Shown one piece after another: positions 1 to 64,000 of a stretch of DNA of 64,000 nt (within the stretch, counting starts at the first letter, position 1; every line of letters starts with the position of its first letter). The stretch is from contig NZ_JANZYP010000052.1 in assembly GCF_025506355.1 (NCBI RefSeq), forward strand, positions 1-64,000. The letters are read 5' to 3'. Below the pieces are notes generated by a model. The model saw only the letters and a program-made list of their open reading frames with translations, was not told the origin of the DNA and made no database searches. Position numbers and translations under genes: made by a program. The stretch is from Sphaerisporangium corydalis. Lineage in GTDB: Bacteria; Actinomycetota; Actinomycetes; Streptosporangiales; Streptosporangiaceae.

Positions 1-122
1 CCCTGGCCACCGGTGAGGGCACGATCTGACCCCAGGACTCCTAGGTCCGGTGGACGAGAGTGCTCACCCACCAGCGGCTACAGGCACCGAGTCTGCCCGA
101 ACAGCCGACCCGGTAGCTCCCA

Positions 123-1832
123 TTAGTGGGCGCCCTCCTCGCCCTCGCGGGCGTGCTTGGGCAGCAGGAAGGCCACCAGGAACGTCAGCAGCAGCATGCC
201 GTCCACGACCCACAGGATGGTCTTCATCGCCTGGCTGAAGCCCTCCTTGCCCGCGGTGGCGCCGGCCGTCATGACCGCCTTCTGCACGGCCGCGCCCGCC
301 TGCGGCGAGGTCGCCGAGGCCCGGCTGTCGGCCTCGAGCCGGACACAGGACGCGGGCACCTCGGCCGGGTCCTTGGCGACCGCGCGGTCGTGCCCGCAGG
401 CGCGGATCCCGGTGACGATCCGGTCCTGGGCGGCCCCGGTCACCTGGACGGCGGCCAGGTCGGAGCGCAGCTTCGGCGTGACGTCGTCGGAGGCGGTCGC
501 GACGCTGCTCCCGAGGAGCCCGAAGAACACCGTGCCAAGGAGCGCGACGCCGAACGCGCTGCCGAGCTGCTGGATCGCGGTCAGCGACCCGGAGGCCGAG
601 CCGGTCTCGTGCTGCTCGACGCCGGCGAGCACGATGTTGAAGAACGGCGCCATCAGCATGCCCATGCCGATGCCGGTCAGCAGCAGCGCGGGGACGAACT
701 GCCAGGGCGTCACGCCGATGCCCGCGACGTTCAGGGTGACGATGACGCCGAACACGCCGAGGGCCATGAGCAGCGCCCCGCCGTGCAGGAGCTTGCGCCC
801 GTACTTCTGCAGGGGCTGGGCGATGCCGAACCCGACGATCATGCCGAGCGACCACGGGACGCTCGCCAGGCCGGCCTTCAGGGTGGAGTACCCGAGGCCG
901 ATCTGGGTGTAGAGGCTGAACACCAGCGAGAAGCCGACCATCCCGGAGAAGAACACCAGACCGGTCACCAGGCCGCCGGTGAAGGCCCGCTTGCGGAACA
1001 GGCTCGGGACCACGAGCGGGTCGCCGCCGTTCCTGTTCTTGCGCGCCTCGAACCAGCCGAAGACCGCGAAGACCACCACGGACGCGCCCATCATCAGGAA
1101 GGACCAGAGCGGCCAGTCGTACTCGCGTCCCTGGACCAGCGGGAAGACGATCAGCAGGCCCGCCAGCGAGATCAGGAACATGCCGGTGAAGTCGAGCTTC
1201 AACGGGTGGGGTGACCGTGACTCGGGGAGGAACCGCAGGCCGGCGAGGACGGCGAGGATGCCGAGCGGCAGGTTGATCAGGAAGATCATGCGCCAGCCGG
1301 TGCCGAAGAAGTCGGCGTCGATCAGCCAGCCGGCCAGGATCGGGCCGCCGACCGAGGACAGGCCCATGATCGGCCCGAACATGCCGAACGCGGCCTGCAT
1401 CTCCTTGGGCGGGAACATCTCCTTGATCATGCCGAGTCCCTGCGGGAGCATGACCGCGCCGAACAGGCCCTGGATGACCCGCGCGGCGATCAGCAGCTCC
1501 GGCCCCTGGGACACCGCGCACAACAGCGAGCCCACGGTGAAGCCGATGGCGCCGATGAGGAACATCCGCTTGCGTCCGAAGATGTCGCCCAGCCTGCCGC
1601 CGGTGACCAGCCCGACGGCCATCGACAGGGTGTAGGCGGCGCCGAGCCACTGGATGACGGCCGCGCTCCCGCCCAGCTCGGCGCGGATGGTGGGGGACGC
1701 GATGTTGGTGACCATCGCGTCGAGAAGGTCCATCACCTCGGCGGCGAGGATGACGAACAGGGCGGCCCAGCGCCACCTGTACGGCGCCTTCTCGGGTGGA
1801 GCTTGGGTCGGGGAGGTATCGATGGTCGTCAT
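123..1832 (-). CDS. MFS multidrug efflux transporter (DHA2, EmrB/QacA type)
   Basis: This 569-residue membrane protein most likely exports drugs or other toxic small molecules in exchange for protons across the cytoplasmic membrane. It has many hydrophobic segments, consistent with the 14-helix DHA2 layout, and the MFS signature GRLGDIFGRKR near residues 79-89. A loop before the last helix carries two cysteines (RACGHDR and PASC), a feature shared with the second MFS gene at 15.3 kb. I chose the ATG at 1832 because AAGGAG lies just upstream and the protein then begins MTTIDTSP; an in-frame extension upstream would run through the operator region. The gene is divergent from a TetR regulator, which probably represses it. 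The substrate cannot be read from sequence. Confidence 0.9.
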   Translation of the reverse strand: MTTIDTSPTQAPPEKAPYRWRWAALFVILAAEVMDLLDAMVTNIASPTIRAELGGSAAVIQWLGAAYTLSMAVGLVTGGRLGDIFGRKRMFLIGAIGFTVGSLLCAVSQGPELLIAARVIQGLFGAVMLPQGLGMIKEMFPPKEMQAAFGMFGPIMGLSSVGGPILAGWLIDADFFGTGWRMIFLINLPLGILAVLAGLRFLPESRSPHPLKLDFTGMFLISLAGLLIVFPLVQGREYDWPLWSFLMMGASVVVFAVFGWFEARKNRNGGDPLVVPSLFRKRAFTGGLVTGLVFFSGMVGFSLVFSLYTQIGLGYSTLKAGLASVPWSLGMIVGFGIAQPLQKYGRKLLHGGALLMALGVFGVIVTLNVAGIGVTPWQFVPALLLTGIGMGMLMAPFFNIVLAGVEQHETGSASGSLTAIQQLGSAFGVALLGTVFFGLLGSSVATASDDVTPKLRSDLAAVQVTGAAQDRIVTGIRACGHDRAVAKDPAEVPASCVRLEADSRASATSPQAGAAVQKAVMTAGATAGKEGFSQAMKTILWVVDGMLLLTFLVAFLLPKHAREGEEGAH

Positions 1833-1870
1833 GGGGGACTCCTTGGGAGCGGGCGCCGTCCGCGCCCTAA

Positions 1871-2015
1871 GAACAGTGTTCACTTGATACGAGCAGTGTT
1901 CTATCATCGAACGGTGTTCGTACTCAAGTGCGGCGTTCTTAAGATATGTCGCATCTATCGCGACGACAAGATATATCGCGAAAAAAATCGGTGTTCTCGG
2001 CACCGAGCACTGTTC
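1871..2015. promoter_or_regulatory. Cluster of GAACnnTGTTC-type palindromes between MFS gene and TetR gene
   Basis: Four near-palindromic 11-mers lie in the divergent intergenic region: GAACAGTGTTC at 1871-1881, GAGCAGTGTTC at 1891-1901, GAACGGTGTTC at 1909-1919 and GAGCACTGTTC at 2005-2015; a further half site GGTGTTC starts at 1990. Three are spaced 18-20 bp apart, about two helical turns, on the MFS side. This is what a TetR-family dimer that represses both the exporter and itself would need. That the neighbouring TetR protein binds here is an inference from position. Confidence 0.6.
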
Positions 2016-2072
2016 GGCGGCCAACTAGACTTGGCCGGAAGTCCGGACGACCACGCCAAGGGGCGGTGACTC

Positions 2073-2816
2073 ATGAGCGAGCCGGAGTCCGGCGGCGAAT
2101 CGATGGCCCCCCCGCCCTGGGAGCGGTCCCGCAGGCGGGTCGCGCCCGTCCGCGTCCCCCTCACGCTCGAACGCATCACCGACGCGGCGTTCACCGTCCT
2201 CGACCGCGAGGGGTTCGAGCGGCTCAGCATGCGCCAGGTGGCCGCCGAGCTCGGCGTCGCCGTCTCCGCCCTGTACGCCCACGTGGCGGGCAAGGACGAG
2301 CTCCTGCAGCAGATGTACAACCGGCTGTTCGAGGGCTACGAGCTCCCCGACCCCGACCCCGAGCACTGGCAGGACCAGGTCAAGGACTTCGCCCGCCAGG
2401 GACGCGAGCGGCTGCTGGCCCACCGCGACATGGCCCGCATCTCCATGGCCCACGTGCCCTTCACCCCGGAGCTGCTGCCGCACATCGAGCGCCTGATGGC
2501 CATCTTCCGCGCAGCCGGGCTGCCCGACGCGGTGGCCGCGGCGGCCGGCGACATGATCTCCACGTACATGGACGGGTTCACCTACGAGGAGAGCATGTGG
2601 GAGGAGCGCCGCCGCACCACCAAGGCCGACAGCTGGGAGGAGATGCAGGCCACGATCAAGGGGTACTTCGACGCGCTCCCGCCCGAGCGGTTCCCCCACC
2701 TGGTCGCGCTGTCGGGCCTGATGTTCGACGAGTCCAACGACGACCGGTTCGAGCTCGGCCTGGACATCATCATGCGCGGCCTGGCCTCCTACATCCAGCC
2801 GGGCCCCCAAGGCTGA
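2073..2816 (+). CDS. TetR family transcriptional regulator with TetR_C_1-like C-terminal domain
   Basis: The protein has 247 residues. Residues about 30-78 form a TetR DNA-binding domain, with the recognition region SMRQVAAELGVAVSALYAHV followed by KDELL. The remainder is an all-helical ligand-binding and dimerisation domain of the type found in tetracycline-class TetR repressors (length and the TYMDGFTYEES region fit). It is transcribed away from the MFS exporter gene and shares with it an intergenic region full of palindromes, so the simple model is that a ligand exported by the pump releases this repressor. The ATG at 2073 has AAGGGG about ten bases upstream. The ligand is unknown. Confidence 0.88.
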   Translation: MSEPESGGESMAPPPWERSRRRVAPVRVPLTLERITDAAFTVLDREGFERLSMRQVAAELGVAVSALYAHVAGKDELLQQMYNRLFEGYELPDPDPEHWQDQVKDFARQGRERLLAHRDMARISMAHVPFTPELLPHIERLMAIFRAAGLPDAVAAAAGDMISTYMDGFTYEESMWEERRRTTKADSWEEMQATIKGYFDALPPERFPHLVALSGLMFDESNDDRFELGLDIIMRGLASYIQPGPQG

Positions 2817-2892
2817 TCGCCGCCGGCCCGGGGCCGCGGTCACCTCGGCGCGGACGGGCCCGCGGAGGGTGCGGCGTTGTAGGCTGGCCGGC

Positions 2893-3096
2893 GTGCAGGC
2901 GACGGTGCGCGACTTCGACCCCGAGACCCGTTCGGGCTCGGTCTTCCTCGACGACGGTGCCGAGATCCCGTTCGGCGCGGACGCCTTCGACGCGGGCCCG
3001 CTGCGGCTGCTGCGCTCGGGTCAGCGGGTGAACATCAGGGTGCGGGACGACGTCATCACCGTGATCACCCTGTCCACCTTCCCGCTGCCCGACTAG
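2893..3096 (+). CDS. Small cold-shock-domain-like protein
   Basis: A 67-residue protein reading VQATVRDFDPETRSGSVFLD and ending TLSTFPLPD. The pattern resembles a short OB fold related to cold-shock proteins: a beta strand, the G-S-V-F-L-D-D-G turn, and a second half with LRSGQRVNIRV. The classical RNA-binding motifs KGFGFI and VFVHF are not present, so nucleic-acid binding is uncertain. I prefer the GTG at 2893; an in-frame ATG at 2869 would add eight residues (MRRCRLAG) that look like non-coding sequence. It lies convergent to HU with a strong hairpin in between. Function unknown. Confidence 0.6.
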   Translation: MQATVRDFDPETRSGSVFLDDGAEIPFGADAFDAGPLRLLRSGQRVNIRVRDDVITVITLSTFPLPD

Positions 3097-3153
3097 GCCC
3101 GCGCCGCGGGCGTGCCCGGAAGGTCCCCGGCGTGGCCGTGGGCTGAACATGGT

Positions 3154-3189
3154 CGCGCCCGGAACCCCTGATGAGGGTGTCCGGGCGCG
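3154..3189. terminator. Hairpin between convergent cold-shock-like and HU genes
   Basis: CGCGCCCGGA (3154-3163) pairs perfectly with TCCGGGCGCG (3180-3189), and ACCC/GGGT extends the stem after one mismatch. It sits between two genes that converge, so it can serve both as a factor-independent-like terminator. There is no long U-run on either strand, which is common in high-GC actinobacteria. Confidence 0.65.
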
Positions 3190-3207
3190 TAGCGGGCCGG
3201 TGGTGCG

Positions 3208-3507
3208 TCACTTCTTCTTGGAGGCCTTCTTCCCGGCCGCGTTGACCTGATCCTTGAAGTCGGCACCGGGCCGGAACTTCGGCCCCCAGCTCTCGGCGAC
3301 CTTGATCGGCTCCCCGGTCGACGGGTTCCTCGCCTGGCGGGCCGGCTTGTGTGCCATCTCGAACGCGCCGAAGCCCGTGATCGAAACCTTGTCCCCGTTC
3401 GAGACGGCGTGCTGGATGGCCTCGACAATCGCGTTCACGGCCTCGGTGGCCGTTTTGCGGTCGCCGACACGATCGGCGATGGCGTCGACGAGTTCTCGCT
3501 TGTTCAT
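3208..3507 (-). CDS. hup: HU family DNA-binding protein
   Basis: This 99-residue histone-like protein binds and bends DNA as a dimer and helps organise the nucleoid. The start MNKRELVDAIADR, the core VSITGFGAFEM and the arm region ARNPSTGEPIKV with the conserved RNP turn are all typical of HU. It ends in a short lysine-rich tail (GKKASKKK), much shorter than the long Lys/Ala tail of HupS-type proteins, so it is a near-canonical HU. Its own transcription unit lies downstream of leuD and the small conserved gene on the same strand, a neighbourhood also seen in Streptomyces. The ATG at 3507 has a GGGGAGCAAT-type ribosome site upstream. Confidence 0.95.
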   Translation of the reverse strand: MNKRELVDAIADRVGDRKTATEAVNAIVEAIQHAVSNGDKVSITGFGAFEMAHKPARQARNPSTGEPIKVAESWGPKFRPGADFKDQVNAAGKKASKKK

Positions 3508-3672
3508 CTGGATTGCTCCCCCTGTTACCGCTGTCTGAGGATGAGCGCGGGGGAGGGCGCCGCCCTCCCCCGTCCCATCCGGTGTGCCAAGCGCGGGGTT
3601 CCGGCACGCACCTGCCAGTCAACGGTCAGAAACCCCTTACCCGCTTGAAATTAAGGGACGCGGGGCCAGGAC

Positions 3673-3933
3673 TCAATCACATTCCGCGTTGTTTCGCCTA
3701 CGCGGCGTGTCGGAATGCTCTTCCAGATCAGCGAGAAAGGCGTCCAGACGGGCGCCGGCGTGCTCGACATCCCTCTTGGAAAGCTCACAGATCACAACGA
3801 AACGGCGCGCGACTCGCTCCCGCTCCTCGGGAGAGAGCCGCGCGGCGGCCACGCGGCGATACGCGTCGCGCAGTCGCCGCGCCAGCTCGTCTTCGGGGCC
3901 GGTGCGCTCGGTCAGACGGTCGTCGGCAGCCAT
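3673..3933 (-). CDS. Small conserved hypothetical protein downstream of leuD
   Basis: An 86-residue, highly charged and probably all-helical protein (many Arg, Glu, Asp; residues 14-50 read like two amphipathic helices with [20 protein letters not shown]). No catalytic motif, signal peptide or membrane segment is visible. Its ATG at 3933 lies 22 bases inside the end of leuD, so the two are translationally coupled and the gene is the last member of the leuCD operon. I do not recognise a named family; a coiled-coil or small regulatory role is possible but not supported. Confidence 0.6.
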
Positions 3934-4499
3934 GACTGCCGACCATTCTCGTACGTCTCGACGTCATCGGCGTGCCGCAGGGTCAGCCCGATGTCGTCGA
4001 GGCCCTCAAGAAGCCGCCAGCGGGTGTAGTCGTCGATCTCGAAACCGGCGGCCTCGGCGCCCCAGCGCACCTGGCGCGCGGACAGGTCCACGGTCACCTC
4101 GGTCGCGGGGTCGGCCTCGATGGCGGACTGGAGCGCCTCCACGGTCTCCGCCGGCAGGACGACCGGCAGCAGCCCCATCTTGGTGGAGTTGTTGCGGAAG
4201 ATGTCGCCGAACCGGGCCGCGACCACGGCGCGGAAGCCGTACTGCTGCAGGGCCCACACGGCGTGCTCGCGCGAGGAGCCGGTGCCGAAGTCGGGGCCGG
4301 CGACGAGGACCGAGGCGCCCTCGTACACGGGGTCGTTCAGGACGAACGCCGGGTCCTCGCGCCAGGCCGCGAAGAGCCCCTTCTCGAACCCGGTGCGGCT
4401 GACCTGCTTGAGCCACACGGCGGGGATGATCTGGTCGGTGTCCACGTTGCTGCGGCGCAGCGGCACGCCGCGGCCGGTGTGGGTGGTGAAGGCTTCCAT
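3912..4499 (-). CDS. leuD: 3-isopropylmalate dehydratase, small subunit
   Basis: LeuD, 195 residues, is the swivel-domain subunit of isopropylmalate isomerase, which converts 2-isopropylmalate to 3-isopropylmalate in leucine synthesis; with citramalate synthase present it probably also isomerises citramalate for isoleucine. Diagnostic motifs are the N-terminal [11 protein letters not shown] near residues 16-26, [13 protein letters not shown] near 68-80 and [12 protein letters not shown] near 98-109. The length matches the bacterial family (about 200). It follows leuC with 13 bases between stop and start, forming the leuCD operon. Confidence 0.97.
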
Positions 4500-4512
4500 G
4501 CTGCGGGGCTCC

Positions 4513-5889
4513 TTACAGGTCGGCGGGCGCGGTGAGACGGCCGGTGACGGCGCTGGCGGCGGCGACCGCCGGGGACACCAGGTGGGTGCGCCCGCCCTTG
4601 CCCTGGCGGCCCTCGAAGTTGCGGTTGGAGGTGGACGCGCTGCGCTCGCCCGGCGCGAGGATGTCGGGGTTCATGCCCAGGCACATCGAGCAGCCGGCCT
4701 CGCGCCACTCGGCGCCCGCGGCCGTGAACACCTCGTGCAGACCCTCGGCCTCGGCGTCCGCCTTGACCTGCATCGAGCCCGGCACGATCAGCGTGCGGGC
4801 CGCGACCGTGCGGCCGCGCAGCACCTCGGCGACGGCGCGCAGGTCCTCCAGCCGGCCGTTGGTGCACGAGCCGACGAAGACGGTGTCCACCTGGATCTCG
4901 CTGAGCGGGGTGCCGGCGGACAGGCCCATGTAGTCGAGCGCGCGCTGGGCTGCGGCGGGGTCGGAGGTCTCCTCGGGCACCGGGACGGCCCCGCTGAGCG
5001 GCGCGCCCTGCCCGGGGTTGGTGCCCCACGTCACGAACGGCGCGAGCGTCGAGGCGTCGATCTCGACGACCGTGTCGAACGCGGCGTCGTCGTCGGTCCT
5101 GAGCGAGCGCCAGTAGGCCACGGCGGCGTCCCAGGCGTCCCCGGTGGGCGCGTGCGCCCGGCCCCTGAGGTACTCGAAGGTCGTCTCGTCGGGGGCGATC
5201 ATGCCGGCGCGGGCGCCCGCCTCGATGGACATGTTGCAGACCGTCATCCGGCCCTCCATGGAGAGCCCGCGGATCGCCTCGCCCCGGTACTCCACGATGT
5301 GGCCCTGGCCGCCGCCGGTGCCGATCTTGGCGATGATGGCGAGGATCAGGTCCTTGGAGGTGACGCCGAACGGCAGCTCTCCCGAGACCTCGATGGCCAT
5401 CGTCTTCGGCCGGTAGGCGGGAAGCGTCTGGGTGGCGAGGACGTGCTCCACCTCGGAGGTGCCGATGCCGAAGGCGAGGGCTCCGAAGGCGCCGTGGGTG
5501 GAGGTGTGGGAGTCGCCGCAGACGACCGTCATGCCCGGCTGGGTGAGGCCGAACTGCGGGCCGATGATGTGCACCACGCCCTGGCCCGCGTCGCCCATCG
5601 GGTGGAGGCGGATGCCGAATTCGGCGGCGTTCTTGCGAAGGGTCTCCACCTGCGCCTTCGACACCGGGTCGGCGATCGGGCCGAGCACCGTCGGGACGTT
5701 GTGGTCCTCGGTGGCGATGGTGAGGTCGGGCCGGCGCACCTTCCGCCCTGCGATGCGCAGGCCGTCGAACGCCTGCGGGCTGGTCACCTCGTGGATGAGG
5801 TGAAGATCGATGTAGAGCAGGTCCGGCTCGCCGTCGGCGCGCCGTACGACGTGCTGCTCCCATACTTTCTCAGCCAGTGTGCGACCCAT
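4513..5889 (-). CDS. leuC: 3-isopropylmalate dehydratase, large subunit
   Basis: LeuC, 458 residues, is the [4Fe-4S] catalytic subunit of isopropylmalate isomerase. The three cluster-binding cysteines are visible: Cys342 in FVGSCTNGR and Cys400 and Cys403 in CSMCLG. The [10 protein letters not shown] motif (124-133) and the substrate-site EDHN (61-64) are intact. The ATG at 5889 has AAGGAGG about eight bases upstream. It starts the leuCD operon and is divergent from the IclR regulator ndgR, whose protein in Streptomyces controls leuCD from this intergenic region. In this genome LeuCD probably serves both the leucine and the citramalate (isoleucine) routes. Confidence 0.97.
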
Positions 5890-5992
5890 GTCGTGAACGC
5901 CTCCTTGCGTTTCATCCCTGGGGACGTCTCAACCTTCAAGACAGAAATTTCGGGATATGGACAAGCCTACCCATCCGTCCGGTGAATGCCAG

Positions 5993-6021
5993 TTGCATCT
6001 CGGATAGCGAGACGGCAGTAT
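5993..6021 (+). promoter_or_regulatory. Candidate ndgR promoter with embedded palindrome
   Basis: TTGCAT (5993-5998) and CAGTAT (6016-6021) are separated by 17 bases and place a transcription start at about 6028, the A of the ndgR ATG, so the mRNA may be leaderless. The palindrome TCTCGGATAGCGAGA (5998-6012) lies inside the spacer, where a bound dimer would block RNA polymerase. Binding of NdgR to its own promoter fits what is known for this family; here it is inferred from position. Confidence 0.5.
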
Positions 6022-6027
6022 CGGGGT

Positions 6028-6744
6028 ATGGACAACTCTAGCGGAGTCGGCGTACTCGACAAGGCCGTACTCGTTCTCAACGCGCTGGAAGCGGGACCCG
6101 CGTCGCTGGCGCAACTCGTGCAGGCCACAGGGCTGGCGCGCCCCACGGCCCACCGGCTGGCCGTCGCGCTGGAGCACCACCGCATCGTCTCCCGCGACAC
6201 CCAGGGCCGCTTCATTCTGGGGCCCCGATTGTCGGAGTTGTCCACCGCGGCCGGCGAGGACCGCCTGCTCGCCGTCGCCTCCCCCGTCCTCACCCACCTG
6301 CGCGACCTGACCGGCGAGAGCGCGCAGCTCTACCGCAGGCAGGGGGACGAGCGTGTGTGCGTGGCCGCCGCCGAGCGCGCCAGCGGGCTGCGCGACACGG
6401 TGCCCGTCGGCACCTCGCTCCCCATGACCGCGGGGTCGGCCGCCCAGATCCTGCTCGCGTGGGAGGAGCCCGACCGCCTCCACCGCGGCCTGCGCGGCGC
6501 CAAGTTCACCGCCGCCACGCTGGCGAGCGTGCGCAGGCGGAGCTGGGCCCACAGCGTCGGCGAGCGCGAGCAGGGCGTCGCCAGCGTCTCCGCCCCGATC
6601 CGCGGCGCGGGCGGCAAGGTCATCGCCGCCGTCTCGGTCTCCGGCCCGATCGAGCGCCTCACCCGCACGCCCGGCCGCATGCACGCCGCACCGGTGGTCG
6701 CCGCCGCCGAGCGCATCACCGAGGCCATGCGACGGGCGAACTGA
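6028..6744 (+). CDS. ndgR: IclR family regulator of leucine genes, NdgR type
   Basis: The 238-residue protein matches the Streptomyces NdgR/AreB type: it starts MDNSSGVGVLDKA, has an N-terminal winged helix-turn-helix (about 8-60; LAQLVQATGLARPTAHRLAV) and an IclR effector domain (about 75-235). NdgR-type regulators control leuCD and other amino acid genes and respond to the amino acid state of the cell. It is divergent from leuC. I chose ATG 6028 rather than the upstream ATG at 5986 because it gives the conserved N-terminus and fits a leaderless promoter. The same-length homologue and same position beside leuC in Streptomyces (from memory) make the assignment firm. Confidence 0.9.
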   Translation: MDNSSGVGVLDKAVLVLNALEAGPASLAQLVQATGLARPTAHRLAVALEHHRIVSRDTQGRFILGPRLSELSTAAGEDRLLAVASPVLTHLRDLTGESAQLYRRQGDERVCVAAAERASGLRDTVPVGTSLPMTAGSAAQILLAWEEPDRLHRGLRGAKFTAATLASVRRRSWAHSVGEREQGVASVSAPIRGAGGKVIAAVSVSGPIERLTRTPGRMHAAPVVAAAERITEAMRRAN

Positions 6745-6888
6745 ACGACCGGTCAACCGCACCGCCAGGTACGTGTTGTCCCAACTGGTGCCGGCCGTCC
6801 CCGCCGATCGGGCGCGCGCTCACCGATTGGATGTGGAAGCCGTGCTAACTGATTAGAGACGGCCGCCGCCAAGCACTAGCCTGGCGGA

Positions 6889-8628
6889 GTGACAGATCGC
6901 ATCGAGGCAGCGGCAACGGAGCTGCGTCCCCTCCTTCAAGAGTTCATTCTCTGGGCACCAGACAACGCACCGGACAGTGATCCTGACCTGGTGGGACCCG
7001 CCGCACTCTGGCACCGCCTGATCGCTCGTGACGACGTCCACCTGTGGAAGCGTGACGATCTCCGCCCCGTCCTGGTGGAACGGATGCCTCAAGTGGTCGA
7101 GGATCCGGACGCGGCGGCCGACGGCATGATCCCGGCCGTGCGCGCCTACCTCACCTTCCTCTCCGAGACCGGCCGCCTGGCGAAGGGGTCCGACGCCCTC
7201 GACGACCTGCTCGACGAGCTCGACGCCGTCGAGGACGACTTCGTCGAGGCGATGGAGGAGGTCCTCGGCGAGCGCGACTGGGACGAGGAGGAAGAGGACC
7301 TCGACGAGGAGGAGGTCGAAGGCCTCGGCGACTTCGAGCCCTTCGCCGACGAGCTCGGCGACCTGCCGACCATCCGCCTGCGCCCCGACGCCGAGCTGGC
7401 CACCGCCGCCCGCGCCGTACCGCTGATCTTCAAGGCCCGTGACCTGGCCGTCTGGGTGGGCAAGGCCCGCAAGGTCGGCGAGGACACCCTGCTCAGCGAC
7501 GAGGAGATCCGGCAGGCCCTGGCCGTCGTCGGGCTTCCCGAGCCGGGCGAGCGCCCGCTCGCCCACGCGGTGCCCGCCCTGTGGAACCTGTGGAACCTCG
7601 CCGTCGACCTGGAGTTCCTGACGCCCGACGGCGAGGACACCGTCAGCGTCGACGAGGACACCGCCGCCTGGCCCTTCGAGAACGACGAGGACGTCCTCGA
7701 CGCCTGGATGCTCGGCCTGCACTCCGTCGACTACGGCGACCCCGAGCTGGACGACGACGATCTGACCCTGGCCCTGTCCGGCCTCACCCGCGCGCTGCTG
7801 ATCCGGCTGCTGATCGCGGGCGGCGAACGCACCCTGGACGACCTGCGCGACGAGCTGGCCGAGGCCGCCGCCGAGTTCGACGACCTCGGCGCGAGCGCCT
7901 GGGCCGACGCCGGCGACCCGCTCGCCCCCGTCCTGGAATGGCTGTCCGGCTACGGCATGATCACCGTCTCGGGCGACCGGGTCGGCCTCACGCCGCTCGG
8001 CACCGAAGGCGTGGTCCACCTGCTGGACGACGACGACATCGAGGTGGACGCGCGCCCCGCGATCGACGCGATGACCGCCCTGGACCTGCTGTCGTTCAGC
8101 GCCGACCTGCCCGAGGACGAGGCCGACACCGAATTCGCCGCCTGGATGAAGCTGCGCGAGCCCGCCACGGCCGCCGAGGAGCTGCTGGAGGCCGCCGCCG
8201 AGGACGAGGCCGACGCGCTCATCCGCGTCCAGGCCGCCAGCCTCGTGGGGTCGCTCGGGCCGGTCGCCGTCCCGGCCTGGCAGGAGGCGCTCAACGAGCC
8301 GTCGCTGCGCCCGTACGCCGCGACCCATCTCGCCCAGCTCGGCGTCGAGGACGCCCCCGAGCCCAGCCAGAGCGACACGCACTGGCTGATCCTCGACATG
8401 TGGACGATCTCGGCGGGCCTCGGCCGGCCGGAGTTCGTCAGCAGCCTGCACGACATCGGCCCCGCGCCGGTGCTGAGCAGCCTGCTCGAAGTGATCTGGA
8501 AGGTGCCGCACCCGCACGTCGAGGAGCTGCTGGAGGCCGTCAGCGACGCCCACCCCGACAAGCAGGTCGCCAAGGCCGCCAAACGCGCCCTGTTCAAGGC
8601 CCGCTCCGGCGCCGGCGACCGCGAGTGA
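6889..8628 (+). CDS. Very acidic protein of unknown function
   Basis: A 579-residue protein starting at GTG 6889 (MTDRIEAAATEL). It is strikingly acidic, with a run of Asp/Glu around residues 121-145 (including DEEEEDLDEEEVEG) and many DDD or EDE clusters elsewhere. The C-terminal third (about 415-570) has helical repeats with the spacing of HEAT-like solenoids (for example DEADALIRVQAASLVGSLGP). A winged-helix-like segment may lie at about 300-380 (LLIAGGERTLDDLRDEL, then GYGMITVSGDRVGLTPLG). There is no signal peptide or membrane helix, so it should be cytoplasmic. I do not recognise the family. The reading frame has strong G/C third-position bias, so it is a real gene. Confidence 0.8.
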   Translation: MTDRIEAAATELRPLLQEFILWAPDNAPDSDPDLVGPAALWHRLIARDDVHLWKRDDLRPVLVERMPQVVEDPDAAADGMIPAVRAYLTFLSETGRLAKGSDALDDLLDELDAVEDDFVEAMEEVLGERDWDEEEEDLDEEEVEGLGDFEPFADELGDLPTIRLRPDAELATAARAVPLIFKARDLAVWVGKARKVGEDTLLSDEEIRQALAVVGLPEPGERPLAHAVPALWNLWNLAVDLEFLTPDGEDTVSVDEDTAAWPFENDEDVLDAWMLGLHSVDYGDPELDDDDLTLALSGLTRALLIRLLIAGGERTLDDLRDELAEAAAEFDDLGASAWADAGDPLAPVLEWLSGYGMITVSGDRVGLTPLGTEGVVHLLDDDDIEVDARPAIDAMTALDLLSFSADLPEDEADTEFAAWMKLREPATAAEELLEAAAEDEADALIRVQAASLVGSLGPVAVPAWQEALNEPSLRPYAATHLAQLGVEDAPEPSQSDTHWLILDMWTISAGLGRPEFVSSLHDIGPAPVLSSLLEVIWKVPHPHVEELLEAVSDAHPDKQVAKAAKRALFKARSGAGDRE

Positions 8629-8736
8629 CCCCCGGGGCCGGGCGGGACGGGTGATCGCTTCGGCGGCGGCCCGCCCGTCCGGCCCCGCCCGTCCGGCCCG
8701 CCGGGTCCGGACGCCGAACGGGCGTGGACGCGAAAA

Positions 8737-8763
8737 AACCCTCGGAAGACGCTTCCGAGGGTT
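8737..8763 (-). terminator. Factor-independent terminator of the tRNA-Glu pair
   Basis: A perfect 12-bp stem (AACCCTCGGAAG paired with CTTCCGAGGGTT) with loop ACG. Read on the minus strand it is followed by TTTTTT, a classical intrinsic terminator, directly downstream of the second tRNA-Glu gene. Confidence 0.92.
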
Positions 8764-8776
8764 CCCGATCTCTGTG

Positions 8777-8849
8777 TAGCCCCGACCGGATTCGAACCGG
8801 CGCTACCGCCTTGAGAGGGCGGCGTCCTAGGCCACTAGACGACGGAGCC
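8777..8849 (-). tRNA. tRNA-Glu (anticodon CTC)
   Basis: The minus strand folds into a complete 73-nt cloverleaf. The acceptor stem GGCTCCG pairs with CGGGGCT, the anticodon arm is CCGCC-CTCTCAA-GGCGG with anticodon CTC, and the T arm is GCCGG-TTCGAAT-CCGGT. CCA is not encoded. It is the second of two nearly identical tRNA-Glu genes and is followed by a strong terminator. Confidence 0.96.
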
Positions 8850-8885
8850 AGGCTTACACGATCTGGGTCTTGCTGTGGCAGGTGG

Positions 8886-8958
8886 TAGTCCCGACCGGAT
8901 TCGAACCGGCGTTACCGCCTTGAGAGGGCGGCGTCCTAGGCCACTAGACGACGGGACC
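8886..8958 (-). tRNA. tRNA-Glu (anticodon CTC), second copy
   Basis: A 73-nt cloverleaf on the minus strand, identical to its neighbour except in the acceptor stem (GGTCCCG/CGGGACT) and one base next to the variable loop. The anticodon loop is CTCTCAA. The two genes are 36 bases apart and are probably processed from one transcript ending at the hairpin at 8737-8763. CCA is not encoded. Confidence 0.96.
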
Positions 8959-9113
8959 TTGCCACTGCCTGCCGGATTCACGACGGTGAACCGACGGAGG
9001 CGCCCCTGCGGACGCCTTGGCAACGGGCGTTACTCTACCGCACCCGTGAGAGCACGACCAAACCGATTCCCCGGCCCCCGCGCGGATCACGCCCCCGGCC
9101 AGGGAAAGCGAAA

Positions 9114-9143
9114 ACGCCTATGCCTTCGAGAAGGCATAGGCGT
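9114..9143 (-). terminator. Terminator of tRNA-Gln
   Basis: A perfect 13-bp stem, ACGCCTATGCCTT (9114-9126) with AAGGCATAGGCGT (9131-9143), loop of four bases, followed on the minus strand by TTTT. It lies 15 bases past the tRNA-Gln 3' end, so tRNA-Gln is probably transcribed separately from the tRNA-Glu pair. Confidence 0.9.
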
Positions 9144-9158
9144 CACACGGTTGAACTG

Positions 9159-9230
9159 CTGGGGTACCAGGACTCGAACCTAGACTAGCTGAACCAGAAT
9201 CAGCCGGGCTGCCAATTACCCCATACCCCA
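9159..9230 (-). tRNA. tRNA-Gln (anticodon CTG)
   Basis: The minus strand folds into a 72-nt cloverleaf beginning TGGGGTA, with the matching acceptor TACCCCA and discriminator G. The anticodon arm is GCTGA-TTCTGGT-TCAGC with anticodon CTG (codon CAG). The weak U1-A72 pair fits a tRNA-Gln that is first charged with Glu and then amidated by GatCAB. The gltX and gatB genes of that route are both in the window. Confidence 0.96.
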
Positions 9231-9443
9231 TTGCTCGCGACCCCCGCCTGTCAGCCGGGCCCGCTCGCGACTCCGAAAGAATAGCCCAGCTTGAGGGTCA
9301 AGACCAAAACGATTGCCCAAGCGGCGGATCACCCCTGGTGAACCCCGTCGCCGGCCGCGTGGGGACGACCCCTCAAGGAGTGCCGGGAGCCTGTTCCCTG
9401 TGTAACGCTGGGAAGAACCTTTGCCACGTGAGGAGCCTGTGCG

Positions 9444-11438
9444 TTGACCGAGAACCCCTTCTTCGCCCCGAGTGCCCTGCCCTACCGGCTGCCGCCCTTC
9501 GCGGAGATCCGCGAGGAGCACTACGCGCCCGCCTTCGAACGCGGCATGGCCGAGCAACTCGCGGAGGTCGAGGCCATCGCCGGCAGCGCCGACCCACCGA
9601 CCTTCGACAACACCGTGGCGGCGCTCGAACGGTCCGGGCAGCTCCTGTACCGCGTCTCCACGGTGTTCTTCAACCAGGCCTCCTCCGACACCGGCCCGGG
9701 GCTCCAGGCGATCCAGAAGGACGTCACCCCCAGGCTCGCCCAGCACAGCGACGCGATCCACCTCGACGCCCGGCTGTTCTCCCGGATCAAGGCCATCTCC
9801 CCCGACGGCCTCGACGCGGAGCGCAAGCTGCTGCTGGAGCGCTACGTCACCGACTTCGTCCGTGCGGGCGCCGAACTGGCCCCCGAGGACCAGGAGCGCC
9901 TCAGGGGCCTGAACGAGGAGCTGTCAGGGCTGTCGACCCAGTTCGAGCAGAACCTGCTCGCCGACACCAACGCCTCGGCGATCGTGGTCGAGGACGTCGC
10001 CGAGCTGGACGGCCTGTCCGAGGACGACATCCGGGGCGCCGCCGAAACCGCCAAGGCACGCGGGCTCGACGGGAAGTACGTGCTCACCCTGGTGCTGCCC
10101 ACCGGGCAGCCCGTGCTGACCGAGCTGACCAGCCGCGGCCTGCGCGAGCGCATCCACAAGGCGTCCGCCGGGCGCGGCCTCCGGGACAACTCCCCGCTGG
10201 TCGTGCGCATGGCGCGGCTGCGGGCCGAGCGCGCCGCACTGCTCGGGTACGGCAGCCACGCCGAGTACGTCGTCGCCGACCAGACCGCGCCGGGCACGGA
10301 GGCCGTCACCGAGATGCTGGCCAAGCTCACCCCGGCCGCCGTCGCCAACGCCCACAAGGAGGCGGAGGCGCTGCGCGAGACCGCGGGCTTCGACATCGCG
10401 GCCTGGGACTGGTCCTTCTACGCCGAGAAGGTGCGCGAGGCCCGCTACTCCATCGACAGCCGGCAGATGCGGCCGTACTTCGAGCTGAACCGGGTCCTGT
10501 GGGACGGGGTGTTCCACGCGGCGGGCAGGTTGTACGGGATCGGCTTCACCGAGCGCACCGACCTCGTGGGGTACCACCCCGACGTGCGGGTCTTCGAGGT
10601 GTCCGACGAGGACGGCTCGCCGCTCGGGCTGTTCCTCGGCGACTTCTACGCCCGCGCGTCCAAGCGCGGCGGGGCGTGGATGAACAGCCTGGTCAAGCAG
10701 TCGGAGCTCGAAGGCACCCGGCCGGTGGTGGTCAACAACCTCAACATCGTCAAGCCGCCGGCCGGGGAGCCGACGCTGATGACCTTCGACCAGGTCAACA
10801 CGATGTTCCACGAGTTCGGGCACGCCCTGCACGGGCTGTTCTCCGCCGTCCAGTTTCCGCGCTTCTCGGGTACGGCGGTGCCGCGCGACTTCGTGGAGTA
10901 CCCCTCGCAGGTCAACGAGATGTGGGGGGTCTGGCCCGAGGTGCTGGCCAACTACGCCCGGCACCACGAGACGGGCGAGCCGATGCCGCAGGACCTGGTC
11001 GACCGGATGCTGGAGTCGCAGAAGTTCAACCAGGGCTTCGCCACGGTGGAGTACCTGGCCGCGACGCTGCTCGACTGGGCGTGGCACACGGTCGACGCGG
11101 ACGGGAGCGACCCGCAGGAGTTCGAGGCGCGGGCGCTGCGGGACGCGAACGTGGACCTGCCGCTGGTGCCGCCGCGCTACCGCAGCACGTACTTCGCGCA
11201 CATCTGGTCGGGCGGGTACAGCGCCGGCTACTACTCCTACATCTGGAGCGAGGTCCTGGACGCCGACACCGTCGAGTGGTTCAAGGAGAACGGCGGCCTC
11301 ACCCGGGAGAACGGCGACACCTTCCGCCGCGAGCTCCTGTCCAAGGGCGGCAGCGTGGAGGCCATGACGACCTTCCGCGCCTTCCGCGGCCGCGACCCCC
11401 GCATCGAGCCCCTCCTGGAGCGCCGCGGCCTGCTGTGA
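9444..11438 (+). CDS. M3 family zinc metallopeptidase (peptidyl-dipeptidase Dcp type)
   Basis: A 664-residue cytosolic oligopeptidase that cleaves short peptides during protein turnover. The M3 zinc motif is visible as HEFGH at residues 456-460 (FHEFGHALHGLFS), and the region DFVEYPSQVNEMW downstream supplies the third zinc ligand and matches Dcp enzymes. Total length (about 680 in E. coli Dcp) and the N-terminal sequence NPFFAPSALPYRLPPF also match. I use the TTG at 9444 because GAGGAG lies about nine bases upstream and no better in-frame start is near. There is no signal peptide. It converges on gltX with a hairpin between. Confidence 0.92.
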   Translation: MTENPFFAPSALPYRLPPFAEIREEHYAPAFERGMAEQLAEVEAIAGSADPPTFDNTVAALERSGQLLYRVSTVFFNQASSDTGPGLQAIQKDVTPRLAQHSDAIHLDARLFSRIKAISPDGLDAERKLLLERYVTDFVRAGAELAPEDQERLRGLNEELSGLSTQFEQNLLADTNASAIVVEDVAELDGLSEDDIRGAAETAKARGLDGKYVLTLVLPTGQPVLTELTSRGLRERIHKASAGRGLRDNSPLVVRMARLRAERAALLGYGSHAEYVVADQTAPGTEAVTEMLAKLTPAAVANAHKEAEALRETAGFDIAAWDWSFYAEKVREARYSIDSRQMRPYFELNRVLWDGVFHAAGRLYGIGFTERTDLVGYHPDVRVFEVSDEDGSPLGLFLGDFYARASKRGGAWMNSLVKQSELEGTRPVVVNNLNIVKPPAGEPTLMTFDQVNTMFHEFGHALHGLFSAVQFPRFSGTAVPRDFVEYPSQVNEMWGVWPEVLANYARHHETGEPMPQDLVDRMLESQKFNQGFATVEYLAATLLDWAWHTVDADGSDPQEFEARALRDANVDLPLVPPRYRSTYFAHIWSGGYSAGYYSYIWSEVLDADTVEWFKENGGLTRENGDTFRRELLSKGGSVEAMTTFRAFRGRDPRIEPLLERRGLL

Positions 11439-11443
11439 CCCCC

Positions 11444-11470
11444 CGTGTCCGGGCGGCCGGCCCGGACACG
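11444..11470. terminator. Hairpin between convergent M3 peptidase and gltX
   Basis: CGTGTCCGGGC (11444-11454) pairs perfectly with GCCCGGACACG (11460-11470) around a five-base loop. It starts a few bases past the peptidase stop codon and precedes the gltX stop, so it can end transcription from both sides. No U-run. Confidence 0.7.
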
Positions 11471-11495
11471 ACCGGTCACCCGGGTGGCGGCGTGG

Positions 11496-12908
11496 TCAGG
11501 CCTGGAGCTTCGCCAGGGCGGCGCGCAGGCGGTCCATGGCCGCCGCCCGGCCCAGCACCTCGATGGACTCGAACAGCGGCAGCCCCACCGTGCGCCCGGT
11601 GATCGCGACGCGGACCGGGGCCTGGGCCTTGCCGAGCTTGAGCCCGTGCGCCAGGCCGACCTCCTCCAGGGCGGCCTTCAGCGACTCGGGGTCGAAGGAG
11701 ACGTTCTCCAGCCGGTCGAGATAGCCGGAAAGGATGTCCGCGGCGCCCGGTTTCATGGCCTTGTCCCAGCTCGGCTGGTCGAAGACGGGTTGGTCCAGGA
11801 ACAGGAAGTCGACGTTGGCCGTGATCTCCGACAGCAGGGCGATGCGCGTCTGGGCGAGCGGGGCCACCTTGGCGAAGGTCTCGCGGCTCCAGCTCGGGTC
11901 GAGCCAGGGCTCGCAGCGCCGGGCGAAGACCTCGGCCGGCAGCGCCCGGATGTACTCACCGTTGAACGCCCGCAGCTTCTTCTCGTCGAAGAAGGCCGGG
12001 GACGGGTTGACGTCGGCCAGCCGGAACAGCGGCACCATCTCCGACCACGGCATGATCTCGCGGTCGTCCCCCGGGCCCCAGCCGAGCAGCATCAGGTAGT
12101 TGACCATGGCCTCGGGGAGGTAGCCCTCGTCGCGGTAGGACTCCAGGGCCACCTTGTCGCGGCGCTTGGACAGCTTCTGCCGCTTCTCGTTGACGATCAC
12201 GGGGACGTGCGCCCACACGGGCGGGGTGACGCCGAGGGCCTGCCACAGCAGCTGCTGCTTGGGCGTGTTCGACAGGTGCTCCTCGGCGCGGACGACCTGG
12301 GTGATCCGCATCTCGATGTCGTCGATCACGTTGGCCAGGACGAACAGCGGGGAGCCGTCCCCCCGGGCGACGACGAAGTCCTCGATGGCCGCGTTCGGGA
12401 ACTCCACCCGGCCGCGTACCAGGTCGTCGACGACGGTGACGCCGGTGTCGGGCGTGCGGAAGCGCACCGCGCCCTCGCGCAGGCCACGGTCGCGGCAGAA
12501 GCCGTCGTACCCCTGGTGCTCAGAGCCCGTGCGCGCCTTCACGTCGTCGCGGGTGCAGGTGCAGTGGTAGGCCTTGCCGTCCGCGACGAGCTTGGCCGAA
12601 GCGGCGCGGTGCTGCTCCTCGTACGCCGACTGGAAGTAGGGGCCCTCGAAGTACGGCGACTCGCCGTTGATCCCGATCCAGGCGAGCGCCGAGATGATGC
12701 CCTCGGTCCACTCGGGACGGTTGCGCGCCGCGTCGGTGTCCTCGACGCGCAGGACGAACCGGCCGCCCGACTGCTCGGCCAGCGCCCAGTTGAACAGGGC
12801 CGAACGGGCGCCGCCGACGTGGAACATTCCGGTCGGGGACGGGGCGAAGCGCACCCGTAGCGCGGCGTCCGGCTCAGGGGCGCCGGCGGGGCCTTGGAGA
12901 TCAGTCAC
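11496..12908 (-). CDS. gltX: Glutamyl-tRNA synthetase
   Basis: GltX, 470 residues, attaches glutamate to tRNA-Glu and, in organisms lacking GlnRS, also to tRNA-Gln. The class I signatures are present: [13 protein letters not shown] (HIGH equivalent HVGG at 30-33) and KLSKR (KMSKS equivalent near residue 253). The C-terminal anticodon-binding domain is complete, ending ALAKLQA. The start is a GTG at 12908 that overlaps the stop of the upstream fumarylacetoacetate-hydrolase gene by eight bases (GTGACTGA), so the two are translationally coupled. GatB at the right edge and the nearby tRNA-Gln suggest a non-discriminating enzyme. Confidence 0.96.
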
Positions 12909-13677
12909 GCGGAACCACCCGGTTCGTGAGAGTGCCGATGCCTTCGATTCCGACGCTGACCTCGTCGCCGTCGTCGAGCGCGCCGATCCCCTCCGGGGTG
13001 CCGGTGAGGATCACGTCGCCGGGGATGAGGGTCATGACCTCGGTGATGTAGGCGATCAGCTTGGGGATGTCATGGATGAGCTGGGAGGTGCGCGCGCTCT
13101 GCCTGAGCTCGCCGTTCACGGTCGTGGTGATGGCCAGGTCGTCGGGGTCCAGTTCGGTCTGGATCCACGGGCCGAGCGGGCAGAACGTGTCGAAGCCCTT
13201 GGCGCGCGTCCACTGCCCGTCCTTGCTCTGCAGGTCACGGGCCGTGACGTCGTTCGCGCAGGTGTAGCCGAAGATGACCTCGCGGGCCCGCTCGACCGGC
13301 ACCTCGCGGCACAGCCGCCCGATGACCAGGGCCAGCTCGCCCTCGTAGTCGACGCGCTCGGAGAGTTTGTGCGGGTACACGATGGACTCGTTGTGGCCGA
13401 TCACCGACGTGGACGGCTTGCTGAAGATCAGCGGTTCGGCGGGCGGCTCGTTGCCCATCTCCCGCGCGTGCTCGGCGTAGTTCCTGCCGACCGCGATGAT
13501 CTTGCTCGGCAGCATCGGCGGGACCAGGCGCACCTCCTGGAGCGGGTAGCGCTCACCGGTGAACTGGATCGTGCCGAACGGATGCCCGTCGATCCGGGAG
13601 ACGAACTCCTCACCCTGAGCGCCTTCGACCACGCCGAACGCGACACCTTCACCCGTGGAGAACCTCGCGATACGCAC
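12901..13677 (-). CDS. Fumarylacetoacetate hydrolase family protein
   Basis: A 258-residue protein of the FAH superfamily, which contains hydrolases, hydratases and decarboxylases acting on 2-oxo or beta-diketo acids through a metal ion. The conserved metal site is visible: E-G-E-L near residues 112-115 ([12 protein letters not shown]) and NDVTARDLQ. The motif TGTPEGIG near 228-235 is also typical. The length fits single-domain members such as the YcgM type. It precedes gltX with an 8-base overlap, an arrangement I recall from Streptomyces. The actual substrate cannot be named from sequence. Confidence 0.88.
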
Positions 13678-13805
13678 CCCTCAAGGCTAGTGCCGCCCGC
13701 CGCCCCGCGAGGACACGGCGCTGATCGTAAGGTGGCGGTACCCGTCCGGCGCCGCGTGGGCGGGTGCCCGTACGCCTATGCCTTTATGCCTGACGAGGAG
13801 TGGAC

Positions 13806-14168
13806 ATGTCCGTTGTGAAGATCAACGCGCTGACCGTCCCGGCCGCGATGCGCGAGGAGCTGGAGCGCCGGTTCGGGAGCCGGGCGGGGATGGTCGAGTC
13901 CTCCGACGGCTTCGAATGGTTCGAGCTGCTCAGGCCGGTCGAGGGGACCGACACCTACCTGGTGTACACGCGGTGGCGCAGCGAGGAGGACTTCCAGCGC
14001 TGGCAGACGAGCGAGGCCTTCCAGGCGGGCCACGCCCGCGCGGTCGCCGACGCCGAGGCCCAGGGCCGCGGCGGCCAGGGGCACGGCCACGGGCAGGGCG
14101 GGCCTGCCGCGACGGACTCGCAGCTGTGGTCGTTCGAGGTCATCCAGAGCGTCGGCCGCAAGGAGTAG
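13806..14168 (+). CDS. Antibiotic biosynthesis monooxygenase-like (ABM/HmoA) protein
   Basis: A 120-residue protein starting MSVVKINALTVP. The fold pattern (VKINALTVP, a helix, FEWFELLRPVEG, YLVYTRWRSEEDFQRW) is that of dimeric ferredoxin-like ABM domains, which include small monooxygenases and haem-degrading enzymes. Residues about 86-101 hold a Gly/His/Gln-rich insertion (GRGGQGHGHGQGG) not usual for the family, possibly a metal-binding or flexible loop. I chose ATG 13806, five bases after GAGGAG, over the GTG at 13800. It stands alone between the FAH/gltX unit and a convergent WYL regulator. Haem binding or catalysis is not proven. Confidence 0.75.
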   Translation: MSVVKINALTVPAAMREELERRFGSRAGMVESSDGFEWFELLRPVEGTDTYLVYTRWRSEEDFQRWQTSEAFQAGHARAVADAEAQGRGGQGHGHGQGGPAATDSQLWSFEVIQSVGRKE

Positions 14169-14243
14169 CACCGGCCTGGCGCGCCGGAGGGTCCGCGCCC
14201 GCGTCCTGGCCTGGATCCGCGTCGTGGCCCGGCGCGCCGGGGC

Positions 14244-15206
14244 TCATTCGTGCGCGGAGGTGGCGCGGGTGAAGCGGGTGGCCCAGTCGCGCAGGTGGAC
14301 GACCAGCTCAGGCGGGTGGACCACCTCGAAGTCCGCGCCCAGCGACCCCAGGGCCATGGCCGGCCAGTCGAGCGTGTCCGAGGTCATCCGCAGCCGGCAC
14401 CGCCCCTCGTCGATCTCCTCGACCGTCCCCCACCGGCCGACGCGGTCGCGCACCCTGCCGGCGGGCGCGTGCACGACCACCTCGCAGGCGAGCGGCGGCA
14501 CGATGCTGTCGATCCCCTGGCGGACGAAACCGGCCGCGTCGTCGGCGGGCAGCTCGCGCGGCCGGAACCGCTCCCTGGTGCCGAGCGGCCCGTCGAGGCG
14601 GTCGAGCCGGAAGCTGCGCCAGCCGTGGCGGCCCAGGTCGTAGGCGACCAGGTACCAGCGGCGTCCCAGCGAGACCAGGCGGTGTGGCTCGACGTAGCGC
14701 GCGCTCTCCTCGCCGTCGCGCGCCTTGTAGGCGAAGCGCAACCGCTCCTCGTCCCTGCACGCCTGGGCGACGGAGGTGAGCACACCGGCGTCGACCGTCG
14801 GCCCGGCGCCCCACACCGTCGGCACGGTGGCCGTGCTCAGCGCCTCGATGCGCCGTCGCAGCCTCGGCGGCATGACCTGCACGACCTTGGTCAGCGCGCG
14901 GACCGACGACTCCTCGATGCCGGCGACCGACCCCTGCGCGGCCATCCGCAGGCCGACGGCGAGCGCGACCGCCTCCTCGTCGTCGACCAGGAGCGGAGGC
15001 AGCGCGGCGCCCGCGGCGAGCTGGTAGCCGCCGTCGACGCCGCGGTGGGCCTCGACCGGGTAGCCCAGCTCGCGCAGCCGGTCGACGTCGCGGCGCAGGG
15101 TGCGTACCGACACCTCGAGCCGGTCGGCCAGCTCCGTGCCCGGCCAGTACCGGTGGGTCTGGAGCAGGGACAGCAGCCGCAGGGTGCGTGAGCTCGTGTT
15201 CGCCAT
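14244..15206 (-). CDS. WYL-domain transcriptional regulator (YafY/DeoR-like HTH)
   Basis: A 320-residue regulator. Residues about 5-60 form an HTH_11-type winged helix (RTLRLLSLLQTHRYWPGTEL, then SVRTLRRDVDRLRELGYPVEA). The central part (about 140-220) is a WYL domain with AYKARDGEESARYVEPHRLV and RRWYLVAYDLGRHGWRSFRLDR, followed by a WCX C-terminal segment. WYL domains sense small ligands or nucleic acids. The gene is divergent from the MFS exporter at 15294 with 87 bases between the starts, so it most likely regulates that pump. Confidence 0.9.
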   Translation of the reverse strand: MANTSSRTLRLLSLLQTHRYWPGTELADRLEVSVRTLRRDVDRLRELGYPVEAHRGVDGGYQLAAGAALPPLLVDDEEAVALAVGLRMAAQGSVAGIEESSVRALTKVVQVMPPRLRRRIEALSTATVPTVWGAGPTVDAGVLTSVAQACRDEERLRFAYKARDGEESARYVEPHRLVSLGRRWYLVAYDLGRHGWRSFRLDRLDGPLGTRERFRPRELPADDAAGFVRQGIDSIVPPLACEVVVHAPAGRVRDRVGRWGTVEEIDEGRCRLRMTSDTLDWPAMALGSLGADFEVVHPPELVVHLRDWATRFTRATSAHE

Positions 15207-15293
15207 GTCTTCAGGATGCTCGTCATTCAGGTCAGAAAGTGGCCGCTATCCACCATAGCGTGAGCTCATCGTCCTCGTTCTCAGGAGATCTCG

Positions 15294-16973
15294 ATGACCG
15301 CAATACTCGAAGCCCCGCCCGGAACCGGTACCGCGCCGCTCTACCGGTGGCGCTGGCTCGCGTTCTCGGCCGTGATGGCGTCGAGCGTGATGGACCTGCT
15401 GGACTCGACGGTGATCAACACGGCCGCGCCGGCGATCCGCGCGGACCTCGGGGGGTCGTACGCCAGCGTGCAGTGGATGGCCGCCGGGTACACCATGGCC
15501 CTCGCGGTGACGCTGCTCATCGGCGGGCGGCTCGGTGACATGTTCGGCCGCAAGCGGATGCTGCTGATCGGGGTCGGCGGGTTCACCGTCGCGTCGATGC
15601 TGTGCGCGGCGGCCCTCTCGCCGGAGATGCTGCTGCTCTCGCGGGTGCTCCAGGGGGCGTTCGGCGCGGTGATGCTGCCGCAGGGCTTCGGGCTGATCCG
15701 CGACCTGTTCCCGCCCGCCGAGATGCAGAAGCCGTACACCGCCTTCGGGCCGATCATGGGCCTGTCCGCGGTGCTCGGTCCCATCGTCGGCGGCGCGCTC
15801 ATTCACGCCGACCTGTTCGGCACCGGCTGGCGCATGATCTTCCTGGTCAACGCGCCGATCGGCCTGTTCGCCCTGGTCATCGGGGCCAGGTTCCTGCCGG
15901 TGACGCCCCCGGCCGTGCGGTCCGCCCGCCTGGACGCGGTGGGCGTGGTCCTGGCCGCCGCCGGGACGTTCACCCTGATCTTCCCGCTGGTCCAGGGCCG
16001 CGAGCTCGGCTGGCCCGTCTGGATCCTGGCGATGCTGGCCTGCTCGGTCCCGATCCTCGGCCTGTTCGCCGCCTACCAGGTGCGCCGCAAGCGGTCAGGC
16101 GGCGTCCCGCTGATCGAGCCCGCCGTGTTCACCAGGCGCCCGTACGTCTCCGGCGTCCTGTTCGCGACCGTGTTCATGGGCGCGATGGGCGGGACGATGC
16201 TGACCCTCGGCGTCTTCATGCAGGTCGGCCTCGGGTACTCACCGCTGCGCGCCAGCCTGACCACGCTGCCGTGGGCGGCCGGGGCGTTCATCGGCTCGGG
16301 GATCAGCGGGGCCCTGATGGGCAAGCTGGGCCGGACCCTGCTGCACATCGGCACGGTGGGCATGGCCCTTGGCATGGCCGCCCTGTACGTGGTCCTGCGG
16401 ACCTCCGGGACCGGCATCGGCAGCACCGACTTCATCGTCCCGCTGCTGATCGGCGGGATCGGCATGGGCATGATCTTCGTACCGCTGTTCGACATCATCC
16501 TCGGCGGGGTCGCCGACCACGAGGTGGGCTCGGCGTCCAGCGCCCTGCAGGCCATCCAGCAGCTCGGCATGTCGCTCGGCATCGCCGTGATCGGCACGAT
16601 CTTCTTCGGGCTCCTCGGCACACAGGCCGGGCACAACTTCGACACCGCCGCCGCGCCCCGGCTGCGGGCCGAACTGACCGCCGCCGGGGTCCCCGCCCAG
16701 GCTCAGGGGCCGATCGTCGCCGGGGTACGCGCCTGCGTGCACGACCGCGAGACCGAGGAGAACCCCGACGCGACGCCCCCGAGCTGCGCGGCCGGCTCCC
16801 TGCCCACCGCCCCGGCGGTCGGCGCGGCCGTCACGGCGGCCGGGCGGGAGACCCACATGCGCGACTCCCTCGGCGCCGCCGAGACGACCGCGCTGGTCAC
16901 CATCGCGCTGATCGTCCTCACCTTCGGCCTCGGCTTCCTGCTCCCCAAACACGCCCGCACCCAGACCATGTGA
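15294..16973 (+). CDS. MFS multidrug efflux transporter (DHA2), paralogue of the 0.1-kb gene
   Basis: The 559-residue membrane transporter has the DHA2 14-helix pattern and motif A as GGRLGDMFGRKRM near residues 78-90. It closely resembles the transporter at 123-1832: both have the PLYRWRW or APYRWRW start of helix 1, the QGRELGW/QGREYDW loop and a late loop with paired cysteines (RACVHDR and PPSC here). It therefore probably arose by duplication. ATG 15294 lies seven bases after AGGAG. It is divergent from a WYL regulator, unlike the other copy, which has a TetR neighbour. The substrate is unknown. Confidence 0.9.
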   Translation: MTAILEAPPGTGTAPLYRWRWLAFSAVMASSVMDLLDSTVINTAAPAIRADLGGSYASVQWMAAGYTMALAVTLLIGGRLGDMFGRKRMLLIGVGGFTVASMLCAAALSPEMLLLSRVLQGAFGAVMLPQGFGLIRDLFPPAEMQKPYTAFGPIMGLSAVLGPIVGGALIHADLFGTGWRMIFLVNAPIGLFALVIGARFLPVTPPAVRSARLDAVGVVLAAAGTFTLIFPLVQGRELGWPVWILAMLACSVPILGLFAAYQVRRKRSGGVPLIEPAVFTRRPYVSGVLFATVFMGAMGGTMLTLGVFMQVGLGYSPLRASLTTLPWAAGAFIGSGISGALMGKLGRTLLHIGTVGMALGMAALYVVLRTSGTGIGSTDFIVPLLIGGIGMGMIFVPLFDIILGGVADHEVGSASSALQAIQQLGMSLGIAVIGTIFFGLLGTQAGHNFDTAAAPRLRAELTAAGVPAQAQGPIVAGVRACVHDRETEENPDATPPSCAAGSLPTAPAVGAAVTAAGRETHMRDSLGAAETTALVTIALIVLTFGLGFLLPKHARTQTM

Positions 16974-17225
16974 CCTCACCCCGTCCCCCGTCCCCCGTCC
17001 CCCGTCCCGCCGTACCGCTCGCTGTACGCCCCCGGCCGCGCACCTCGCGGCCGGGGGCGTACGCGTTCCCGTGGAGCCCCTGCTCCGGCGCCGTTTCTGG
17101 GAGTTGGCTGGCATCCCGGCATCTGGTTGTTAACGATGTGACCGATGGGGCTCCTGCGGCTTGACCAATTCGGTGTGAATCGGACAGCATGATCCGCCCC
17201 CATCCTGGTCACGGAAGGAACTGGC

Positions 17226-18926
17226 GTGCGCCGCCGGACACGAGCTCTCGGTCTCATCATCACCCTCCTCCTGACCGGTGGCGGGATCACCCAGGCGGCC
17301 CCGGCCGCCGCCCGGAGCTCGGAAGCGCGGGCGACCGCCAAGCCCACCCCCGAGTGCCAGGGCGACTGGCTACCGGCCACGCCGACGTCCACGCAGGTCA
17401 TGTCCGGCGAGGTGCAGTTCCTCGACCTGCCGCCCGTCAAGATCGGCAAGACGATCAACTGGCGCTGGAGCCCGTACAAGAACCGCTCCTGGGACATGGT
17501 GTTCTCCTCGCTGCGCTGGGTCGGCCGGCTCGTGGCCGACTACGAGACCTCCGGGGAGGACGCCTACCTCAAGCGGGCCACCGAGCTGACCAAGAGCTGG
17601 GTCGAGAGCAACCCGCGCGGCGGCTCAGGCGCGAGCCAGTACGCGTGGGCCGAACATCCCATCGCGCTGCGCGCCCCCGTCCTCGTCTGCCTGAGCAGGC
17701 ACGTCAAGGCCTCATGGCTCACCCGCAGCCTCGCCGACCACGCCAAGATGCTGTCCAACCCGGCCCTGTACGAAAAAGGCCACAACCACGGCATGGATCA
17801 GGACATCGCCCTGCTGCGCATCGGCTGCCGTACCGGCCACAAGGAGTGGGCCGACCTCGCCGTCCGCCGCATGACCGGGTCGGTGAAGCTCGACATCGAC
17901 TCCCAGGGCGCGCTCCAGGAGCAGGCGCCGCGCTACGGCATCTACGTGCACGAGCGGCTCAAGGTCGGCATGGAGGCCATCACCGACTGCGGGCGCAAGG
18001 TGCCGTCCGAGATCGCGAAGCGCTGGGAGTCGCTGGAGGCGTACATCACGCACGCCACCGAGCCCAGCGGGTTCATGGTGCCGATCGGGGACGGCGGCGC
18101 GGACGTCCGGCCGGCGGGGTTCCAGCACGCCAAGCAGACCGTGAAGATCTTCAAGGCCGGGTACGTCTTCGGGCGCACCGCGTGGGACAAGCCCGAGTCG
18201 GCGTACTACTCCATCCGGTTCGGCCCCGGCCTGAAGTTCCACGGGCACGAGGACCACATGGGCGTCACCTACTACGCGCAGGGCCACGACGTGCTGGTCG
18301 AGGCCGGTTTCCACTCCTACGAGAAGACGCCGTACCGCTACTGGACCATCTCCCCCGAGGCGCACAACGTGCCCGTCGTCGTGGGCAAGCCCTTCCGGGG
18401 CCACACGGCCACGAAGCTGGTGAGCTCGTCGGTCAAGGACGACCGGCAGTCGTACAAGCTGACCGACAAGGCCTACGGGGTGACCCGGACGCGTTCGGTG
18501 CTGGTCAACCACGGCGAGGACCTGATGGCGGTGCTCGACACCGTTCCGTCCGGCACGCGGGCACGCAGCTACTGGCACCTCGACCCGGCGCTCTCCCCGG
18601 TGTCGACCCACGGCGGCCGGATCGTCGTGAAGGACAAGTCAGGCTGGAAGGCCACCCTCGTCCAGCTCGCGATGCCCTCCTGCAAGCCGATCTCCGGCCA
18701 GTCGGTCGTACGGGGCGCGTCGAGCCCCTTCCAGGGCTGGATCTCACCGACCTACATGAGCAAAGTACCCGCCTCGGTGGTCGTCTCCCCCGCCACGCCC
18801 TCCCTCCTCACCATCGTCACCCCCGGCACCGACAAACCCACCATCACCTGCTCCGGCCCCCGAGTAACCATCAAAACCCCCGACACCCAAACCACCCTCC
18901 GCGCCCGGGCGGGCACCCTCTCCTGA
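17226..18926 (+). CDS. Secreted heparinase II/III-like polysaccharide lyase
   Basis: A 566-residue protein with a Sec signal peptide (RRRTRALGLIITLLLTGGG, cleavage near APAAA, residues 24-32). An (alpha/alpha) toroid region follows with the hallmark ...KGHNHGMDQDIALL near residues 180-194, and then a beta-sandwich heparinase II/III-like domain with FHGHEDHMGVTYYAQGHDVLVEAGFHSY near 338-366. The His and Tyr residues in these motifs are those expected in lyases of alginate, heparin or other uronic polysaccharides. The start is GTG 17226 after GGAAGGA. The gene stands alone. The substrate is not predictable by eye; exopolysaccharide turnover is plausible. Confidence 0.8.
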   Translation: MRRRTRALGLIITLLLTGGGITQAAPAAARSSEARATAKPTPECQGDWLPATPTSTQVMSGEVQFLDLPPVKIGKTINWRWSPYKNRSWDMVFSSLRWVGRLVADYETSGEDAYLKRATELTKSWVESNPRGGSGASQYAWAEHPIALRAPVLVCLSRHVKASWLTRSLADHAKMLSNPALYEKGHNHGMDQDIALLRIGCRTGHKEWADLAVRRMTGSVKLDIDSQGALQEQAPRYGIYVHERLKVGMEAITDCGRKVPSEIAKRWESLEAYITHATEPSGFMVPIGDGGADVRPAGFQHAKQTVKIFKAGYVFGRTAWDKPESAYYSIRFGPGLKFHGHEDHMGVTYYAQGHDVLVEAGFHSYEKTPYRYWTISPEAHNVPVVVGKPFRGHTATKLVSSSVKDDRQSYKLTDKAYGVTRTRSVLVNHGEDLMAVLDTVPSGTRARSYWHLDPALSPVSTHGGRIVVKDKSGWKATLVQLAMPSCKPISGQSVVRGASSPFQGWISPTYMSKVPASVVVSPATPSLLTIVTPGTDKPTITCSGPRVTIKTPDTQTTLRARAGTLS

Positions 18927-19228
18927 CCCCACCCCCCTGAGCTCGCAGTCGTCCGCTCCATCGCTACACCTCGGTTCCGCGATTTCACAACGCCTCGGTT
19001 CCGCGATTTCGCGACCCGGTCGTTTCTCCTGCTCCTGCCGTGTCAGCTCGGCGCCGACGCGGCGGGACGTGGTACGGCGAATCCGGCGCCGTCTTGCGGC
19101 GGCCAGACCGGTGCATGATCGCCGAATCAGCGGTTGACCTTGTCACTGGCGTCAACGTCTAACATCAACGCGCTCCGCGAAAGCGACCCAGACCCTGGTA
19201 CCGCGATACCGACGCCGAATGGAAGACG
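18927..19228. other. Intergenic region without a gene; contains an 18-bp direct repeat
   Basis: About 300 bases between the heparinase-like gene and the SnoaL-like gene. I see no plausible coding frame. It holds two copies of CCTCGGTTCCGCGATTTC (18969-18986 and 18993-19010) and, nearer the downstream gene, an inverted pair GTTGAC/GTCAAC (about 19133-19156) that may belong to its promoter. Confidence 0.5.
18969..19010. repeat. Two-copy direct repeat, 24-bp period
   Basis: The 18-mer CCTCGGTTCCGCGATTTC occurs at 18969-18986 and again at 18993-19010. Similar wording does not continue on either side, so this is a small local duplication. Confidence 0.8.
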
Positions 19229-19639
19229 ATGACCGCCACCCCTGGCCCCGACGACCGTACGTCCCTGCTCGACCATGACCGCCGGTTCTTCGACGCGCTG
19301 ATCGCCGCCGACGCGGACACCCTCCGCATCCTGCTCTCGGACGATTTCCTCCTGGTCGGTGTGGCCGACGGCTCCATCGCGACCAAGCACGACCTGCTCG
19401 GCGCCGTCTCCAGCGGCGCCCTGACCTTCCCGGCGATCGACTCGTTCCCCGACGAGGCCATCGTCCGGCGCGTCGGCGACACCGGCCTCGTCGTCGGACG
19501 TACCAGCATGAACTTCACCGCCCCCGACGGCACCACCTTCACCGCCGCGAGCCGCTACACCCACGTCTTCACCACCACCCCCGCCACCCAAGGCTGGCGC
19601 CTCACCTCCGCCCAGGGCACCGAGATCAAACCCGGCTGA
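19229..19639 (+). CDS. NTF2-like / SnoaL-like (DUF4440) protein
   Basis: A 136-residue protein with the NTF2-like cone fold pattern: helix LLDHDRRFFDALIAADADTL, strand RILLSDDFLLVG, and the strand triplet GLVVGRTSMNF, FTAASRYTHVF, GWRLTSAQGTEI. Such proteins are small enzymes or ligand-binding proteins, often in secondary metabolism, or simply unassigned. No catalytic Asp/His pair can be assigned with confidence. The ATG at 19229 follows GGAAGACG. It converges on the MarR gene. Role unknown. Confidence 0.75.
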   Translation: MTATPGPDDRTSLLDHDRRFFDALIAADADTLRILLSDDFLLVGVADGSIATKHDLLGAVSSGALTFPAIDSFPDEAIVRRVGDTGLVVGRTSMNFTAPDGTTFTAASRYTHVFTTTPATQGWRLTSAQGTEIKPG

Positions 19640-19722
19640 CCGTACGCGAACCACGCCCATCGGTCGCGACCACCCACCAGGGCTACCCACACGGCCCGCT
19701 GGACGTGATCAACGCCGGTGAA

Positions 19723-20166
19723 TCAGGTCGATGCCTGCACCTCGGACAACCGTCGCGCGAGCGACTCCAACGTGGCCACGATCTGGGCGACCTCTTCCGG
19801 CTCAACGCCGAGCGCCTTCGCCAGAGTGTCATCCACCGTCACCATGTCAGCCCGCCGCTGCCCCTGCTCGCGCATGCCAGGAGCCGGCCGTACGAGGGTG
19901 CGCCGCCGGTCGGCGGGGTCCGGCTCGGTCACCATCACCCCCCCGTCGCGGAACTTGGCGACCGCCGCCGACACCAGGCTCTGCGGGAAGCCGGTACGCG
20001 AGGTGATCTCACCGATGGAGCTGACGGAGTGCTCGAAGACGTCGACGAGGATCGTGCGGGCGCTGACCGGCAGCGTGTGGAAGCCGGACCGGGGAATGGC
20101 GTCCTGCCCGATCTTGATCAACTTGTGCCCCAGCAGGAACAGTTCGAGCCCGTTCATGCCACCCAT
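19723..20166 (-). CDS. MarR family transcriptional regulator
   Basis: A 147-residue protein with the MarR winged-helix core at residues about 50-100: SIGEITSRTGFPQSLVSAAV then KFRDGGVMVTEPDPADRRRTLVRP, where DPADRRR is the characteristic wing. It is divergent from an alpha/beta hydrolase gene, and the gap contains an inverted repeat, so it most likely represses the hydrolase in response to a small ligand. The start may be ATG 20166 or ATG 20157 (MNGLELFLLGHKL); the second gives a more typical N-terminus. Confidence 0.85.
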   Translation of the reverse strand: MGGMNGLELFLLGHKLIKIGQDAIPRSGFHTLPVSARTILVDVFEHSVSSIGEITSRTGFPQSLVSAAVAKFRDGGVMVTEPDPADRRRTLVRPAPGMREQGQRRADMVTVDDTLAKALGVEPEEVAQIVATLESLARRLSEVQAST

Positions 20167-20181
20167 GATGCACCATTCGAC

Positions 20182-20223
20182 AGATGCATCACGATATTGA
20201 TATATCTAATTCCTGATGCATCT
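20182..20223. promoter_or_regulatory. Inverted repeat between MarR regulator and hydrolase
   Basis: AGATGCATC (20182-20190) and GATGCATCT (20215-20223) are exact reverse complements. Between them lies GATATTGATATATC (20193-20206), itself partly palindromic and unusually AT-rich for this genome. This is a good candidate operator/promoter for the divergent MarR and hydrolase genes. Confidence 0.55.
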
Positions 20224-20256
20224 ACGAACCGATGTACCCCGGCCAGAGGGAACCCC

Positions 20257-21084
20257 ATGACGATCTTGAACACCGAGCACGTCCCCGGCGCGCGACTCCA
20301 CTACGTCCTGCGCGGCTCCGGCCCGCTGCTCGTCCTGGTCGCAGGCGGGGACGGCGACGCCTCCTCCAGTGACGACCTGGCCGCCCGGCTCGCCGACGAC
20401 TACACGGTCCTCACCTACGACCGCCGAGGCCTGTCCGGCAGCACCATCGACGACCCGAGCGACCCCCCGACCGTCACCACCCACGCCGACGACCTGCACC
20501 ATCTCCTCGCCGCCGTCACCACCGAGCCCGCCTACGTCTGTGGCAGCAGCATCGGTGCCCTGATCAGCCTGGAACTGGTGTCCCGTCACCCCGGCCAGGT
20601 CGGCGTCCTGGTCGCGCACGAGCCCCCTACGACGCAACTGCTTTCCGAAGCGGAGCGCACCCGGGCCGCTCACGACCAGCGGGAAATCGAGGAGACCCAC
20701 CGGACGGAAGGCACTTTCGCCGCCCTGCTGAAGTTCGCGATCCTCACGGGCATCGACCTGAACGACCGTGAACCCGACGTCAAGGCAGCGCCTCGGGGCC
20801 CCGGGCGCCTGCCGAACCTGGAGTTCTTCCTGACCCACGACGCCCCGGCGGTCAGACGTCACCTACTAGACCTGCCCGCCCTCAAATCGGCGTCCACCCG
20901 CATCCTCCCCGCCGTCGGCAAGACCTCCGCCCACACCTGGCCCCACCGCTGCACCCTCCTCCTCGCCGAACACCTCGCCGTCCCACCCACCACCTTCCCC
21001 GCCGGCCACAACGCCCTCACCTCCCACCCCCAAGCCTTCGCCACCCGCCTAACCCAACTCCTCACCCCGAACCCAATTCCCTAA
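20257..21084 (+). CDS. Alpha/beta hydrolase
   Basis: A 275-residue alpha/beta-hydrolase. The oxyanion-hole region is LVAGGDGDASS (about 31-41), the strand-turn DRRGLSGS follows at about 59-66, and the nucleophile elbow is C-G-S-S-I-G-A (Ser about residue 95). A His in AGHNAL near the C-terminus completes a plausible triad. I start it at ATG 20257, just after AGAGGGAA; an upstream extension of the frame would run over the divergent MarR gene. It is probably induced when the MarR repressor is released. The substrate is unknown. Confidence 0.85.
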   Translation: MTILNTEHVPGARLHYVLRGSGPLLVLVAGGDGDASSSDDLAARLADDYTVLTYDRRGLSGSTIDDPSDPPTVTTHADDLHHLLAAVTTEPAYVCGSSIGALISLELVSRHPGQVGVLVAHEPPTTQLLSEAERTRAAHDQREIEETHRTEGTFAALLKFAILTGIDLNDREPDVKAAPRGPGRLPNLEFFLTHDAPAVRRHLLDLPALKSASTRILPAVGKTSAHTWPHRCTLLLAEHLAVPPTTFPAGHNALTSHPQAFATRLTQLLTPNPIP

Positions 21085-21222
21085 CTGCACACACCCTTGG
21101 TAATACAGCCCGCCACAACCCCGCCCTTGACACACCCACGCTCAAGCTGTGCCAAATGGGGCAATCCGTGTCGGTCCTAGCACTCCCATCCATACGGAAG
21201 GCAGCTCACGCACACCTCGAAG

Positions 21223-21423
21223 TCAGCCCCGCTGATCGAACTCGGTGTTCTTGAGGTCGGCGATGAAATCCCGCCATTGGGTCGCGTGAACGACCAGTTT
21301 CGGACCTTCGGGATGTTTCGAATCACGTAACAGGTAGACATCCTCAACAACGGCCACCTCCACACAGTTGGCGCCGTTGCCGCTCCGGCTGCTCTTGCGC
21401 CATGTGATATGGGACAAGTCCAC
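21223..21423 (-). CDS. DUF397 domain protein
   Basis: A 66-residue protein with the standard DUF397 pattern: ITWRKSSRSGNGANCVEVA at the start, then LRDSKHPEGPKLVV and W-R-D-F at the end. Such proteins accompany XRE/DUF5753 regulators in actinobacteria, where the pair forms WhiJ-like developmental loci. Its ATG at 21423 lies 32 bases after the stop of the truncated DUF5753 gene on the same strand. This member looks intact although its partner has lost its DNA-binding domain. Confidence 0.9.
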   Translation of the reverse strand: MDLSHITWRKSSRSGNGANCVEVAVVEDVYLLRDSKHPEGPKLVVHATQWRDFIADLKNTEFDQRG

Positions 21424-21455
21424 TTGCTCCCCCTACTTCTCAGCAGGGCGTCCGG

Positions 21456-22178
21456 TCAGCACGAGAACCGATCAGCCACCCGCGCGATCAGTGACTTCGA
21501 TTCGTCGGGGGCCATGGCGGAGGCCCTGAGATGGTCGAATGCAAGTGTGTACCGATATATGTCGGCATCACTCTCTACGTACAGGCTACTCGTCATGCTT
21601 TCCACATACACGACGTCCGGATCGTACGGCTCACGAAACTCCATGATGCTGAACGGGCCTGCTGATGCCGGGTGGGCACCGCTTGCCAAGGGCAGAACCT
21701 GAATGGTCACATTGGGCAGCTCGGCAGCCGCCAGCAAGGCGGCACACTGGGCCGCCATGATCACATGTGATCCCACCACGCGGGTGAGCACGGATTCATC
21801 GATGACGGCCCAAAGGCGAAGTGGGCCATCCTCAAGGGCAAAGAGCTTCTGACGGGTGAGCCGCACCTCGACACGACGCTTGACCTCCCCTGGCGGCGAA
21901 AGACCCATCAGTGCCGCACGGATGATCTCCTGGGCGTAGTCAGCCGTCTGAAGTAGGCCGTTGACGGCCAAAGCGTCATAGCTGCGGATGAACGAGGCGT
22001 CCGCCTCCAACTCGATGTACGTGGCATAGTCGCTGGGAACCGAGTCGGCGTACGCGTCCCACCAGCCACGTGTTCGCGCCGTTCTGGCCAGGCCGAAGAG
22101 GGGCTTGCGCTTGTCATCCTCTACCTCGTAGAGATCGAGGACGCGGGTCAGGTCGAGGATCGTGATGCCCACATGAGC
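21456..22178 (-). pseudogene. 5'-truncated XRE/DUF5753 (WhiJ-like) regulator
   Basis: The frame codes for the end of an XRE domain (ITILDLTRVLDLYEVEDD) and a complete DUF5753 domain (about 190 residues, ending SLIARVADRFSC). The first ~40-45 residues of the helix-turn-helix normally found in this family are missing. Upstream of about 22178 the frame continues only as the antisense of the neighbouring ATPase-like gene, ending at an ATG at 22223 that would give meaningless sequence. With no HTH it cannot act as a normal DNA-binding regulator. It looks like one side of a deletion (see the adjoining gene). Confidence 0.7.
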
Positions 22179-22520
22179 CAGGTCCTGCTGGTGAGTGAAC
22201 TCACCGCCAACGCCATAAGGCACTCCGACTCAGGAAGGCACCCCTGCGGACAGATAACCGTAATCATCGAAAGCTACGGCAGATTGCTCCATATCGAGGT
22301 GATCGACGACGGATCGGCAGAGTCCACTGCCGAACTGGAAGGGACAGCGAATCCGGACTTCGAGAGAGGTCGAGGACTCTGGCTCGTAGATCAGATGGCC
22401 GCGCGGTGGGGAACTCGGCATGACCAATCGAAACATGCAGTTTGGTTCCAGATAGTGATGTCCTGCCCCAAATGCGGCAACGAAGCAACCGAAGCCGCAA
22501 CCAAGGCCAATGATGCGTGA
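22173..22520 (+). pseudogene. 5'-truncated anti-sigma-factor-like ATPase (HATPase_c_2)
   Basis: The 115-residue frame starts MSQVLLVSELTANAIRHS, which is already the N-box of a serine-kinase-like ATPase domain, and contains the later boxes EVIDDGSAE and GRGLWLVDQMA. Proteins of this type normally have about 40 further residues before the N-box, covering the first strand and helix. These are absent. ATG 22173 coincides with the junction with the oppositely oriented DUF5753 gene. It might still be translated, but the fold would be incomplete. The C-terminal extension SCPKCGNEA has a CxxC pair. Confidence 0.65.
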
Positions 22521-22793
22521 TGCTCGCGCCATCATTTTCAATGACCTACCTGGCTACCGAAGACGCTTGCATCCTGCGCTGTTCAAGTAGATATGCCTAT
22601 TTCCATCACAGGCCGGGGGGTGCGAGGGGCCGTCAGGCCGCTTGGCCGGGGGTGTGGGGGCCTGCCCCCACAAGACACAGCCCGAGCGCGCGTGCGCGAA
22701 GCGCGGGGATCGCGAGGACCACGGCGTACGTGAAGGGCGGGTCGTGAGGGCCACGGCGTACGCGAGACGCGGGGTGGTGAGGGGTGTGGCGGG

Positions 22794-23339
22794 TCAGTGG
22801 GGGGCGTGGAGGCCTTCGAGGGTTAGGGAGAGGAGGCGGGTGGCGTGGGGGAGGTCGGGGGTGGCGTGGGCGATGCCGGTGATGAGTTGGAAGAGTTCCT
22901 CCACCTGCAGGTCGGGGCGTACGGCTCCCGCGGCTTGGGCGGCGGTGAGCAGGCGGCCCGCCGTGGAGCGCAGCAGCGCGTGGCAGTCGAAGCCGGCCAC
23001 CGGGCCGATGTCCATCATCGCGGTCGCCAGGCCCCGGTCGGTGAGGACGTGCTTGAGCATGGCGCGCATCCAGGCGGTCAGTGCCTCTCCCGGCGGGGAG
23101 GCCGCCGCCAGCCGGTCGGCGCCGGCGCACAGTGTCTCGACCCGCTCTCTGAACACGGCGGCGATCAGCTCGCGGCGGGTCGGGAAGTGCCGGTAGAGCG
23201 TCCCCGGTCCCACTCCGGCCCGGCGGGCGATCTCGTTCAGTGACGCGTCCGGGCCCTCTTCGGCGATCACCGCGGTGGCCGCCGCGATCACCTGGTCACG
23301 GTTACGGCGCGCGTCGGCTCGCATGGGCCGTGTCCCCAT
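22794..23339 (-). CDS. TetR family regulator
   Basis: A 181-residue TetR protein. The HTH spans about residues 12-60: RDQVIAAATAVIAEEGPDAS, then LNEIARRAGVGPGTLYRHFPTRRELI. The C-terminal domain is short and helical. The start may be ATG 23339 or ATG 23324 (MRADARRNRD); the latter is closer to the family norm. It is divergent from an LLM-class oxidoreductase and the gap holds two strong palindromes, so it almost certainly represses that gene and itself. Confidence 0.88.
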   Translation of the reverse strand: MGTRPMRADARRNRDQVIAAATAVIAEEGPDASLNEIARRAGVGPGTLYRHFPTRRELIAAVFRERVETLCAGADRLAAASPPGEALTAWMRAMLKHVLTDRGLATAMMDIGPVAGFDCHALLRSTAGRLLTAAQAAGAVRPDLQVEELFQLITGIAHATPDLPHATRLLSLTLEGLHAPH

Positions 23340-23353
23340 CGGTACCCCCGGAT

Positions 23354-23412
23354 GTGCAAACGGAGAAGTTCTCCGTATTATAGTGCCGAATATCCGGAGA
23401 ACTTCTCCGGAT
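23354..23412 (+). promoter_or_regulatory. Promoter of the LLM gene with two TetR-type operators
   Basis: CGGAGAAGTTCTCCG (23361-23375) and CCGGAGAACTTCTCCGG (23394-23410, extended by AT on each side) are perfect palindromes with centres 34 bp apart. A promoter GTGCAA (23354-23359), 16-bp spacer, TATTAT (23376-23381) overlaps them: the first operator fills the spacer and the second covers the expected start site. This is a textbook layout for repression by the divergent TetR protein. Confidence 0.7.
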
Positions 23413-23434
23413 AAACGGCAGGGGAGCTTGGAAC

Positions 23435-24334
23435 ATGCACAAGGGACGGCTCGACCTCGGACGCGTCGGCGTCTGGACGTTCGCCTTCGACGGGCAACCC
23501 GCAGCCACGGTGCGCGAGGCGGCGGCGGAGATCGAGGAGCTGGGGTACGGAGCGCTGTGGTTCGGCGAGGGGTTCGGCCGGGACGCCATCGGCCAGTCGT
23601 GGCTGCTGCTGTCCGCCACCCAGCGGATGATCATCGCGACGGGCATCGCCAGCATCGAACGTCGCGACCCGACCGCGATGGCCGCCGGTGAGAGGTCGAT
23701 CAACGAGGCGTACCCGGGTCGGTTCCTGCTCGGCCTCGGTGGGCACCGGGTCAACGACGCCGCGCTCCAGGCCGTCCCCAGCCGGGGCAGTGCCGTACGA
23801 ACCGTGACCGAATACCTGGACGCCATGGACGCGAGCCCCCTCAACTCCCCCGCGCCGGCTGCGCCCCCGCAGCGCGTCCTGGCCGCGCTCGGCCCGAAGA
23901 TGCTGGGACTCGCCGCCGCCCGCGCCTGGGGCGCTCACCCATACTTCGTGCCCGTGGAGCACACCCGCCGGGCCCGCGAGATCATGGGGCCGGACGCCTT
24001 CCTCGCCGTCGAGCAGGCGGTGGTGCTGGACGCCGACGTCGCGAGGGCCCGTGAGGTCGCCACGGAACACGTCGCGTTCTACGCGTCCGCCGCGCCGCAC
24101 CAGCAGGCCAACCTGCGCAGGCTCGGCTTCGGCGACGCCGACATGACCGGCGGGGTCAGCGGGCGCCTGGTCGACGCGATCGTGGCCTACGGCGACCTGC
24201 CCGCGATCGCCGGGCGGGTGCGCGAGCACTTCGAGGCCGGCGCCGACCACGTGTGCCTCCAGGTCCTCACGCCCGACCCCACCGCGCTCCCCCTGCCGGA
24301 GTGGCGCGAGCTGTCCGTGCTCTGCGAGCGCTGA
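23435..24334 (+). CDS. LLM class F420-dependent oxidoreductase
   Basis: A 299-residue TIM-barrel protein of the luciferase-like monooxygenase superfamily. It begins LGRVGVWTFAFD, has the LGYGALWFGEGFGRD segment near residues 33-47 and ATGIASIERRDP near 68-79, and ends with the DHVCLQVLTPD strand. In actinobacteria such proteins usually use coenzyme F420 rather than FMN and act in detoxification or secondary metabolism. It is controlled by the divergent TetR regulator through two palindromes. Substrate unknown. Confidence 0.88.
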   Translation: MHKGRLDLGRVGVWTFAFDGQPAATVREAAAEIEELGYGALWFGEGFGRDAIGQSWLLLSATQRMIIATGIASIERRDPTAMAAGERSINEAYPGRFLLGLGGHRVNDAALQAVPSRGSAVRTVTEYLDAMDASPLNSPAPAAPPQRVLAALGPKMLGLAAARAWGAHPYFVPVEHTRRAREIMGPDAFLAVEQAVVLDADVARAREVATEHVAFYASAAPHQQANLRRLGFGDADMTGGVSGRLVDAIVAYGDLPAIAGRVREHFEAGADHVCLQVLTPDPTALPLPEWRELSVLCER

Positions 24335-24339
24335 GCCCG

Positions 24340-24987
24340 CTACGCGAGGTGGGCGTACGCGATGACGTTGCTCGTGTAGTGGCCCGTCCGCCGGTCGAAC
24401 GTGCCGCCGCAGGTCACCAGCCGCAGCCCGGCGTAGGTGAGCGGCCCGTACACCCGCCGGCTGGGGAACCTGCTCTTGGCCACCTTCTCCACCGAGTCGA
24501 CCACGAACGCCGCCACCGTGCCGTCCGCGCGCAGCACGGAGATCGCGTCCCCCCGGCGCAGGCGGCCGAGGTCGTAGAAGACGCCCTTGCGCCCGCCGCC
24601 GTCGACGTGCCCGAGGATCACGGCTGCCCCGCGCTCCCCCGGAGTCGCCCCCCGCGAGTACCAGCCCGCCTGTTCGGGGTGCTCGACCGGCGGGACGCGT
24701 ACCGTGCCGTCCGCGTTCAGGCCGAGCCGGCCGAGGGCGACGTGCACGCCGATCTTCGGTACGTCGAGGAGGCGCGGCAGCGACCGTGCGAGGGCCGGGC
24801 TCCCGGAGGGGGAGGTGTAGGCCTGGACGGCCTGCGCGGTCGCGGGCGGCGGGGCGGGGGGCGGCTCGTCCTGGAGGAGTCCGCGTCCGGCGAGCACGGC
24901 GCCGGTCAGGGTGACGGCGGTGGCCGCCGCGCCGAGGGCAAGGCGGCCACCGCTGCGTCGGATATCCGGCATATCAGGAATGGGCAC
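24340..24987 (-). CDS. Class F sortase
   Basis: A 215-residue membrane-anchored transpeptidase that joins cell-wall proteins to peptidoglycan or pilin-like partners. An N-terminal transmembrane helix (about 15-37) is followed by a Pro-rich linker and the sortase domain. Catalytic residues are visible: His127 in ILGHVDG, Cys193 in LVTCGG and an Arg near 199-200. The GTG start at 24987 lies 14 bases inside the end of the upstream gene, a probable wall-anchored substrate, so enzyme and substrate are made together. Confidence 0.88.
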   Translation of the reverse strand: MPIPDMPDIRRSGGRLALGAAATAVTLTGAVLAGRGLLQDEPPPAPPPATAQAVQAYTSPSGSPALARSLPRLLDVPKIGVHVALGRLGLNADGTVRVPPVEHPEQAGWYSRGATPGERGAAVILGHVDGGGRKGVFYDLGRLRRGDAISVLRADGTVAAFVVDSVEKVAKSRFPSRRVYGPLTYAGLRLVTCGGTFDRRTGHYTSNVIAYAHLA

Positions 24988-25321
24988 GCGCGCGCCGGCG
25001 CAGCACCAGTGCGCCCATCCCGGCCCCCGCCGCGAGAAGGGCCCCGCCGAACGGCACCAGAGCGTCGCCGCCGGGGCCGCCGCCGGTCTCCGGAGCGCCC
25101 CTGGGCACCTCCCGGGCGGGAACCGGCGCGGCCGACGGTCGCGTCCCGGCCTGGGCCGGGGACCTGGTCGCCCGGACCGGCGCCGGCGCGGCCGACCGCG
25201 ACGCCGCGGGGCTCGGCTTGCTGGTAGCGGCGGGCTTCGCGTCGGCCATGGCCGGGCCGGCCGCGACGGCCATGGCGACGCCGAGCGCCGTCACGGCCAG
25301 GCTTGTAGCTACAAATCGCAT
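24974..25321 (-). CDS. Probable sortase substrate: secreted Ala/Pro-rich wall-anchored protein
   Basis: A 115-residue protein with a signal peptide (residues 1-26, cleavage near AMA-DA), a low-complexity Ala/Pro/Ser/Arg-rich stalk, then PETG at 77-80 (RGAPETGGG), a hydrophobic helix (about 88-107) and the positive tail RRRARAHS. This is the three-part C-terminal sorting signal of sortase substrates, here with a GAPETG-type rather than LPXTG motif. The mature stalk would be only about 50 residues, too short for an enzyme. ATG 25321 has GAGGAGG nearby. It overlaps the sortase gene by 14 bases. Confidence 0.8.
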   Translation of the reverse strand: MRFVATSLAVTALGVAMAVAAGPAMADAKPAATSKPSPAASRSAAPAPVRATRSPAQAGTRPSAAPVPAREVPRGAPETGGGPGGDALVPFGGALLAAGAGMGALVLRRRARAHS

Positions 25322-25503
25322 AAATCCTCCTCGTACGGCCGCATCGCGAAGGGACGCGCGCCGTACACGGTTCTCATCGGACGGGTCGGGAACGGCTCGA
25401 TGCTGGCAGCGGAACGTCCGCCCGCTATGACCGGAATGTCATGAGCCTGTAATGGATGCCGGCATCGGGAAGCAGCGGTCTGGCCAGCGCCGATACTGGA
25501 GCG

Positions 25504-26187
25504 GTGGCCAGAGTGATGCTGATCGAGGACGACCCGTCCGTACGCGAGGGGCTGCGCCTGTCACTCGGTCGGCACGGGCACGACGTCGACCTGGCGAGCA
25601 CGGGCGAGGAGGGCCTCGAACGGCTGCTGGCCGCCCCCGCCGACATCGTGGTGCTCGACCTGATGCTTCCCGGTCTCGATGGATTCGAGGTGTGCCGCCG
25701 GATCCGGGCCGGCGGGCCGACGCCCATCGTCATGCTCACCGCCCGTGGCGATGATCTCGACGTGGTCAGCGGGCTCGAAGCGGGGGCCGACGACTACGTG
25801 ATCAAGCCCGTACGGCCGCGCGTGCTGGAGGCGCGGATCCGCGCGGTGCTGCGGCGCGGCGGCCCGGCGGGGGCCGTCTCGACCGGGCAGGAGGTCCACG
25901 GCGACCTGACGATCGACCGCGGCTCGCTCACCGTGACCAGGGCAGGTGTCCCGATCACCCTGCCGCCGATGGAACTGCGGCTGCTCCTGGAACTGTCGGC
26001 GGCCTACCGGCAGGTCTTCAGCCGCCAGCAGTTGCTGGAGTCGGTGTGGGAGCTCGACTTCCTCGGGGACTCCCGGCTGGTCGACGCCTGCGTGCAACGC
26101 CTGCGCACGAAGATCGAGGACATCCCGTCCAAGCCCCGGTACATCCAGACCGTGCGCGGGTTCGGCTACCGCTTCGGACCTCTGTGA
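25504..26187 (+). CDS. OmpR-type response regulator
   Basis: A 227-residue regulator. The receiver domain (about 1-115) has the acidic pocket IEDDPS, the phospho-acceptor Asp in VVLDLMLPG (about residue 50) and Lys in VIKPVRP. A winged-helix DNA-binding domain follows (about 130-225), ending VRGFGYRFGPL. I use GTG 25504 (VARVMLIEDD), which puts the receiver at the very N-terminus; an ATG at 25456 would add 16 unconserved residues. It overlaps the kinase gene (GTGA). The order regulator-kinase-lipoprotein resembles the CseBC envelope-stress system of Streptomyces, but a sigma factor gene is not adjacent. Confidence 0.9.
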   Translation: MARVMLIEDDPSVREGLRLSLGRHGHDVDLASTGEEGLERLLAAPADIVVLDLMLPGLDGFEVCRRIRAGGPTPIVMLTARGDDLDVVSGLEAGADDYVIKPVRPRVLEARIRAVLRRGGPAGAVSTGQEVHGDLTIDRGSLTVTRAGVPITLPPMELRLLLELSAAYRQVFSRQQLLESVWELDFLGDSRLVDACVQRLRTKIEDIPSKPRYIQTVRGFGYRFGPL

Positions 26188-27725
26188 ACCCTCCGCTCCG
26201 AACCCCTGCGAACCCTCGGACCGCCGCGGACCCCCCGCGGCGACCCTGGATCCCGATCAGGCTGCGCGGGCTACGGGCCCGGCTGGTGATCGTCTGCGTG
26301 CTCCTGGCCGGCCTCAGCGCCCTGACCGCCGCCGGGCTGATCTACCGCCAGGCGCGCGACCTCATGCTGACCCGCACCGAAGGGTCGGTCGTCAACGAGT
26401 TCCGGCTGCGCGTCGCGACCCTCACCGAGAACATGCAGCACCCCCCGGACCGCGCGGCGCTCCAGCAGCTCGCCAACGGCGTCGCGCCGTCGTTCCTCCA
26501 GGCGACCGGCGCCGCCGCCTACCGCGACTCGGGACTGATCACCTCGGGGGACCTGACCGGGCCGATCACCCCCGCGCTCCGGCGCGCCGTCGTGGCGCGG
26601 GGCCGCCTGTACCACCAGCGGGTGATCAAGAACGGGCTCCCGTACCTCGTCGTCGGCACGCCGGTCATGCTGGGCAAGCGCACGACGCCGTCGGGCGTGG
26701 AGGTGTACCTGGTGGCCCCGCTCGCCAAGGAGCAGGCGGACGAGGACGCGCTGGTCGCGGCGGCACGGAACGGCGTCATCCCCGTCGTGGCGCTGGCCGT
26801 GCTGCTCGCCCTGGTGGCGGCGCGAGGCGTGCTGCGCCCCGTGCGCGACCTCGACCGGGCCGCCCGCAGGCTCGGCGCGGGCGAGCTGGACACGCGGCTC
26901 AAGGTGAGCGGCGGCGACGAGCTGGCCCGGCTGGTGAAGACCTTCAACGCCACGGCCGCCGCCCTGGAGACCAACGTGTCGGAACTGCGTGACATGGAGG
27001 TCAAGGCCCGCAGGTTCGTCGCCGACGTGTCCCACGAGCTGCGCACGCCGCTGGCGTCCATCCTGGCGATGGCGGACATGTTCGAGGAGGAGGCCGGCCG
27101 CCTCGAAAGCGACCTGGCGAAGGCGGCCCGCCTGATGAACCTGGAGGTTGGCAGGCTGGTCCGGCTGGTCGAGGACCTCATGGAGATCTCCCGGTTCGAC
27201 GCCGGGGCCGCGACCCTGATCCTGGACGACGTCGACGTGGCCGACGCGGTCCGCGCCTCGCTGCGCACGCGCGGCTGGACCGGCCGTGTCGGCCTCGACC
27301 TGCCGCCGGACGTGCGGATCGGCCTCGACCCCCGGCGGTTCGACGTGATCATGGCCAACCTCGTGGGCAACGCGCTCCGGCACGGCGCGGCCCCGGTCAC
27401 CGTACGGCTGCGGGCGGACGGCGGGGCCGGGGGCGTCGTCATCGAGGTCCAGGACGCGGGCGGCGGGGTGGACCCGCGCGTCCTCCCGCACCTCTTCGAC
27501 CGGTTCTCCAAGGCCGACGCGGCCCGGACCAGGTCGGACGGCAGCGGGCTCGGCCTGGCGATCGCCCGCGAGAACGCCCACCTGCACGGCGGCACGATCC
27601 GGGTGACCAACCCGCCCGAGGGCGGAGCCCTGTTCACCCTCACCCTCCCCCGCCGCGCCGAACCGCCGGATCACCCGGGCGAACCGGGGACCGACCCGCC
27701 GTGGATCACGGAGCCCGGCGGATGA
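26184..27725 (+). CDS. Membrane sensor histidine kinase
   Basis: A 513-residue kinase. It has an N-terminal transmembrane helix (about 34-54), an extracytoplasmic sensor region (about 55-195), a second helix (about 196-215), a HAMP linker and a catalytic core. The phospho-acceptor His lies in FVADVSHELRTPLASI, the N-box is NLVGNALRHG, and ATP-binding boxes are DAGGGVDP and SDGSGLGLAIA. The GTG start overlaps the regulator's stop by four bases and the kinase stop overlaps the lipoprotein ATG, so the three genes form one tightly coupled operon. An envelope signal is likely. Confidence 0.92.
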   Translation: MNPPLRTPANPRTAADPPRRPWIPIRLRGLRARLVIVCVLLAGLSALTAAGLIYRQARDLMLTRTEGSVVNEFRLRVATLTENMQHPPDRAALQQLANGVAPSFLQATGAAAYRDSGLITSGDLTGPITPALRRAVVARGRLYHQRVIKNGLPYLVVGTPVMLGKRTTPSGVEVYLVAPLAKEQADEDALVAAARNGVIPVVALAVLLALVAARGVLRPVRDLDRAARRLGAGELDTRLKVSGGDELARLVKTFNATAAALETNVSELRDMEVKARRFVADVSHELRTPLASILAMADMFEEEAGRLESDLAKAARLMNLEVGRLVRLVEDLMEISRFDAGAATLILDDVDVADAVRASLRTRGWTGRVGLDLPPDVRIGLDPRRFDVIMANLVGNALRHGAAPVTVRLRADGGAGGVVIEVQDAGGGVDPRVLPHLFDRFSKADAARTRSDGSGLGLAIARENAHLHGGTIRVTNPPEGGALFTLTLPRRAEPPDHPGEPGTDPPWITEPGG

Positions 27726-28345
27726 CGACGCCCCCCGTGGACCCCTGGCGGGCACCCCCTGCGGACCGCCGGCAGATCACGGCGCGGTCCAGAGACCGCC
27801 GGCACGTCAGGGGCCGCAGAGCATGGACCCGGCGCGTCGTGGCGGCGCTCGCTCTGGTGGTCGCGGTCCTGGCCGCCGGCTGCGGCATCACCCCGACGGA
27901 CGTGATCGACGGCGGCACGCCCCCGGTGGGGTTCCGCCCCAGCACCCGGCTCTACTTCGTCCTCGGCTCCCGGCTCCAGCCCGTGATCAGGCCTTTCCCG
28001 TGGCCCTCCCTGAAGGAGACGCTCGTCCTGCTCCTCGACGGGCCCACCGCCGCCGAGCGCGGCCGGGGGCTCCGCAGTGACCTGGAGTTGAGCGCGGCGG
28101 CGCCGATCAAGGTCAGCTCGGGCCCGGCGAAGGTCCGCATCACCCTGGGGCTGCCCAGGCCCGCCGCCGCGCAGTCCGCCCCCCGGGCGAGCCTGTGGCT
28201 GGGCCAGCTCACCTGTACGGCCGCGAGCGCTCTGGCCGCGCGCACGAACATCGACCCCGACGCCGTCACGGTCGTCATCCAGCAGCAGCGGGTCGGCGCG
28301 ATGGGCTCGTTCCGCTGCTCCCAGTTCCCGCGCGGCTCCGACTGA
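27722..28345 (+). CDS. Lipoprotein of a two-component operon (GerMN-like)
   Basis: A 207-residue protein. A charged N-terminus is followed by a hydrophobic stretch and the lipobox LAAGC near residues 49-53, so it is probably a membrane-anchored lipoprotein. The rest (LYFVLGSRLQPVIRPFPWPS, LVLLLDGPTAAERGRGLRSD, ...VRITLG...) resembles the GerMN sensor-type fold of LpqB and CseA-like proteins. The ATG overlaps the kinase stop (ATGA). By analogy with CseA, it may modulate the sensor kinase at the cell surface; this is inference. Confidence 0.75.
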   Translation: MTTPPVDPWRAPPADRRQITARSRDRRHVRGRRAWTRRVVAALALVVAVLAAGCGITPTDVIDGGTPPVGFRPSTRLYFVLGSRLQPVIRPFPWPSLKETLVLLLDGPTAAERGRGLRSDLELSAAAPIKVSSGPAKVRITLGLPRPAAAQSAPRASLWLGQLTCTAASALAARTNIDPDAVTVVIQQQRVGAMGSFRCSQFPRGSD

Positions 28346-28435
28346 CCACGAAGGCTCCGGCCGCCCACGAAGCCCGACCACGAAACGGTCTTCCGCCGAC
28401 CACGAACCCGATCACGAGGTCCGGCCGACCACGAA
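28344..28435. repeat. Irregular repeats of GACCACGAA
   Basis: Six copies of GACCACGAA or a near variant start at 28344, 28363, 28376, 28398, 28410 and 28427, with 12-22 bp steps. They begin on the stop codon of the lipoprotein gene and end just before the convergent HAF-repeat gene's stop, filling the whole intergenic space. Function unknown; regulator binding or slippage are both possible. Confidence 0.65.
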
Positions 28436-28442
28436 CAACCGA

Positions 28443-29990
28443 CTACAAGCTACTGAGAACGTCCAAGTAGGCGATCTTGTTGTCGACCGCCCCGGCGGCG
28501 TTGGTGATCGTCAACCGGCCGTCCGAGACCAGCACCCGCGCGACGCCCTCCACGAAGCGGGCGGCGGCGGACGGCGTACCCGACACCACCTGCGCCCCCT
28601 CTACGTCGATCTTGTAGACGCCGTCGCCCGAGCCCGGGTCGCCGGCCACCAGGTGCACCAGGTACGCGCCGTTGGGCACGGCGAGCTCCCAGCTCGTGGC
28701 GCCGCCCGGACCCTGGAGGTGGTTGAAGGTGTCGTAGCGCTGGTCGGGGGCGTTCGCGGCCTCGCGTTCGCGGCCGTTGGCGCTGTTGTCGACGTTCCAG
28801 CCGTAGGTCAGGCCGCCGGCGCGCGGACCGTAGACGGCCCCGGTGTCGGCGGTGTAGCCGGCCGGCACGACCGAGCTCGCCGGCTGGAAGTTCACCGTGG
28901 CGCTGAAGACGGGCGTGAGCAGGAACGCGTGCAATGCGCCGCCGTGCAGCCCGGAGCCGACGATCTGGCCCCGGTCGTTGATCCCGTTGGCCTCCCGCAG
29001 CGTCCATCCCGACCCGGCCGGGATGAGGGTGTCCAGGGCGGTGATGACGCCGCCGGGCTGCCAGAACCAGGCGCGCGGGGCGGGACAGGGCCGGCATTTC
29101 GGATCGGCGGTGCCGACCACCTGGCCGGCGGCATTGATGCCGGTGGCCTCGCTGAACGCGATCCCGTCGATGGTCCCGACGTCGGCGACGGCCCCGCCTC
29201 GCCAGATCACGGCCCGATGGTCGATGGAGGACGACGCGGAGGCCGAGCCGGCGATCTGGCCGCTGATGTTGATCGCCGTCGCGGTGGGCTGGTACCACTC
29301 GGCGCTCCCACCGGGCAGTCCCGGCAGTTTCGTGAGATGTCCCCCGCGCCAGACGAAGGCCGGGTCGCCGACCACCTGTCCGGCCGCGTTGACGGCGTTG
29401 GCGGCGCCCAGGCTGTCCGGCGGGTCGCCCAGCTCGGCCGGCGCGCCCGCCTGGTCGTACAGGATGGCGAGCGGGCCGCCCTCGGACCCCGCGGGCCGCT
29501 GCCCGCCGGCCACCCTGCCCGCCGGGTCGATGCCGTTGCCTGCGCCGAGCCGGTCGTCGGCCGGGCCGCCCAGGTCCTGGATCACGCCCGCCGCGTTCCA
29601 GCGCACCGGGGAGCCGTACCGGGTGGTGAGCCGGTCGGCGGTGCCGGCGATCTGCCCGGCGTCGTTGACGGCGTTGGCGGTGCTGCCACCCCCACCGGGC
29701 AGGGTGCCCAGGTTGACGATCGACCCGCCCGACCACCGCACGGCCCGTGACACGCCCGCGAGCGTCGAGGACCCGACCACGACCCCCGCGTTGCTGATCG
29801 CCTTGGCCACGCTCGTCTCGGCCACCCCGAGCGCCCCCAGATCGGTGATCACGTACCGGGGCGGGACGGCCGCCCGCGCGGGAGCGGCCACCGCCATCGG
29901 CGCGAGGACCATCATCGTCACGAAGCCCGCACGCGCGACCCCACGCCAGGAGCCCTTGCCCACCGAACCCATGACCACCGTTTCAAGCAC
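28443..29990 (-). CDS. Secreted HAF-repeat protein with C-terminal malectin-like domain
   Basis: A 515-residue secreted protein. After a signal peptide (to about residue 41, APARA) come roughly seven copies of the extracellular HAF repeat of about 45 residues, each with an N-x-x-G-Q-I/V-V/A-G core (for example AVNDAGQIAGT, AVNAAGQVVGD, GINAAGQVVGT, GINDRGQIVGS). The last ~150 residues (from VNFQPASSVVP) look like a malectin-type carbohydrate-binding domain with GWNVDNSANGRER and YDTFNHLQ. It may bind surface glycans. The start could be GTG 29990 or ATG 29972. It converges on the two-component operon. Confidence 0.78.
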   Translation of the reverse strand: MLETVVMGSVGKGSWRGVARAGFVTMMVLAPMAVAAPARAAVPPRYVITDLGALGVAETSVAKAISNAGVVVGSSTLAGVSRAVRWSGGSIVNLGTLPGGGGSTANAVNDAGQIAGTADRLTTRYGSPVRWNAAGVIQDLGGPADDRLGAGNGIDPAGRVAGGQRPAGSEGGPLAILYDQAGAPAELGDPPDSLGAANAVNAAGQVVGDPAFVWRGGHLTKLPGLPGGSAEWYQPTATAINISGQIAGSASASSSIDHRAVIWRGGAVADVGTIDGIAFSEATGINAAGQVVGTADPKCRPCPAPRAWFWQPGGVITALDTLIPAGSGWTLREANGINDRGQIVGSGLHGGALHAFLLTPVFSATVNFQPASSVVPAGYTADTGAVYGPRAGGLTYGWNVDNSANGREREAANAPDQRYDTFNHLQGPGGATSWELAVPNGAYLVHLVAGDPGSGDGVYKIDVEGAQVVSGTPSAAARFVEGVARVLVSDGRLTITNAAGAVDNKIAYLDVLSSL

Positions 29991-30125
29991 GCCGACGCCA
30001 CGAGAACAAAGCCCACTAAAGGCATTGTCAGTAACCTATAACCGCCCGGCGCCGTGTCAATGGGGCAAACGGGATCACGCTCAGGCGGTTTCGGGTCGAG
30101 GCGGGACGCGTGCCTGGTCAGGGGG

Positions 30126-31700
30126 TCAGGCGGTGTGGCCGGCTCGGAGGAGGCCGTAGGTTACGGCTTGTTCCAGGGCCTGCCAGGAGGCTTCGATGAT
30201 GTTCTCGCCGACGCCGACGGTGGCCCATTCGCCGCTGGAGTCGCTGGAGGTGATCAGGACGCGGGTGACCGCGTCGGTGCCGTGGGTGCCCTCCAGGATG
30301 CGGACCTTGAAGTCGATCAGCTCGACCTCGGCGAGCTCGGGGTAGAGCTTCTCCAGGCCGAGGCGGACCGCGCGGTCCAGCGCGTTGACCGGGCCGTTGC
30401 CCTCGCCGGTGGCGACGATGCGCTCGCCCTTGGCGTGCAGCTTGACCGTGGCCTCGCTGACGACGTCGCCGCCCGGGCGGCGTTCCACGATGACCCGCCA
30501 GGACTCGACGGTGAAGTAGCGCCGGCGCTCGCCGGTGACGGTGTCGCGGAGCAGGAGCTCGAAGGACGCGTCGGCGGCCTCGAAGGTGTGACCCTGGGAC
30601 TCCAGCTCCTTCACCCGGTCGACCAGCTCGCGGGACTGGGCGGAGGTCAGGTCGTACCCGAGGGCCTTGCCCTTCAGCTCCACCGACGCCCGGCCGGCCA
30701 TGTCCGAGACGAGCATGCGCATGTCGTTGCCGACCCGCGCGGGGTCGATGTGCTGGTAGAGGTTCGGGTCGACCTTGATCGCGCTGGCGTGCAGCCCCGC
30801 CTTGTGGGCGAACGCCGAGGTCCCGACGTACGGCTGGTGGGAGTTGGGGGTGACGTTGGTGACCTCGGTGATCGCGTGGGCGATGCGGGTCATCTCGGCC
30901 AGGGACTCCGGCGGGACCAGGTCGTAGCCCCGCTTGAGCTGGAGGTTGCCGACGACGGTGAACAGGTTGGCGTTGCCCGAGCGCTCTCCGTAGCCGTTGG
31001 CGCAGCCCTGGACGTGGGTGGCGCCGGCCTTGACCGCGGCGAGCGAGTTGGCGACCGCGCAGCCGGTGTCGTCGTGGCAGTGGATGCCGATGCGGGCGCC
31101 GGTGCCGACCGCCTCGTGGACGACGTCGGACAGCTCGTCGGGCAGCATCCCCCCGTTGGTGTCGCACAGGGCGATGACGGAGGCGCCGGCCTCGGCGGCG
31201 GTCCGCAGGACCTCCAGCGCGTAGGCCGGGTTGGACTTGTAGCCGTCGAAGAAGTGCTCGGCGTCGAGGAAGACGCGCTGCCCCGCCGCACGAAGGTGGG
31301 AGACCGTGTCGCGGATCATCGCGAGGTTCTCCCGCAGCGTCGTGCGGAGGGCCAGCTCCACGTGCCGGTCGTGACTCTTGGCGACAAGGGTCACGACCGG
31401 CGCGCCTGATTCGCGCAATGCGGCCACCAGGGGGTCGTCGGCGGCCTTCACTCCGGCTCGGCGGGTCGCGCCGAACGCGGCGAGCTGCGCATGCTTCAGG
31501 CCGAGCTCTGTTTGAGCCCGCCGGAAGAATTCGGTGTCCTTGGGGTTGGCGCCCGGCCAGCCCCCCTCGATGAAGCCGACGCCCAGGTCGTCCAGGTGCC
31601 GCGCGACGACGAGCTTGTCGGCGACGGTCAGGGAGAGCCCTTCCTGTTGCGCGCCGTCACGCAGGGTCGTGTCGTACACATGGAAGCGGTCGTCGGCCAT
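30126..31700 (-). CDS. cimA: Citramalate synthase
   Basis: CimA, 524 residues, condenses pyruvate with acetyl-CoA to (R)-citramalate, the threonine-independent entry to isoleucine. The DRE-TIM barrel starts HVYDTTLRDGAQQEGLSL, with the metal site HCHDDTGCAVAN and GYGERSGNANL; the C-terminal third is the LeuA-dimer regulatory domain. The length and the LRDGAQQEG wording fit the citramalate synthase/LeuA2 family rather than LeuA proper. ATG 31700 has GAAGGAG eight bases upstream. Immediately upstream lies a leader peptide and terminator hairpin, so expression is probably tuned by branched-chain amino acid supply. Isopropylmalate synthase activity is the main alternative. Confidence 0.9.
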   Translation of the reverse strand: MADDRFHVYDTTLRDGAQQEGLSLTVADKLVVARHLDDLGVGFIEGGWPGANPKDTEFFRRAQTELGLKHAQLAAFGATRRAGVKAADDPLVAALRESGAPVVTLVAKSHDRHVELALRTTLRENLAMIRDTVSHLRAAGQRVFLDAEHFFDGYKSNPAYALEVLRTAAEAGASVIALCDTNGGMLPDELSDVVHEAVGTGARIGIHCHDDTGCAVANSLAAVKAGATHVQGCANGYGERSGNANLFTVVGNLQLKRGYDLVPPESLAEMTRIAHAITEVTNVTPNSHQPYVGTSAFAHKAGLHASAIKVDPNLYQHIDPARVGNDMRMLVSDMAGRASVELKGKALGYDLTSAQSRELVDRVKELESQGHTFEAADASFELLLRDTVTGERRRYFTVESWRVIVERRPGGDVVSEATVKLHAKGERIVATGEGNGPVNALDRAVRLGLEKLYPELAEVELIDFKVRILEGTHGTDAVTRVLITSSDSSGEWATVGVGENIIEASWQALEQAVTYGLLRAGHTA

Positions 31701-31778
31701 GATGTCTTCTCCTTCGCGGGGGTGCTTTTCGATGCGCCGCGCGCGGTTTCTGCCCAGGAGCCGGGAACTCGGCCCAAA

Positions 31779-31863
31779 CAAAAAGACCCCTCACGGACGT
31801 GAGAGGTCTGCGCGCTGGCGGTGTCCCTTTTAGCCAGCGCGCCTGCTGATAATGAGCAGACCG
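31779..31863 (-). promoter_or_regulatory. cimA attenuator region
   Basis: On the minus strand, after the Leu-Leu-Ile-Ile codons of the leader peptide, a perfect 10-bp stem forms (GCGCGCTGGC of 31833-31842 with GCCAGCGCGC, 31810-31819), its 5' arm being the last codons of the leader. It is directly followed by the terminator hairpin (31784-31809) and U-run. A further 7-bp pairing, GGTCTGC (31856-31862) with GCAGACC (31805-31811), is possible and would compete with the terminator's 5' arm. Which fold is the antiterminator cannot be settled by eye. Confidence 0.65.
31784..31809 (-). terminator. Attenuator terminator upstream of cimA
   Basis: Read on the minus strand, AGACCTCTCACG pairs with CGTGAGGGGTCT with one mismatch, followed by a run of T. 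It lies between the leader peptide and the cimA start (84 bases before it), where a terminator only makes sense as an attenuator. Confidence 0.75.
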
Positions 31864-31871
31864 TAGAACAT
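31830..31871 (-). CDS. cimA leader peptide (MFYGLLIISRRAG)
   Basis: A 13-codon frame encodes MFYGLLIISRRAG and stop (TAA). Four consecutive branched-chain codons (CTG CTC ATT ATC) sit just before a stable hairpin and an intrinsic terminator, the layout of amino-acid attenuation leaders. The C-terminal RRAG is shared with the ilvB leader in this window. No clear Shine-Dalgarno is present; a weak promoter (GTCACA at 31904-31909 and CAGACT at 31882-31887, minus strand) would place the transcript start within a few bases of the ATG, so it may be nearly leaderless. Confidence 0.7.
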   Translation of the reverse strand: MFYGLLIISRRAG

Positions 31872-32010
31872 GGTGCTACGGAGTCTGCCACACGTGGCCA
31901 CCATGTGACGCATTGATCTCACGATTTGGGACGACCGGGGGACCGGAGGGGTGTTCTCCGAGGTGGGAACCCCTCGCGGTTCCTCACCAGAAGCCCGTCG
32001 AGGGGTAAGA

Positions 32011-32670
32011 ATGGCACCCATGAAGGCATTCTCGTTCCTCAACGCCGACGTGGCCGAGTACATCGCCGGACACACGACCCCGCCCGACGCCCTGCTCACC
32101 GAGCTGGCCGAGGTGACCCTCAGCGCCACGGGCGACAGCGCGGGGATGCAGATCTCACCCGAGCAGGGCACCTTCCTCACGATGATCACCCAGATCAGCG
32201 GGGCGCGGAACGTCGTCGAGGTCGGCACGTTCACCGGGTACTCCTCGATCTGCATCGCCCGCGGCCTGACCGGCGAGGGCCGGCTCACCTGCTTCGACGT
32301 CAGCGACGAGTGGACGTCCATCGCCCGCAAGTACTGGGAGAAGGCGGGCGTCGCCCACCTCATCGAGCTCCGCCTCGGCCCGGCGGCCGAGACGCTGCTG
32401 GAGTTCCCGGTGCGGCCCGAGGTCGACCTGGCGTTCATCGACGCCGACAAGGGCGGCTACCCGGTGTACTACGAGGCGATCATGTCGCGCCTGGCCCCCG
32501 GCGGGATCATCCTGGTGGACAACACCCTGCGTCGCGGCAGCGTCGCCGACTACACCAACGGCGACGCGGCCACCATGCGCGCCTTCAACGACCTGGTCTA
32601 CCGCGACCCCCGCGTCACCACCACCCTCCTCCCCATCGCCGACGGCCTGACCTTCATCCGCAAACATTGA
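32011..32670 (+). CDS. SAM-dependent O-methyltransferase (family 3, CCoAOMT type)
   Basis: A 219-residue class I methyltransferase. The SAM-binding motif I is VVEVGTFTGYSSICIARGL (about 69-87), followed by the acidic strand end LTCFDVSDEW and the metal-site region DLAFIDADKGGYPVYYE, typical for divalent-metal-dependent catechol/caffeoyl-CoA-type O-methyltransferases. ATG 32011 follows GAGGGG; ATG 32020 is a close alternative. It is divergent from the cimA leader. The methyl acceptor is unknown. Confidence 0.9.
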   Translation: MAPMKAFSFLNADVAEYIAGHTTPPDALLTELAEVTLSATGDSAGMQISPEQGTFLTMITQISGARNVVEVGTFTGYSSICIARGLTGEGRLTCFDVSDEWTSIARKYWEKAGVAHLIELRLGPAAETLLEFPVRPEVDLAFIDADKGGYPVYYEAIMSRLAPGGIILVDNTLRRGSVADYTNGDAATMRAFNDLVYRDPRVTTTLLPIADGLTFIRKH

Positions 32671-32759
32671 CGAATTCCAGGCGGCCCGAAACCCGTGCGA
32701 TTACCTTGTGTGATGGTGTTGGGACGTTACGCGATCCGCCTGGAGAGGATGATGCACCC

Positions 32760-33404
32760 ATGGTCAAGGTCTTGGACAGATCCACCGTGCCGCCGGCGGG
32801 AGATCCGGACGTGTCACCGGTCGAGGAGGTCGATCCCGAGGTCGTGGACGAGCACGCCGAGCAGGAAGCGATCTACCGTGACCTCGCCGGTAGCCTGGAC
32901 GGCAGGCGCAAGGTCGAGCTTGTCGACGGCCGGGTCGTGGTGAGGGAGATGCCCACCATCGAACACGCCAGGATCGTCTACCGGCTGCTGCTCCAGCTCA
33001 TCCCCTTGGTGACGGAGCGCGGCTGGGAGATCCTTCCCGACATCGCGATCTTCCTCGGCCCCCAGATGGATCGATACCGGCCGGACGCGACCGTCGTGCC
33101 CGCCCACCCGCCCATGTGGCAACCGGACGAGGTGTACGGGCACGCGACGCATCTCGTCGCCGAGGTGGTGTCGAAGAGCAGCGCCCACGATGACCATGTC
33201 GTCAAGCCGGGCGCGTGCGCGGTCGCCGGCGTCCCGCTCTATCTGGTGGTCGACGCCTTCGAGGACACGGCCCGGCTGTTCAGCCACCCACGCGAGGGCG
33301 AGTACTCCCAGAAGGTCACGGTCGCGCTGGGCGAGCCGCTGAAACTGCCGGAGCCATGGGGCCTCTCGATCGACACCGGTCGGCTGGCCGAGCGGTCGGC
33401 GTAG
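32760..33404 (+). CDS. Uma2 family (DUF820) protein, restriction-endonuclease-like fold
   Basis: A 214-residue protein with a Uma2/DUF820 domain: ELVDGRVVVREMPTIEH (about 46-62), then LPDIAIFLGPQMDRYRPDATVV with the PD-(D/E)XK-like Asp, and LVAEVVSKSSAHDD with Glu and a Lys-equivalent position. The fold is related to restriction endonucleases; the family is hugely expanded in actinobacteria and cyanobacteria and mostly has no proven role. It starts at ATG 32760 with GGAGAGG upstream. It converges on ilvE with a hairpin in between. Confidence 0.85.
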   Translation: MVKVLDRSTVPPAGDPDVSPVEEVDPEVVDEHAEQEAIYRDLAGSLDGRRKVELVDGRVVVREMPTIEHARIVYRLLLQLIPLVTERGWEILPDIAIFLGPQMDRYRPDATVVPAHPPMWQPDEVYGHATHLVAEVVSKSSAHDDHVVKPGACAVAGVPLYLVVDAFEDTARLFSHPREGEYSQKVTVALGEPLKLPEPWGLSIDTGRLAERSA

Positions 33405-33413
33405 CGACCAGGT

Positions 33414-33438
33414 GGAGCCCGGTGGGTGGCCGGGCTCC
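33414..33438. terminator. Hairpin between convergent Uma2 and ilvE genes
   Basis: GGAGCCCGG (33414-33422) pairs perfectly with CCGGGCTCC (33430-33438), loop of seven. It lies in the 39-base gap between two converging stop codons and probably terminates both. Confidence 0.65.
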
Positions 33439-33443
33439 GGGGG

Positions 33444-34541
33444 TCAGCAGATTTTGTGGACCCAGTTGTGGGGGTCGGGGCGGGTGCCGTACTGGATGCC
33501 CATGAGTTCGTCGCGGAAGCGGAGGGTGAGGTCGCCGGGGGTGCCGTCGCCGATGGTCCATTCGCCGTCGACGCCCTTGACCTTGCCCACGGGGGTGATC
33601 ACGGCGGCGGTGCCGCAGGCGAAGACCTCGGTGAGTTCGCCGGACTCGCAGCCCGCCCGCCACTCCTCGATGGAGATCTTGCCCTCCTCGGCGGTGAGGC
33701 CCAGGTCGGCGGCCAGGGTGAGCAGGGAGTCGCGGGTGACGCCGGGCAGCAGCGTCCCGGTCAGGTCGGGGGTGAGCAGGCGGTCGCCGAAGACGAAGAA
33801 CAGGTTCATCCCGCCCATCTCCTCGACGTAGCGGTGTTCGAAGGCGTCCAGCCACACGACCTGGTCACAGCCCTGCTCGACGGCCTGGCGCTGCGCGACG
33901 AACGCGGCGGCGTAGTTGCCCCCGCACTTGGCGAAGCCGGTGCCGCCGGGGGCGGCCCGGGTGTAGTCCTGGGACAGCCAGACCGAGACCGGCTTGACCC
34001 CGCCAGAGAAATATGCCGCGGCGGGTGAGGCGATCACCATGTAGGTGTAGGTCCGGGACGGGTAGTTGACGCCGAGCGCCGGCTGCGTCGCGATCATGAA
34101 CGGGCGCAGGTACAGGCTGTGGCCCTCGGTGGTCGGCACCCATTCGCGGTCGGTCTGGACCAGCAGCTCCAGCGACTCGACGAACGCCTCCTCGGGCAGT
34201 TCCGGCATGGCCATGCGCACGGCGGACCGGTTGAAGCGCGCCGCGTTGGCGTACGGCCGGAAGGTCACGATGGACCCGCCCGCCTGCCGGTAGGCCTTGA
34301 GCCCCTCGAAGAGCTCCTGGGCGTAGTGGAAGACCGAGGTGGCCGGGTCGAGCGTGAGCGGCCCGTACGGCGTGAGGCGGGCGTCGTGCCAGCCCTGCCC
34401 TTCGGTGTAGTCGATCGAGATCATGTGGTCGGTGAAGGTCTGCCCGAACCCCGGGTCCGCCAGTACCCGCTCGCGTTCGGCCGGAGTGCGAGCGGCGTCG
34501 GAAGGCTGCACGTCGAAGCTGAGCCGTGGAGCGGTGGTCAT
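33444..34541 (-). CDS. ilvE: Branched-chain amino acid aminotransferase
   Basis: IlvE, 365 residues, makes leucine, isoleucine and valine from their 2-oxo acids with glutamate as donor. It is a fold type IV PLP enzyme: [15 protein letters not shown] near 71-85, RPFMIAT near 146-152, and the PLP lysine Lys205 in [11 protein letters not shown]. The [16 protein letters not shown] segment near the end is also diagnostic. The length matches the larger mammalian-like BCAT group. ATG 34541 has AGAAGGA upstream. It follows leuB on the same strand, but a 293-base gap suggests its own promoter. Confidence 0.96.
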
Positions 34542-34834
34542 GTCGAAGATCCTTCTCTTCTCTGTCGGTCTCGCCTGCATCCATTCTGCGACGGACCGGG
34601 TAACGGGAAACTACTGCATCATCTGGACATACGGGAGTGTGTCGCCGGAGCCCTTGCCGTGCGGCCCGGCGGCTCGATCGGAGCGCGTGCGACGGCGGGG
34701 ACGCGGGCGACGGCGGGGGCACGCGCCCCGGTCAGGGTCTCTGGTGCCCCGGTCAGGGCCCCTCGAACGCGAAAACGCGCACGGCGGCCCGTCAGCGGGG
34801 CCACCATGCGCGTCGGTCGGCGTCGGGAGGCCCC

Positions 34835-35899
34835 TCAGCCGGCTACTCGCGCGGTGATGTCGTCACCGATCTCGAAGGTGGAGCGGGGCACCCAGGCGAC
34901 CTGGCGTTCGAGCAGGTCGTCGGCCACCGCCCGCTCGACCCTGGCCGCGTCGTCCGCGAGGCCGAGGTGGTCGAGCAGCATGGCGACCGAGAGGATCGTG
35001 GCGGTCGGGTCGGCCTTGCCCTGGCCGGCGATGTCGGGGGCGCTGCCGTGCACGGGCTCGAACATGCTGGGCGCCCAGGAGGCCGTGCCCGGGCGCGCGG
35101 GGTTGACGTTGCCGCTGGCGGCCAGCCCGATGCCGCCGGCGATGGCCGCGCCGAGGTCGGTGAGGATGTCGCCGAACAGGTTGTCGGTGACGATCACGTC
35201 GAAGCGCTGCGGCTGGGTCACGAAGAACATCGAGGCGGCGTCGACGTGGCAGTAGTCGGTGGTGACCTCGGGGTACTCGGCGGAGACCCGGTCGACGACG
35301 CGCGCCCACAGGTCGCCCGCGTAGGTCAGCACGTTGGTCTTGTGGACCAGGGTGAGCTTCCTGCGGGGCCGGGTCATCGCCTTGTCGAAGGCGAAGCGCA
35401 CGACGCGCTCGACGCCGAAGGCGGTGTTGACGCTCTCCTGCGTGGCGATCTCCTGCGAGGTGCCGCGGCGCATGACGCCGCCGGCGCCGGCGTACGGGCC
35501 TTCGGTGCCCTCGCGGACGACGATCATGTCGATGTCCTCGGGGCGGGGCCCGGCGAGCGCGGTCTCCACGCCGGGGAACAGCTTGACCGGGCGCAGGTTG
35601 ACGTAGTGGTCGAGCTCGAAGCGGAGCTTCAGCAGGAGCCGGCGCTCCAGCACGCCGGGCGGCACGCTCGGGTCGCCGACGGCGCCCAGCAGGATCGCGT
35701 CGAATCCGCGCAGCTCGGCGAGGGTCTCGTCGGGAAGGACCTCGCCGGTCGCGTGGTAGCGCGCGGCGCCGAGGTCGTACGTGGTGGTCTCCAGCTTGAG
35801 ACCGACCGCGTCGAGGACCTTCAGCCCTTCGGCGACCACTTCACCGCCGATGCCGTCGCCGGGAATGACCGCCAGACGGATGTTGTGAGATTCCCGCAT
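34835..35899 (-). CDS. leuB: 3-isopropylmalate dehydrogenase
   Basis: LeuB, 354 residues, oxidises and decarboxylates 3-isopropylmalate to 2-oxoisocaproate with NAD+, and with CimA present probably also acts on the 3-methylmalate intermediate. Motifs: [10 protein letters not shown] at residues 12-21, the substrate Arg region [20 protein letters not shown], and the metal site [13 protein letters not shown]. The NAD-type loop [20 protein letters not shown] is intact. A TAGGGT -10 box (35906-35911) ends six bases before the ATG, pointing to a leaderless mRNA. Confidence 0.96.
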
Positions 35900-35905
35900 G
35901 GTCGT

Positions 35906-35960
35906 ACCCTACCGTCGCGTCTCGTTGGTCGAACACAGCATCTCACATATCGGACGAGAT
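35906..35960 (-). promoter_or_regulatory. Candidate leuB promoter and ATCTC/GAGAT operator
   Basis: Minus strand: TTCGAC (35928-35933), 16-bp spacer, TAGGGT (35906-35911), then six bases to the ATG. Just upstream is ATCTC-n11-GAGAT (35940-35960), reminiscent of the ATCTCGGATAGCGAGA-type palindrome at ndgR. A role for NdgR here is inference from this loose similarity. Confidence 0.4.
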
Positions 35961-35982
35961 CTCACGACGCCGGGGCGGGACG

Positions 35983-37185
35983 TCAGCCCGCCGGGAGCTG
36001 GGCCACCGCGCGCTCGAAGACCAGATCGCGGGCCGTCGTCAGGCCCACGGCCATCGCGCCGAGCAGCACCGCCTCGGTGCCGAGCCCGGAAGCCCTGATC
36101 ATCGGCACCCGCAGCGCCACGAGGTCGCGCAGGCAGTCGGTGACCGGCCCGATCAGCAGGTCGCCCGCCTGGACGCCGATGCCGCCGCCGAGCACGACCA
36201 GCTCGGGGTCGAGCACGGCGATCACTCCGGCCAGGGCGTGCGCGATGTGGTCGGCCTCGGTGGCGAGGACCCGGTCGGCGATGGGGTCCCCGGCGCGTGC
36301 GGCGTCGAAGACGTCCTTGGCGCTGGTCACGCCCCGCATGCCGAGCCGGGTGGCGAGCGCCACCACCCCGTCGGCCGAGGCCACCGACTCCAGCATGCCC
36401 CGCCCCCGGTTGACCAGCGGGTCGCCCTCGCCCACCGGAAGGTAGGAGATCTCCCCGGCGGCCCCTTGGGCGCCCCGGTAGAGCCTGCCGTCGATGACGA
36501 TGCCCATGCCGATGCCCGTGCCGATCCAGACCAGGGCGAAGTGGGCGACGCCCTGGCCGTACCCGTAGGCGCCCTCGCCCAGGGCCGCGAGGTCCACGTC
36601 GTTCTCCACGACGTACGGCGCGCCGGCCGCGACGCCCGCGAGCAGCTCGACCGCCCCCGTGCGCTCCCAGCCGGGCAGGTTCGGGGCGAGCTGGAGTGAG
36701 CTGGTCTCCTTGTCGTGGATGCCCGGTGTGCCGAAGACGGTGAGTGTGATGTCGCCCACACTCGCGCCCGCCTCGTCGGCCAGCTCACGGGTCAGTTCGG
36801 CCAGCGAGGCGACCAGCTCGTCGGGGGTCTCGCCGCCCTTGCGCGGCTCGTCGCGGCGCGCGGCGATGTCGCCGACGAGGTCGGCTAGCGCGAGCCGGAC
36901 GAACTCCCTGCCTATGTCGACGGCGAGCACCCAGCCGGCCTGCGGGCGGATCTCGTACAGCAGGGCCGCGCGCCCGGCATTGCCGGTGCGCAGGCCGATC
37001 GGGCGGACGAGGCGCGCGCGTTCGAGGTCGGCCAGGGCCATGGAGATGGTCGGTTTGGACAGGCCCGTGGCCTGCGCGAGCTCGGGCCTGGAGACCTTCC
37101 CGAGCTTGAAGATCTCCGCGAAGACCGCGCGCTCGTTCATGACCCGCAGCACCGCTGTCGTGCTCGCCGTACCGCCGATACCCAC
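35983..37185 (-). CDS. ROK family transcriptional repressor of the sugar ABC operon
   Basis: A 400-residue ROK regulator (XylR/NagC type). The N-terminal MarR-like winged helix covers about 16-65 (ERAVFAEIFKLGKVSRPELA, then QATGLSKPTISMALADLE). The ROK domain follows with the sugar site ENDVDLAALGEGAYG and GIGMGIVIDGRLYRG. The start is taken as GTG 37185, five bases after GGGGG; the protein then begins VGIGGTASTTAVLRVMNERA, matching ROK N-termini. It is divergent from the sugar ABC importer operon and most likely represses it until sugar binds. Confidence 0.9.
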   Translation of the reverse strand: MGIGGTASTTAVLRVMNERAVFAEIFKLGKVSRPELAQATGLSKPTISMALADLERARLVRPIGLRTGNAGRAALLYEIRPQAGWVLAVDIGREFVRLALADLVGDIAARRDEPRKGGETPDELVASLAELTRELADEAGASVGDITLTVFGTPGIHDKETSSLQLAPNLPGWERTGAVELLAGVAAGAPYVVENDVDLAALGEGAYGYGQGVAHFALVWIGTGIGMGIVIDGRLYRGAQGAAGEISYLPVGEGDPLVNRGRGMLESVASADGVVALATRLGMRGVTSAKDVFDAARAGDPIADRVLATEADHIAHALAGVIAVLDPELVVLGGGIGVQAGDLLIGPVTDCLRDLVALRVPMIRASGLGTEAVLLGAMAVGLTTARDLVFERAVAQLPAG

Positions 37186-37236
37186 CACGTCCCCCAGACT
37201 GGCACACGCTTTACCTCGGCAAGCACGCCGAAGAAC

Positions 37237-37257
37237 TTTGTAAGAGACCTTGCCAAA
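37237..37257. promoter_or_regulatory. Imperfect inverted repeat between ROK repressor and ABC operon
   Basis: TTTG-T-AAG-AGAC-CTT-GC-CAAA spans 37237-37257 in the 139-base divergent gap. The arms TTTG/CAAA and AAG/CTT are symmetric with one extra base on one side. AT-rich, TTTG-containing inverted repeats are typical ROK operators, so this is the best operator candidate. Confidence 0.4.
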
Positions 37258-37324
37258 TTTGTATCGGGAGTTCAGCATGCTGCCAAGTACCTGAAGCACC
37301 ACCACGAACACCCTGAGGGGCAAC

Positions 37325-38422
37325 ATGCGCGCGAAATGGTTCGCGGTTCCGTTTGCGATAGCCGTAGCGGCCACCGGCTGCGGGGGTTCCACCGACGACG
37401 CGGCCACCTCCGGGCCGGCCGCGACCAGCGGCGGCGACAAGGCGCCGACGATCGCCCTGTTCCTGCCGGAGTCCAAGACCACCCGGTACGAGGCGTTCGA
37501 CAAGCCGCTGTTCGAGGCCAAGGTCAAGAGCCTGTGCCCCGACTGCAAGCTGCTGTACTCCAACGCCGACCAGGACGCCGCCAAGCAGCAGCAACAGGTC
37601 GAGGCGGCGCTCACCCAGGGCGCCGACGTGCTGGTGCTCGACGCCGTGGACGCCGCGGCGGTCGCGCCCCTGGTCAACCAGGCCAAGCAGAAGAAGGTCC
37701 CGGTCATCGCCTACGACCGGCTGATCTCCGGCATCTCCTACGACTACTACGTGTCGTTCAACAACGTGCGGGTCGGCGAGATGCAGGGCCAGGCGCTCCT
37801 GGACGCGCTCAACGCCAAGGGCACCACCGACAAGGGCCAGATCGTCATGATCAACGGCGCGACCACCGACCCGAGCTCCGCCGACTACAAGAAGGGCGCC
37901 CACAACGTCCTGGACGGCAAGGTCAAGGTCGGCCGCGAGTTCGACACCCCGGACTGGAGCCCCGACAAGGCCCAGCAGGAGATGGAGCAGGCCATCACCG
38001 CCCTCGGCCGCGACAAGATCGTCGGCGTGCTGTCGGCGAACGACGGCATGGCGGGCGGCGCCATCGCCGCGATGAAGCGGGCCGGCTACGACCCGGCGCT
38101 GCCCATCACCGGGCAGGACGCCGAACTGGCGGCGGTCCAGCGCATCCTCACCGGCGAGCAGTACATGACCATCTACCTGGACATCCGGAGCGAGGCGGAG
38201 AAGTCGGCCGAACTGGCGGTCGCGGTCGGCAAGGGCGAGAAGCCCGCGGCGACGACCACGGTCAACAACGGCACGGCGGACATCCCCTCCTTCCTCCTGG
38301 ACCCGATCGCGGTCACCGCGGACAAGGTGAAGGACACCATCGTGAAGGACGGCTTCTACAAGGCGGCCGACATCTGCAAGGGCGAGACGGCCGCCGCGTG
38401 CGCCAAGGCGGGCATCAGCTAG
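37325..38422 (+). CDS. Sugar ABC transporter substrate-binding lipoprotein (XylF-like)
   Basis: A 365-residue periplasmic-binding-type lipoprotein. The signal peptide ends in the lipobox VAATGC, lipidated Cys at residue 19. The type I fold starts APTIALFLPESKTTRYE and contains the sugar-contact wording YDRLISG, DADQDAAKQ-like NADQDAAKQ, and NDGMAGGAIAAM, closest to D-xylose/ribose-type binding proteins. GAGGGG precedes the ATG. It is the first gene of a four-gene operon with an ATPase, a permease and a ROK kinase, and is controlled by a divergent ROK repressor. Xylose or a related pentose is the likely ligand. Confidence 0.9.
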   Translation: MRAKWFAVPFAIAVAATGCGGSTDDAATSGPAATSGGDKAPTIALFLPESKTTRYEAFDKPLFEAKVKSLCPDCKLLYSNADQDAAKQQQQVEAALTQGADVLVLDAVDAAAVAPLVNQAKQKKVPVIAYDRLISGISYDYYVSFNNVRVGEMQGQALLDALNAKGTTDKGQIVMINGATTDPSSADYKKGAHNVLDGKVKVGREFDTPDWSPDKAQQEMEQAITALGRDKIVGVLSANDGMAGGAIAAMKRAGYDPALPITGQDAELAAVQRILTGEQYMTIYLDIRSEAEKSAELAVAVGKGEKPAATTTVNNGTADIPSFLLDPIAVTADKVKDTIVKDGFYKAADICKGETAAACAKAGIS

Positions 38423-39142
38423 ATGATCCGCGCGAAAGACATCTCCAAGCGGTACGGAGCGGTCCAGGCCCTCGAAGGAGCGAGCCTGGACCTGCCTCCC
38501 GGCGAGGTGGTGGCCCTGGTCGGCGACAACGGGGCAGGCAAGTCCACCCTGGTCAAGGCCATCTCCGGTGTCATCTCACCGGACGAGGGCGAGATCACCA
38601 TGGACGACCGGCCGGTGCGCATCGGCAACCCGCACGACGCGCAGGCGCTCGGCATCTCCACCGTCTACCAGGACCTCGCCCTGTGCGAGAACCTCGACGT
38701 GGTGGCCAACCTGTTCCTCGGGTCCGAGCGGCGGCGCTGGTCGTGGCTGTCGCACATCAGCATGGAACGGGCGACCCGCGACCTGCTCACCCAGCTCGAC
38801 GTGCGCATCCGGGACATCCGGGTGCCGGTCGCCATGCTGTCGGGCGGCCAGCGGCAGTCGGTCGCCATCGCCCGCGCGCTGATCGGCGAGCCTCGGCTCG
38901 TCATCCTGGACGAGCCCACCGCCGCCCTCGGCGTGGAGCAGACGGCGCAGGTCCTCGACCTGATCCGGCGGCTGCGCGACCGGGGGCTCGCGGTCCTGCT
39001 CATCTCCCACAACCTCGCCGACGTCCGTGCCGTGAGCGACCGCGTCGTGGTGCTGCGCCTCGGGCGCAACGCCGGCGAGTTCCGCACGGCCGAGGCCTCG
39101 CAGGAGTCCATCGTGGCCGCCATCACCGGAGCCGCAGCATGA
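38423..39142 (+). CDS. Sugar ABC transporter ATP-binding protein (single-domain XylG-like)
   Basis: A 239-residue ATPase. Walker A is GDNGAGKST (about 34-42), the Q-loop is STVYQDLALCENL, the ABC signature LSGGQRQSVAIARAL, Walker B LVILDEPTAALG and the switch His in LISHNLADV. Only one nucleotide-binding domain is present, whereas E. coli XylG/RbsA have two in tandem; the single-domain form works as a homodimer. The ATG directly follows the TAG stop of the binding protein, and the gene overlaps the permease by four bases (ATGA). Confidence 0.93.
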   Translation: MIRAKDISKRYGAVQALEGASLDLPPGEVVALVGDNGAGKSTLVKAISGVISPDEGEITMDDRPVRIGNPHDAQALGISTVYQDLALCENLDVVANLFLGSERRRWSWLSHISMERATRDLLTQLDVRIRDIRVPVAMLSGGQRQSVAIARALIGEPRLVILDEPTAALGVEQTAQVLDLIRRLRDRGLAVLLISHNLADVRAVSDRVVVLRLGRNAGEFRTAEASQESIVAAITGAAA

Positions 39143-40332
39143 GCGCGACGACCATGAGCCCGGCGCGCAAGCCGCTCAGCCCGAGGCAGGCGCTCGACCG
39201 GGTGCGGCGCGGTGACCTCGGCGCCTGGCCGGTGGTCGGCGGGCTGATCGCCATCGCGATCGTCTTCGGCTCGCTGAACGAGCACTTCCTGTCGCCGGAG
39301 AACCTGACCAACCTGGCCCTGCAGATGGCGGCGACCGGGACGATCTCGCTGGGCATCATCATGGTGCTGCTCCTCGGCGAGATCGACCTGTCGGCCGGCT
39401 CGGTCAGCGGTCTGTGCGCCGTGGTGATGACCATCCTGTCGGTGCGGAACGGCTGGAACCCGGTGCTCGCCATCGTTGTCGCCGTGGTGGCGGGCTCGGC
39501 GGTCGGGCTGCTGCACGGGCTGCTGTTCACCCGGGTCCGGATGCCGTCCTTCGTGGTGACGCTGGCGGGGCTGATCGGCTGGCAGGGCCTGCTGCTGTAC
39601 CTGCTGGGCGAGTCCGGCACCATCAACCTCCCCTTCGACGGATTTATCGCGAAATTGAGTGACACGTGGCTGCCGCCCTGGCAGGCATGGGCGCTCGCCG
39701 CGGCCCTGGTCGCCGTCTACGGGGGGTCGCTGCTGCTCAGCCGCCGCCTCCGCCTGGCCGCCGGCCTGCCGGTGACCCCGGCGTACTGGGCGGCCGTACG
39801 GACCGGCGGCCTCGCGGTCGTGCTCGCGGGCGCGGTCCTGGTGCTCCAGGCCGACCGTGGCGTACCCCTGCTGCTGGTCATCTTCGGCACGCTGGTCGTG
39901 GTCCTTGACCTGGTGCTGCGGCACACCGCCTTCGGCCGCTGGATGTACGCCGTGGGCGGCAACGCCGAGGCCGCGCGGCGGGCGGGCATCAACGTGACCC
40001 GCATCCGCCTGCTCGCCTTCGTCCTGTCCTCCGCCCTCGCGGCGTTCGGCGGCATCCTGGCCGCCAGCCGGCTGGCGGCGGTCAACCAGAGCTCCGGCGG
40101 CAGCGACATCCTGCTGATGGCCATCGCGGCGGCCGTCATCGGCGGCACCTCGCTGTTCGGCGGCCGGGGACGGACGTACGCGGCGCTGCTCGGCATCCTG
40201 GTGATCCAGTCGATCACCAACGGCATGCTGCTGCTGAACGTGGACTCCTCGGTGCGCTACATGGTCACCGCGAGCGTGCTGGCGCTGGCCGTGGCGATCG
40301 ACTCGCTCGCCCGCCGTGGCAGCGCCCAATGA
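39139..40332 (+). CDS. Sugar ABC transporter permease (XylH/RbsC-like)
   Basis: A 397-residue membrane protein with about ten helices of the BPD_transp_2 family. The EAA-like coupling region reads YAVGGNAEAARRAGINVTRIR (about residues 271-291, given here in part), followed by AAVIGGTSLFGGRGRTYAALLGI, which is highly typical for RbsC/XylH. The N-terminal FLSPENLTNLALQMAATGTI and GEIDLSAGSVSG also fit. It overlaps the ATPase stop and its own stop overlaps the ROK kinase start, so the four genes are translated as one unit. Confidence 0.92.
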   Translation: MSATTMSPARKPLSPRQALDRVRRGDLGAWPVVGGLIAIAIVFGSLNEHFLSPENLTNLALQMAATGTISLGIIMVLLLGEIDLSAGSVSGLCAVVMTILSVRNGWNPVLAIVVAVVAGSAVGLLHGLLFTRVRMPSFVVTLAGLIGWQGLLLYLLGESGTINLPFDGFIAKLSDTWLPPWQAWALAAALVAVYGGSLLLSRRLRLAAGLPVTPAYWAAVRTGGLAVVLAGAVLVLQADRGVPLLLVIFGTLVVVLDLVLRHTAFGRWMYAVGGNAEAARRAGINVTRIRLLAFVLSSALAAFGGILAASRLAAVNQSSGGSDILLMAIAAAVIGGTSLFGGRGRTYAALLGILVIQSITNGMLLLNVDSSVRYMVTASVLALAVAIDSLARRGSAQ

Positions 40333-41234
40333 GCCGGCGGTTCGTGCTGGGCATCGACTTCGGCGGCACCAAGGTCGCCCTGGCCACCTCGGCGGCCGAC
40401 AGCGTCGACCGGCCGTTGCGCAAGATGCGGCTGCCGACCCTGGGAAGCGAGGGCGCCCAGCAGGTGCTCCGCAGGTCCCTGGACGCCGCCAGGGAACTGG
40501 CCGACTGGTCAGGAACGCTCCAGGCGGTCGGGGTGTCCACGTTCGGGGTGGTACGCGGGGAGACGGTGCAGCTCGCGCCGACGGTGCCCGGATGGGAGGG
40601 GCTGGAGCTCCCCCGGCTGCTCAGGGAGGAGTTCGGCGAGACGCCGGTCGCGATCGACAACGACGTGAACGCCGCGGCGGCGGCCGAGCTGCGCTGGGGC
40701 GCGCTGCGGGGGGTCCGCACGGGGCTCTACCTGAACCTCGGCACCGGCCTCGCGGCCGCGCTGGTGGTCAACGGGATGGTGGTGCCGGGCGCGCACGGCG
40801 CGGCCGGTGAGATCGGGTACCTGCTCAGCAGGCCCGGCGAACCCGCCTTCGCCGAAGGGCACGCGCCGCTGGAGGAGGTCGTCTCCGGGCACGCGCTCGC
40901 GCACCAGGGGTCGGCCCTGCTGGGCCGGACGGTGAGCGCCGCTTCCCTGTTCGAGCAGGACGGCGACCCGGCCGTGCGTACGCTGCTGGACGGCGCGGTG
41001 GAGGCGCTCGCCATGGCGGTCGCCAACGTGTGCGTGGTCCTCGACCCCGAGCGCGTGGTCATCGGCGGCGGGCTCATGGGCGCCGCGCGGCACATCCTGC
41101 CCGGCCTCACGGCCGAGATCGCGCGCGCGGTCCCGTTCCCGCCGGAGATCACGGCGGCGCGGTTCGTCGACGACGCCCCGCTGTACGGCGCGCTGGCGCT
41201 GGCCATGACCGCGAGGGCCGGCGGACCGGCGTGA
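40329..41234 (+). CDS. ROK family sugar kinase
   Basis: A 301-residue protein. It begins with the ATP-binding phosphate-1 loop LGIDFGGTKVALA, has the catalytic-loop equivalent VAIDNDVNAAAAAE (Asp about 102) and GTGLAAALVVNGMVVPGAHG, so it is likely a kinase. The cysteine-rich zinc motif usual in ROK glucokinases and repressors (CxCGxxGCxE) is replaced by EGHAPLEEVVSGHAL, with the cysteines missing. It overlaps the permease stop (ATGA) and is last in the sugar-import operon, so it probably phosphorylates the imported sugar or acts as an operon-specific sensor. Confidence 0.85.
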   Translation: MSRRFVLGIDFGGTKVALATSAADSVDRPLRKMRLPTLGSEGAQQVLRRSLDAARELADWSGTLQAVGVSTFGVVRGETVQLAPTVPGWEGLELPRLLREEFGETPVAIDNDVNAAAAAELRWGALRGVRTGLYLNLGTGLAAALVVNGMVVPGAHGAAGEIGYLLSRPGEPAFAEGHAPLEEVVSGHALAHQGSALLGRTVSAASLFEQDGDPAVRTLLDGAVEALAMAVANVCVVLDPERVVIGGGLMGAARHILPGLTAEIARAVPFPPEITAARFVDDAPLYGALALAMTARAGGPA

Positions 41235-41261
41235 TCAGCGCGCGGGCCGTCGCCGGCCTGG

Positions 41262-41378
41262 TCAGTCGGTGGGGACGCCGCCGTTGTCGCGGCGGTCCAG
41301 TGCCGTCTGCACGGGGTCGGGCGTCTCGTCCTCGTGACGCTGGTCTTCGGGACGGTTCCAGGGATACATGTCGTACAT
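41262..41378 (-). CDS. 38-residue small protein (MYDMYPWN...)
   Basis: An ATG-initiated frame of 39 codons reads MYDMYPWNRPED at the start, then an acidic middle (HEDETPDP) and ends DNGGVPTD. The aromatic MYxMYPW start and the LDRRDNGG tail look like a conserved micro-protein rather than chance sequence, and the codons keep G/C in third position. No signal or membrane segment. The Shine-Dalgarno is weak. It lies in the gap between the ROK kinase (convergent) and serA (same strand), with a short uORF 180 bases upstream. Function unknown. Confidence 0.5.
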   Translation of the reverse strand: MYDMYPWNRPEDQRHEDETPDPVQTALDRRDNGGVPTD

Positions 41379-41677
41379 GACGGATTCTCGCTTGCCTTGA
41401 GGGCGCACGCGTCACGTGCGCGATGGGGACGGTTGACAGCGGGCCCCGGTCGCCGATGTGGACCGGTGCTCCTGCCCCTGATCCGGATCGCGGATCGGGG
41501 ACGGCTCTCACGGCCGACGGACGCCGCGCACCGCGGCGGGTCGCCGGCCTGCCCTGATCAGGCCCCGCCGCGGCAGGTGAGGAGTGCGACCACCTGACGC
41601 GTCATCGTCCTTCACGTTACCTGCCGGTAGCCTACTTGTCTCGTAGGACGACCTAGTATCTCACTGGCTGAGACGAC
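41379..41677. other. Leader region of the 38-residue protein; contains a uORF and hairpins
   Basis: This stretch between the serA terminator and the small protein start holds no long frame. On the minus strand it contains the uORF at 41558-41605 and, after it, CCGCGGCGGG (within the last uORF codons) that can pair with CCCGCCGCGG about 30 bases on, an attenuator-like layout without a U-run. Confidence 0.45.
41558..41605 (-). CDS. Short uORF (MTRQVVALLTCRGGA)
   Basis: A 15-codon frame, MTRQVVALLTCRGGA and stop, begins four bases after GAAGGA, an excellent ribosome site. It carries Val-Val and Leu-Leu pairs and one Cys. Its last codons (TGC CGC GGC GGG) form one arm of a GC-rich hairpin. It could be a regulatory leader peptide for the downstream 38-residue protein, or just a chance frame; no regulated gene of obvious function follows. 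Confidence 0.35.
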   Translation of the reverse strand: MTRQVVALLTCRGGA

Positions 41678-41710
41678 GAAGGCCCGCCGCCCCGAGGGCG
41701 GCGGGCCTTC
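41678..41710 (-). terminator. serA terminator hairpin
   Basis: GAAGGCCCGCCGCCC pairs perfectly (15 bp) with GGGCGGCGGGCCTTC around the loop CGA. It lies about 95 bases past the serA stop on the minus strand. There is no U-run. Confidence 0.7.
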
Positions 41711-41804
41711 CCGCGTTCGACCGTGTCCAGCCAGTGAGACCGTGCGGCCCGGCCGGTGAGACCTATGGCCCGGCCGGTGAGACCGCGTACGCGCCGTAAG
41801 GGTC

Positions 41805-43394
41805 CTAGTCGGTGAGGTCGACCGTGCGGCCGCCCTCGGCGCCGATCTCCTGGATGATCTGGTCGGCCACGTCGGCCGTGATCGAGGAGTCGACGGTCAG
41901 CGCGATGAGCGCCTTGCCGCCCTTGGTGTCCCGCGCGACCTGCATCGAGGCGATGTTGACCTGGCGCTCGCCCAGGATCTTGCCGACGATGCCCACGATG
42001 CCCGGCCGGTCGGCGTAGGTGAAGAACGCGAGGTGCTCGGTCGGCTCGATCTCCATCTGGAAACCGTTGACCTCGACGATCTTGGTGACCTGGCGCGGGC
42101 CTGACAGCGTGCCCGACACCGAGACCGTGCGGCCGTCGGCCAGCACGCCGCGTACGGTGACGACGTTGCGCCAGTCGGGGCTCTCCTCGCTGGTGACCAG
42201 CTCGACCGTGACGCCGCGGTCCTTGGCGAGCAGCGGCGCGTTGACGTAGGTCACCGCGTCCTCGACCACGTCGGTGAACACGCCCTTGAGCGCGGCCAGC
42301 TCCAGGACCCGCACGTCGTGGGCCGCGATCTCGCCGCGGATCTCGACGTCCAGGCGGGTGGCCACCTCGCCGGCCAGGGCGGTGAAGACCCGGCCGAGCT
42401 TCTCGGCCAGCGGGAGGCCGGGCTTGACGTCCTCGGCGACCGCGCCGCCCTGGACGTTCACGGCGTCCGGCACGAACTCGCCGGCCAGCGCCAGCTTGAC
42501 GCTGCGCGCCACCTGGGTGCCGGCCTTCTCCTGGGCCTCGTGGGTGGAGGCACCGAGGTGCGGGGTCACCACGACGCTGTCGAGCTCGAACAGCGGGCTG
42601 TCGGTGCAGGGCTCCTTGGAGAACACGTCGATGCCGGCCCCGGCGACCCTGCCCTCCTTGATGGCGGAGTAGAGGGCGGCCTCGTCGACGATGCCGCCAC
42701 GGGCGACGTTGATGATGCGGACCGACGGCTTGACGGTGTGCAGCTCGCGCTCGCCGATCAGCCCGACGGTCTCCTTGGACTTCGGCAGGTGGACGGTGAT
42801 GAAGTCCGCCTGCATGAGCAGCTCCTCCAGCGTGACCAGGCGCACGCCCATCTGGGCGGCGCGGGCCGGCTGGAGGTAGGGGTCGTAGGCGATGAGCTCG
42901 ACGCCGAAGGGCGCGAGGCGCTGCGCCACGAGCTGGCCGATGCGGCCGAGCCCGAGTACGCCGATCACCTTCTCGTCGAGTTCGACGCCGGTGTACTTCG
43001 AGCGCTTCCACTCCCCGGCCTTGAGCGCGCCGTGGCCCTGGGCGACGTTGCGGGCGCTGGCCAGGATCAGGGCGACGGTGTGCTCGGCGGCGCTGACGAT
43101 GTTGGAGGTCGGCGCGTTGACGACCATGACGCCGGCCTTGGTGGCGGCCTCGACGTCGACGTTGTCGAGTCCGACGCCGGCGCGGGCGACGACGCGCAGG
43201 CGGGGCGCGTTCGACAGCGCCTCCGCGTCCACCTGGGTGGCGCTGCGCACGATGAGCGCGTCCGCTCCGGCGAGCGCGGGCAGGAACTGCGACCGGTCGG
43301 CACCGTCGGTGTGACGGACCTCGAAGTCGGCCTCGAGCACGGCGAGGCCTGCTTCGGAGAGCTCCTCTGCGACCAGGACGACGGGCTTGTTCAC
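41805..43394 (-). CDS. serA: D-3-phosphoglycerate dehydrogenase
   Basis: SerA, 529 residues, oxidises 3-phosphoglycerate to 3-phosphohydroxypyruvate, the first step of serine synthesis. The Rossmann motif is GVLGLGRIGQLV near residue 145, followed by catalytic regions NVARGGIVDE, a Glu in SKEPCTDSPLF and the His in VTPHLGAST. After about residue 315 come the ASB-type intervening domain and the C-terminal ACT domain (FFTYADRPGIVGIVG), the long form in which serine inhibits the enzyme. The start is GTG 43394 after AAGGA; an ATG at 43424 lacks such a site. Confidence 0.96.
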   Translation of the reverse strand: MNKPVVLVAEELSEAGLAVLEADFEVRHTDGADRSQFLPALAGADALIVRSATQVDAEALSNAPRLRVVARAGVGLDNVDVEAATKAGVMVVNAPTSNIVSAAEHTVALILASARNVAQGHGALKAGEWKRSKYTGVELDEKVIGVLGLGRIGQLVAQRLAPFGVELIAYDPYLQPARAAQMGVRLVTLEELLMQADFITVHLPKSKETVGLIGERELHTVKPSVRIINVARGGIVDEAALYSAIKEGRVAGAGIDVFSKEPCTDSPLFELDSVVVTPHLGASTHEAQEKAGTQVARSVKLALAGEFVPDAVNVQGGAVAEDVKPGLPLAEKLGRVFTALAGEVATRLDVEIRGEIAAHDVRVLELAALKGVFTDVVEDAVTYVNAPLLAKDRGVTVELVTSEESPDWRNVVTVRGVLADGRTVSVSGTLSGPRQVTKIVEVNGFQMEIEPTEHLAFFTYADRPGIVGIVGKILGERQVNIASMQVARDTKGGKALIALTVDSSITADVADQIIQEIGAEGGRTVDLTD

Positions 43395-43603
43395 TGGTGA
43401 GTCCTTCGGGAAGTGCGGATGCACGGACGAGGTTCGAGTCTATCCACGCTTGTGAAACGCCTCACGAACGTCCCGGTATCCGAGACAGCGGCGCGTACCC
43501 ATCTAAACTGGATTCCACGCGCAAGTCGCCATCTTGGTATTGATCACAACATTTCTTGACGATTAGGCTGATAAGCTGTGTCCCACTACCTATCGTTTGT
43601 CGT

Positions 43604-44509
43604 ATGAGCATCGGGAACCCCGCTCTCGGAGAAGTGCTCGCGCAGCACGGCAGCCCGCATCGGCTACTGGCGGCTCTTGCCGAGTGGGGCATCCTGGTGG
43701 CCGTGCGGCCGGACCGCTCCGTCGTGCTCGGCACGACGCAGGCCGGCGAACGCGTGCTCCTCGGGTACACCGGGGCCAACACCTACGCCCGGCACCGCGG
43801 CAACCACTCGCTGTCGGCGTGCGACGCCGACACCATCCTCGACATCCAGCGCGTCACCGGCGTGCGTGAGATCGTCATCGACGCCGCGGGCCCCGCGGCG
43901 GCGGCCATCCCCATCGAGGACCTGCAGCGCCATCTCGCCGCCTCGCGCAGCGGGCAGCACGCGCCGGCCCTGTCCAGCGCCCTGCCGACGGCGTACGCCA
44001 CCGGTGCCATGGCGACGGTCTCCCACCACACCACCACCGTGCCGGGCCCGACCGGGCTCGGGCGGAACGAGACGCTGACCGCGCGCATGCCGCAGCCGAG
44101 CGCACCCGACGCGTCCGCGCGGCCGTGGATCCCCGCCCCGAGACCCCACCTGTCCGGGCCCATGCAGCAGGTCGACCCGGGCTACAAGCGCTGCGTCCAC
44201 CCGATCCTCCCCGCGCTACGCGTGGCGATCTCGGAGCTGCTCCGCGACTTCCCCCTGGTCCACCACGTGTGGATCTCCGAGGCCCGGACCGTCTCGGGGT
44301 CCTCGGGGATCATGCTGCACGTCAAGGTGCACACCAGGTCGGCCGAGGACATCGTCCGCGACCTGCACCGCATGGTCCGCGCCCGGCTGCCGCAGCTCGC
44401 GGCCAGCGAGGCGCCGGTGCTCATGGCGCGCGTCGCGGACGCGAACACCGAGCGCCGCATGATCGAACTCGGCGCCCACGTGGTCTGCGCCGACGTCTCC
44501 GACAGCTGA
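43604..44509 (+). CDS. SseB-like protein
   Basis: A 301-residue cytoplasmic protein. The N-terminal part (WGILVAVRPDRSVVLGTTQA, then LLGYTGANTYARH) resembles the SseB N-terminal domain, and the C-terminal ~110 residues (ALRVAISELLRDFPLVHHVW, then VSGSSGIMLHVKVHT) resemble its second domain. A Pro-rich linker lies between (about 130-185). SseB in E. coli changes sensitivity to serine; here the gene is divergent from serA, which fits but does not prove such a link. ATG 43604 starts the conserved part. The family assignment is by pattern only. Confidence 0.6.
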   Translation: MSIGNPALGEVLAQHGSPHRLLAALAEWGILVAVRPDRSVVLGTTQAGERVLLGYTGANTYARHRGNHSLSACDADTILDIQRVTGVREIVIDAAGPAAAAIPIEDLQRHLAASRSGQHAPALSSALPTAYATGAMATVSHHTTTVPGPTGLGRNETLTARMPQPSAPDASARPWIPAPRPHLSGPMQQVDPGYKRCVHPILPALRVAISELLRDFPLVHHVWISEARTVSGSSGIMLHVKVHTRSAEDIVRDLHRMVRARLPQLAASEAPVLMARVADANTERRMIELGAHVVCADVSDS

Positions 44510-44637
44510 CCCCCGGCCGTCCTGACCTGGGACGGCCGGTGCGGCGGCGGTGGTGATCACGCATCGCGGCCATATGCGTGCCGGTCCGTAATCGAATAAG
44601 CCTGGCGGCCAAACGCTTGCTGGGCTGTAATTGCTCA

Positions 44638-46017
44638 ATGATCCCATCGACGACGACAGCGGCGCGGGCCGTGGCCGTGACGCGGGGTGTGCGGCTCGGC
44701 TACGGAGTCGGCTCGTTCTGCACCGCGACCTTCAGTGCCATCCCGGGCCTGCTGCTCCTCTTCTACATGACCAACATCCTCGCGGTGCCCGCCTGGCTGG
44801 GCGGCCTGGTGGTGTTCGCCCCGAAGGCGTGGGATCTGATCATCAACCCGCTGGTCGGCCAGTGGTCGGACCGCACGGTCTCCCGCTGGGGCCCCCGCCG
44901 CCCCTGGCTGCTCGGCGGCGCCGTCATCCTGCCGATCGCCTTCGCGCTCACCTTCATCGGCCCGCCGCTGACCGGCACCCCCGCCGCCCTGTACGTCGGC
45001 CTGTTCTTCCTGATCGCCGCCACCGGCTACGCCCTGTACGAGGTGCCGTTCAAGGCGATGCCCGCCGAGATGACCGACGACTACCACGAGCGGACCTCGC
45101 TGCTCCAGTGGCGCATGATCTTCGTCGCCCTCGCCATCGGGCTGAGCGGCATCATCGCGCCCGCCATCGCGGCGCACTCCCTCGACGGCTACCGCACGAT
45201 GGGCTTCGTCTTCGCGGGCATCCTGTTCCTGTCCATGATCGCCTCGTTCTTCGGCACGGCCCGTGCCCCGCTCACGGGCGTCATCGAGCCGGAGGCGAGC
45301 CTGCGCACCCAGCTCGCGGCGGCCCGCGCCAGCCGGCCGTTCATGTGGCTGCTCGGCCTGTCGAGCGCGCAGATGCTGGCCGCCGGGGTCATGCTCGCCG
45401 GCGCCCCGTACTTCGCCTCGTACACGCTGAAGAACCCCGACGCCACCAGCACGCTGTTCGCCGCGCTGATCGGCCCGATGCTGATCACGATGCCGCTGTG
45501 GGTGTGGATCGCCCGCAAGATGGACAAGCGCGGCGCCATGGTCCTCGCCGGGGCGCTCTTCCTCACCGGGGCGCTGATGTCGTCGCTCACCCCCTTCTTC
45601 GGCTCGCTCTACGCCCACCTCATGACGCTGATCATCGGCGTGGGGTACGCCGGGCTCCAGTTGCTCCAGTTCTCCATGCTGGCCGACGTGATCTCCCACG
45701 AGTCGGCGCTGAGCGGCAAGCGCAGGGGCGGCGTGCTCACCGGTCTCTGGACGGCCGTGGAGAGCGCCGTGGCCGCGTTCGGCGCCCTGGTGGTCGGCGG
45801 CGTGCTGGCCGTCGGGGGCTTCCTCCCCTCCGACCCCGAGCACCCCGTCACCCAGCCCGACAGCGCCCTGACGGCCGTCGTGGTCGCCCAGGCGCTCATC
45901 CCCGCCGTCATCATCCTCATCGGCATCCTGATGACCCTGAAGTACCGCCTCACCGCCGAACAGCTCGCCAAGGCCGCGAACCCGGAGCCCACGAGCCCGG
46001 TGTCCGAGGCCTCGTAG
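44638..46017 (+). CDS. MFS/GPH-type sugar:cation symporter
   Basis: A 459-residue transporter with 12 predicted helices. It shows the glycoside-pentoside-hexuronide (GPH) signatures: GYGVGSFCTATFSAIPGLLL in helix 1, PKAWDLIINPLVGQWSDRTVSRWGPRRPW in the first loop and YEVPFKAMPAEMTDDYHERT in the next. The Asp in WDLIINP is a key cation-site residue in this family. It probably imports a glycoside or uronide with Na+ or H+. ATG 44638 gives the family N-terminus. No enzyme gene for the sugar is adjacent. Confidence 0.88.
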   Translation: MIPSTTTAARAVAVTRGVRLGYGVGSFCTATFSAIPGLLLLFYMTNILAVPAWLGGLVVFAPKAWDLIINPLVGQWSDRTVSRWGPRRPWLLGGAVILPIAFALTFIGPPLTGTPAALYVGLFFLIAATGYALYEVPFKAMPAEMTDDYHERTSLLQWRMIFVALAIGLSGIIAPAIAAHSLDGYRTMGFVFAGILFLSMIASFFGTARAPLTGVIEPEASLRTQLAAARASRPFMWLLGLSSAQMLAAGVMLAGAPYFASYTLKNPDATSTLFAALIGPMLITMPLWVWIARKMDKRGAMVLAGALFLTGALMSSLTPFFGSLYAHLMTLIIGVGYAGLQLLQFSMLADVISHESALSGKRRGGVLTGLWTAVESAVAAFGALVVGGVLAVGGFLPSDPEHPVTQPDSALTAVVVAQALIPAVIILIGILMTLKYRLTAEQLAKAANPEPTSPVSEAS

Positions 46018-46106
46018 TCAAGAAACGGCGCAAAGTCCCAGGCCGTCGCGTGGCCCCGCGTCAGCGGGACCACGCGGGGCGGGACGGATGGTCATACAAG
46101 GGTGGT

Positions 46107-46125
46107 ACGCATACTCAGTATGCGT
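46107..46125. promoter_or_regulatory. Perfect 19-bp palindrome upstream of the FHA gene
   Basis: ACGCATACT-C-AGTATGCGT is a perfect inverted repeat of 9-bp arms about a single base. It lies 60 bases before the DUF1707-FHA gene in an unusually AT-rich stretch. The tight symmetry suggests a dimeric regulator's binding site rather than a terminator. The regulator is not identifiable here. Confidence 0.55.
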
Positions 46126-46184
46126 CCGACAAGAGATCCCGGATATTCTGGACACCTTGCCGTTGCCAGCCTGATACTCAGGAG

Positions 46185-46724
46185 ATGAGCTCGACGCACC
46201 CGCCTGTGCGCGCCTCCGATGGAGACCGTGATCGCGCGATCAGCGAGCTCCGCGATCACGCCGTCGAGGGACAGATCTCGCACGACACGTTCCTCGGACG
46301 GGTCGACCGCGCGTTGCGCGCGCGCAGCCGTGTCGAGCTGACCGAGCTCGTCTCCGACCTGCCCCCGCCCGGACGGTGGCGGCGCAGGCTCACCGAGGCG
46401 GTCGCGTCGGTGTCGGACCTGACGACGCGCCTCGAAAGCGCCTGGCGCCGGCCGCGCCTGCCCCGGCTCGCCCTCCCCGGCGACAACCGCGTGCGCTACG
46501 TGGTGGGCCGGGGGTCGGAGTGCGACCTGATCCTGGCCGACCTCACCGTCTCCCGCGTCCACGCCGAACTGCGCCGTGACACCGAGGCCTGGCTGCTGGT
46601 GGACCTCGGCTCACTCAACGGCACCCGCCTGAACGGCTGGCGCCTCGTCGGCCCGGCACGCGTGAAGGCCGGCGACGAGATCTCCTTCGGCGAATGCGGC
46701 TTCCTCGTCTCCGTCCCCGACTGA
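46185..46724 (+). CDS. DUF1707 and FHA domain protein
   Basis: A 179-residue protein. The N-terminal DUF1707 domain (about 8-62) has the standard start VRASDGDRDRAISELRDHAVEG and the LDGA-like RVDRALRARSRVELTELVSDLP. The C-terminal FHA domain (about 98-179) has the phosphothreonine-binding residues in VVGRGSECDLILADLTVSRVHAEL and GSLNGTRLNGW (GR, SRVH and NGT motifs). It would bind proteins phosphorylated by Ser/Thr kinases. No transmembrane helix is seen. ATG 46185 is directly preceded by GGAG, closer than ideal, so a leaderless or alternative start is possible. A perfect palindrome lies upstream. Confidence 0.85.
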   Translation: MSSTHPPVRASDGDRDRAISELRDHAVEGQISHDTFLGRVDRALRARSRVELTELVSDLPPPGRWRRRLTEAVASVSDLTTRLESAWRRPRLPRLALPGDNRVRYVVGRGSECDLILADLTVSRVHAELRRDTEAWLLVDLGSLNGTRLNGWRLVGPARVKAGDEISFGECGFLVSVPD

Positions 46725-46881
46725 ACCCCGGCCGCCCACCGGCCTCTTCAGGGCGGGCGAGGGCCCAAGGGTGTGCTCGGAAGGGGTAAAGCCTGGGTCG
46801 TGGTGCTCGCGTGGCCGCGTGCGGGGATGGAACGCTCGGAAGGAGTGCCGGATCCCGTAACGCGCGGAGAGGTGCAGTGCC

Positions 46882-47892
46882 ATGAGCATCAGGTCCTTCC
46901 TGCCCGGCCGTCTCGGCTTCGGGAGCGCCCCCCTCGGCAACATGTACCGCGCGATCCCCGACGAGGAGGCCCTGGCCACCGTCGAGGCCGCCTGGGACAG
47001 CGGCATCCGCTACTTCGACACGGCCCCCCTCTACGGCGCGGGCCTCGCGGAGATCCGGCTCGGGAAGATCCTGGCCGCCCACCCCCGCGACGAGTACGTC
47101 CTGAGCAGCAAGGTCGGCCGGGTCATCCTCGACGAGACCGAGGACCCGTCGTCCCGCGACCTCGGCGACAAGGGCGGGCTGTTCGAGCACGGCCGGCCGA
47201 ACAAGATCGTCCACGACTACGGCGCGGACGCGACGCACCGCTCGATCGAGGACAGCCTCCAGCGCATGCAGACCGACCGGCTCGACATCGTGTGGGTGCA
47301 CGACCTCGCCCAGGACTTCTGGGGGGACGCGTGGCTCGGCGTCTTCGAGTCGGCCCGCACCGGCGCCTTCCGGGTCCTGGACAAGCTGCGCGACGAAGGC
47401 GTCATCAAGGGGTGGGGGCTCGGCGTCAACCGGGTCGAGCCGCTGGAGCTGACCCTGGAGCTGGACGAGCCCCGGCCGGACGCCTTCCTGCTGGCCGGCC
47501 GCTACACCCTCCTGGACCACGAGCGCGCCCTGCAGCGGCTCCTCCCTGCGGCGGTCGAGCGGGACGTGGACATCGTGGTGGGCGGGCCGTACAGCTCCGG
47601 CATCTTGGTGGGCGGGCGGCACTTCGAGTACCAGAAGGCGCCCGCCGCCATCCTCGCGAAGGTCGAGCGCATCACGTCCGTCGCCGAACGGTTCGGCGTC
47701 GGCGTCAAGGCGGCCGCCCTGCAGTTCTGCCTGGCGCACCCCGCCACGGCGGCGGCCATCCCCGGCGCCTCACGGCCGAGCCGCGTCGCCGAGGACGTCG
47801 CCGCGCTCGGCGAGACCATACCGGCGGAGTTCTGGACGGCGCTGCGCCAGGAGGGCCTGATCGCGCCGGACGCCCCCGTTCCCACCGCGTGA
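46882..47892 (+). CDS. Aldo/keto reductase (L-fucose / D-threo-aldose dehydrogenase-like)
   Basis: A 336-residue TIM-barrel oxidoreductase. The AKR catalytic set is visible: Asp and Tyr in IRYFDTAPLYGAG (about 48-60), Lys in VLSSKVGR and His in IVWVHDLAQD. The N-terminal LGFGSAPLGNMYR and the long insertion SSRDLGDKGG... resemble D-threo-aldose 1-dehydrogenase or pyridoxal-dehydrogenase-type members. It is followed 15 bases later by an SRPBCC gene, so both form one unit. NAD(P) preference and substrate cannot be read off. Confidence 0.88.
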   Translation: MSIRSFLPGRLGFGSAPLGNMYRAIPDEEALATVEAAWDSGIRYFDTAPLYGAGLAEIRLGKILAAHPRDEYVLSSKVGRVILDETEDPSSRDLGDKGGLFEHGRPNKIVHDYGADATHRSIEDSLQRMQTDRLDIVWVHDLAQDFWGDAWLGVFESARTGAFRVLDKLRDEGVIKGWGLGVNRVEPLELTLELDEPRPDAFLLAGRYTLLDHERALQRLLPAAVERDVDIVVGGPYSSGILVGGRHFEYQKAPAAILAKVERITSVAERFGVGVKAAALQFCLAHPATAAAIPGASRPSRVAEDVAALGETIPAEFWTALRQEGLIAPDAPVPTA

Positions 47893-47907
47893 CCCCAGGA
47901 GACCAGC

Positions 47908-48324
47908 ATGGCCACCACCACCGCGTCCGTCGACCTGCCCGTCTCGCCCGACCGCGTCTGGCGGCTCGTCGGCGGCTTCGACTCCCTGCCCGACTGGCTG
48001 CCCTTCATCCCCGTGAGCGAGATCGAAGAAGGCGGGCGCGTCCGCCGGCTGACCACCGACCAAGGCGACGTCATCGTCGAACGCCTGGACTTCTTCGACG
48101 ACACGGCCCGCACGTACAGCTACTCCATCGTCCAGGGCCCCTTTCCCGTGACGGACTACCGCTCCACCATCGCCGTGCACGGGGTTCCCGGGGCGGAGGC
48201 GTCCCGGGTGGAGTGGTCGGGCACCTTCACGCCGGTGGGCATCGGCGACGAGGAGGCGATCACCCTTTTCCAGGGCATCTACACCGGCGGCCTCGCCGCC
48301 CTGAAGCGGACGCTCGACGCCTGA
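47908..48324 (+). CDS. SRPBCC (polyketide cyclase/dehydrase-like) protein
   Basis: A 138-residue START-like protein: VDLPVSPDRVWRLVGGFDSLPDWLP at the start (residues about 9-33, shown in part), then a beta-rich cup with GDVIVERLDFFDDTARTYSY and the long C-terminal helix GIYTGGLAALKRTLDA. Such proteins bind hydrophobic ligands or help cyclise polyketides; most are unassigned. The ATG follows CAGGAGACCAGC. It lies just downstream of the aldo/keto reductase and is likely co-transcribed. Confidence 0.85.
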   Translation: MATTTASVDLPVSPDRVWRLVGGFDSLPDWLPFIPVSEIEEGGRVRRLTTDQGDVIVERLDFFDDTARTYSYSIVQGPFPVTDYRSTIAVHGVPGAEASRVEWSGTFTPVGIGDEEAITLFQGIYTGGLAALKRTLDA

Positions 48325-48436
48325 GTCTTCGCCTCCCGCTGCCGGATCGCTCGATGCGGTAGGGGTTTTCGTTGGCAGTCGCGGCTATTGTGGCGTTTGT
48401 GCAGAACCTGATGAGGCCGCGGGCCGCGGTGGCGCG

Positions 48437-48658
48437 TTGAACACGATCTGGCTCGTCTGGGCCGGGATCACCCTCGGCTCCTTCGCGATCCTGGAGACGG
48501 TGGCGCTGCTCAACCACCGCGAGGGGGACACGCTGTCGGAGCGGCTCCGCGAATGGCTGGGGATCTATCCCGTGAAGCACTGGCGGCTGGCGGCGAGCGC
48601 CGGGCTGCTCGGCTTCCTCATCTGGTTCGGCTGGCACATCATCTTCCAGCAGGGCTAG
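48437..48658 (+). CDS. Small two-helix membrane protein
   Basis: A 73-residue protein starting at TTG 48437. Two transmembrane helices are clear: IWLVWAGITLGSFAILETVA (about 4-23) and RLAASAGLLGFLIWFGWHII (about 50-69). Between them lies NHREGDTLSERLREWLGI. Short proteins of this pattern are common in actinobacterial and actinophage genomes as unassigned membrane proteins. No nearby gene suggests a role. Confidence 0.65.
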   Translation: MNTIWLVWAGITLGSFAILETVALLNHREGDTLSERLREWLGIYPVKHWRLAASAGLLGFLIWFGWHIIFQQG

Positions 48659-48742
48659 GCCACCGTCTGGGAGGGCCCAGCCCCGCTGGGTCGCCGGCCG
48701 GGAGAGGGCCGGTCCCGCTCGGCCGCCGGCCAGGTGGTCCCG

Positions 48743-49189
48743 CTACGCCTTCGGCTGGAAGTCCTCGGCCTGCCAGGCCTTCGGCTGGGTGAAGCGGAGG
48801 TTGTTGCCGAAGGGGTCGCGAAGGCCGCAGTCGATGCCGTAGGGGCGATCGGTGGGCTCCTCGGTGAACTCGACGCCCCGGGCCAGGAGCGTCTCGTACG
48901 TCTTGCGGCAGTCGTCGGTGCTGAAGATGAGCGTGCCGCCCGTCGCCCCCTTGGTCACCAGCTCGCGGACCTGCCGCGCCGTCTCCTCGGACATCGACGG
49001 GCCGCCCGGCTTCTCCAGCAGGACCTGGCGGTCCGGCTGCCCGGGGACGTTGACGGTGAGCCAGCGCATGAAGCCCATGTCGACGTCGGCGCCGACCTCG
49101 AGGCCGAGCTTGCCGACGTAGAAGTCGAGGGCCTCGTCCTGGTCGAGAACGAATATCTGCGAGTGCGTGATGGCGTTGAACATGTGCAT
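48743..49189 (-). CDS. VOC family (glyoxalase-like) protein
   Basis: A 148-residue protein with the paired beta-alpha-beta-beta-beta modules of the vicinal oxygen chelate fold: THSQIFVLDQDEALDFYVGK, MGFMRWLTVNVP, and in the second half LIFSTDDCRKTYETLLARGV and YGIDCGLRDPFGNNLRF. The family includes glyoxalases, dioxygenases and antibiotic-binding proteins. The start may be ATG 49189 or ATG 49183. It is downstream of a short AraC-type regulator on the same strand, an arrangement common for stress- or drug-linked VOC genes. Confidence 0.85.
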   Translation of the reverse strand: MHMFNAITHSQIFVLDQDEALDFYVGKLGLEVGADVDMGFMRWLTVNVPGQPDRQVLLEKPGGPSMSEETARQVRELVTKGATGGTLIFSTDDCRKTYETLLARGVEFTEEPTDRPYGIDCGLRDPFGNNLRFTQPKAWQAEDFQPKA

Positions 49190-49288
49190 CAAGCTACCGG
49201 CCGGCCCGGCAGAAAACTTATCCAAAACAACTCACCCGGCGGCCGGCGACCAGGCCAGGCGCCATGTCCACCGTCCCGGCGGCCTCAG

Positions 49289-49343
49289 GGTCAGGCGCTC
49301 GGCCGCGTCCACCCCTCCTGGTCAGGCGCTCGGCCGCGTCCAC
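49289..49343. repeat. Partial tandem duplication at the 3' end of the AraC gene
   Basis: The 24-mer GGTCAGGCGCTCGGCCGCGTCCAC (given as its first 20 bases: GGTCAGGCGCTCGGCCGCGT) occurs at 49289-49312 and 49320-49343, a 31-bp step. The second copy contains the stop codon and last seven codons of the AraC-type gene, so the coding end has been duplicated just downstream of itself. Confidence 0.8.
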
Positions 49344-49714
49344 GCCTTCATGAAGCACGTCGGCACGCCCGTGGCCGTCGTCTCCTTGCGGTACGTCCTC
49401 GGTGACCGGCCGACGATGTCCCGGAACGTGCGGCTGAAGGTCCCCGGGCTGCCGAAGCCGACCATGAAGCAGATGTCGGTCACGCTGCGGTCGGTCTCCC
49501 GCAGCAGGAACATCGCCCGCTCGACGCGGCGGCGCTGGAGGTAGCGGTGAGGGGTCTCGCCGAAGGTGGCCCGGAAAGTGCGGGTGAAGTGCGTCTCCGA
49601 CACGAAGGCGATGCGGGCCAGTGCGGGGACGTCCAGCGGCTGCGCGTAGGCACGGTCCATCGCGTCACGCGCCCGAAGCATGCGACGGTTGCTCTCCTCT
49701 GCGGCGCTGCCCAC
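49322..49714 (-). CDS. Short AraC-type transcriptional regulator (HTH only)
   Basis: A 130-residue protein consisting almost only of the double helix-turn-helix of AraC proteins: PLDVPALARIAFVSETHFTR (about 27-46) and ETDRSVTDICFMVGFGSPGT then FSRTFRDIVGRSPRTYRK. No sensor domain is present, so it may be constitutive or respond by its own level (MarA/SoxS-like). It lies upstream of and in line with a VOC gene, which it probably regulates. Its last codons are part of a 31-bp tandem duplication. Confidence 0.87.
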   Translation of the reverse strand: MGSAAEESNRRMLRARDAMDRAYAQPLDVPALARIAFVSETHFTRTFRATFGETPHRYLQRRRVERAMFLLRETDRSVTDICFMVGFGSPGTFSRTFRDIVGRSPRTYRKETTATGVPTCFMKAWTRPSA

Positions 49715-49887
49715 AGCGCCATCCCATCACGCCCCTCCGACATTCCCGAAAACGCGGCCCTCCCAGGGGGAACGCGTGAAGCGCGGGCGGGGGTCGGGAG
49801 AAGATACGGATATTTCCGTATTGCCGTGGGGGCGGGGGTTATCGATGATCGCGGCATGATCCGGGCCATCTATCTCTGGAGGAACCC

Positions 49888-51456
49888 GTGCGGATGCCCC
49901 GACGACCGGCCGGACCGCTGACAGCGGTCCTCCTCACCCTCTCCCTGATGTGGGCATCGGGCGCGGGCGCCCCGGCGAGCGCCGACGATCCGGCGCCCGG
50001 TGTCGCCGACCTGGTCAAGGACATCGACCAGATCCTCACCGCCCCGTACCTGACCGTGGCCCGCTCGGGCGTGGTGGTCAGGAGCGCGGCGACCGGCGAG
50101 CAGCTCTACGCGCAGGACCCCGGCAAGGTGTTCCTGCCGGCCTCCAACACCAAGCTGCTCACCTCCACCGCCGCCGTCGACACCCTGGGCCTCGATTACC
50201 GCTTCACCACGAGCGTGCTGAACTCGGGTCGCCGCGTGGGCTCGACCCTGGCCGGTGACCTGTACCTGCGGGGGACGGGCGACCCGACCATGCTCGCCGC
50301 CGACTACGACGCGCTCGCGGCCAAGGTCGCCGGCTCGGGGGTGAAGCTGGTCACCGGGAAGCTGGTCGCCGACGACACCTGGTTCGACGACGTCCGGCTC
50401 GGCACCGACTGGGCCCAGGACGACGAGCCGTACTACTACGCGGGCCAGATCTCCGCGCTCACCGCCGCACCGGACACCGACTACGACGCCGGCTCGGTGA
50501 TCGTCTCGGTCGCCCCTGGCGGCGCGGCGGGCGAGGCCACGAAGGTGACCACCACCCCCGAGACCGACTACGTCAAGATCGAGAACCACGCCACCACGGG
50601 CGCCACGACCGACGTCCTGGTCACCCGCGTGCACGGCACCAACCGGATCGTGATCACCGGCACGGTCGCCGGTGAGTACAGCGAGTGGGTGGCGGTCGAC
50701 GACCCCACCGGGTACGCCGCCTCCCTGTTCAGGAGGGCCCTCACCAAGCACGGGGTGCGCGTGCTCGGCTCCACCGGCAGGGGCGCGACGCCGGCCTCGG
50801 CCAAGAGCGTGGCGCAGCGCTCGTCGATGCCGCTCGGCGAGCTGCTCGTGCCGTTCCTGAAGCTCAGCAACAACATGCACGCCGAGATCCTCACCAAGGC
50901 GATGGGCCGCAAGGTCTCCGGCAGGGGCACCTGGGACGCCGGGCTGGCCGTCACGGCCGCGTTCGCCAACGCCAACGGCGTCCGGTCGGTACGGCTGCGC
51001 GACGGCTCAGGGCTGTCCCGGCTGGACGGGGTGACCCCGGGCGAGCTGACGGGGTTCCTCATCGCCATGCGCGCCAAGCCCTGGTACACGACCTGGTACA
51101 ACGCGCTGCCGATCGCGGGCAACGCCGACCGGTTCACCGGCGGGACGCTGCGCAGCCGCATGGCGGGCACCCCGGCCGCGAACAACGTGCACGCCAAGAC
51201 GGGCTCGCTGACCAGCGTCACCGGCCTGTCGGGGTATGTGACCAGCGCGGACGGTGAGCCGCTGGTCTTCTCCATCCTGACCAACAACTACCTGACCGGG
51301 AGCCCCAAGACCCTGGAGGACGCCATCGCGGTCCGGCTGGCCCGGTTCAGCCGGAACACCCCGGCCGACGTCGCGGCGCAGGGCCGGCTGACGGCCGAGC
51401 CCGAGGGCCGGGACGCCGGCCTGGAATGCGCGTGGCGGAAGCCCGTCCAGTGCTGA
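49888..51456 (+). CDS. dacB: D-alanyl-D-alanine carboxypeptidase/endopeptidase (PBP4, S13 family)
   Basis: A 522-residue secreted penicillin-binding protein that trims or cleaves peptide cross-links in peptidoglycan. The signal peptide covers about residues 1-32. The three active-site motifs are intact: S86-x-x-K89 (ASNTK), S327-N-N (SNN) and K437-T-G-S. The long inserted domains between the first two motifs are characteristic of PBP4/DacB (peptidase S13). The GTG start at 49888 is five bases after GGAGG; an ATG at 49894 is less well placed. It converges on ilvC with a terminator hairpin between. Confidence 0.93.
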   Translation: MRMPRRPAGPLTAVLLTLSLMWASGAGAPASADDPAPGVADLVKDIDQILTAPYLTVARSGVVVRSAATGEQLYAQDPGKVFLPASNTKLLTSTAAVDTLGLDYRFTTSVLNSGRRVGSTLAGDLYLRGTGDPTMLAADYDALAAKVAGSGVKLVTGKLVADDTWFDDVRLGTDWAQDDEPYYYAGQISALTAAPDTDYDAGSVIVSVAPGGAAGEATKVTTTPETDYVKIENHATTGATTDVLVTRVHGTNRIVITGTVAGEYSEWVAVDDPTGYAASLFRRALTKHGVRVLGSTGRGATPASAKSVAQRSSMPLGELLVPFLKLSNNMHAEILTKAMGRKVSGRGTWDAGLAVTAAFANANGVRSVRLRDGSGLSRLDGVTPGELTGFLIAMRAKPWYTTWYNALPIAGNADRFTGGTLRSRMAGTPAANNVHAKTGSLTSVTGLSGYVTSADGEPLVFSILTNNYLTGSPKTLEDAIAVRLARFSRNTPADVAAQGRLTAEPEGRDAGLECAWRKPVQC

Positions 51457-51483
51457 CCCGCCCCCGGCCCTGACGAAACGGGA

Positions 51484-51518
51484 CCGGCCCCGCCCCGCGA
51501 GACGCGGGACGGGGCCGG
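51484..51518. terminator. Bidirectional hairpin between dacB and ilvC
   Basis: CCGGCCCCG (51484-51492) pairs with CGGGGCCGG (51510-51518); after one mismatch CCCGCG pairs with CGCGGG around the loop AGA. It lies between converging stop codons. No U-run. Confidence 0.7.
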
Positions 51519-51563
51519 AGGGCCGACGCGGCGGGGGTCATCCCGCCGTGGGCTCGTCAGGTG

Positions 51564-52559
51564 TCACTTCTCCTTGAGCCAGCTCATCATCGGCCGCAGC
51601 TTGGCGCCGGTCTTCTCGATGGAGTGCTCGGCCAGCTCCTCGCGGTACTTGCGGAAGTTGCCCTGGCCGCTGTCGAACTCGTCGACCAGCTCGCGCGCGA
51701 AGTCGCCCGACTTGATCTCGCCGAGGATCCGCTGCATCTCCTTCTTGGTCTCGGAGTTGACGATGCGCGGCCCGCGCGTGTAGCCGCCGTACTCGGCGGT
51801 GTCGGAGACCGACCAGTACATCTTGGAGATGCCGCCCTCGTACATGAGGTCGACGATCAGCTTCATCTCGTGGAGGCACTCGAAGTAGGCGACCTCGGGC
51901 TGGTAGCCGGCCTCGATCAGCGTCTCGAAGCCGGTCTTGATCAGCTCGGACACGCCGCCGCACAGGACGGCCTGCTCGCCGAACAGGTCGGTCTCGGTCT
52001 CCTCGGTGAAGGTCGTCTTGAGCGCGCCGGCGCGCGTGCCGCCGATGGCCTTGGCGTAGGAGAGCACGAGCGGCCAGGCCTCGCCCGTGGCGTCGCGCTC
52101 GACGGCGACCAGCACCGGGACGCCCCGGCCGGCGGTGAACTGCCGGCGCACGAGGTGGCCGGGGCCCTTCGGCGCGACCATGGCCACGTCGACGCCCTCG
52201 GGCGCCTCGATGAGGCCGTACCTGATGTTGAGCCCGTGGCCGAAGAACAGCGCGTCGCCCTCGACGAGGTTCGGCGCGACGTGCTCGGCGTACAGGTGGC
52301 GCTGGATGTGGTCCGGCGCGAGGATCATGATGAGGTCGGCCTCCTCGGCCGCCTCCCCCGGGGAGACGACGCGCAGGCCGTCGTTCTCGGCCTTCTCCCG
52401 GCTCTTGGAGCCCTCGGGCAGGCCGACCCGGACGTCGACACCGGAGTCGCGGAGCGACAGCGCGTGGGCGTGGCCCTGGCTGCCGTACCCCAGCACGGCC
52501 ACGTGCCGACCCTGGATGATCGACAGGTCTGCCTCGTCGTCGTAGTAGATCTCAGTCAC
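51564..52559 (-). CDS. ilvC: Ketol-acid reductoisomerase
   Basis: IlvC, 331 residues (short class I form), isomerises and reduces acetolactate or acetohydroxybutyrate with NADPH in valine, leucine and isoleucine synthesis. The nucleotide loop is [20 protein letters not shown] near residues 21-40 and the metal-binding helices are visible as [12 protein letters not shown] and [19 protein letters not shown]. The GTG at 52559 starts [11 protein letters not shown]. The gene is last in ilvB-ilvN-ilvC, 42 bases after ilvN. Confidence 0.97.
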
Positions 52560-52601
52560 TTGCTTGCCTTTCGTGATTTCATACGGCTCGCGCCCGCAGG
52601 T

Positions 52602-53126
52602 CTACGCGCTGCGGTCCAGGGCCCGGAGCGAGCGGTCGGTGATGGAACGGGCGCCGCGGCCGATGGCCACCATGCCCGACTGGACGAGTTCCTTGACGCC
52701 GAACGGCTCCAGCACCCTGATGAAGGCGTCGAGCTTGTCCGGCGTGCCGGTGACCTCGATGGTCACCGCGTCGGTGGCCACGTCCACGCAGCGCGCGCGG
52801 AAGAGCTGCACGAGCTCCAGCACGTGGGACCGGGTCTCGGCGTCGGCCCTGACCTTGATCAGCGTCAGCTCGCGCTGCACCGACTGTGAGGAGTCGAGCT
52901 CGACGATCTTGATCACGTTGACCAGCTTGTTGAGCTGCTTGGTGACCTGCTCCAGCGGCAGCTCGGCGACGTTGACGACGATGGTCATCCGGGAGACGTC
53001 GGCGTGCTCGGTCGGGCCGACGGCCAGGGAGTCGATGTTGAAGCCCCGCCTGCTGAACAGGGCCGCGACCCTGGCGAGGACGCCCGGCTTGTTCTCGACG
53101 AGCACCGACAGCGTGTGGCGGCTCAT
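52602..53126 (-). CDS. ilvN: Acetolactate synthase, small (regulatory) subunit
   Basis: IlvN, 174 residues, binds IlvB and makes it sensitive to feedback inhibition by valine. The N-terminal ACT domain begins MSRHTLSVLVENKPGVLARVA-like (residues 1-20) and contains SRRGFNIDSLAVGPTE; the C-terminal ALS_ss_C domain follows from about residue 85. The length fits the long bacterial type (IlvH-like). ATG 53126 has GGAGGGG upstream. It is the middle gene of ilvBNC, 58 bases after ilvB. Confidence 0.96.
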   Translation of the reverse strand: MSRHTLSVLVENKPGVLARVAALFSRRGFNIDSLAVGPTEHADVSRMTIVVNVAELPLEQVTKQLNKLVNVIKIVELDSSQSVQRELTLIKVRADAETRSHVLELVQLFRARCVDVATDAVTIEVTGTPDKLDAFIRVLEPFGVKELVQSGMVAIGRGARSITDRSLRALDRSA

Positions 53127-53184
53127 GCGTCCCCTCCCGTGGAACCCGTGCGGCGTGCGCCGGCACCGATGCGGACCGACCGGT

Positions 53185-54936
53185 TCACGGCTGCTCCTCG
53201 TTGTCCCACACGGGCGCCATGTCCCGCGCGATCTTGATGTCGTCGTTGCCGGTGCCGGCGGCGACCATGGGCCAGACCATGGCGTCCTTGTGGACGACGA
53301 AGTCGACGACCACGGGCACGTCGTTGATCTCCATGGCCTTGCGGATGGTCGCGTCCACGTCCTCGGGCCGCTCGCACCGCAGGCCGACACAACCGTACGC
53401 CTCCGCCAGCTTCACGAAGTCGGGAATCCGGCGCACCGACTGCAGGTCGGTGTTGGAGTAGCGCTGGTTGTAGAACAGGGTCTGCCACTGCCTGACCATG
53501 CCGAGGTTGCCGTTGTTGATGATGGCCACCTTGATCGGCACGCCTTCGAGCGCGCAGGTGGCGAGCTCCTGGTTGGTCATCTGGAAGCAGCCGTCGCCGT
53601 CGATGGCCCACACCGTCGCCTCCGGGACGCCCATCTTGGCGCCCATCGCGGCGGGGACGGCGAACCCCATGGTGCCCGCGCCGCCCGAGTTGATGAACGT
53701 GCCGGGCTTCTCGTAGGTGACGAACTGCGAGGCCCACATCTGGTGCTGGCCGACGCCCGCCAGGTAGTAGGCGTCGGGCCCGACGATCTCGCTGAGCCGC
53801 TGGATCACGTACTGCGGGGACAGCGAGCCGTCCTCGGGCTCGTCGTACCCGAGCGGGTAGGTGTCCTTGTACCCCTGCAGCAGGGTCCACCAGGCCTCGT
53901 AGTCGCCGGCGCGGCCCTCGGCGTGCTCGTGCTTGATCGCGGCGAGCAGGTCGACCAGCACCTCCCGGCAGTCACCCACGATCGGGACGTCGGCGTGGCG
54001 GTTCTTGGAGATCTCCGCCGGGTCGATGTCCGCGTGGATGATCTTCGCGTGCGGGGCGAAGGTGTCGAGCCGGCCGGTGACCCGGTCGTCGAACCGGGTG
54101 CCGAGCGCGATGAGCAGGTCGCCGCGCTGCAGGGCGCCCACGGCCGCGACGGTGCCGTGCATGCCCGGCATGCCGAGGTGGAGGTGGTGGGTGTCGGGGA
54201 AGGTGCCCCTGGCCATCAGGGTGGTGATGACCGGGATGCCCGTCAGCTCGGCCAGCTCGGCCAGCTCGGCCGACGCGCGGGCCTTGTGCACGCCGCCGCC
54301 GACGTACAGCACCGGCCGCTTGGCCTCCATCATGAGGCGGGCGGCCTCCCTGATCTGCTTGGAGTGCGGCCGGGTGACCGGGCGGTAGCCCGGGAGGCGC
54401 ATGACCGGCGGCCAGACGAAGGTGGTCGTCGCCTGGAGCGCGTCCTTGGAGATGTCCACCAGGACGGGTCCTGGACGGCCGGTGGCGGCGATGTGGAAGG
54501 CCTCGGCGATCGTCCTGGAGATGTCGGCCGCGTCGGTGACCAGGAAGTTGTGCTTGGTGATCGGCATGGTGATGCCGGAGATGTCGGCTTCCTGGAAGGC
54601 GTCGGTGCCGATGAGCGGGGCCGCGACCTGGCCGGTGATCGCGACGATGGGCACCGAGTCCATGTAGGCGTCGGCGATCGCCGTCACGAGGTTGGTGGCG
54701 CCGGGGCCGCTCGTGGCCATGCAGACCCCGACCCGGCCGGTCGCCTGGGCGTATCCTTCGGCCGCGTGGCCGGCGCCCTGCTCGTGACGTACGAGCACGT
54801 GCCTGACCTTGGTGGAGTCGTAGAGCGGGTCGTAGGCGGGCAGGATCGCCCCACCGGGGATCCCGAACACCGTGTCGACCCCGACCTGCTCCAGCGCCCT
54901 GACGAGGGCCTGCGCACCTGTCATCTCTTCGGTCAT
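53185..54936 (-). CDS. ilvB: Acetolactate synthase, large (catalytic) subunit
   Basis: IlvB, 583 residues, joins two pyruvates (or pyruvate and 2-oxobutyrate) with thiamine diphosphate and FAD in the first common step of valine, leucine and isoleucine synthesis. The catalytic Glu lies in [20 protein letters not shown], and the ThDP motif is [22 protein letters not shown]-like (GDG...NN with [13 protein letters not shown]). ATG 54936 has AAGGAAA upstream. It leads the ilvBNC operon and is preceded by a 27-codon leader peptide and an intrinsic terminator, so attenuation is likely. Confidence 0.97.
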
Positions 54937-54973
54937 CGGCTCGTTTCCTTGCTGGCTGAGCTGGGTGTGGCCA

Positions 54974-55012
54974 TAAAAAATGCCCCGCCCGCCGGTATGG
55001 CGGTGCTGGGGC
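54974..55012 (-). terminator. Attenuator terminator upstream of ilvB
   Basis: Minus strand GCCCC(A)GC(A)CCGCC pairs with GGCGG-GC-GGGGC, 12 base pairs with two bulged A residues, loop ATACC, followed by ATTTTTTA. It lies between the leader peptide and the ilvB start, about 40 bases before it. Confidence 0.85.
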
Positions 55013-55052
55013 TGCGCGCAGGCTGGGGACTCTTCGTCAGCGACCCGCGCGC
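54974..55052 (-). promoter_or_regulatory. ilvB attenuator region
   Basis: On the minus strand the last leader codons (GCGCGCGGG, 55044-55052) can pair with CCTGCGCGC (55014-55022, one G-U pair), and this stem is immediately followed by the terminator hairpin (54982-55012) and U-run. The layout matches that of cimA: branched-chain codons, leader-end stem, terminator, structural gene. Confidence 0.65.
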
Positions 55053-55120
55053 CGGCGAAGTACTACACCGTCGAGGCGGGCTCGAATGAGCCCGGCAATG
55101 GAGTCCCGAGTGATACGCAT
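55037..55120 (-). CDS. ilvB leader peptide (27 residues)
   Basis: A 28-codon frame begins [18 protein letters not shown] and ends [10 protein letters not shown], stop TGA. Branched-chain residues (Ile, Leu-Ile, Leu, then Val-Val-Leu) accumulate just before the stem-forming end, and the RRAG ending is shared with the cimA leader. The promoter places the transcript start on or within a base of the ATG, so it should be translated as a leaderless message. Known actinobacterial ilvB leaders are similar in kind; this one's sequence I do not recognise exactly. Confidence 0.75.
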
Positions 55121-55126
55121 GCCGCC

Positions 55127-55157
55127 ACGATAGCCCCTGACACATCCGAGGTGTCAA
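55127..55157 (-). promoter_or_regulatory. ilvB promoter with palindrome
   Basis: Minus strand TTGACA (55152-55157) and TATCGT (55127-55132), spacer 19 bases, predict a start at about 55120, the leader ATG. The inverted repeat TGACAC-CTCGGAT-GTGTCA (55138-55156) overlaps the -35 box. Its centre CTCGGAT also occurs in the palindrome at the ndgR promoter. Confidence 0.55.
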
Positions 55158-55203
55158 ATCTACGGACGCATGTCTCACCATATGGGATCAGAGACTTCAC
55201 GGG

Positions 55204-57891
55204 TCAGGCGGTGTTCTGCAGCGGCGACAGGCTGGTCCGCATGAGCGAGTCCACGCCGCGCGCGGCCATCGGGCGGGCCACCAGATAGCCCTGACCTCGG
55301 GTGCAGCCCATCTCACGCAGGAGTTCGAGCTGCTCGGGCCGCTCGATGCCCTCGGCCACGACGATCAGGCCGAGGTCGTGGCCGAGCCGCACGATCGTCC
55401 GGGTCAGCAAAGTGAGCGTTTCGTCGCGACCCAGGCCCGAGACGAAGGACGGGTCGATCTTGATCATGTCGACGGGGAGCTGACGCAGGAACGCCAGGGA
55501 GGCGTACCCGGTGCCGAAGTCGTCGATCGCCAGCCGCACGCCGAGGGCGCGCAGCTCCGAGAGCCTGCTGGTGATCTCCTCGGCGTCCTCGACGAGCATC
55601 TCCTCGATGACCTCCAGCGTCAGCGCGCTGGCCGGCAGGCCGCTCTCGGCGAGGGCCGCCTCGACCGTCTCCACGAACCTGGGCGCGGTGATCTGGCGGC
55701 TGGACAGGTTGAGCGACAGCCCGATGTCCCAGGAGGACGCCCGCCAGTTGGCCACCTCGCGGCAGGCCTCCCGCAGGATCCACTCGCTGAGCGGGACGAT
55801 CAGCCCGGTGTCCTCGGCGGCCCCGAGGAACTGCTGCGGCGGCACGAACGTGCTCCCCCGCCACCAGCGCACCAGGGCCTCCACCGCGGTGACCCGCGAG
55901 GTCGCCAGGTCCACGACCGGCTGGTACTCCACGGCGAACTGGTTGGCGAGCAGGGCGCGCTGCAGGTCGGCGGCCAGCTCCAGGCGGCGAACGACGTCGG
56001 CGTGCATGTGGGCGGCGAACACCTCGACCCTGCGCCCGCCGAGCTCCTTGGCCCGGGTCATCGCCACGTCGGCGTTGCGGATCAGGTCGCCCGCGGGGAG
56101 ACCGTCCTCGGCGAAGGCCACCCCGACGCTCGCGGTCAGCGCGATGTCGCGGTCGGCCACCCGGAACGGTTCAGAGGACACCGCGCGCACCAGCCGCTCG
56201 GCGAGGTCGATGGCGGTCTGGGCGTCGGCCGCGCCCGGCCCGCCCGAGACGGCCGAACCGCCGGAGGAGGAGCTGCCCGACTCCAGCAGGACGGCGAACT
56301 CGTCGCCGCCCCAGCGGGCCAGTGTGTCGTCAGGGCGCACGGCCGCGCGCAGCCGCCTGGCGGCCTGGCTGAGCAGGTAGTCGCCGCTGGCGTGGCCCAC
56401 CGAGTCGTTGACGCCGGTGAACCCGTCGAGGTCGACGAAGACCACGGCGGTGCGTCCCGGGCCCCGGCGCGCCAGCACCTCGCGGGTGCGCTCCTCGAAG
56501 TAGGCGCGGTTGGGCAGCCCGGTCACGCCGTCGTGGAAGGTGAGGTGGGCGACCTGGTTGCGCAGCGCCACCTGGTCGCTGACGTCCCGCGTGGAGATCA
56601 GGACCAGGTCCTCCCCCTCGCGCGGGTGGCGGGTGGCGACCGACTCGGCGGGACGCCAGGTGCCGTCGGCGGCGCGCACCCGGCAGGAGACGCGGCAGGC
56701 GCCCTGGCGTTCGGGCGACTGGTCGTCGTCGGCGGTCATGGCCCGCAGCGCGGCCTGGACGGCGGGCGCGTCCTCGGAGTGCACGTAGTCGAGGATGGAA
56801 CGCCCGACCAGCTCGCGGGCGGGGTAGCCGTAGGTCGTCTCGACGCTGGGGGCCATCTCGCGGATCTCGCCGTCGTGGTCGCAGACCAGGACCACGTCAC
56901 CGGCGTTCTCGGCGAGGTGGATCAGCCGGCGCTCGCCCGACTCCATGGTCCCGCGCATGCTGGCGGTCTCCATGGCCAGGACGAACACCTTGGCGAGCAG
57001 CACGACCACGACCGAGCCGACGACGATCGGCAGCACCGCCATGGGCCGCTCGGGCCGGCCGGCGAACACGTGGATCCCGAGGACCAGGGTGGCGACGCCG
57101 GCCAGGGCCAGCGGGGCGCCGTCGACCACCGCCGAGGGCGCCGACCGCACCGGGGCGGTACGGTCGCGCACCGCCCACGGCAGCGCGGCGAGCAGCAGGA
57201 ACGCGGCGGGGGCGACCACGCCCGCGACCAGCGGGGTGGTGCCGCCGACGTTCAGCCGGCCGATGGCGGTGGCGAGCTCCTCGACGGTGATGGCCACCAG
57301 CACCAGGAGCGCGGCCAGGCCGACCCGGCGGCCTGACGAGCGGGCCGCCAGCACCGCAGGCGCCACGGCGCAGGTCGCGAGCAGGCACACCACGGGCAGG
57401 GCCAGCGTGATCGGCTCCTCGGCCTTGGCGTAGACCGGGCCGAGCACCAGGATCCAGCAGATCGTGAACAGCGAGGCGGCGCTCACGTAGGCATTGGTGG
57501 CGTAGTGGAGCAGCGACCTGCCGTACGCGGGCCGCCGCACCGTCCGGCCGCAGCCGATGGCGAGCAGCAGGGTGCCGACGAGAAGCAGCACGTCGGCGAA
57601 GGTCAGGACGAACGGCGTGCCCTCGGCGACCGGACGTACGCCGACGCCGGTGAGCCAGATGATCGAGCCGGCGGCCAGCCAGCGCCAGGACGAGGACTGG
57701 TGCCCCGGGCGTGGCGTGATCCGCAGGGCGGCGGTGAAGAGCGACAGGGCGGCGAGCAGGCCCGCCACCACCCCGGCGACGGCGGTGCCGAGGGTCGAGG
57801 GGACGTCGACCACAAGGGCGGCCACGAGGGCCACCGCGCCGAGCCCGGCGGCGGCGGTCAACGGGACCCTTGGGTCACGAAGGCCGTTCAT
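55204..57891 (-). CDS. Membrane-bound GGDEF-EAL protein with PAS domain (cyclic di-GMP)
   Basis: An 895-residue protein. About ten transmembrane helices (residues 10-310) are followed by a PAS domain (about 325-450; VCDHDGEIREMAPSVETTYG), a GGDEF domain and an EAL domain. The cyclase motif RWGGDEF (about residues 525-531) is intact and RPDD, an RxxD inhibitory site, precedes it by five residues. The EAL domain keeps EALVRW, NLSSRQ, DDFGTGY and KIDPSFV, so both synthesis and breakdown of c-di-GMP are possible. In Streptomyces a GGDEF-EAL gene also sits beside ilvB. It likely affects development. Confidence 0.94.
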   Translation of the reverse strand: MNGLRDPRVPLTAAAGLGAVALVAALVVDVPSTLGTAVAGVVAGLLAALSLFTAALRITPRPGHQSSSWRWLAAGSIIWLTGVGVRPVAEGTPFVLTFADVLLLVGTLLLAIGCGRTVRRPAYGRSLLHYATNAYVSAASLFTICWILVLGPVYAKAEEPITLALPVVCLLATCAVAPAVLAARSSGRRVGLAALLVLVAITVEELATAIGRLNVGGTTPLVAGVVAPAAFLLLAALPWAVRDRTAPVRSAPSAVVDGAPLALAGVATLVLGIHVFAGRPERPMAVLPIVVGSVVVVLLAKVFVLAMETASMRGTMESGERRLIHLAENAGDVVLVCDHDGEIREMAPSVETTYGYPARELVGRSILDYVHSEDAPAVQAALRAMTADDDQSPERQGACRVSCRVRAADGTWRPAESVATRHPREGEDLVLISTRDVSDQVALRNQVAHLTFHDGVTGLPNRAYFEERTREVLARRGPGRTAVVFVDLDGFTGVNDSVGHASGDYLLSQAARRLRAAVRPDDTLARWGGDEFAVLLESGSSSSGGSAVSGGPGAADAQTAIDLAERLVRAVSSEPFRVADRDIALTASVGVAFAEDGLPAGDLIRNADVAMTRAKELGGRRVEVFAAHMHADVVRRLELAADLQRALLANQFAVEYQPVVDLATSRVTAVEALVRWWRGSTFVPPQQFLGAAEDTGLIVPLSEWILREACREVANWRASSWDIGLSLNLSSRQITAPRFVETVEAALAESGLPASALTLEVIEEMLVEDAEEITSRLSELRALGVRLAIDDFGTGYASLAFLRQLPVDMIKIDPSFVSGLGRDETLTLLTRTIVRLGHDLGLIVVAEGIERPEQLELLREMGCTRGQGYLVARPMAARGVDSLMRTSLSPLQNTA

Positions 57892-58112
57892 CGTCGTCGC
57901 CCATGCGGCTCATTCCTGTCCACATCGCCAGTGTCGCGCCCGCCCAGCGGCGGAGGTTGCGACAACCGCCCAGTCGTCACCGATCTGATAACCACCAGGG
58001 AAACCCTTGGGCGGTCGCGGTATGGATCACGCTACGCATCGGAGGTCACGGGGCAGCCACGGTCTGGGTTTGCTTTCCTATCGTTACGAGTCAGAAATCC
58101 GTGTCAGGCCGG

Positions 58113-59021
58113 TCAGTAGGATCCCGTGATCACGTTGTTCAGCGGCTCACCGGACAGGTATCTCAGCATTTGAGACCGTACGAGCTTGGTGGCGCGGCGG
58201 GTCGAGGCGGGCGTGCTGCCCGCCACGTGCGGGGTGATGAGGACCCCGGGCGCCGTCCACAGGGGGTGGTCGGCGGGGAGCGGCTCGGGGTCGGTCACGT
58301 CCAGCGCGGCGCGCAACCTGCCCCGCCGGAGCTCGGCGACGAGCGCGGCGGTGTCCACGACCGGGCCCCTGGCCGCGTTCACCAGCACCGCGCCGTCCTT
58401 CATGCCCGCGAGGAAGCCGGCGTCCACCAGGCCCGCCGTGGCGGAGGTCGAGGGCACCAGCAGCACCACCACGTCGGCCTCGGGCAGCAGCGCCGGCAGC
58501 TCGTCCTGCCCGTGCACGCCCTCCCTGGCCGTGCCCGCGACCCGGACGACGTTCACCTCGAACCCGTCGAGCCGGCGCTCCAGCGCCTGGCCGATCGACC
58601 CGTACCCGACGATCAGCACGGTCGCGTCGGCCAGCACGCCGGTGTGCCGGTAGGACCACTCGCCGCGCTCCTGGGCGGCCAGGAAGGCCGGGAACTCGCG
58701 CAGCACGGCGATCATCGCGCCCACGGCCCACTCAGCCGTGCCCGCCTCGTGCACGCCGCGCGCGTTGCAGAGGATGACGCCCTCGGGAAGGTGCGGGCGG
58801 TAGGGCTCCACGCCGGCCGTCACCGTCTGCAGCAGGCGCAACTTGGCCATGCGGCCGAGCAGTTCCCGGACGCCGGGCGGCGTCACCAGCGGCGGGATCC
58901 ACACCTCGACGTCCTCGGCGCCCTCGGGCCGGGCGGGTCCGCCTTCGTACAGGACGCATTCCACGTCGGGGAGACCGGTCAGGACGTCGACGATGGCCGG
59001 CGAGGGGGCCCAGATCTTCAT
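58113..59021 (-). CDS. D-isomer-specific 2-hydroxyacid dehydrogenase
   Basis: A 302-residue NAD(P)-dependent dehydrogenase. The Rossmann motif is VLIVGYGSIGQALERRL near residues 134-150; catalytic Arg in VNAARGPVVDT (about 217), Glu in DPEPLPADHP and His in ITPHVAGST are all present. An upstream in-frame extension to 59492 would overlap the divergent sugar dehydrogenase and is rejected; ATG 59021 gives MKIWAPSPAIVD. The substrate (glyoxylate, hydroxypyruvate, other 2-oxo acids) is unknown. Confidence 0.9.
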   Translation of the reverse strand: MKIWAPSPAIVDVLTGLPDVECVLYEGGPARPEGAEDVEVWIPPLVTPPGVRELLGRMAKLRLLQTVTAGVEPYRPHLPEGVILCNARGVHEAGTAEWAVGAMIAVLREFPAFLAAQERGEWSYRHTGVLADATVLIVGYGSIGQALERRLDGFEVNVVRVAGTAREGVHGQDELPALLPEADVVVLLVPSTSATAGLVDAGFLAGMKDGAVLVNAARGPVVDTAALVAELRRGRLRAALDVTDPEPLPADHPLWTAPGVLITPHVAGSTPASTRRATKLVRSQMLRYLSGEPLNNVITGSY

Positions 59022-59106
59022 GACCGCCAACCCTAACGATCCCCTCCGACACCCAGGAACCTCAGGAGGCGGGGAGGAGTATGGAGTCACCAAGGAGGTC
59101 TGAAAA

Positions 59107-60246
59107 ATGTCGAACCGATGGTTTCGTCCCCCCGGGGTGCGGGCGTTCGCCGCCGCCGCCACGGCGGCCGTCCTCGTAACCGGGTGCTCCACCGGGAGCG
59201 CCGGGCCCGAGGGCGGGGAGAAGACGGGCACGGCGCGGACACCGCCCCCGCTGGCGAGTCCCCTGCCCCAGCGGACCCCTGGCGCGCCCCGGACGCTCGT
59301 GGAAGGGCTGACCGTGCCGTGGGCCATCGCGTTCCTGCCCGGTGGCGACGCGCTGGTGACCGAGCGCGAGTCCGCGCGCCTGCTGCGGGTGACGCCCGCC
59401 GGGAAGATGAGCGTCGTCGGGGTGGTGGACGGCGTCGTCCCGAGCGGGGAGGCCGGCCTGCTCGGCGTCGCGGTGTCCCCGGACTTCGCCAATGACCACT
59501 ACGTCTTCGTGTACTGCTCGGTGGACACCGGGAACCGCATCGTGCGCTACCGGTACGACGGCGGGCTCACCGGCGCCACGACGATCCTCAGCGGCATCCC
59601 CAAGGGCGGCATCCACAACGGCGGCCGGCTCGCGTTCGGCCCCGACGGCTACCTGTACGCCTCGACGGGCGAGACCGGCGACCGGCCGCTCTCCCAGGCC
59701 CTCGGCTCGCTCGGCGGCAAGATCCTGCGCATGACCATGGACGGGAAGCCCGCGCCCGGCAACCCGTTCGACAACGTGATCTGGAGCTACGGGCACCGCA
59801 ACGTCCAGGGCATGGCCTGGGACCCGGACGGGCGGATGTACGCCTCCGAGTTCGGCCAGAACACCTACGACGAGGTCAACATGATCAAGAAGGGCGCCAA
59901 CTACGGCTGGCCGGGGGCCGAGGGCTTCGGCGGCGGGGACGAGTACACCGACCCGCTGCTCACCTGGGCGCCCAGCGAGGCGTCCCCCTCCGGAATGGCG
60001 TACGCGGACGGGTCGCTGTGGGTGGCGGCGCTGCGCGGCACCCGGCTGTGGCAGATCCCGCTGTCGGCGTCGGGGAAGGCGGGCAGGCCCGTCGCCCGGT
60101 ACGAGGGGGAGTTCGGCCGGCTGCGTGCCGTGGTGACCGCACCGGACGGGAACAGCCTGTACGTGAGCACCAGCAACCGGGACGGGCACGCGGGAGGAAC
60201 GATCAAGGACGGCGACGACCGCATCCTGGTCATCCCGCTGAACTGA
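59107..60246 (+). CDS. Sugar dehydrogenase-like lipoprotein (PQQ/sGDH beta-propeller)
   Basis: A 379-residue secreted lipoprotein. The signal peptide ends in LVTGC (Cys27). The mature part is a six-bladed beta-propeller of the soluble PQQ-glucose-dehydrogenase family (GSDH): WAIAFLPGGDALVTER, the catalytic-His region GGIHNGGRLAFGPDGYLYAS, and SYGHRNVQGMAWDP. Many actinobacterial members act on oligosaccharides or have no known activity. GGAGG lies upstream of the ATG. It is divergent from the hydroxyacid dehydrogenase and converges on the VanW gene. Confidence 0.9.
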   Translation: MSNRWFRPPGVRAFAAAATAAVLVTGCSTGSAGPEGGEKTGTARTPPPLASPLPQRTPGAPRTLVEGLTVPWAIAFLPGGDALVTERESARLLRVTPAGKMSVVGVVDGVVPSGEAGLLGVAVSPDFANDHYVFVYCSVDTGNRIVRYRYDGGLTGATTILSGIPKGGIHNGGRLAFGPDGYLYASTGETGDRPLSQALGSLGGKILRMTMDGKPAPGNPFDNVIWSYGHRNVQGMAWDPDGRMYASEFGQNTYDEVNMIKKGANYGWPGAEGFGGGDEYTDPLLTWAPSEASPSGMAYADGSLWVAALRGTRLWQIPLSASGKAGRPVARYEGEFGRLRAVVTAPDGNSLYVSTSNRDGHAGGTIKDGDDRILVIPLN

Positions 60247-60287
60247 ACCCTGCGGCAGGGCGCGGCCTGGCGGCGGTGAACCCCCGC

Positions 60288-60395
60288 GTGACCGGCGAAA
60301 CCGGTGCGACCGGTGGACCCGGTGTGACCGGTGGACCCGGTGTGACCGGTGAACCCGGAATGACCGAGGGACCCGGAATGACCGAGGGACTTCGC
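60288..60395. repeat. 18-bp minisatellite, six units
   Basis: Six consecutive 18-bp units run from 60288: the consensus is GTGACCGGTGGACCCGGT, with two central copies nearly identical and the outer ones drifting. It fills most of the gap between the convergent sugar dehydrogenase and VanW genes. In one frame the unit reads V-T-G-G-P-G, a collagen-like pattern, but no convincing gene surrounds it. Confidence 0.85.
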
Positions 60396-60426
60396 CGCGG
60401 CCGGGCGGCCTGGCGGGCCGGGGGCC

Positions 60427-62595
60427 CTAGCGGCCGTTCGGCGCGGTCGGGTCGGGGGTGACGCCCGCGTCGGGCGCGAGGTCCGGGGCCAGCGGGTCGA
60501 CGGAGGTCTTGGTGCCCGACCGGCCGCGCCCGACCGGGTCCCCCTGCGTCGCCGACGTGCCCTGCACGCAGATGACCTTCGGCTGCGGCTCGTACACGGT
60601 GGTCAGCGGGTGGTCGCGCTTGAGGACCTTGCCGTCCCGGTAGAAGACCCGGGTGACGGTGACGGTGAACCCCGGCCCGCCCTCCATCGGCAGGCAGCCG
60701 GGCTCGTTCGCGGACCTGGTCTCCGGCTGGGTCAGATCGGTCCGCCCTGAGGTCTCTACGTCGACCTGGTCGTACTTGCGCGTGCTCCACAGGACCACGG
60801 TCAGCGACGTGTCGGTGACCGTGGTCTGGACCAGCACGCCGTACTCGGTGTCGTTCTTCCAGCGCATGTCCTCTTCGGGGTAGGACACCGCCGCGTCCCG
60901 GCCCGGGGGGTAGCGCACGACGTGGAACCGGTGCGCGGTGTGGCCGACGTCCTCCAGCCCGGCGAGCAGCGCCGCGTTGTACATCGTCGTCGCCACCTGC
61001 GACAGCCCGCCCCCGGGGGCGAGGACCAGGCGGTCGTCCTCGATCGCCTGCGCCGAGACGAACCCGCGCGCGGTGGTCGGCTCGCCGACGGAGTCGTTCA
61101 GGGAGAACACCCCGCTCGGCTTCACCACCAGCCCGTTCAGCAGCTCGGCGGCCCTGCGGATGTTGACCACCCGGGGGGCGCAGCACGGGAAGTAGGTGGT
61201 GAACTCGCCGACCTTCTCCTTGATGGCGAGCCGCATGGCGTCCTCGTCGTCCAGCACCGGCTGGGTGATGGCCAGGGACACCGGGATCGTCCGGCTGCCG
61301 CCCGCGTTGATCACCTTGCTGACCGCGCCGGCGAGCTCGATGGCGTTGACGCCCTTGCCCGTGCGGGCGTGCACGAGCTTGGGGGCGCCGTTCACGATGA
61401 CGAAGCCCGCCTCGCGTGGCGCCTCGGCGACCCCGACCAGCCTGGTCTCCAGGCCGTCCACCGCGCGCCACGCGTCGAACTGCGGGCGCACCACCCCGCG
61501 CTCGTCGGCCGCGAACCTCAGGTTGGCCGCGATGTCCTTCGGGGACAGGCGCACCCGCCGCCCGCCGTTGGTGAGGGTGATCGGCGCCGACACCGCGCGG
61601 CGCGCCGTGTCCAGCGCGGCGTCGAACAGGGCCTTGCCGGCCCTCGGGCGCACGGGCGTCACCGGCAGGGGTACGGCCGCCGGGGCGTCCACGAAGGCCC
61701 GCTTGATCGCGTCGGCGGTGGCCTGCCGGTCCAGGACCAGGCCGTCCTCGGGGGGGACGACCCGCGGCTTGGTGCCCCGGTAGACGATCGCGCCCTCGTG
61801 CGCGGTCCGGTCGACCAGGGTGGCGACCTTGCGGATGCGCTGGGTGAGCTTGGCGGCGTTCAGCGAGACCCTGAGCGGGAGCTCCCGCTCGCCGGTGAGG
61901 GCCTGCCATACGGCGAAGGGGCCGGGGAAACCGGTCTGGGCGTCGGCGACCGTGCCCTCGACGTCGATCGCCAGGCCGGCGTCACGCGGGTCCAGCACGC
62001 CCACCCGGCGGCCGTCCAGCATGAGGGCGACCGACTGCTGGTCGTTGCCGTCGAAACGCTGGTGGACGCGGTCGATCGCCTCGGTCTCGCTCAGGCTGCC
62101 GATGCGCACGTCGCCGACGCGCGTGCCCGGGAGGATCTTGCCCCACATGTACATCGCGGGGATCGCGTAGGCGAGCAGGAACACCAGGGCCAGCCCGCCG
62201 GTGAGGAGCAGCAGCAGCCGCAGCCTGGGCCGGTCCTCGGGTGGCTCCGGCGCGATGACCACGGTCGGTTCGGGCGGCGGGTCGTCGGCGCGGCGCACCC
62301 GGACGCTGGCGGTCATCGGCCACGGCTCGGGCGGGGGGGCCGGCGGGGGCAGCGTCACCGGCTGGGGAGGAAGCCCGGTGGAGCCGGGCGGCGGCGTGGT
62401 CGCGAAGATGTCGGCCGAGACGCCGGGGGGCAGAGGGGAGACGCCGGGAGGGAGTTTCTTGCGTCTGGCGGGGCCGCGCTCGGGCGCCTGGTCCTTGGAA
62501 TACCGGCGGTCGGCGGGCAACGAGACGGGTGAGTCCGGACGCACCGCCGCGAACGGGTCGGGCGGCGGGTCGATGGACGCTCCGGCGTTCCGCAC
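60427..62595 (-). CDS. VanW family membrane protein
   Basis: A 722-residue protein. A Pro-rich cytoplasmic region (1-125) precedes one transmembrane helix (about 127-148, LRLLLLLTGGLALVFLLAYA). Outside are two peptidoglycan-binding-4-type modules (about 155-440) and a VanW domain (about 475-640) with the signature FSLNDSVGEPTTARGF and GGGLSQVATTMYNAALLAGL. VanW proteins are linked to cell-wall metabolism, though the biochemical role is unproven. It begins at GTG 62595. The upstream region is long, AT-rich and contains a palindrome. Confidence 0.9.
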   Translation of the reverse strand: MRNAGASIDPPPDPFAAVRPDSPVSLPADRRYSKDQAPERGPARRKKLPPGVSPLPPGVSADIFATTPPPGSTGLPPQPVTLPPPAPPPEPWPMTASVRVRRADDPPPEPTVVIAPEPPEDRPRLRLLLLLTGGLALVFLLAYAIPAMYMWGKILPGTRVGDVRIGSLSETEAIDRVHQRFDGNDQQSVALMLDGRRVGVLDPRDAGLAIDVEGTVADAQTGFPGPFAVWQALTGERELPLRVSLNAAKLTQRIRKVATLVDRTAHEGAIVYRGTKPRVVPPEDGLVLDRQATADAIKRAFVDAPAAVPLPVTPVRPRAGKALFDAALDTARRAVSAPITLTNGGRRVRLSPKDIAANLRFAADERGVVRPQFDAWRAVDGLETRLVGVAEAPREAGFVIVNGAPKLVHARTGKGVNAIELAGAVSKVINAGGSRTIPVSLAITQPVLDDEDAMRLAIKEKVGEFTTYFPCCAPRVVNIRRAAELLNGLVVKPSGVFSLNDSVGEPTTARGFVSAQAIEDDRLVLAPGGGLSQVATTMYNAALLAGLEDVGHTAHRFHVVRYPPGRDAAVSYPEEDMRWKNDTEYGVLVQTTVTDTSLTVVLWSTRKYDQVDVETSGRTDLTQPETRSANEPGCLPMEGGPGFTVTVTRVFYRDGKVLKRDHPLTTVYEPQPKVICVQGTSATQGDPVGRGRSGTKTSVDPLAPDLAPDAGVTPDPTAPNGR

Positions 62596-63112
62596 GCCTT
62601 CGTCTCCTCCCGGTCCGTACCGAATTCCCCCGCATCACCCTAAACCACCGACACTCGCAAATTCCTCTACATCGGTGGATGAATCCAGTCCCACGTATGC
62701 AGGAATTGAGCACAAAGTACGTACTTAGTACGGAAAACACACATGTGTCCACGCAAACCCACCCACAACACCCCCCGCCCGGCCCACCATCCCCACAAAG
62801 ACATCGGATCCCTGCGCCCCGAACGCCCTTCACCGGACCCCGACACATCCGATCATTCCCACCCCAAGCGGGGCACCCCGCCTCGGGCGAACGATCCCCC
62901 GCACGCGCCCGGAGCACCGCGCCTCGTCCAGCGCGGGCCGGAACGCGAACCGACGCCTTGTCCAAATGCGGCCCCGAACGCGAACCCGACCGGAGCACGA
63001 CGCCTCGTCCAGCTCCCCCGCACACGAACGCCCGGAGCACCGCGTCTCGTCGGACGCGGGCCCCGGGCGAACGTTGCGCCGCCTGCCCGGCCATCGCCGG
63101 GCCGCCGCCTGC
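62596..63112. other. 517-bp region without a gene, AT-rich then repetitive
   Basis: No convincing frame is present. The first part (about 62620-62760) is much lower in G+C than the rest of the window and holds the perfect palindrome AAGTACGTACTT (62715-62726) followed by AGTAC, possibly the VanW promoter region. The second part contains three degenerate copies of CGGAGCACCGCGCCTCGTCC-like sequence (starting near 62910, 62990 and 63032) and several CGAACGCGAAC motifs. On the right it ends at the gatB stop codon. Confidence 0.5.
62715..62726. promoter_or_regulatory. Palindrome AAGTACGTACTT upstream of VanW gene
   Basis: A perfect 12-bp palindrome in an AT-rich stretch about 120 bases before the VanW start, followed by a further AGTAC. 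Candidate regulator site; no binding protein is indicated. Confidence 0.35.
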
Positions 63113-64000
63113 CTACTCGGACACCCCGAGCCTCTCCAGGATCAGCTCGCGGGCCCGGCCCGCGTCGGCCTTGCCCCTGCTGGCCTTCATGACCCCGCCG
63201 ACCAGCGCGCCGACCGCCGCGATCTTGCCGGAGCGCACCTTGTCGGCCGCGTCGGCGTTCGCCGTCAGCACCTGGTCGATGATCGAGGACAGCTCGCCCT
63301 CGTCGCTCACGATGCGCAGGCCGCGCGCCTCGACGACCTCGTCAGGGGAACCCTCCCCGGCGAGCACGCCTTCGAGCACCTGGCGGGCCAGCTTGTCGTT
63401 CAGCGCGCCGGAGGCCACCAGCGCGACCACCCTGGCGATCTGCTCGGGCGTGATCGGCAGGTCGGCCAGGGCCGTGCCGGACTCGTTGGCGCGCCGCGCC
63501 AGCTCGCCCATCCACCACTTGCGCGCGTCGGCGGCCGGGACGCCCGCCGTCACCGTCGCCTCGACCAGCGTGAACGCGTCCGCGTTGTGCATCGCCGCCA
63601 TGTCCAGGTCGGAGACGCCCCACTCGGCCTGCAACCGCCTGCGCCGCACGGTCGGCGGCTCGGGCAGCTCCGACCGCAGCTCCTCCACCCACTCGGGGGT
63701 GGGGGCGATCGGCAGCAGGTCGGGCTCGGGGAAGTAGCGGTAGTCCTGCGCCTCCTCCTTGGAACGGCCGGGGGTGGTGGCGCCGGTGTCCTCGTGGAAG
63801 TGGCGGGTCTCCTGGATGATCCGGCCGCCCTCGGCGAGGATCGCCGCCTGGCGCTCGATCTCGCCGTGCACCGCCCGCTCGACGCTCCGCAGCGAGTTGA
63901 CGTTCTTGGTCTCGGTGCGCGTGCCCCACGCGGTCGTCCCCCGGGGCATCAGCGAGACGTTCACGTCGCACCGCAGGGAGCCCTCCTCCATGCGGACGTC
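63113..64000 (-). CDS. gatB: Asp-tRNA(Asn)/Glu-tRNA(Gln) amidotransferase subunit B, 3' part
   Basis: The last 295 codons of GatB; the 5' end lies beyond the right edge. GatB binds misacylated Glu-tRNA(Gln) and activates it for amidation within GatCAB. Visible are the end of the catalytic domain with [20 protein letters not shown]-like [27 protein letters not shown], and the C-terminal helical GatB/YqeY domain (from about 63,580 down) ending [10 protein letters not shown]. Together with tRNA-Gln(CTG) and gltX in this window it represents the indirect Gln-tRNA pathway. Confidence 0.96.

Follow-up and report, generated by a model that had tools for sequence, protein, structure and literature searches.

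A leader peptide, hairpin and terminator conserved upstream of cimA in Actinomycetes: a likely isoleucine-sensing attenuator

Citramalate synthase, the product of cimA, provides a threonine-independent entry to isoleucine, and the DNA upstream of cimA in Sphaerisporangium corydalis raises the question of whether this entry is coupled to the supply of charged tRNA. In a 64,000-nucleotide stretch of the genome (the window) the original prediction, made from the letters alone, had placed before cimA a leader peptide with Leu-Leu-Ile-Ile codons, a 10-bp stem formed by the last leader codons and a hairpin with a U-run, and had proposed that this arrangement ties the threonine-independent isoleucine entry to charged tRNA-Leu and tRNA-Ile. 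That description of the entry suits the enzyme; however, the genome also has a match to threonine dehydratase, a second isoleucine entry (TIGR01127, 435.5 bits against a cut-off of 378.75), and thus cimA is probably not the sole isoleucine entry in this genome.

The prediction knew of attenuation of ilvB and leuA in actinobacteria and of no described cimA attenuator, and we found none among the papers listed in the literature searched, which took in few subscription journals and in which cimA may be named leuA. In the part of the paper that was available, Seliverstov 2005 covers trp, cys, ilvB, leuS and leuA in its predictions of leaders or related elements, with cimA not among them (PMC1262725), and the available part of a study of S. 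lividans TK24 gives eight leaders, none of them for cimA (PMC8079986). Within the available portions of the texts, the terms cimA and citramalate are both absent from PMC8079986, PMC10272879 and PMC4833913, the term cimA from PMC13236596 and the term citramalate from PMC2965389. The putative cimA attenuator therefore appears to be new, leader-peptide attenuators being already known for ilvB and leuS.

Layout of the cimA leader

All parts of the predicted arrangement were found on the minus strand. The cimA gene (30126..31700) matches the citramalate synthase family TIGR00977 with 654.2 bits against a cut-off of 450. Its ATG, at 31700, lies 129 nt from the end of the stop codon of a leader ORF (31830..31871) that opens with an ATG at 31871, closes with a TAA at 31832-31830 and encodes 13 residues, MFYGLLIISRRAG; the ORF, read from the sequence, is conserved in the organism's own family and in the class. 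A -10-like hexamer, CAGACT (31882..31887), ends 10 nt upstream of the leader ATG, a position which suggests a leaderless or nearly leaderless leader transcript. Upstream of the leader a divergent ORF of 239 codons starts at 31951 on the plus strand.

Codons 5 and 6 of the leader are the Leu-Leu pair CTG CTC (31854..31859), a trait of the own family only, and codons 7 and 8 are the Ile-Ile pair ATT ATC (31848..31853), the putative sensor. The first hairpin (P1) has 10 bp: its 5' arm GCGCGCTGGC (31833..31842) is made up of the last codons of the leader and begins 8 nt downstream from where the last Ile codon starts, and its 3' arm GCCAGCGCGC (31810..31819) abuts the terminator with zero spacer. 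The terminator, supported by folding and covariation, is a stem-loop of 11 bp with the loop GTCC (31784..31809) that opens on the base directly after the P1 3' arm. The U-rich run that follows, TTTTGTTT (31776..31783), reaches three bases beyond the end point first given for the element. Folding of the region 31720-31920 gave z = -5.19, and none of 200 shuffles was equally stable.

A scan of the window against Rfam at the gathering score returned tRNAs alone, with no T-box, riboswitch or other family on the leader. The best sub-threshold match on the leader was Atu_C8, a Rhizobiales sRNA (31768-31875, minus strand, 26.1 bits against a threshold of 50, E 0.003), and perhaps that sRNA has a similar leader layout.

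Occurrence and conservation of the element

The sample consisted of 209 cimA upstream regions from 208 of the 316 genomes that have a cimA match; these are related sequences and not independent ones. The search rule required a terminator with P1 adjacent to it, and a short ORF carrying two or more Ile codons close to P1. The rule recognized 174 of the 209 regions. Among the controls it accepted none of 209 reverse complements and a single one of 2090 dinucleotide shuffles, which rules out a chance ORF next to a chance terminator. A tight geometry (7-9 nt from Ile codon to P1, 0-1 nt from P1 to terminator) was seen in 153 of the 209 regions and in no reverse complement or shuffle. A covariance model (R1) recovered 13 of the 35 regions missed by the rule, giving a total of 187 of 209 loci in 27 of 32 families. 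The check first proposed was an alignment within Streptosporangiales, and the element extends well beyond that order. An intrinsic terminator lies between leader ORF and gene, as an attenuator requires. Chance is excluded, and on this comparison of sequences the cimA leader, P1 and terminator are a real element of class-wide occurrence.

Neither the rule nor the covariance model found the element in 22 of the 209 cimA loci. These comprise all eight loci of a large-genome family (f17), all four of a small-genome family (f23), one each in f9, f21 and f32, three of nine in f24, one of four in f31, one of two in f36 and two of 125 in the own family. Both own-family exceptions (L095 and L096) are second cimA copies that have neither leader nor terminator. 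By eye, the cimA upstream regions of f17 (L185, L194, L202, L203, L204 and L207) have another stretch in common, around GAACCCGTC and CGTCGCGCG.

A pattern scan of public genomes for the P1 end plus terminator gave at least 118 matching stretches, of which 80 were listed as loci. Among the matches listed, cimA starts 12-211 nt downstream in 74 of the 80 loci; the remaining six have just 17-165 nt of sequence left, such that the next gene is not visible. Hosts among the matches listed included Streptomyces, Kitasatospora, Nonomuraea, Actinomadura, Thermobifida fusca, Herbidospora, Saccharomonospora and Planosporangium, together with metagenome-assembled genomes (MAGs) of Nocardioides and Pseudonocardiales. 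Counting any R1 match, whether before cimA or not, the model found 208 of 296 genomes and 88 of 106 genera and left 88 genomes without a match; as R1 was trained on 66 of the cimA loci, its matches on those loci are by construction.

The conserved signal was isoleucine. The residue preceding the last Ile is Ile in 169 of the 174 leaders, Val in four and Arg in one, a count in which Ile content is partly built in by the rule, whereas exact positions, codon choice and register are not; an Ile-Ile pair in a short ORF is the end-product signal expected of an attenuator, the controls again being the shuffles and reverse complements. The codon pairs are ATT-ATC (111 leaders), ATT-ATT (44), ATC-ATT (13), GTC-ATT (four), CGC-ATT (one) and ATC-ATC (one), and ATT is therefore present in 173 of the 174. 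This codon is rare in the genes themselves: 68 cimA genes use ATC 1078 times, ATT three times and ATA twice. It is less rare near the gene start, where the first 33 codons of the 209 cimA genes contain 203 Ile codons, 188 of them ATC and 15 ATT. The leader of a distant locus (L402) has, by eye, ATC alone. ATT and ATC are decoded by the same tRNA, and the preference for ATT could reflect either its slower decoding or a requirement for an AU stretch free of structure.

The Leu codons behaved otherwise. Leu-Leu-Ile-Ile occurs in 66 of 120 own-family leaders (with CTG-CTC encoding Leu-Leu in 62 of the 66) versus 0 of 54 leaders from other families, where Ile, Val, Ala, Arg, Ser, Thr and so on stand in place of Leu-Leu. 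Leucine as a general signal is thereby ruled out, and the predicted coupling to tRNA-Leu would be at most a local trait. Hence, the L/I codons expected to be conserved are so in their Ile part, and judged by its codons the signal fits cimA, an isoleucine gene.

Both stems are supported by covariation. In an alignment of 66 of the 174 sequences (P1 loop of at most 25 nt, redundancy removed), 93.4% of P1 and terminator cells were paired versus 85.6% in shuffles, and 14 of 21 pairs had double changes, with 122 double-change cells against 34.8 in shuffles; the signal was lost when partners were slid by 1-3 columns. Within P1 it is the inner pairs that covary. The outermost three (GCG with CGC) are invariant in 66 of 66 sequences and the fourth is C-G in 64 of 66, so this GCG clamp seems to be constrained as sequence too, beyond pairing. 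P1 and terminator do not overlap, and the spacer between them is zero in 148 of the 174 leaders. The variable parts are the P1 loop and the stop codon, most often placed between 3 nt upstream and 16 nt downstream of the P1 start. Streptomyces-type leaders (L071, L075-L077, L080, L083 and L085) have a P1 loop of 48-49 nt and a register of 11 nt, and the fold of L071 has a nested helix inside the long loop. A kissing contact of GGAC in the P1 loop with GUCC in the terminator loop, which by eye can be drawn in many own-family rows, was rejected, as it is broken in rows such as L027, L057, L094 and L154.

The start of the leader and its register were also regular. A -10-like hexamer stands 3-12 nt before the leader start in 157 of 174 leaders versus 165 of 1390 control starts, a comparison favoured by the choice of leader start, which was picked to maximise the -10 score; of the 157, 12 have an SD-like motif. 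The available part of a study of S. lividans describes leaderless leader peptides (PMC8079986). Counted from the first base of the final Ile codon, P1 begins after 8 nt in 119 of the 174 leaders and after 7-9 nt in 152; this register is 11 nt in all ten leaders found by the rule in f18, which is Streptomyces-like by sequence. The ribosomal helicase lies about 11 nt from the P site, and with the Ile codon in the A site P1 would begin near the mRNA entrance of the ribosome. In the fold model the median pairing of P1 was 0.94 without a ribosome and 0.001 with a ribosome at the stop codon; with a ribosome on the last Ile codon, masked to +12, the P1 pairs that stayed free had 0.933. The constant spacing suggests that two states matter: a ribosome stalled on Ile beside a folded P1, and a ribosome at the stop codon with P1 opened. 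The leader, its Ile codons, P1, the terminator, their register and the link to cimA are all plain from the comparison.

How the leader may control termination

We consider it likely that the cimA element is a ribosome-mediated transcription attenuator that senses charged tRNA-Ile and is related to the ilvB and leuS leaders. RNA polymerase would start at or just upstream of the leader ATG, and the nearly leaderless mRNA would load a ribosome that translates the short peptide. Given ample Ile-tRNA, the ribosome would pass the Ile codons and reach the stop codon within or beside the P1 5' arm, where it would keep P1 open, the terminator would form and cimA would not be transcribed. When Ile-tRNA is scarce, the ribosome would stall with an Ile codon in the A site, and P1, 8 nt downstream at the ribosome edge, would stay folded and transcription would read into cimA. 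That the leader is translated, that the ribosome stalls, which way the response goes and how a folded P1 would prevent termination are inferred.

That stalling would be the on state is adopted from the ilvB1 leader of another actinobacterium. In the part of that study available, the proposal is that a ribosome stalled at LVVI codons permits formation of an antiterminator, and a reporter with Ala codons was low and unresponsive (PMC13236596); these tests lend support, by analogy, to stalling at such codons as the on state. Several points count against the attenuator reading. Codon changes in the S. coelicolor ilvB leader were without effect, according to the available part of PMC1262725, and 22 of the 209 cimA loci do without the element. 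In addition, P1 folds without a ribosome too, so the model would allow read-through when the leader is not translated, and a ribosome whose footprint reaches 12-13 nt beyond the A site would disrupt the first 4-5 P1 pairs.

The E. coli trp and ilvGMEDA attenuators work by stalling of the ribosome on end-product codons and a 2:3 antiterminator that overlaps the terminator. The cimA leader would share the stalling logic, but no 2:3 antiterminator was found. When a base-pairing antiterminator was sought by fold model in the 174 leaders in three ribosome states, none outcompeted the terminator. Terminator pairing probability was at least 0.5 in 169 of the 174 leaders with no ribosome, with a stalled ribosome and with a ribosome at the stop codon, the same five leaders falling below in each, and the median was 0.986 in all three states.

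As no competing structure was found, other ways for P1 to act at the switching step may be put forward: a kinetic or steric action at the zero-spacer junction, a role of P1 as a pause hairpin, or an aid to termination by stacking. The last amounts to a rival explanation with the same direction of response, in which P1 promotes termination through stacking on the terminator, and read-through follows once a stalled ribosome has opened P1. It fits the zero spacer of 148 of the 174 leaders and the footprint noted above, which would open the outer P1 pairs on stalling. We nevertheless regard it as unlikely, since a ribosome at the stop codon opens P1 even more (median 0.001), making the two states alike or reversed, and the terminator is strong by itself in the energy model.

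Somewhat less probable still is a classical trp-type attenuator, in which an antiterminator pairs with part of the terminator, in the own family GGUCU of the leader with AGACC at the terminator base. This pairing did appear when we folded 14 cut transcripts (those ending before the terminator 3' arm), in five own-family leaders (L001, L007, L009, L027 and L099). However, GGUCU would be covered by the stalled ribosome, the alignment rows by eye do not keep the pairing outside the own-family clade, and in each of the three ribosome states the terminator prevails in full-length folds. The extended pairing GGUCUGC:GCAGACC was rejected as a general antiterminator, being by eye confined to the same clade and likewise covered.

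Cut transcripts of all 174 leaders were scored by whether the terminator 5' arm was paired to anything with a mean above 0.5. This was so in 19 of 174 with no ribosome and in 91 of 174 with a ribosome at the stop codon; with a stalled ribosome it was so in 0 of 174 if the RNA was free from A-site +8 and in 46 of 174 if free from +13. The arm is thus less paired when the ribosome is stalled than when it is at the stop, the reverse of what a trp-type switch needs. Such weak competitors occur most often in the very state in which termination is expected, and this also goes against the preferred attenuator reading. A mini-hairpin in which the terminator 5' arm pairs with the 3' end of an open P1 was rejected as a competitor: in 13 of the 14 folded cut transcripts it has -2.1 to -7.1 kcal/mol and is weaker than the terminator, the fourteenth (L071) having -18.8 kcal/mol with other helices, and it is nonetheless common at the stop-codon state (the 91 of 174 above 0.5). 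Given these folds we do not file the cimA leader as trp-type.

An ordinary regulatory or structural RNA, or a protein-binding site, with an incidental ORF would account for the outer P1 pairs and parts of the terminator being kept as sequence and not merely as pairs, yet it is very improbable, as the reading frame and its Ile codons persist in leaders whose stop codon position and peptide differ, and in related leaders Leu or Val replaces Ile, depending on the gene.

Related leaders of branched-chain amino acid genes

The putative tRNA-Ile attenuator has relatives in the same genome. On the window alone R1 found an ilvB leader, P1 and terminator of the same design (54973..55120, minus strand; leader peptide 55120-55037, R1 match 54973-55072, 24.3 bits, E 6.8e-5). 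On the whole genome cimA scored 85.8 bits and the second match, of 41 bits, was a leader, MRGSTLLLSGPRRLS, with a long P1 one base from the terminator (L230 1501-1590 on contig 82, minus strand), followed by a gene that we take to be leuS. In folds of these ilvB and MRGSTLLLSGPRRLS leaders the last regulatory codon stands 8 nt before P1 and the terminator spacer is 1 nt.

An R1 search of the phylum gave a match in 66 of 296 genomes and none in 230. We fetched 40 of the 84 listed places, mostly the strongest, and by protein comparison the genes after these 40 leaders were ilvB (29), cimA or a cimA-like synthase (five), leuB (three), leuS (one) and unassigned (two). Three of the five synthases are TIGR00977 citramalate synthases over the cut-off (L391, L402 and L414), and their leaders have four consecutive Ile codons (by eye for L402). 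The fourth (L413) is a partial gene closest to 2-isopropylmalate synthases, 426.2 bits against a cut-off of 455, with LLL in its leader, and the fifth (L422) is a cimA-like synthase unassigned to a protein family, with LLLL. Leu codons precede leuS (L230 and L421) and mixes of L, V and I precede ilvB. Leaders with Val/Ile runs, P1 and a terminator stand before a leuB-like gene in L405, L412 and L423, which by kinship label belong to the same phylum but lie outside the class. A wider rule recognized the layout in 33 of the 40 fetched loci, with a register of 8 nt in 19, 6-8 nt in 29 and 3-5 nt in L398, L414, L415 and L418; it failed in seven (L399, L401, L402, L403, L410, L419 and L420). The codons change with the gene in the related leaders, and by this comparison the cimA leader belongs to a phylum-wide set whose codons follow the gene product.

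Known systems, as far as the available parts of their descriptions go, have a similar plan. The ilvB leaders of Actinomycetota (ilvB-II of Corynebacterium, PMC10272879, and mycobacterial ilvB1, PMC13236596) resemble the cimA leader in having a short uORF rich in branched-chain residues that overlaps or abuts a first stem, followed by an intrinsic terminator; by description the ilvB-II motif, with P1 over the uORF end and P2 as terminator, has the same layout. They differ in gene, which is ilvB, and in their L/V/I mixes, the cimA leader having Ile codons. The Streptomyces leuS attenuator (PMC1262725, PMC8079986) likewise has a leaderless leader, a run of regulatory codons, a hairpin and a terminator, but its codons are Leu and its gene is leuS. 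The LEU element of actinobacterial leuA also has a leader ORF with branched-chain codons; it is, however, described as a pseudoknot, with Leu codons and the Shine-Dalgarno box of leuA paired in the base stem (PMC1262725), whereas cimA has two simple hairpins, the second of them the terminator. We did not find a LEU element in the cimA leaders: Leu-Leu precedes the Ile pair in 66 of the 174, all in the own family, and the consensus is two hairpins under a pseudoknot-free model.

More tentatively, Actinomycetota may share one attenuator design for branched-chain amino acid genes, without an antiterminator that pairs with the terminator, in which geometry and not base-pair competition decides termination. 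A hairpin, its GCG clamp invariant in the aligned cimA leaders, would lie where the mRNA enters the stalled ribosome, some 8 nt from the sensor codon, and would touch the terminator with little or no spacer. Folded and wedged between ribosome and terminator, it would keep the terminator from closing at the polymerase; it would be removed by a ribosome that has reached the stop codon. The cimA copy would be the isoleucine version, with an ATT codon that is rare in the gene itself.

If the cimA element is the attenuator we propose, an isoleucine sensor would be built into the citramalate route in much of the class Actinomycetes and, beyond the class, in at least three genomes of the phylum; in the related leaders the regulatory codons follow the product of each gene. 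The measured geometry, 8 nt and no spacer, makes the mechanism of actinobacterial leaders directly testable. In strain engineering cimA is used as the entry for isoleucine and keto-acid products, and the attenuator may matter there also.
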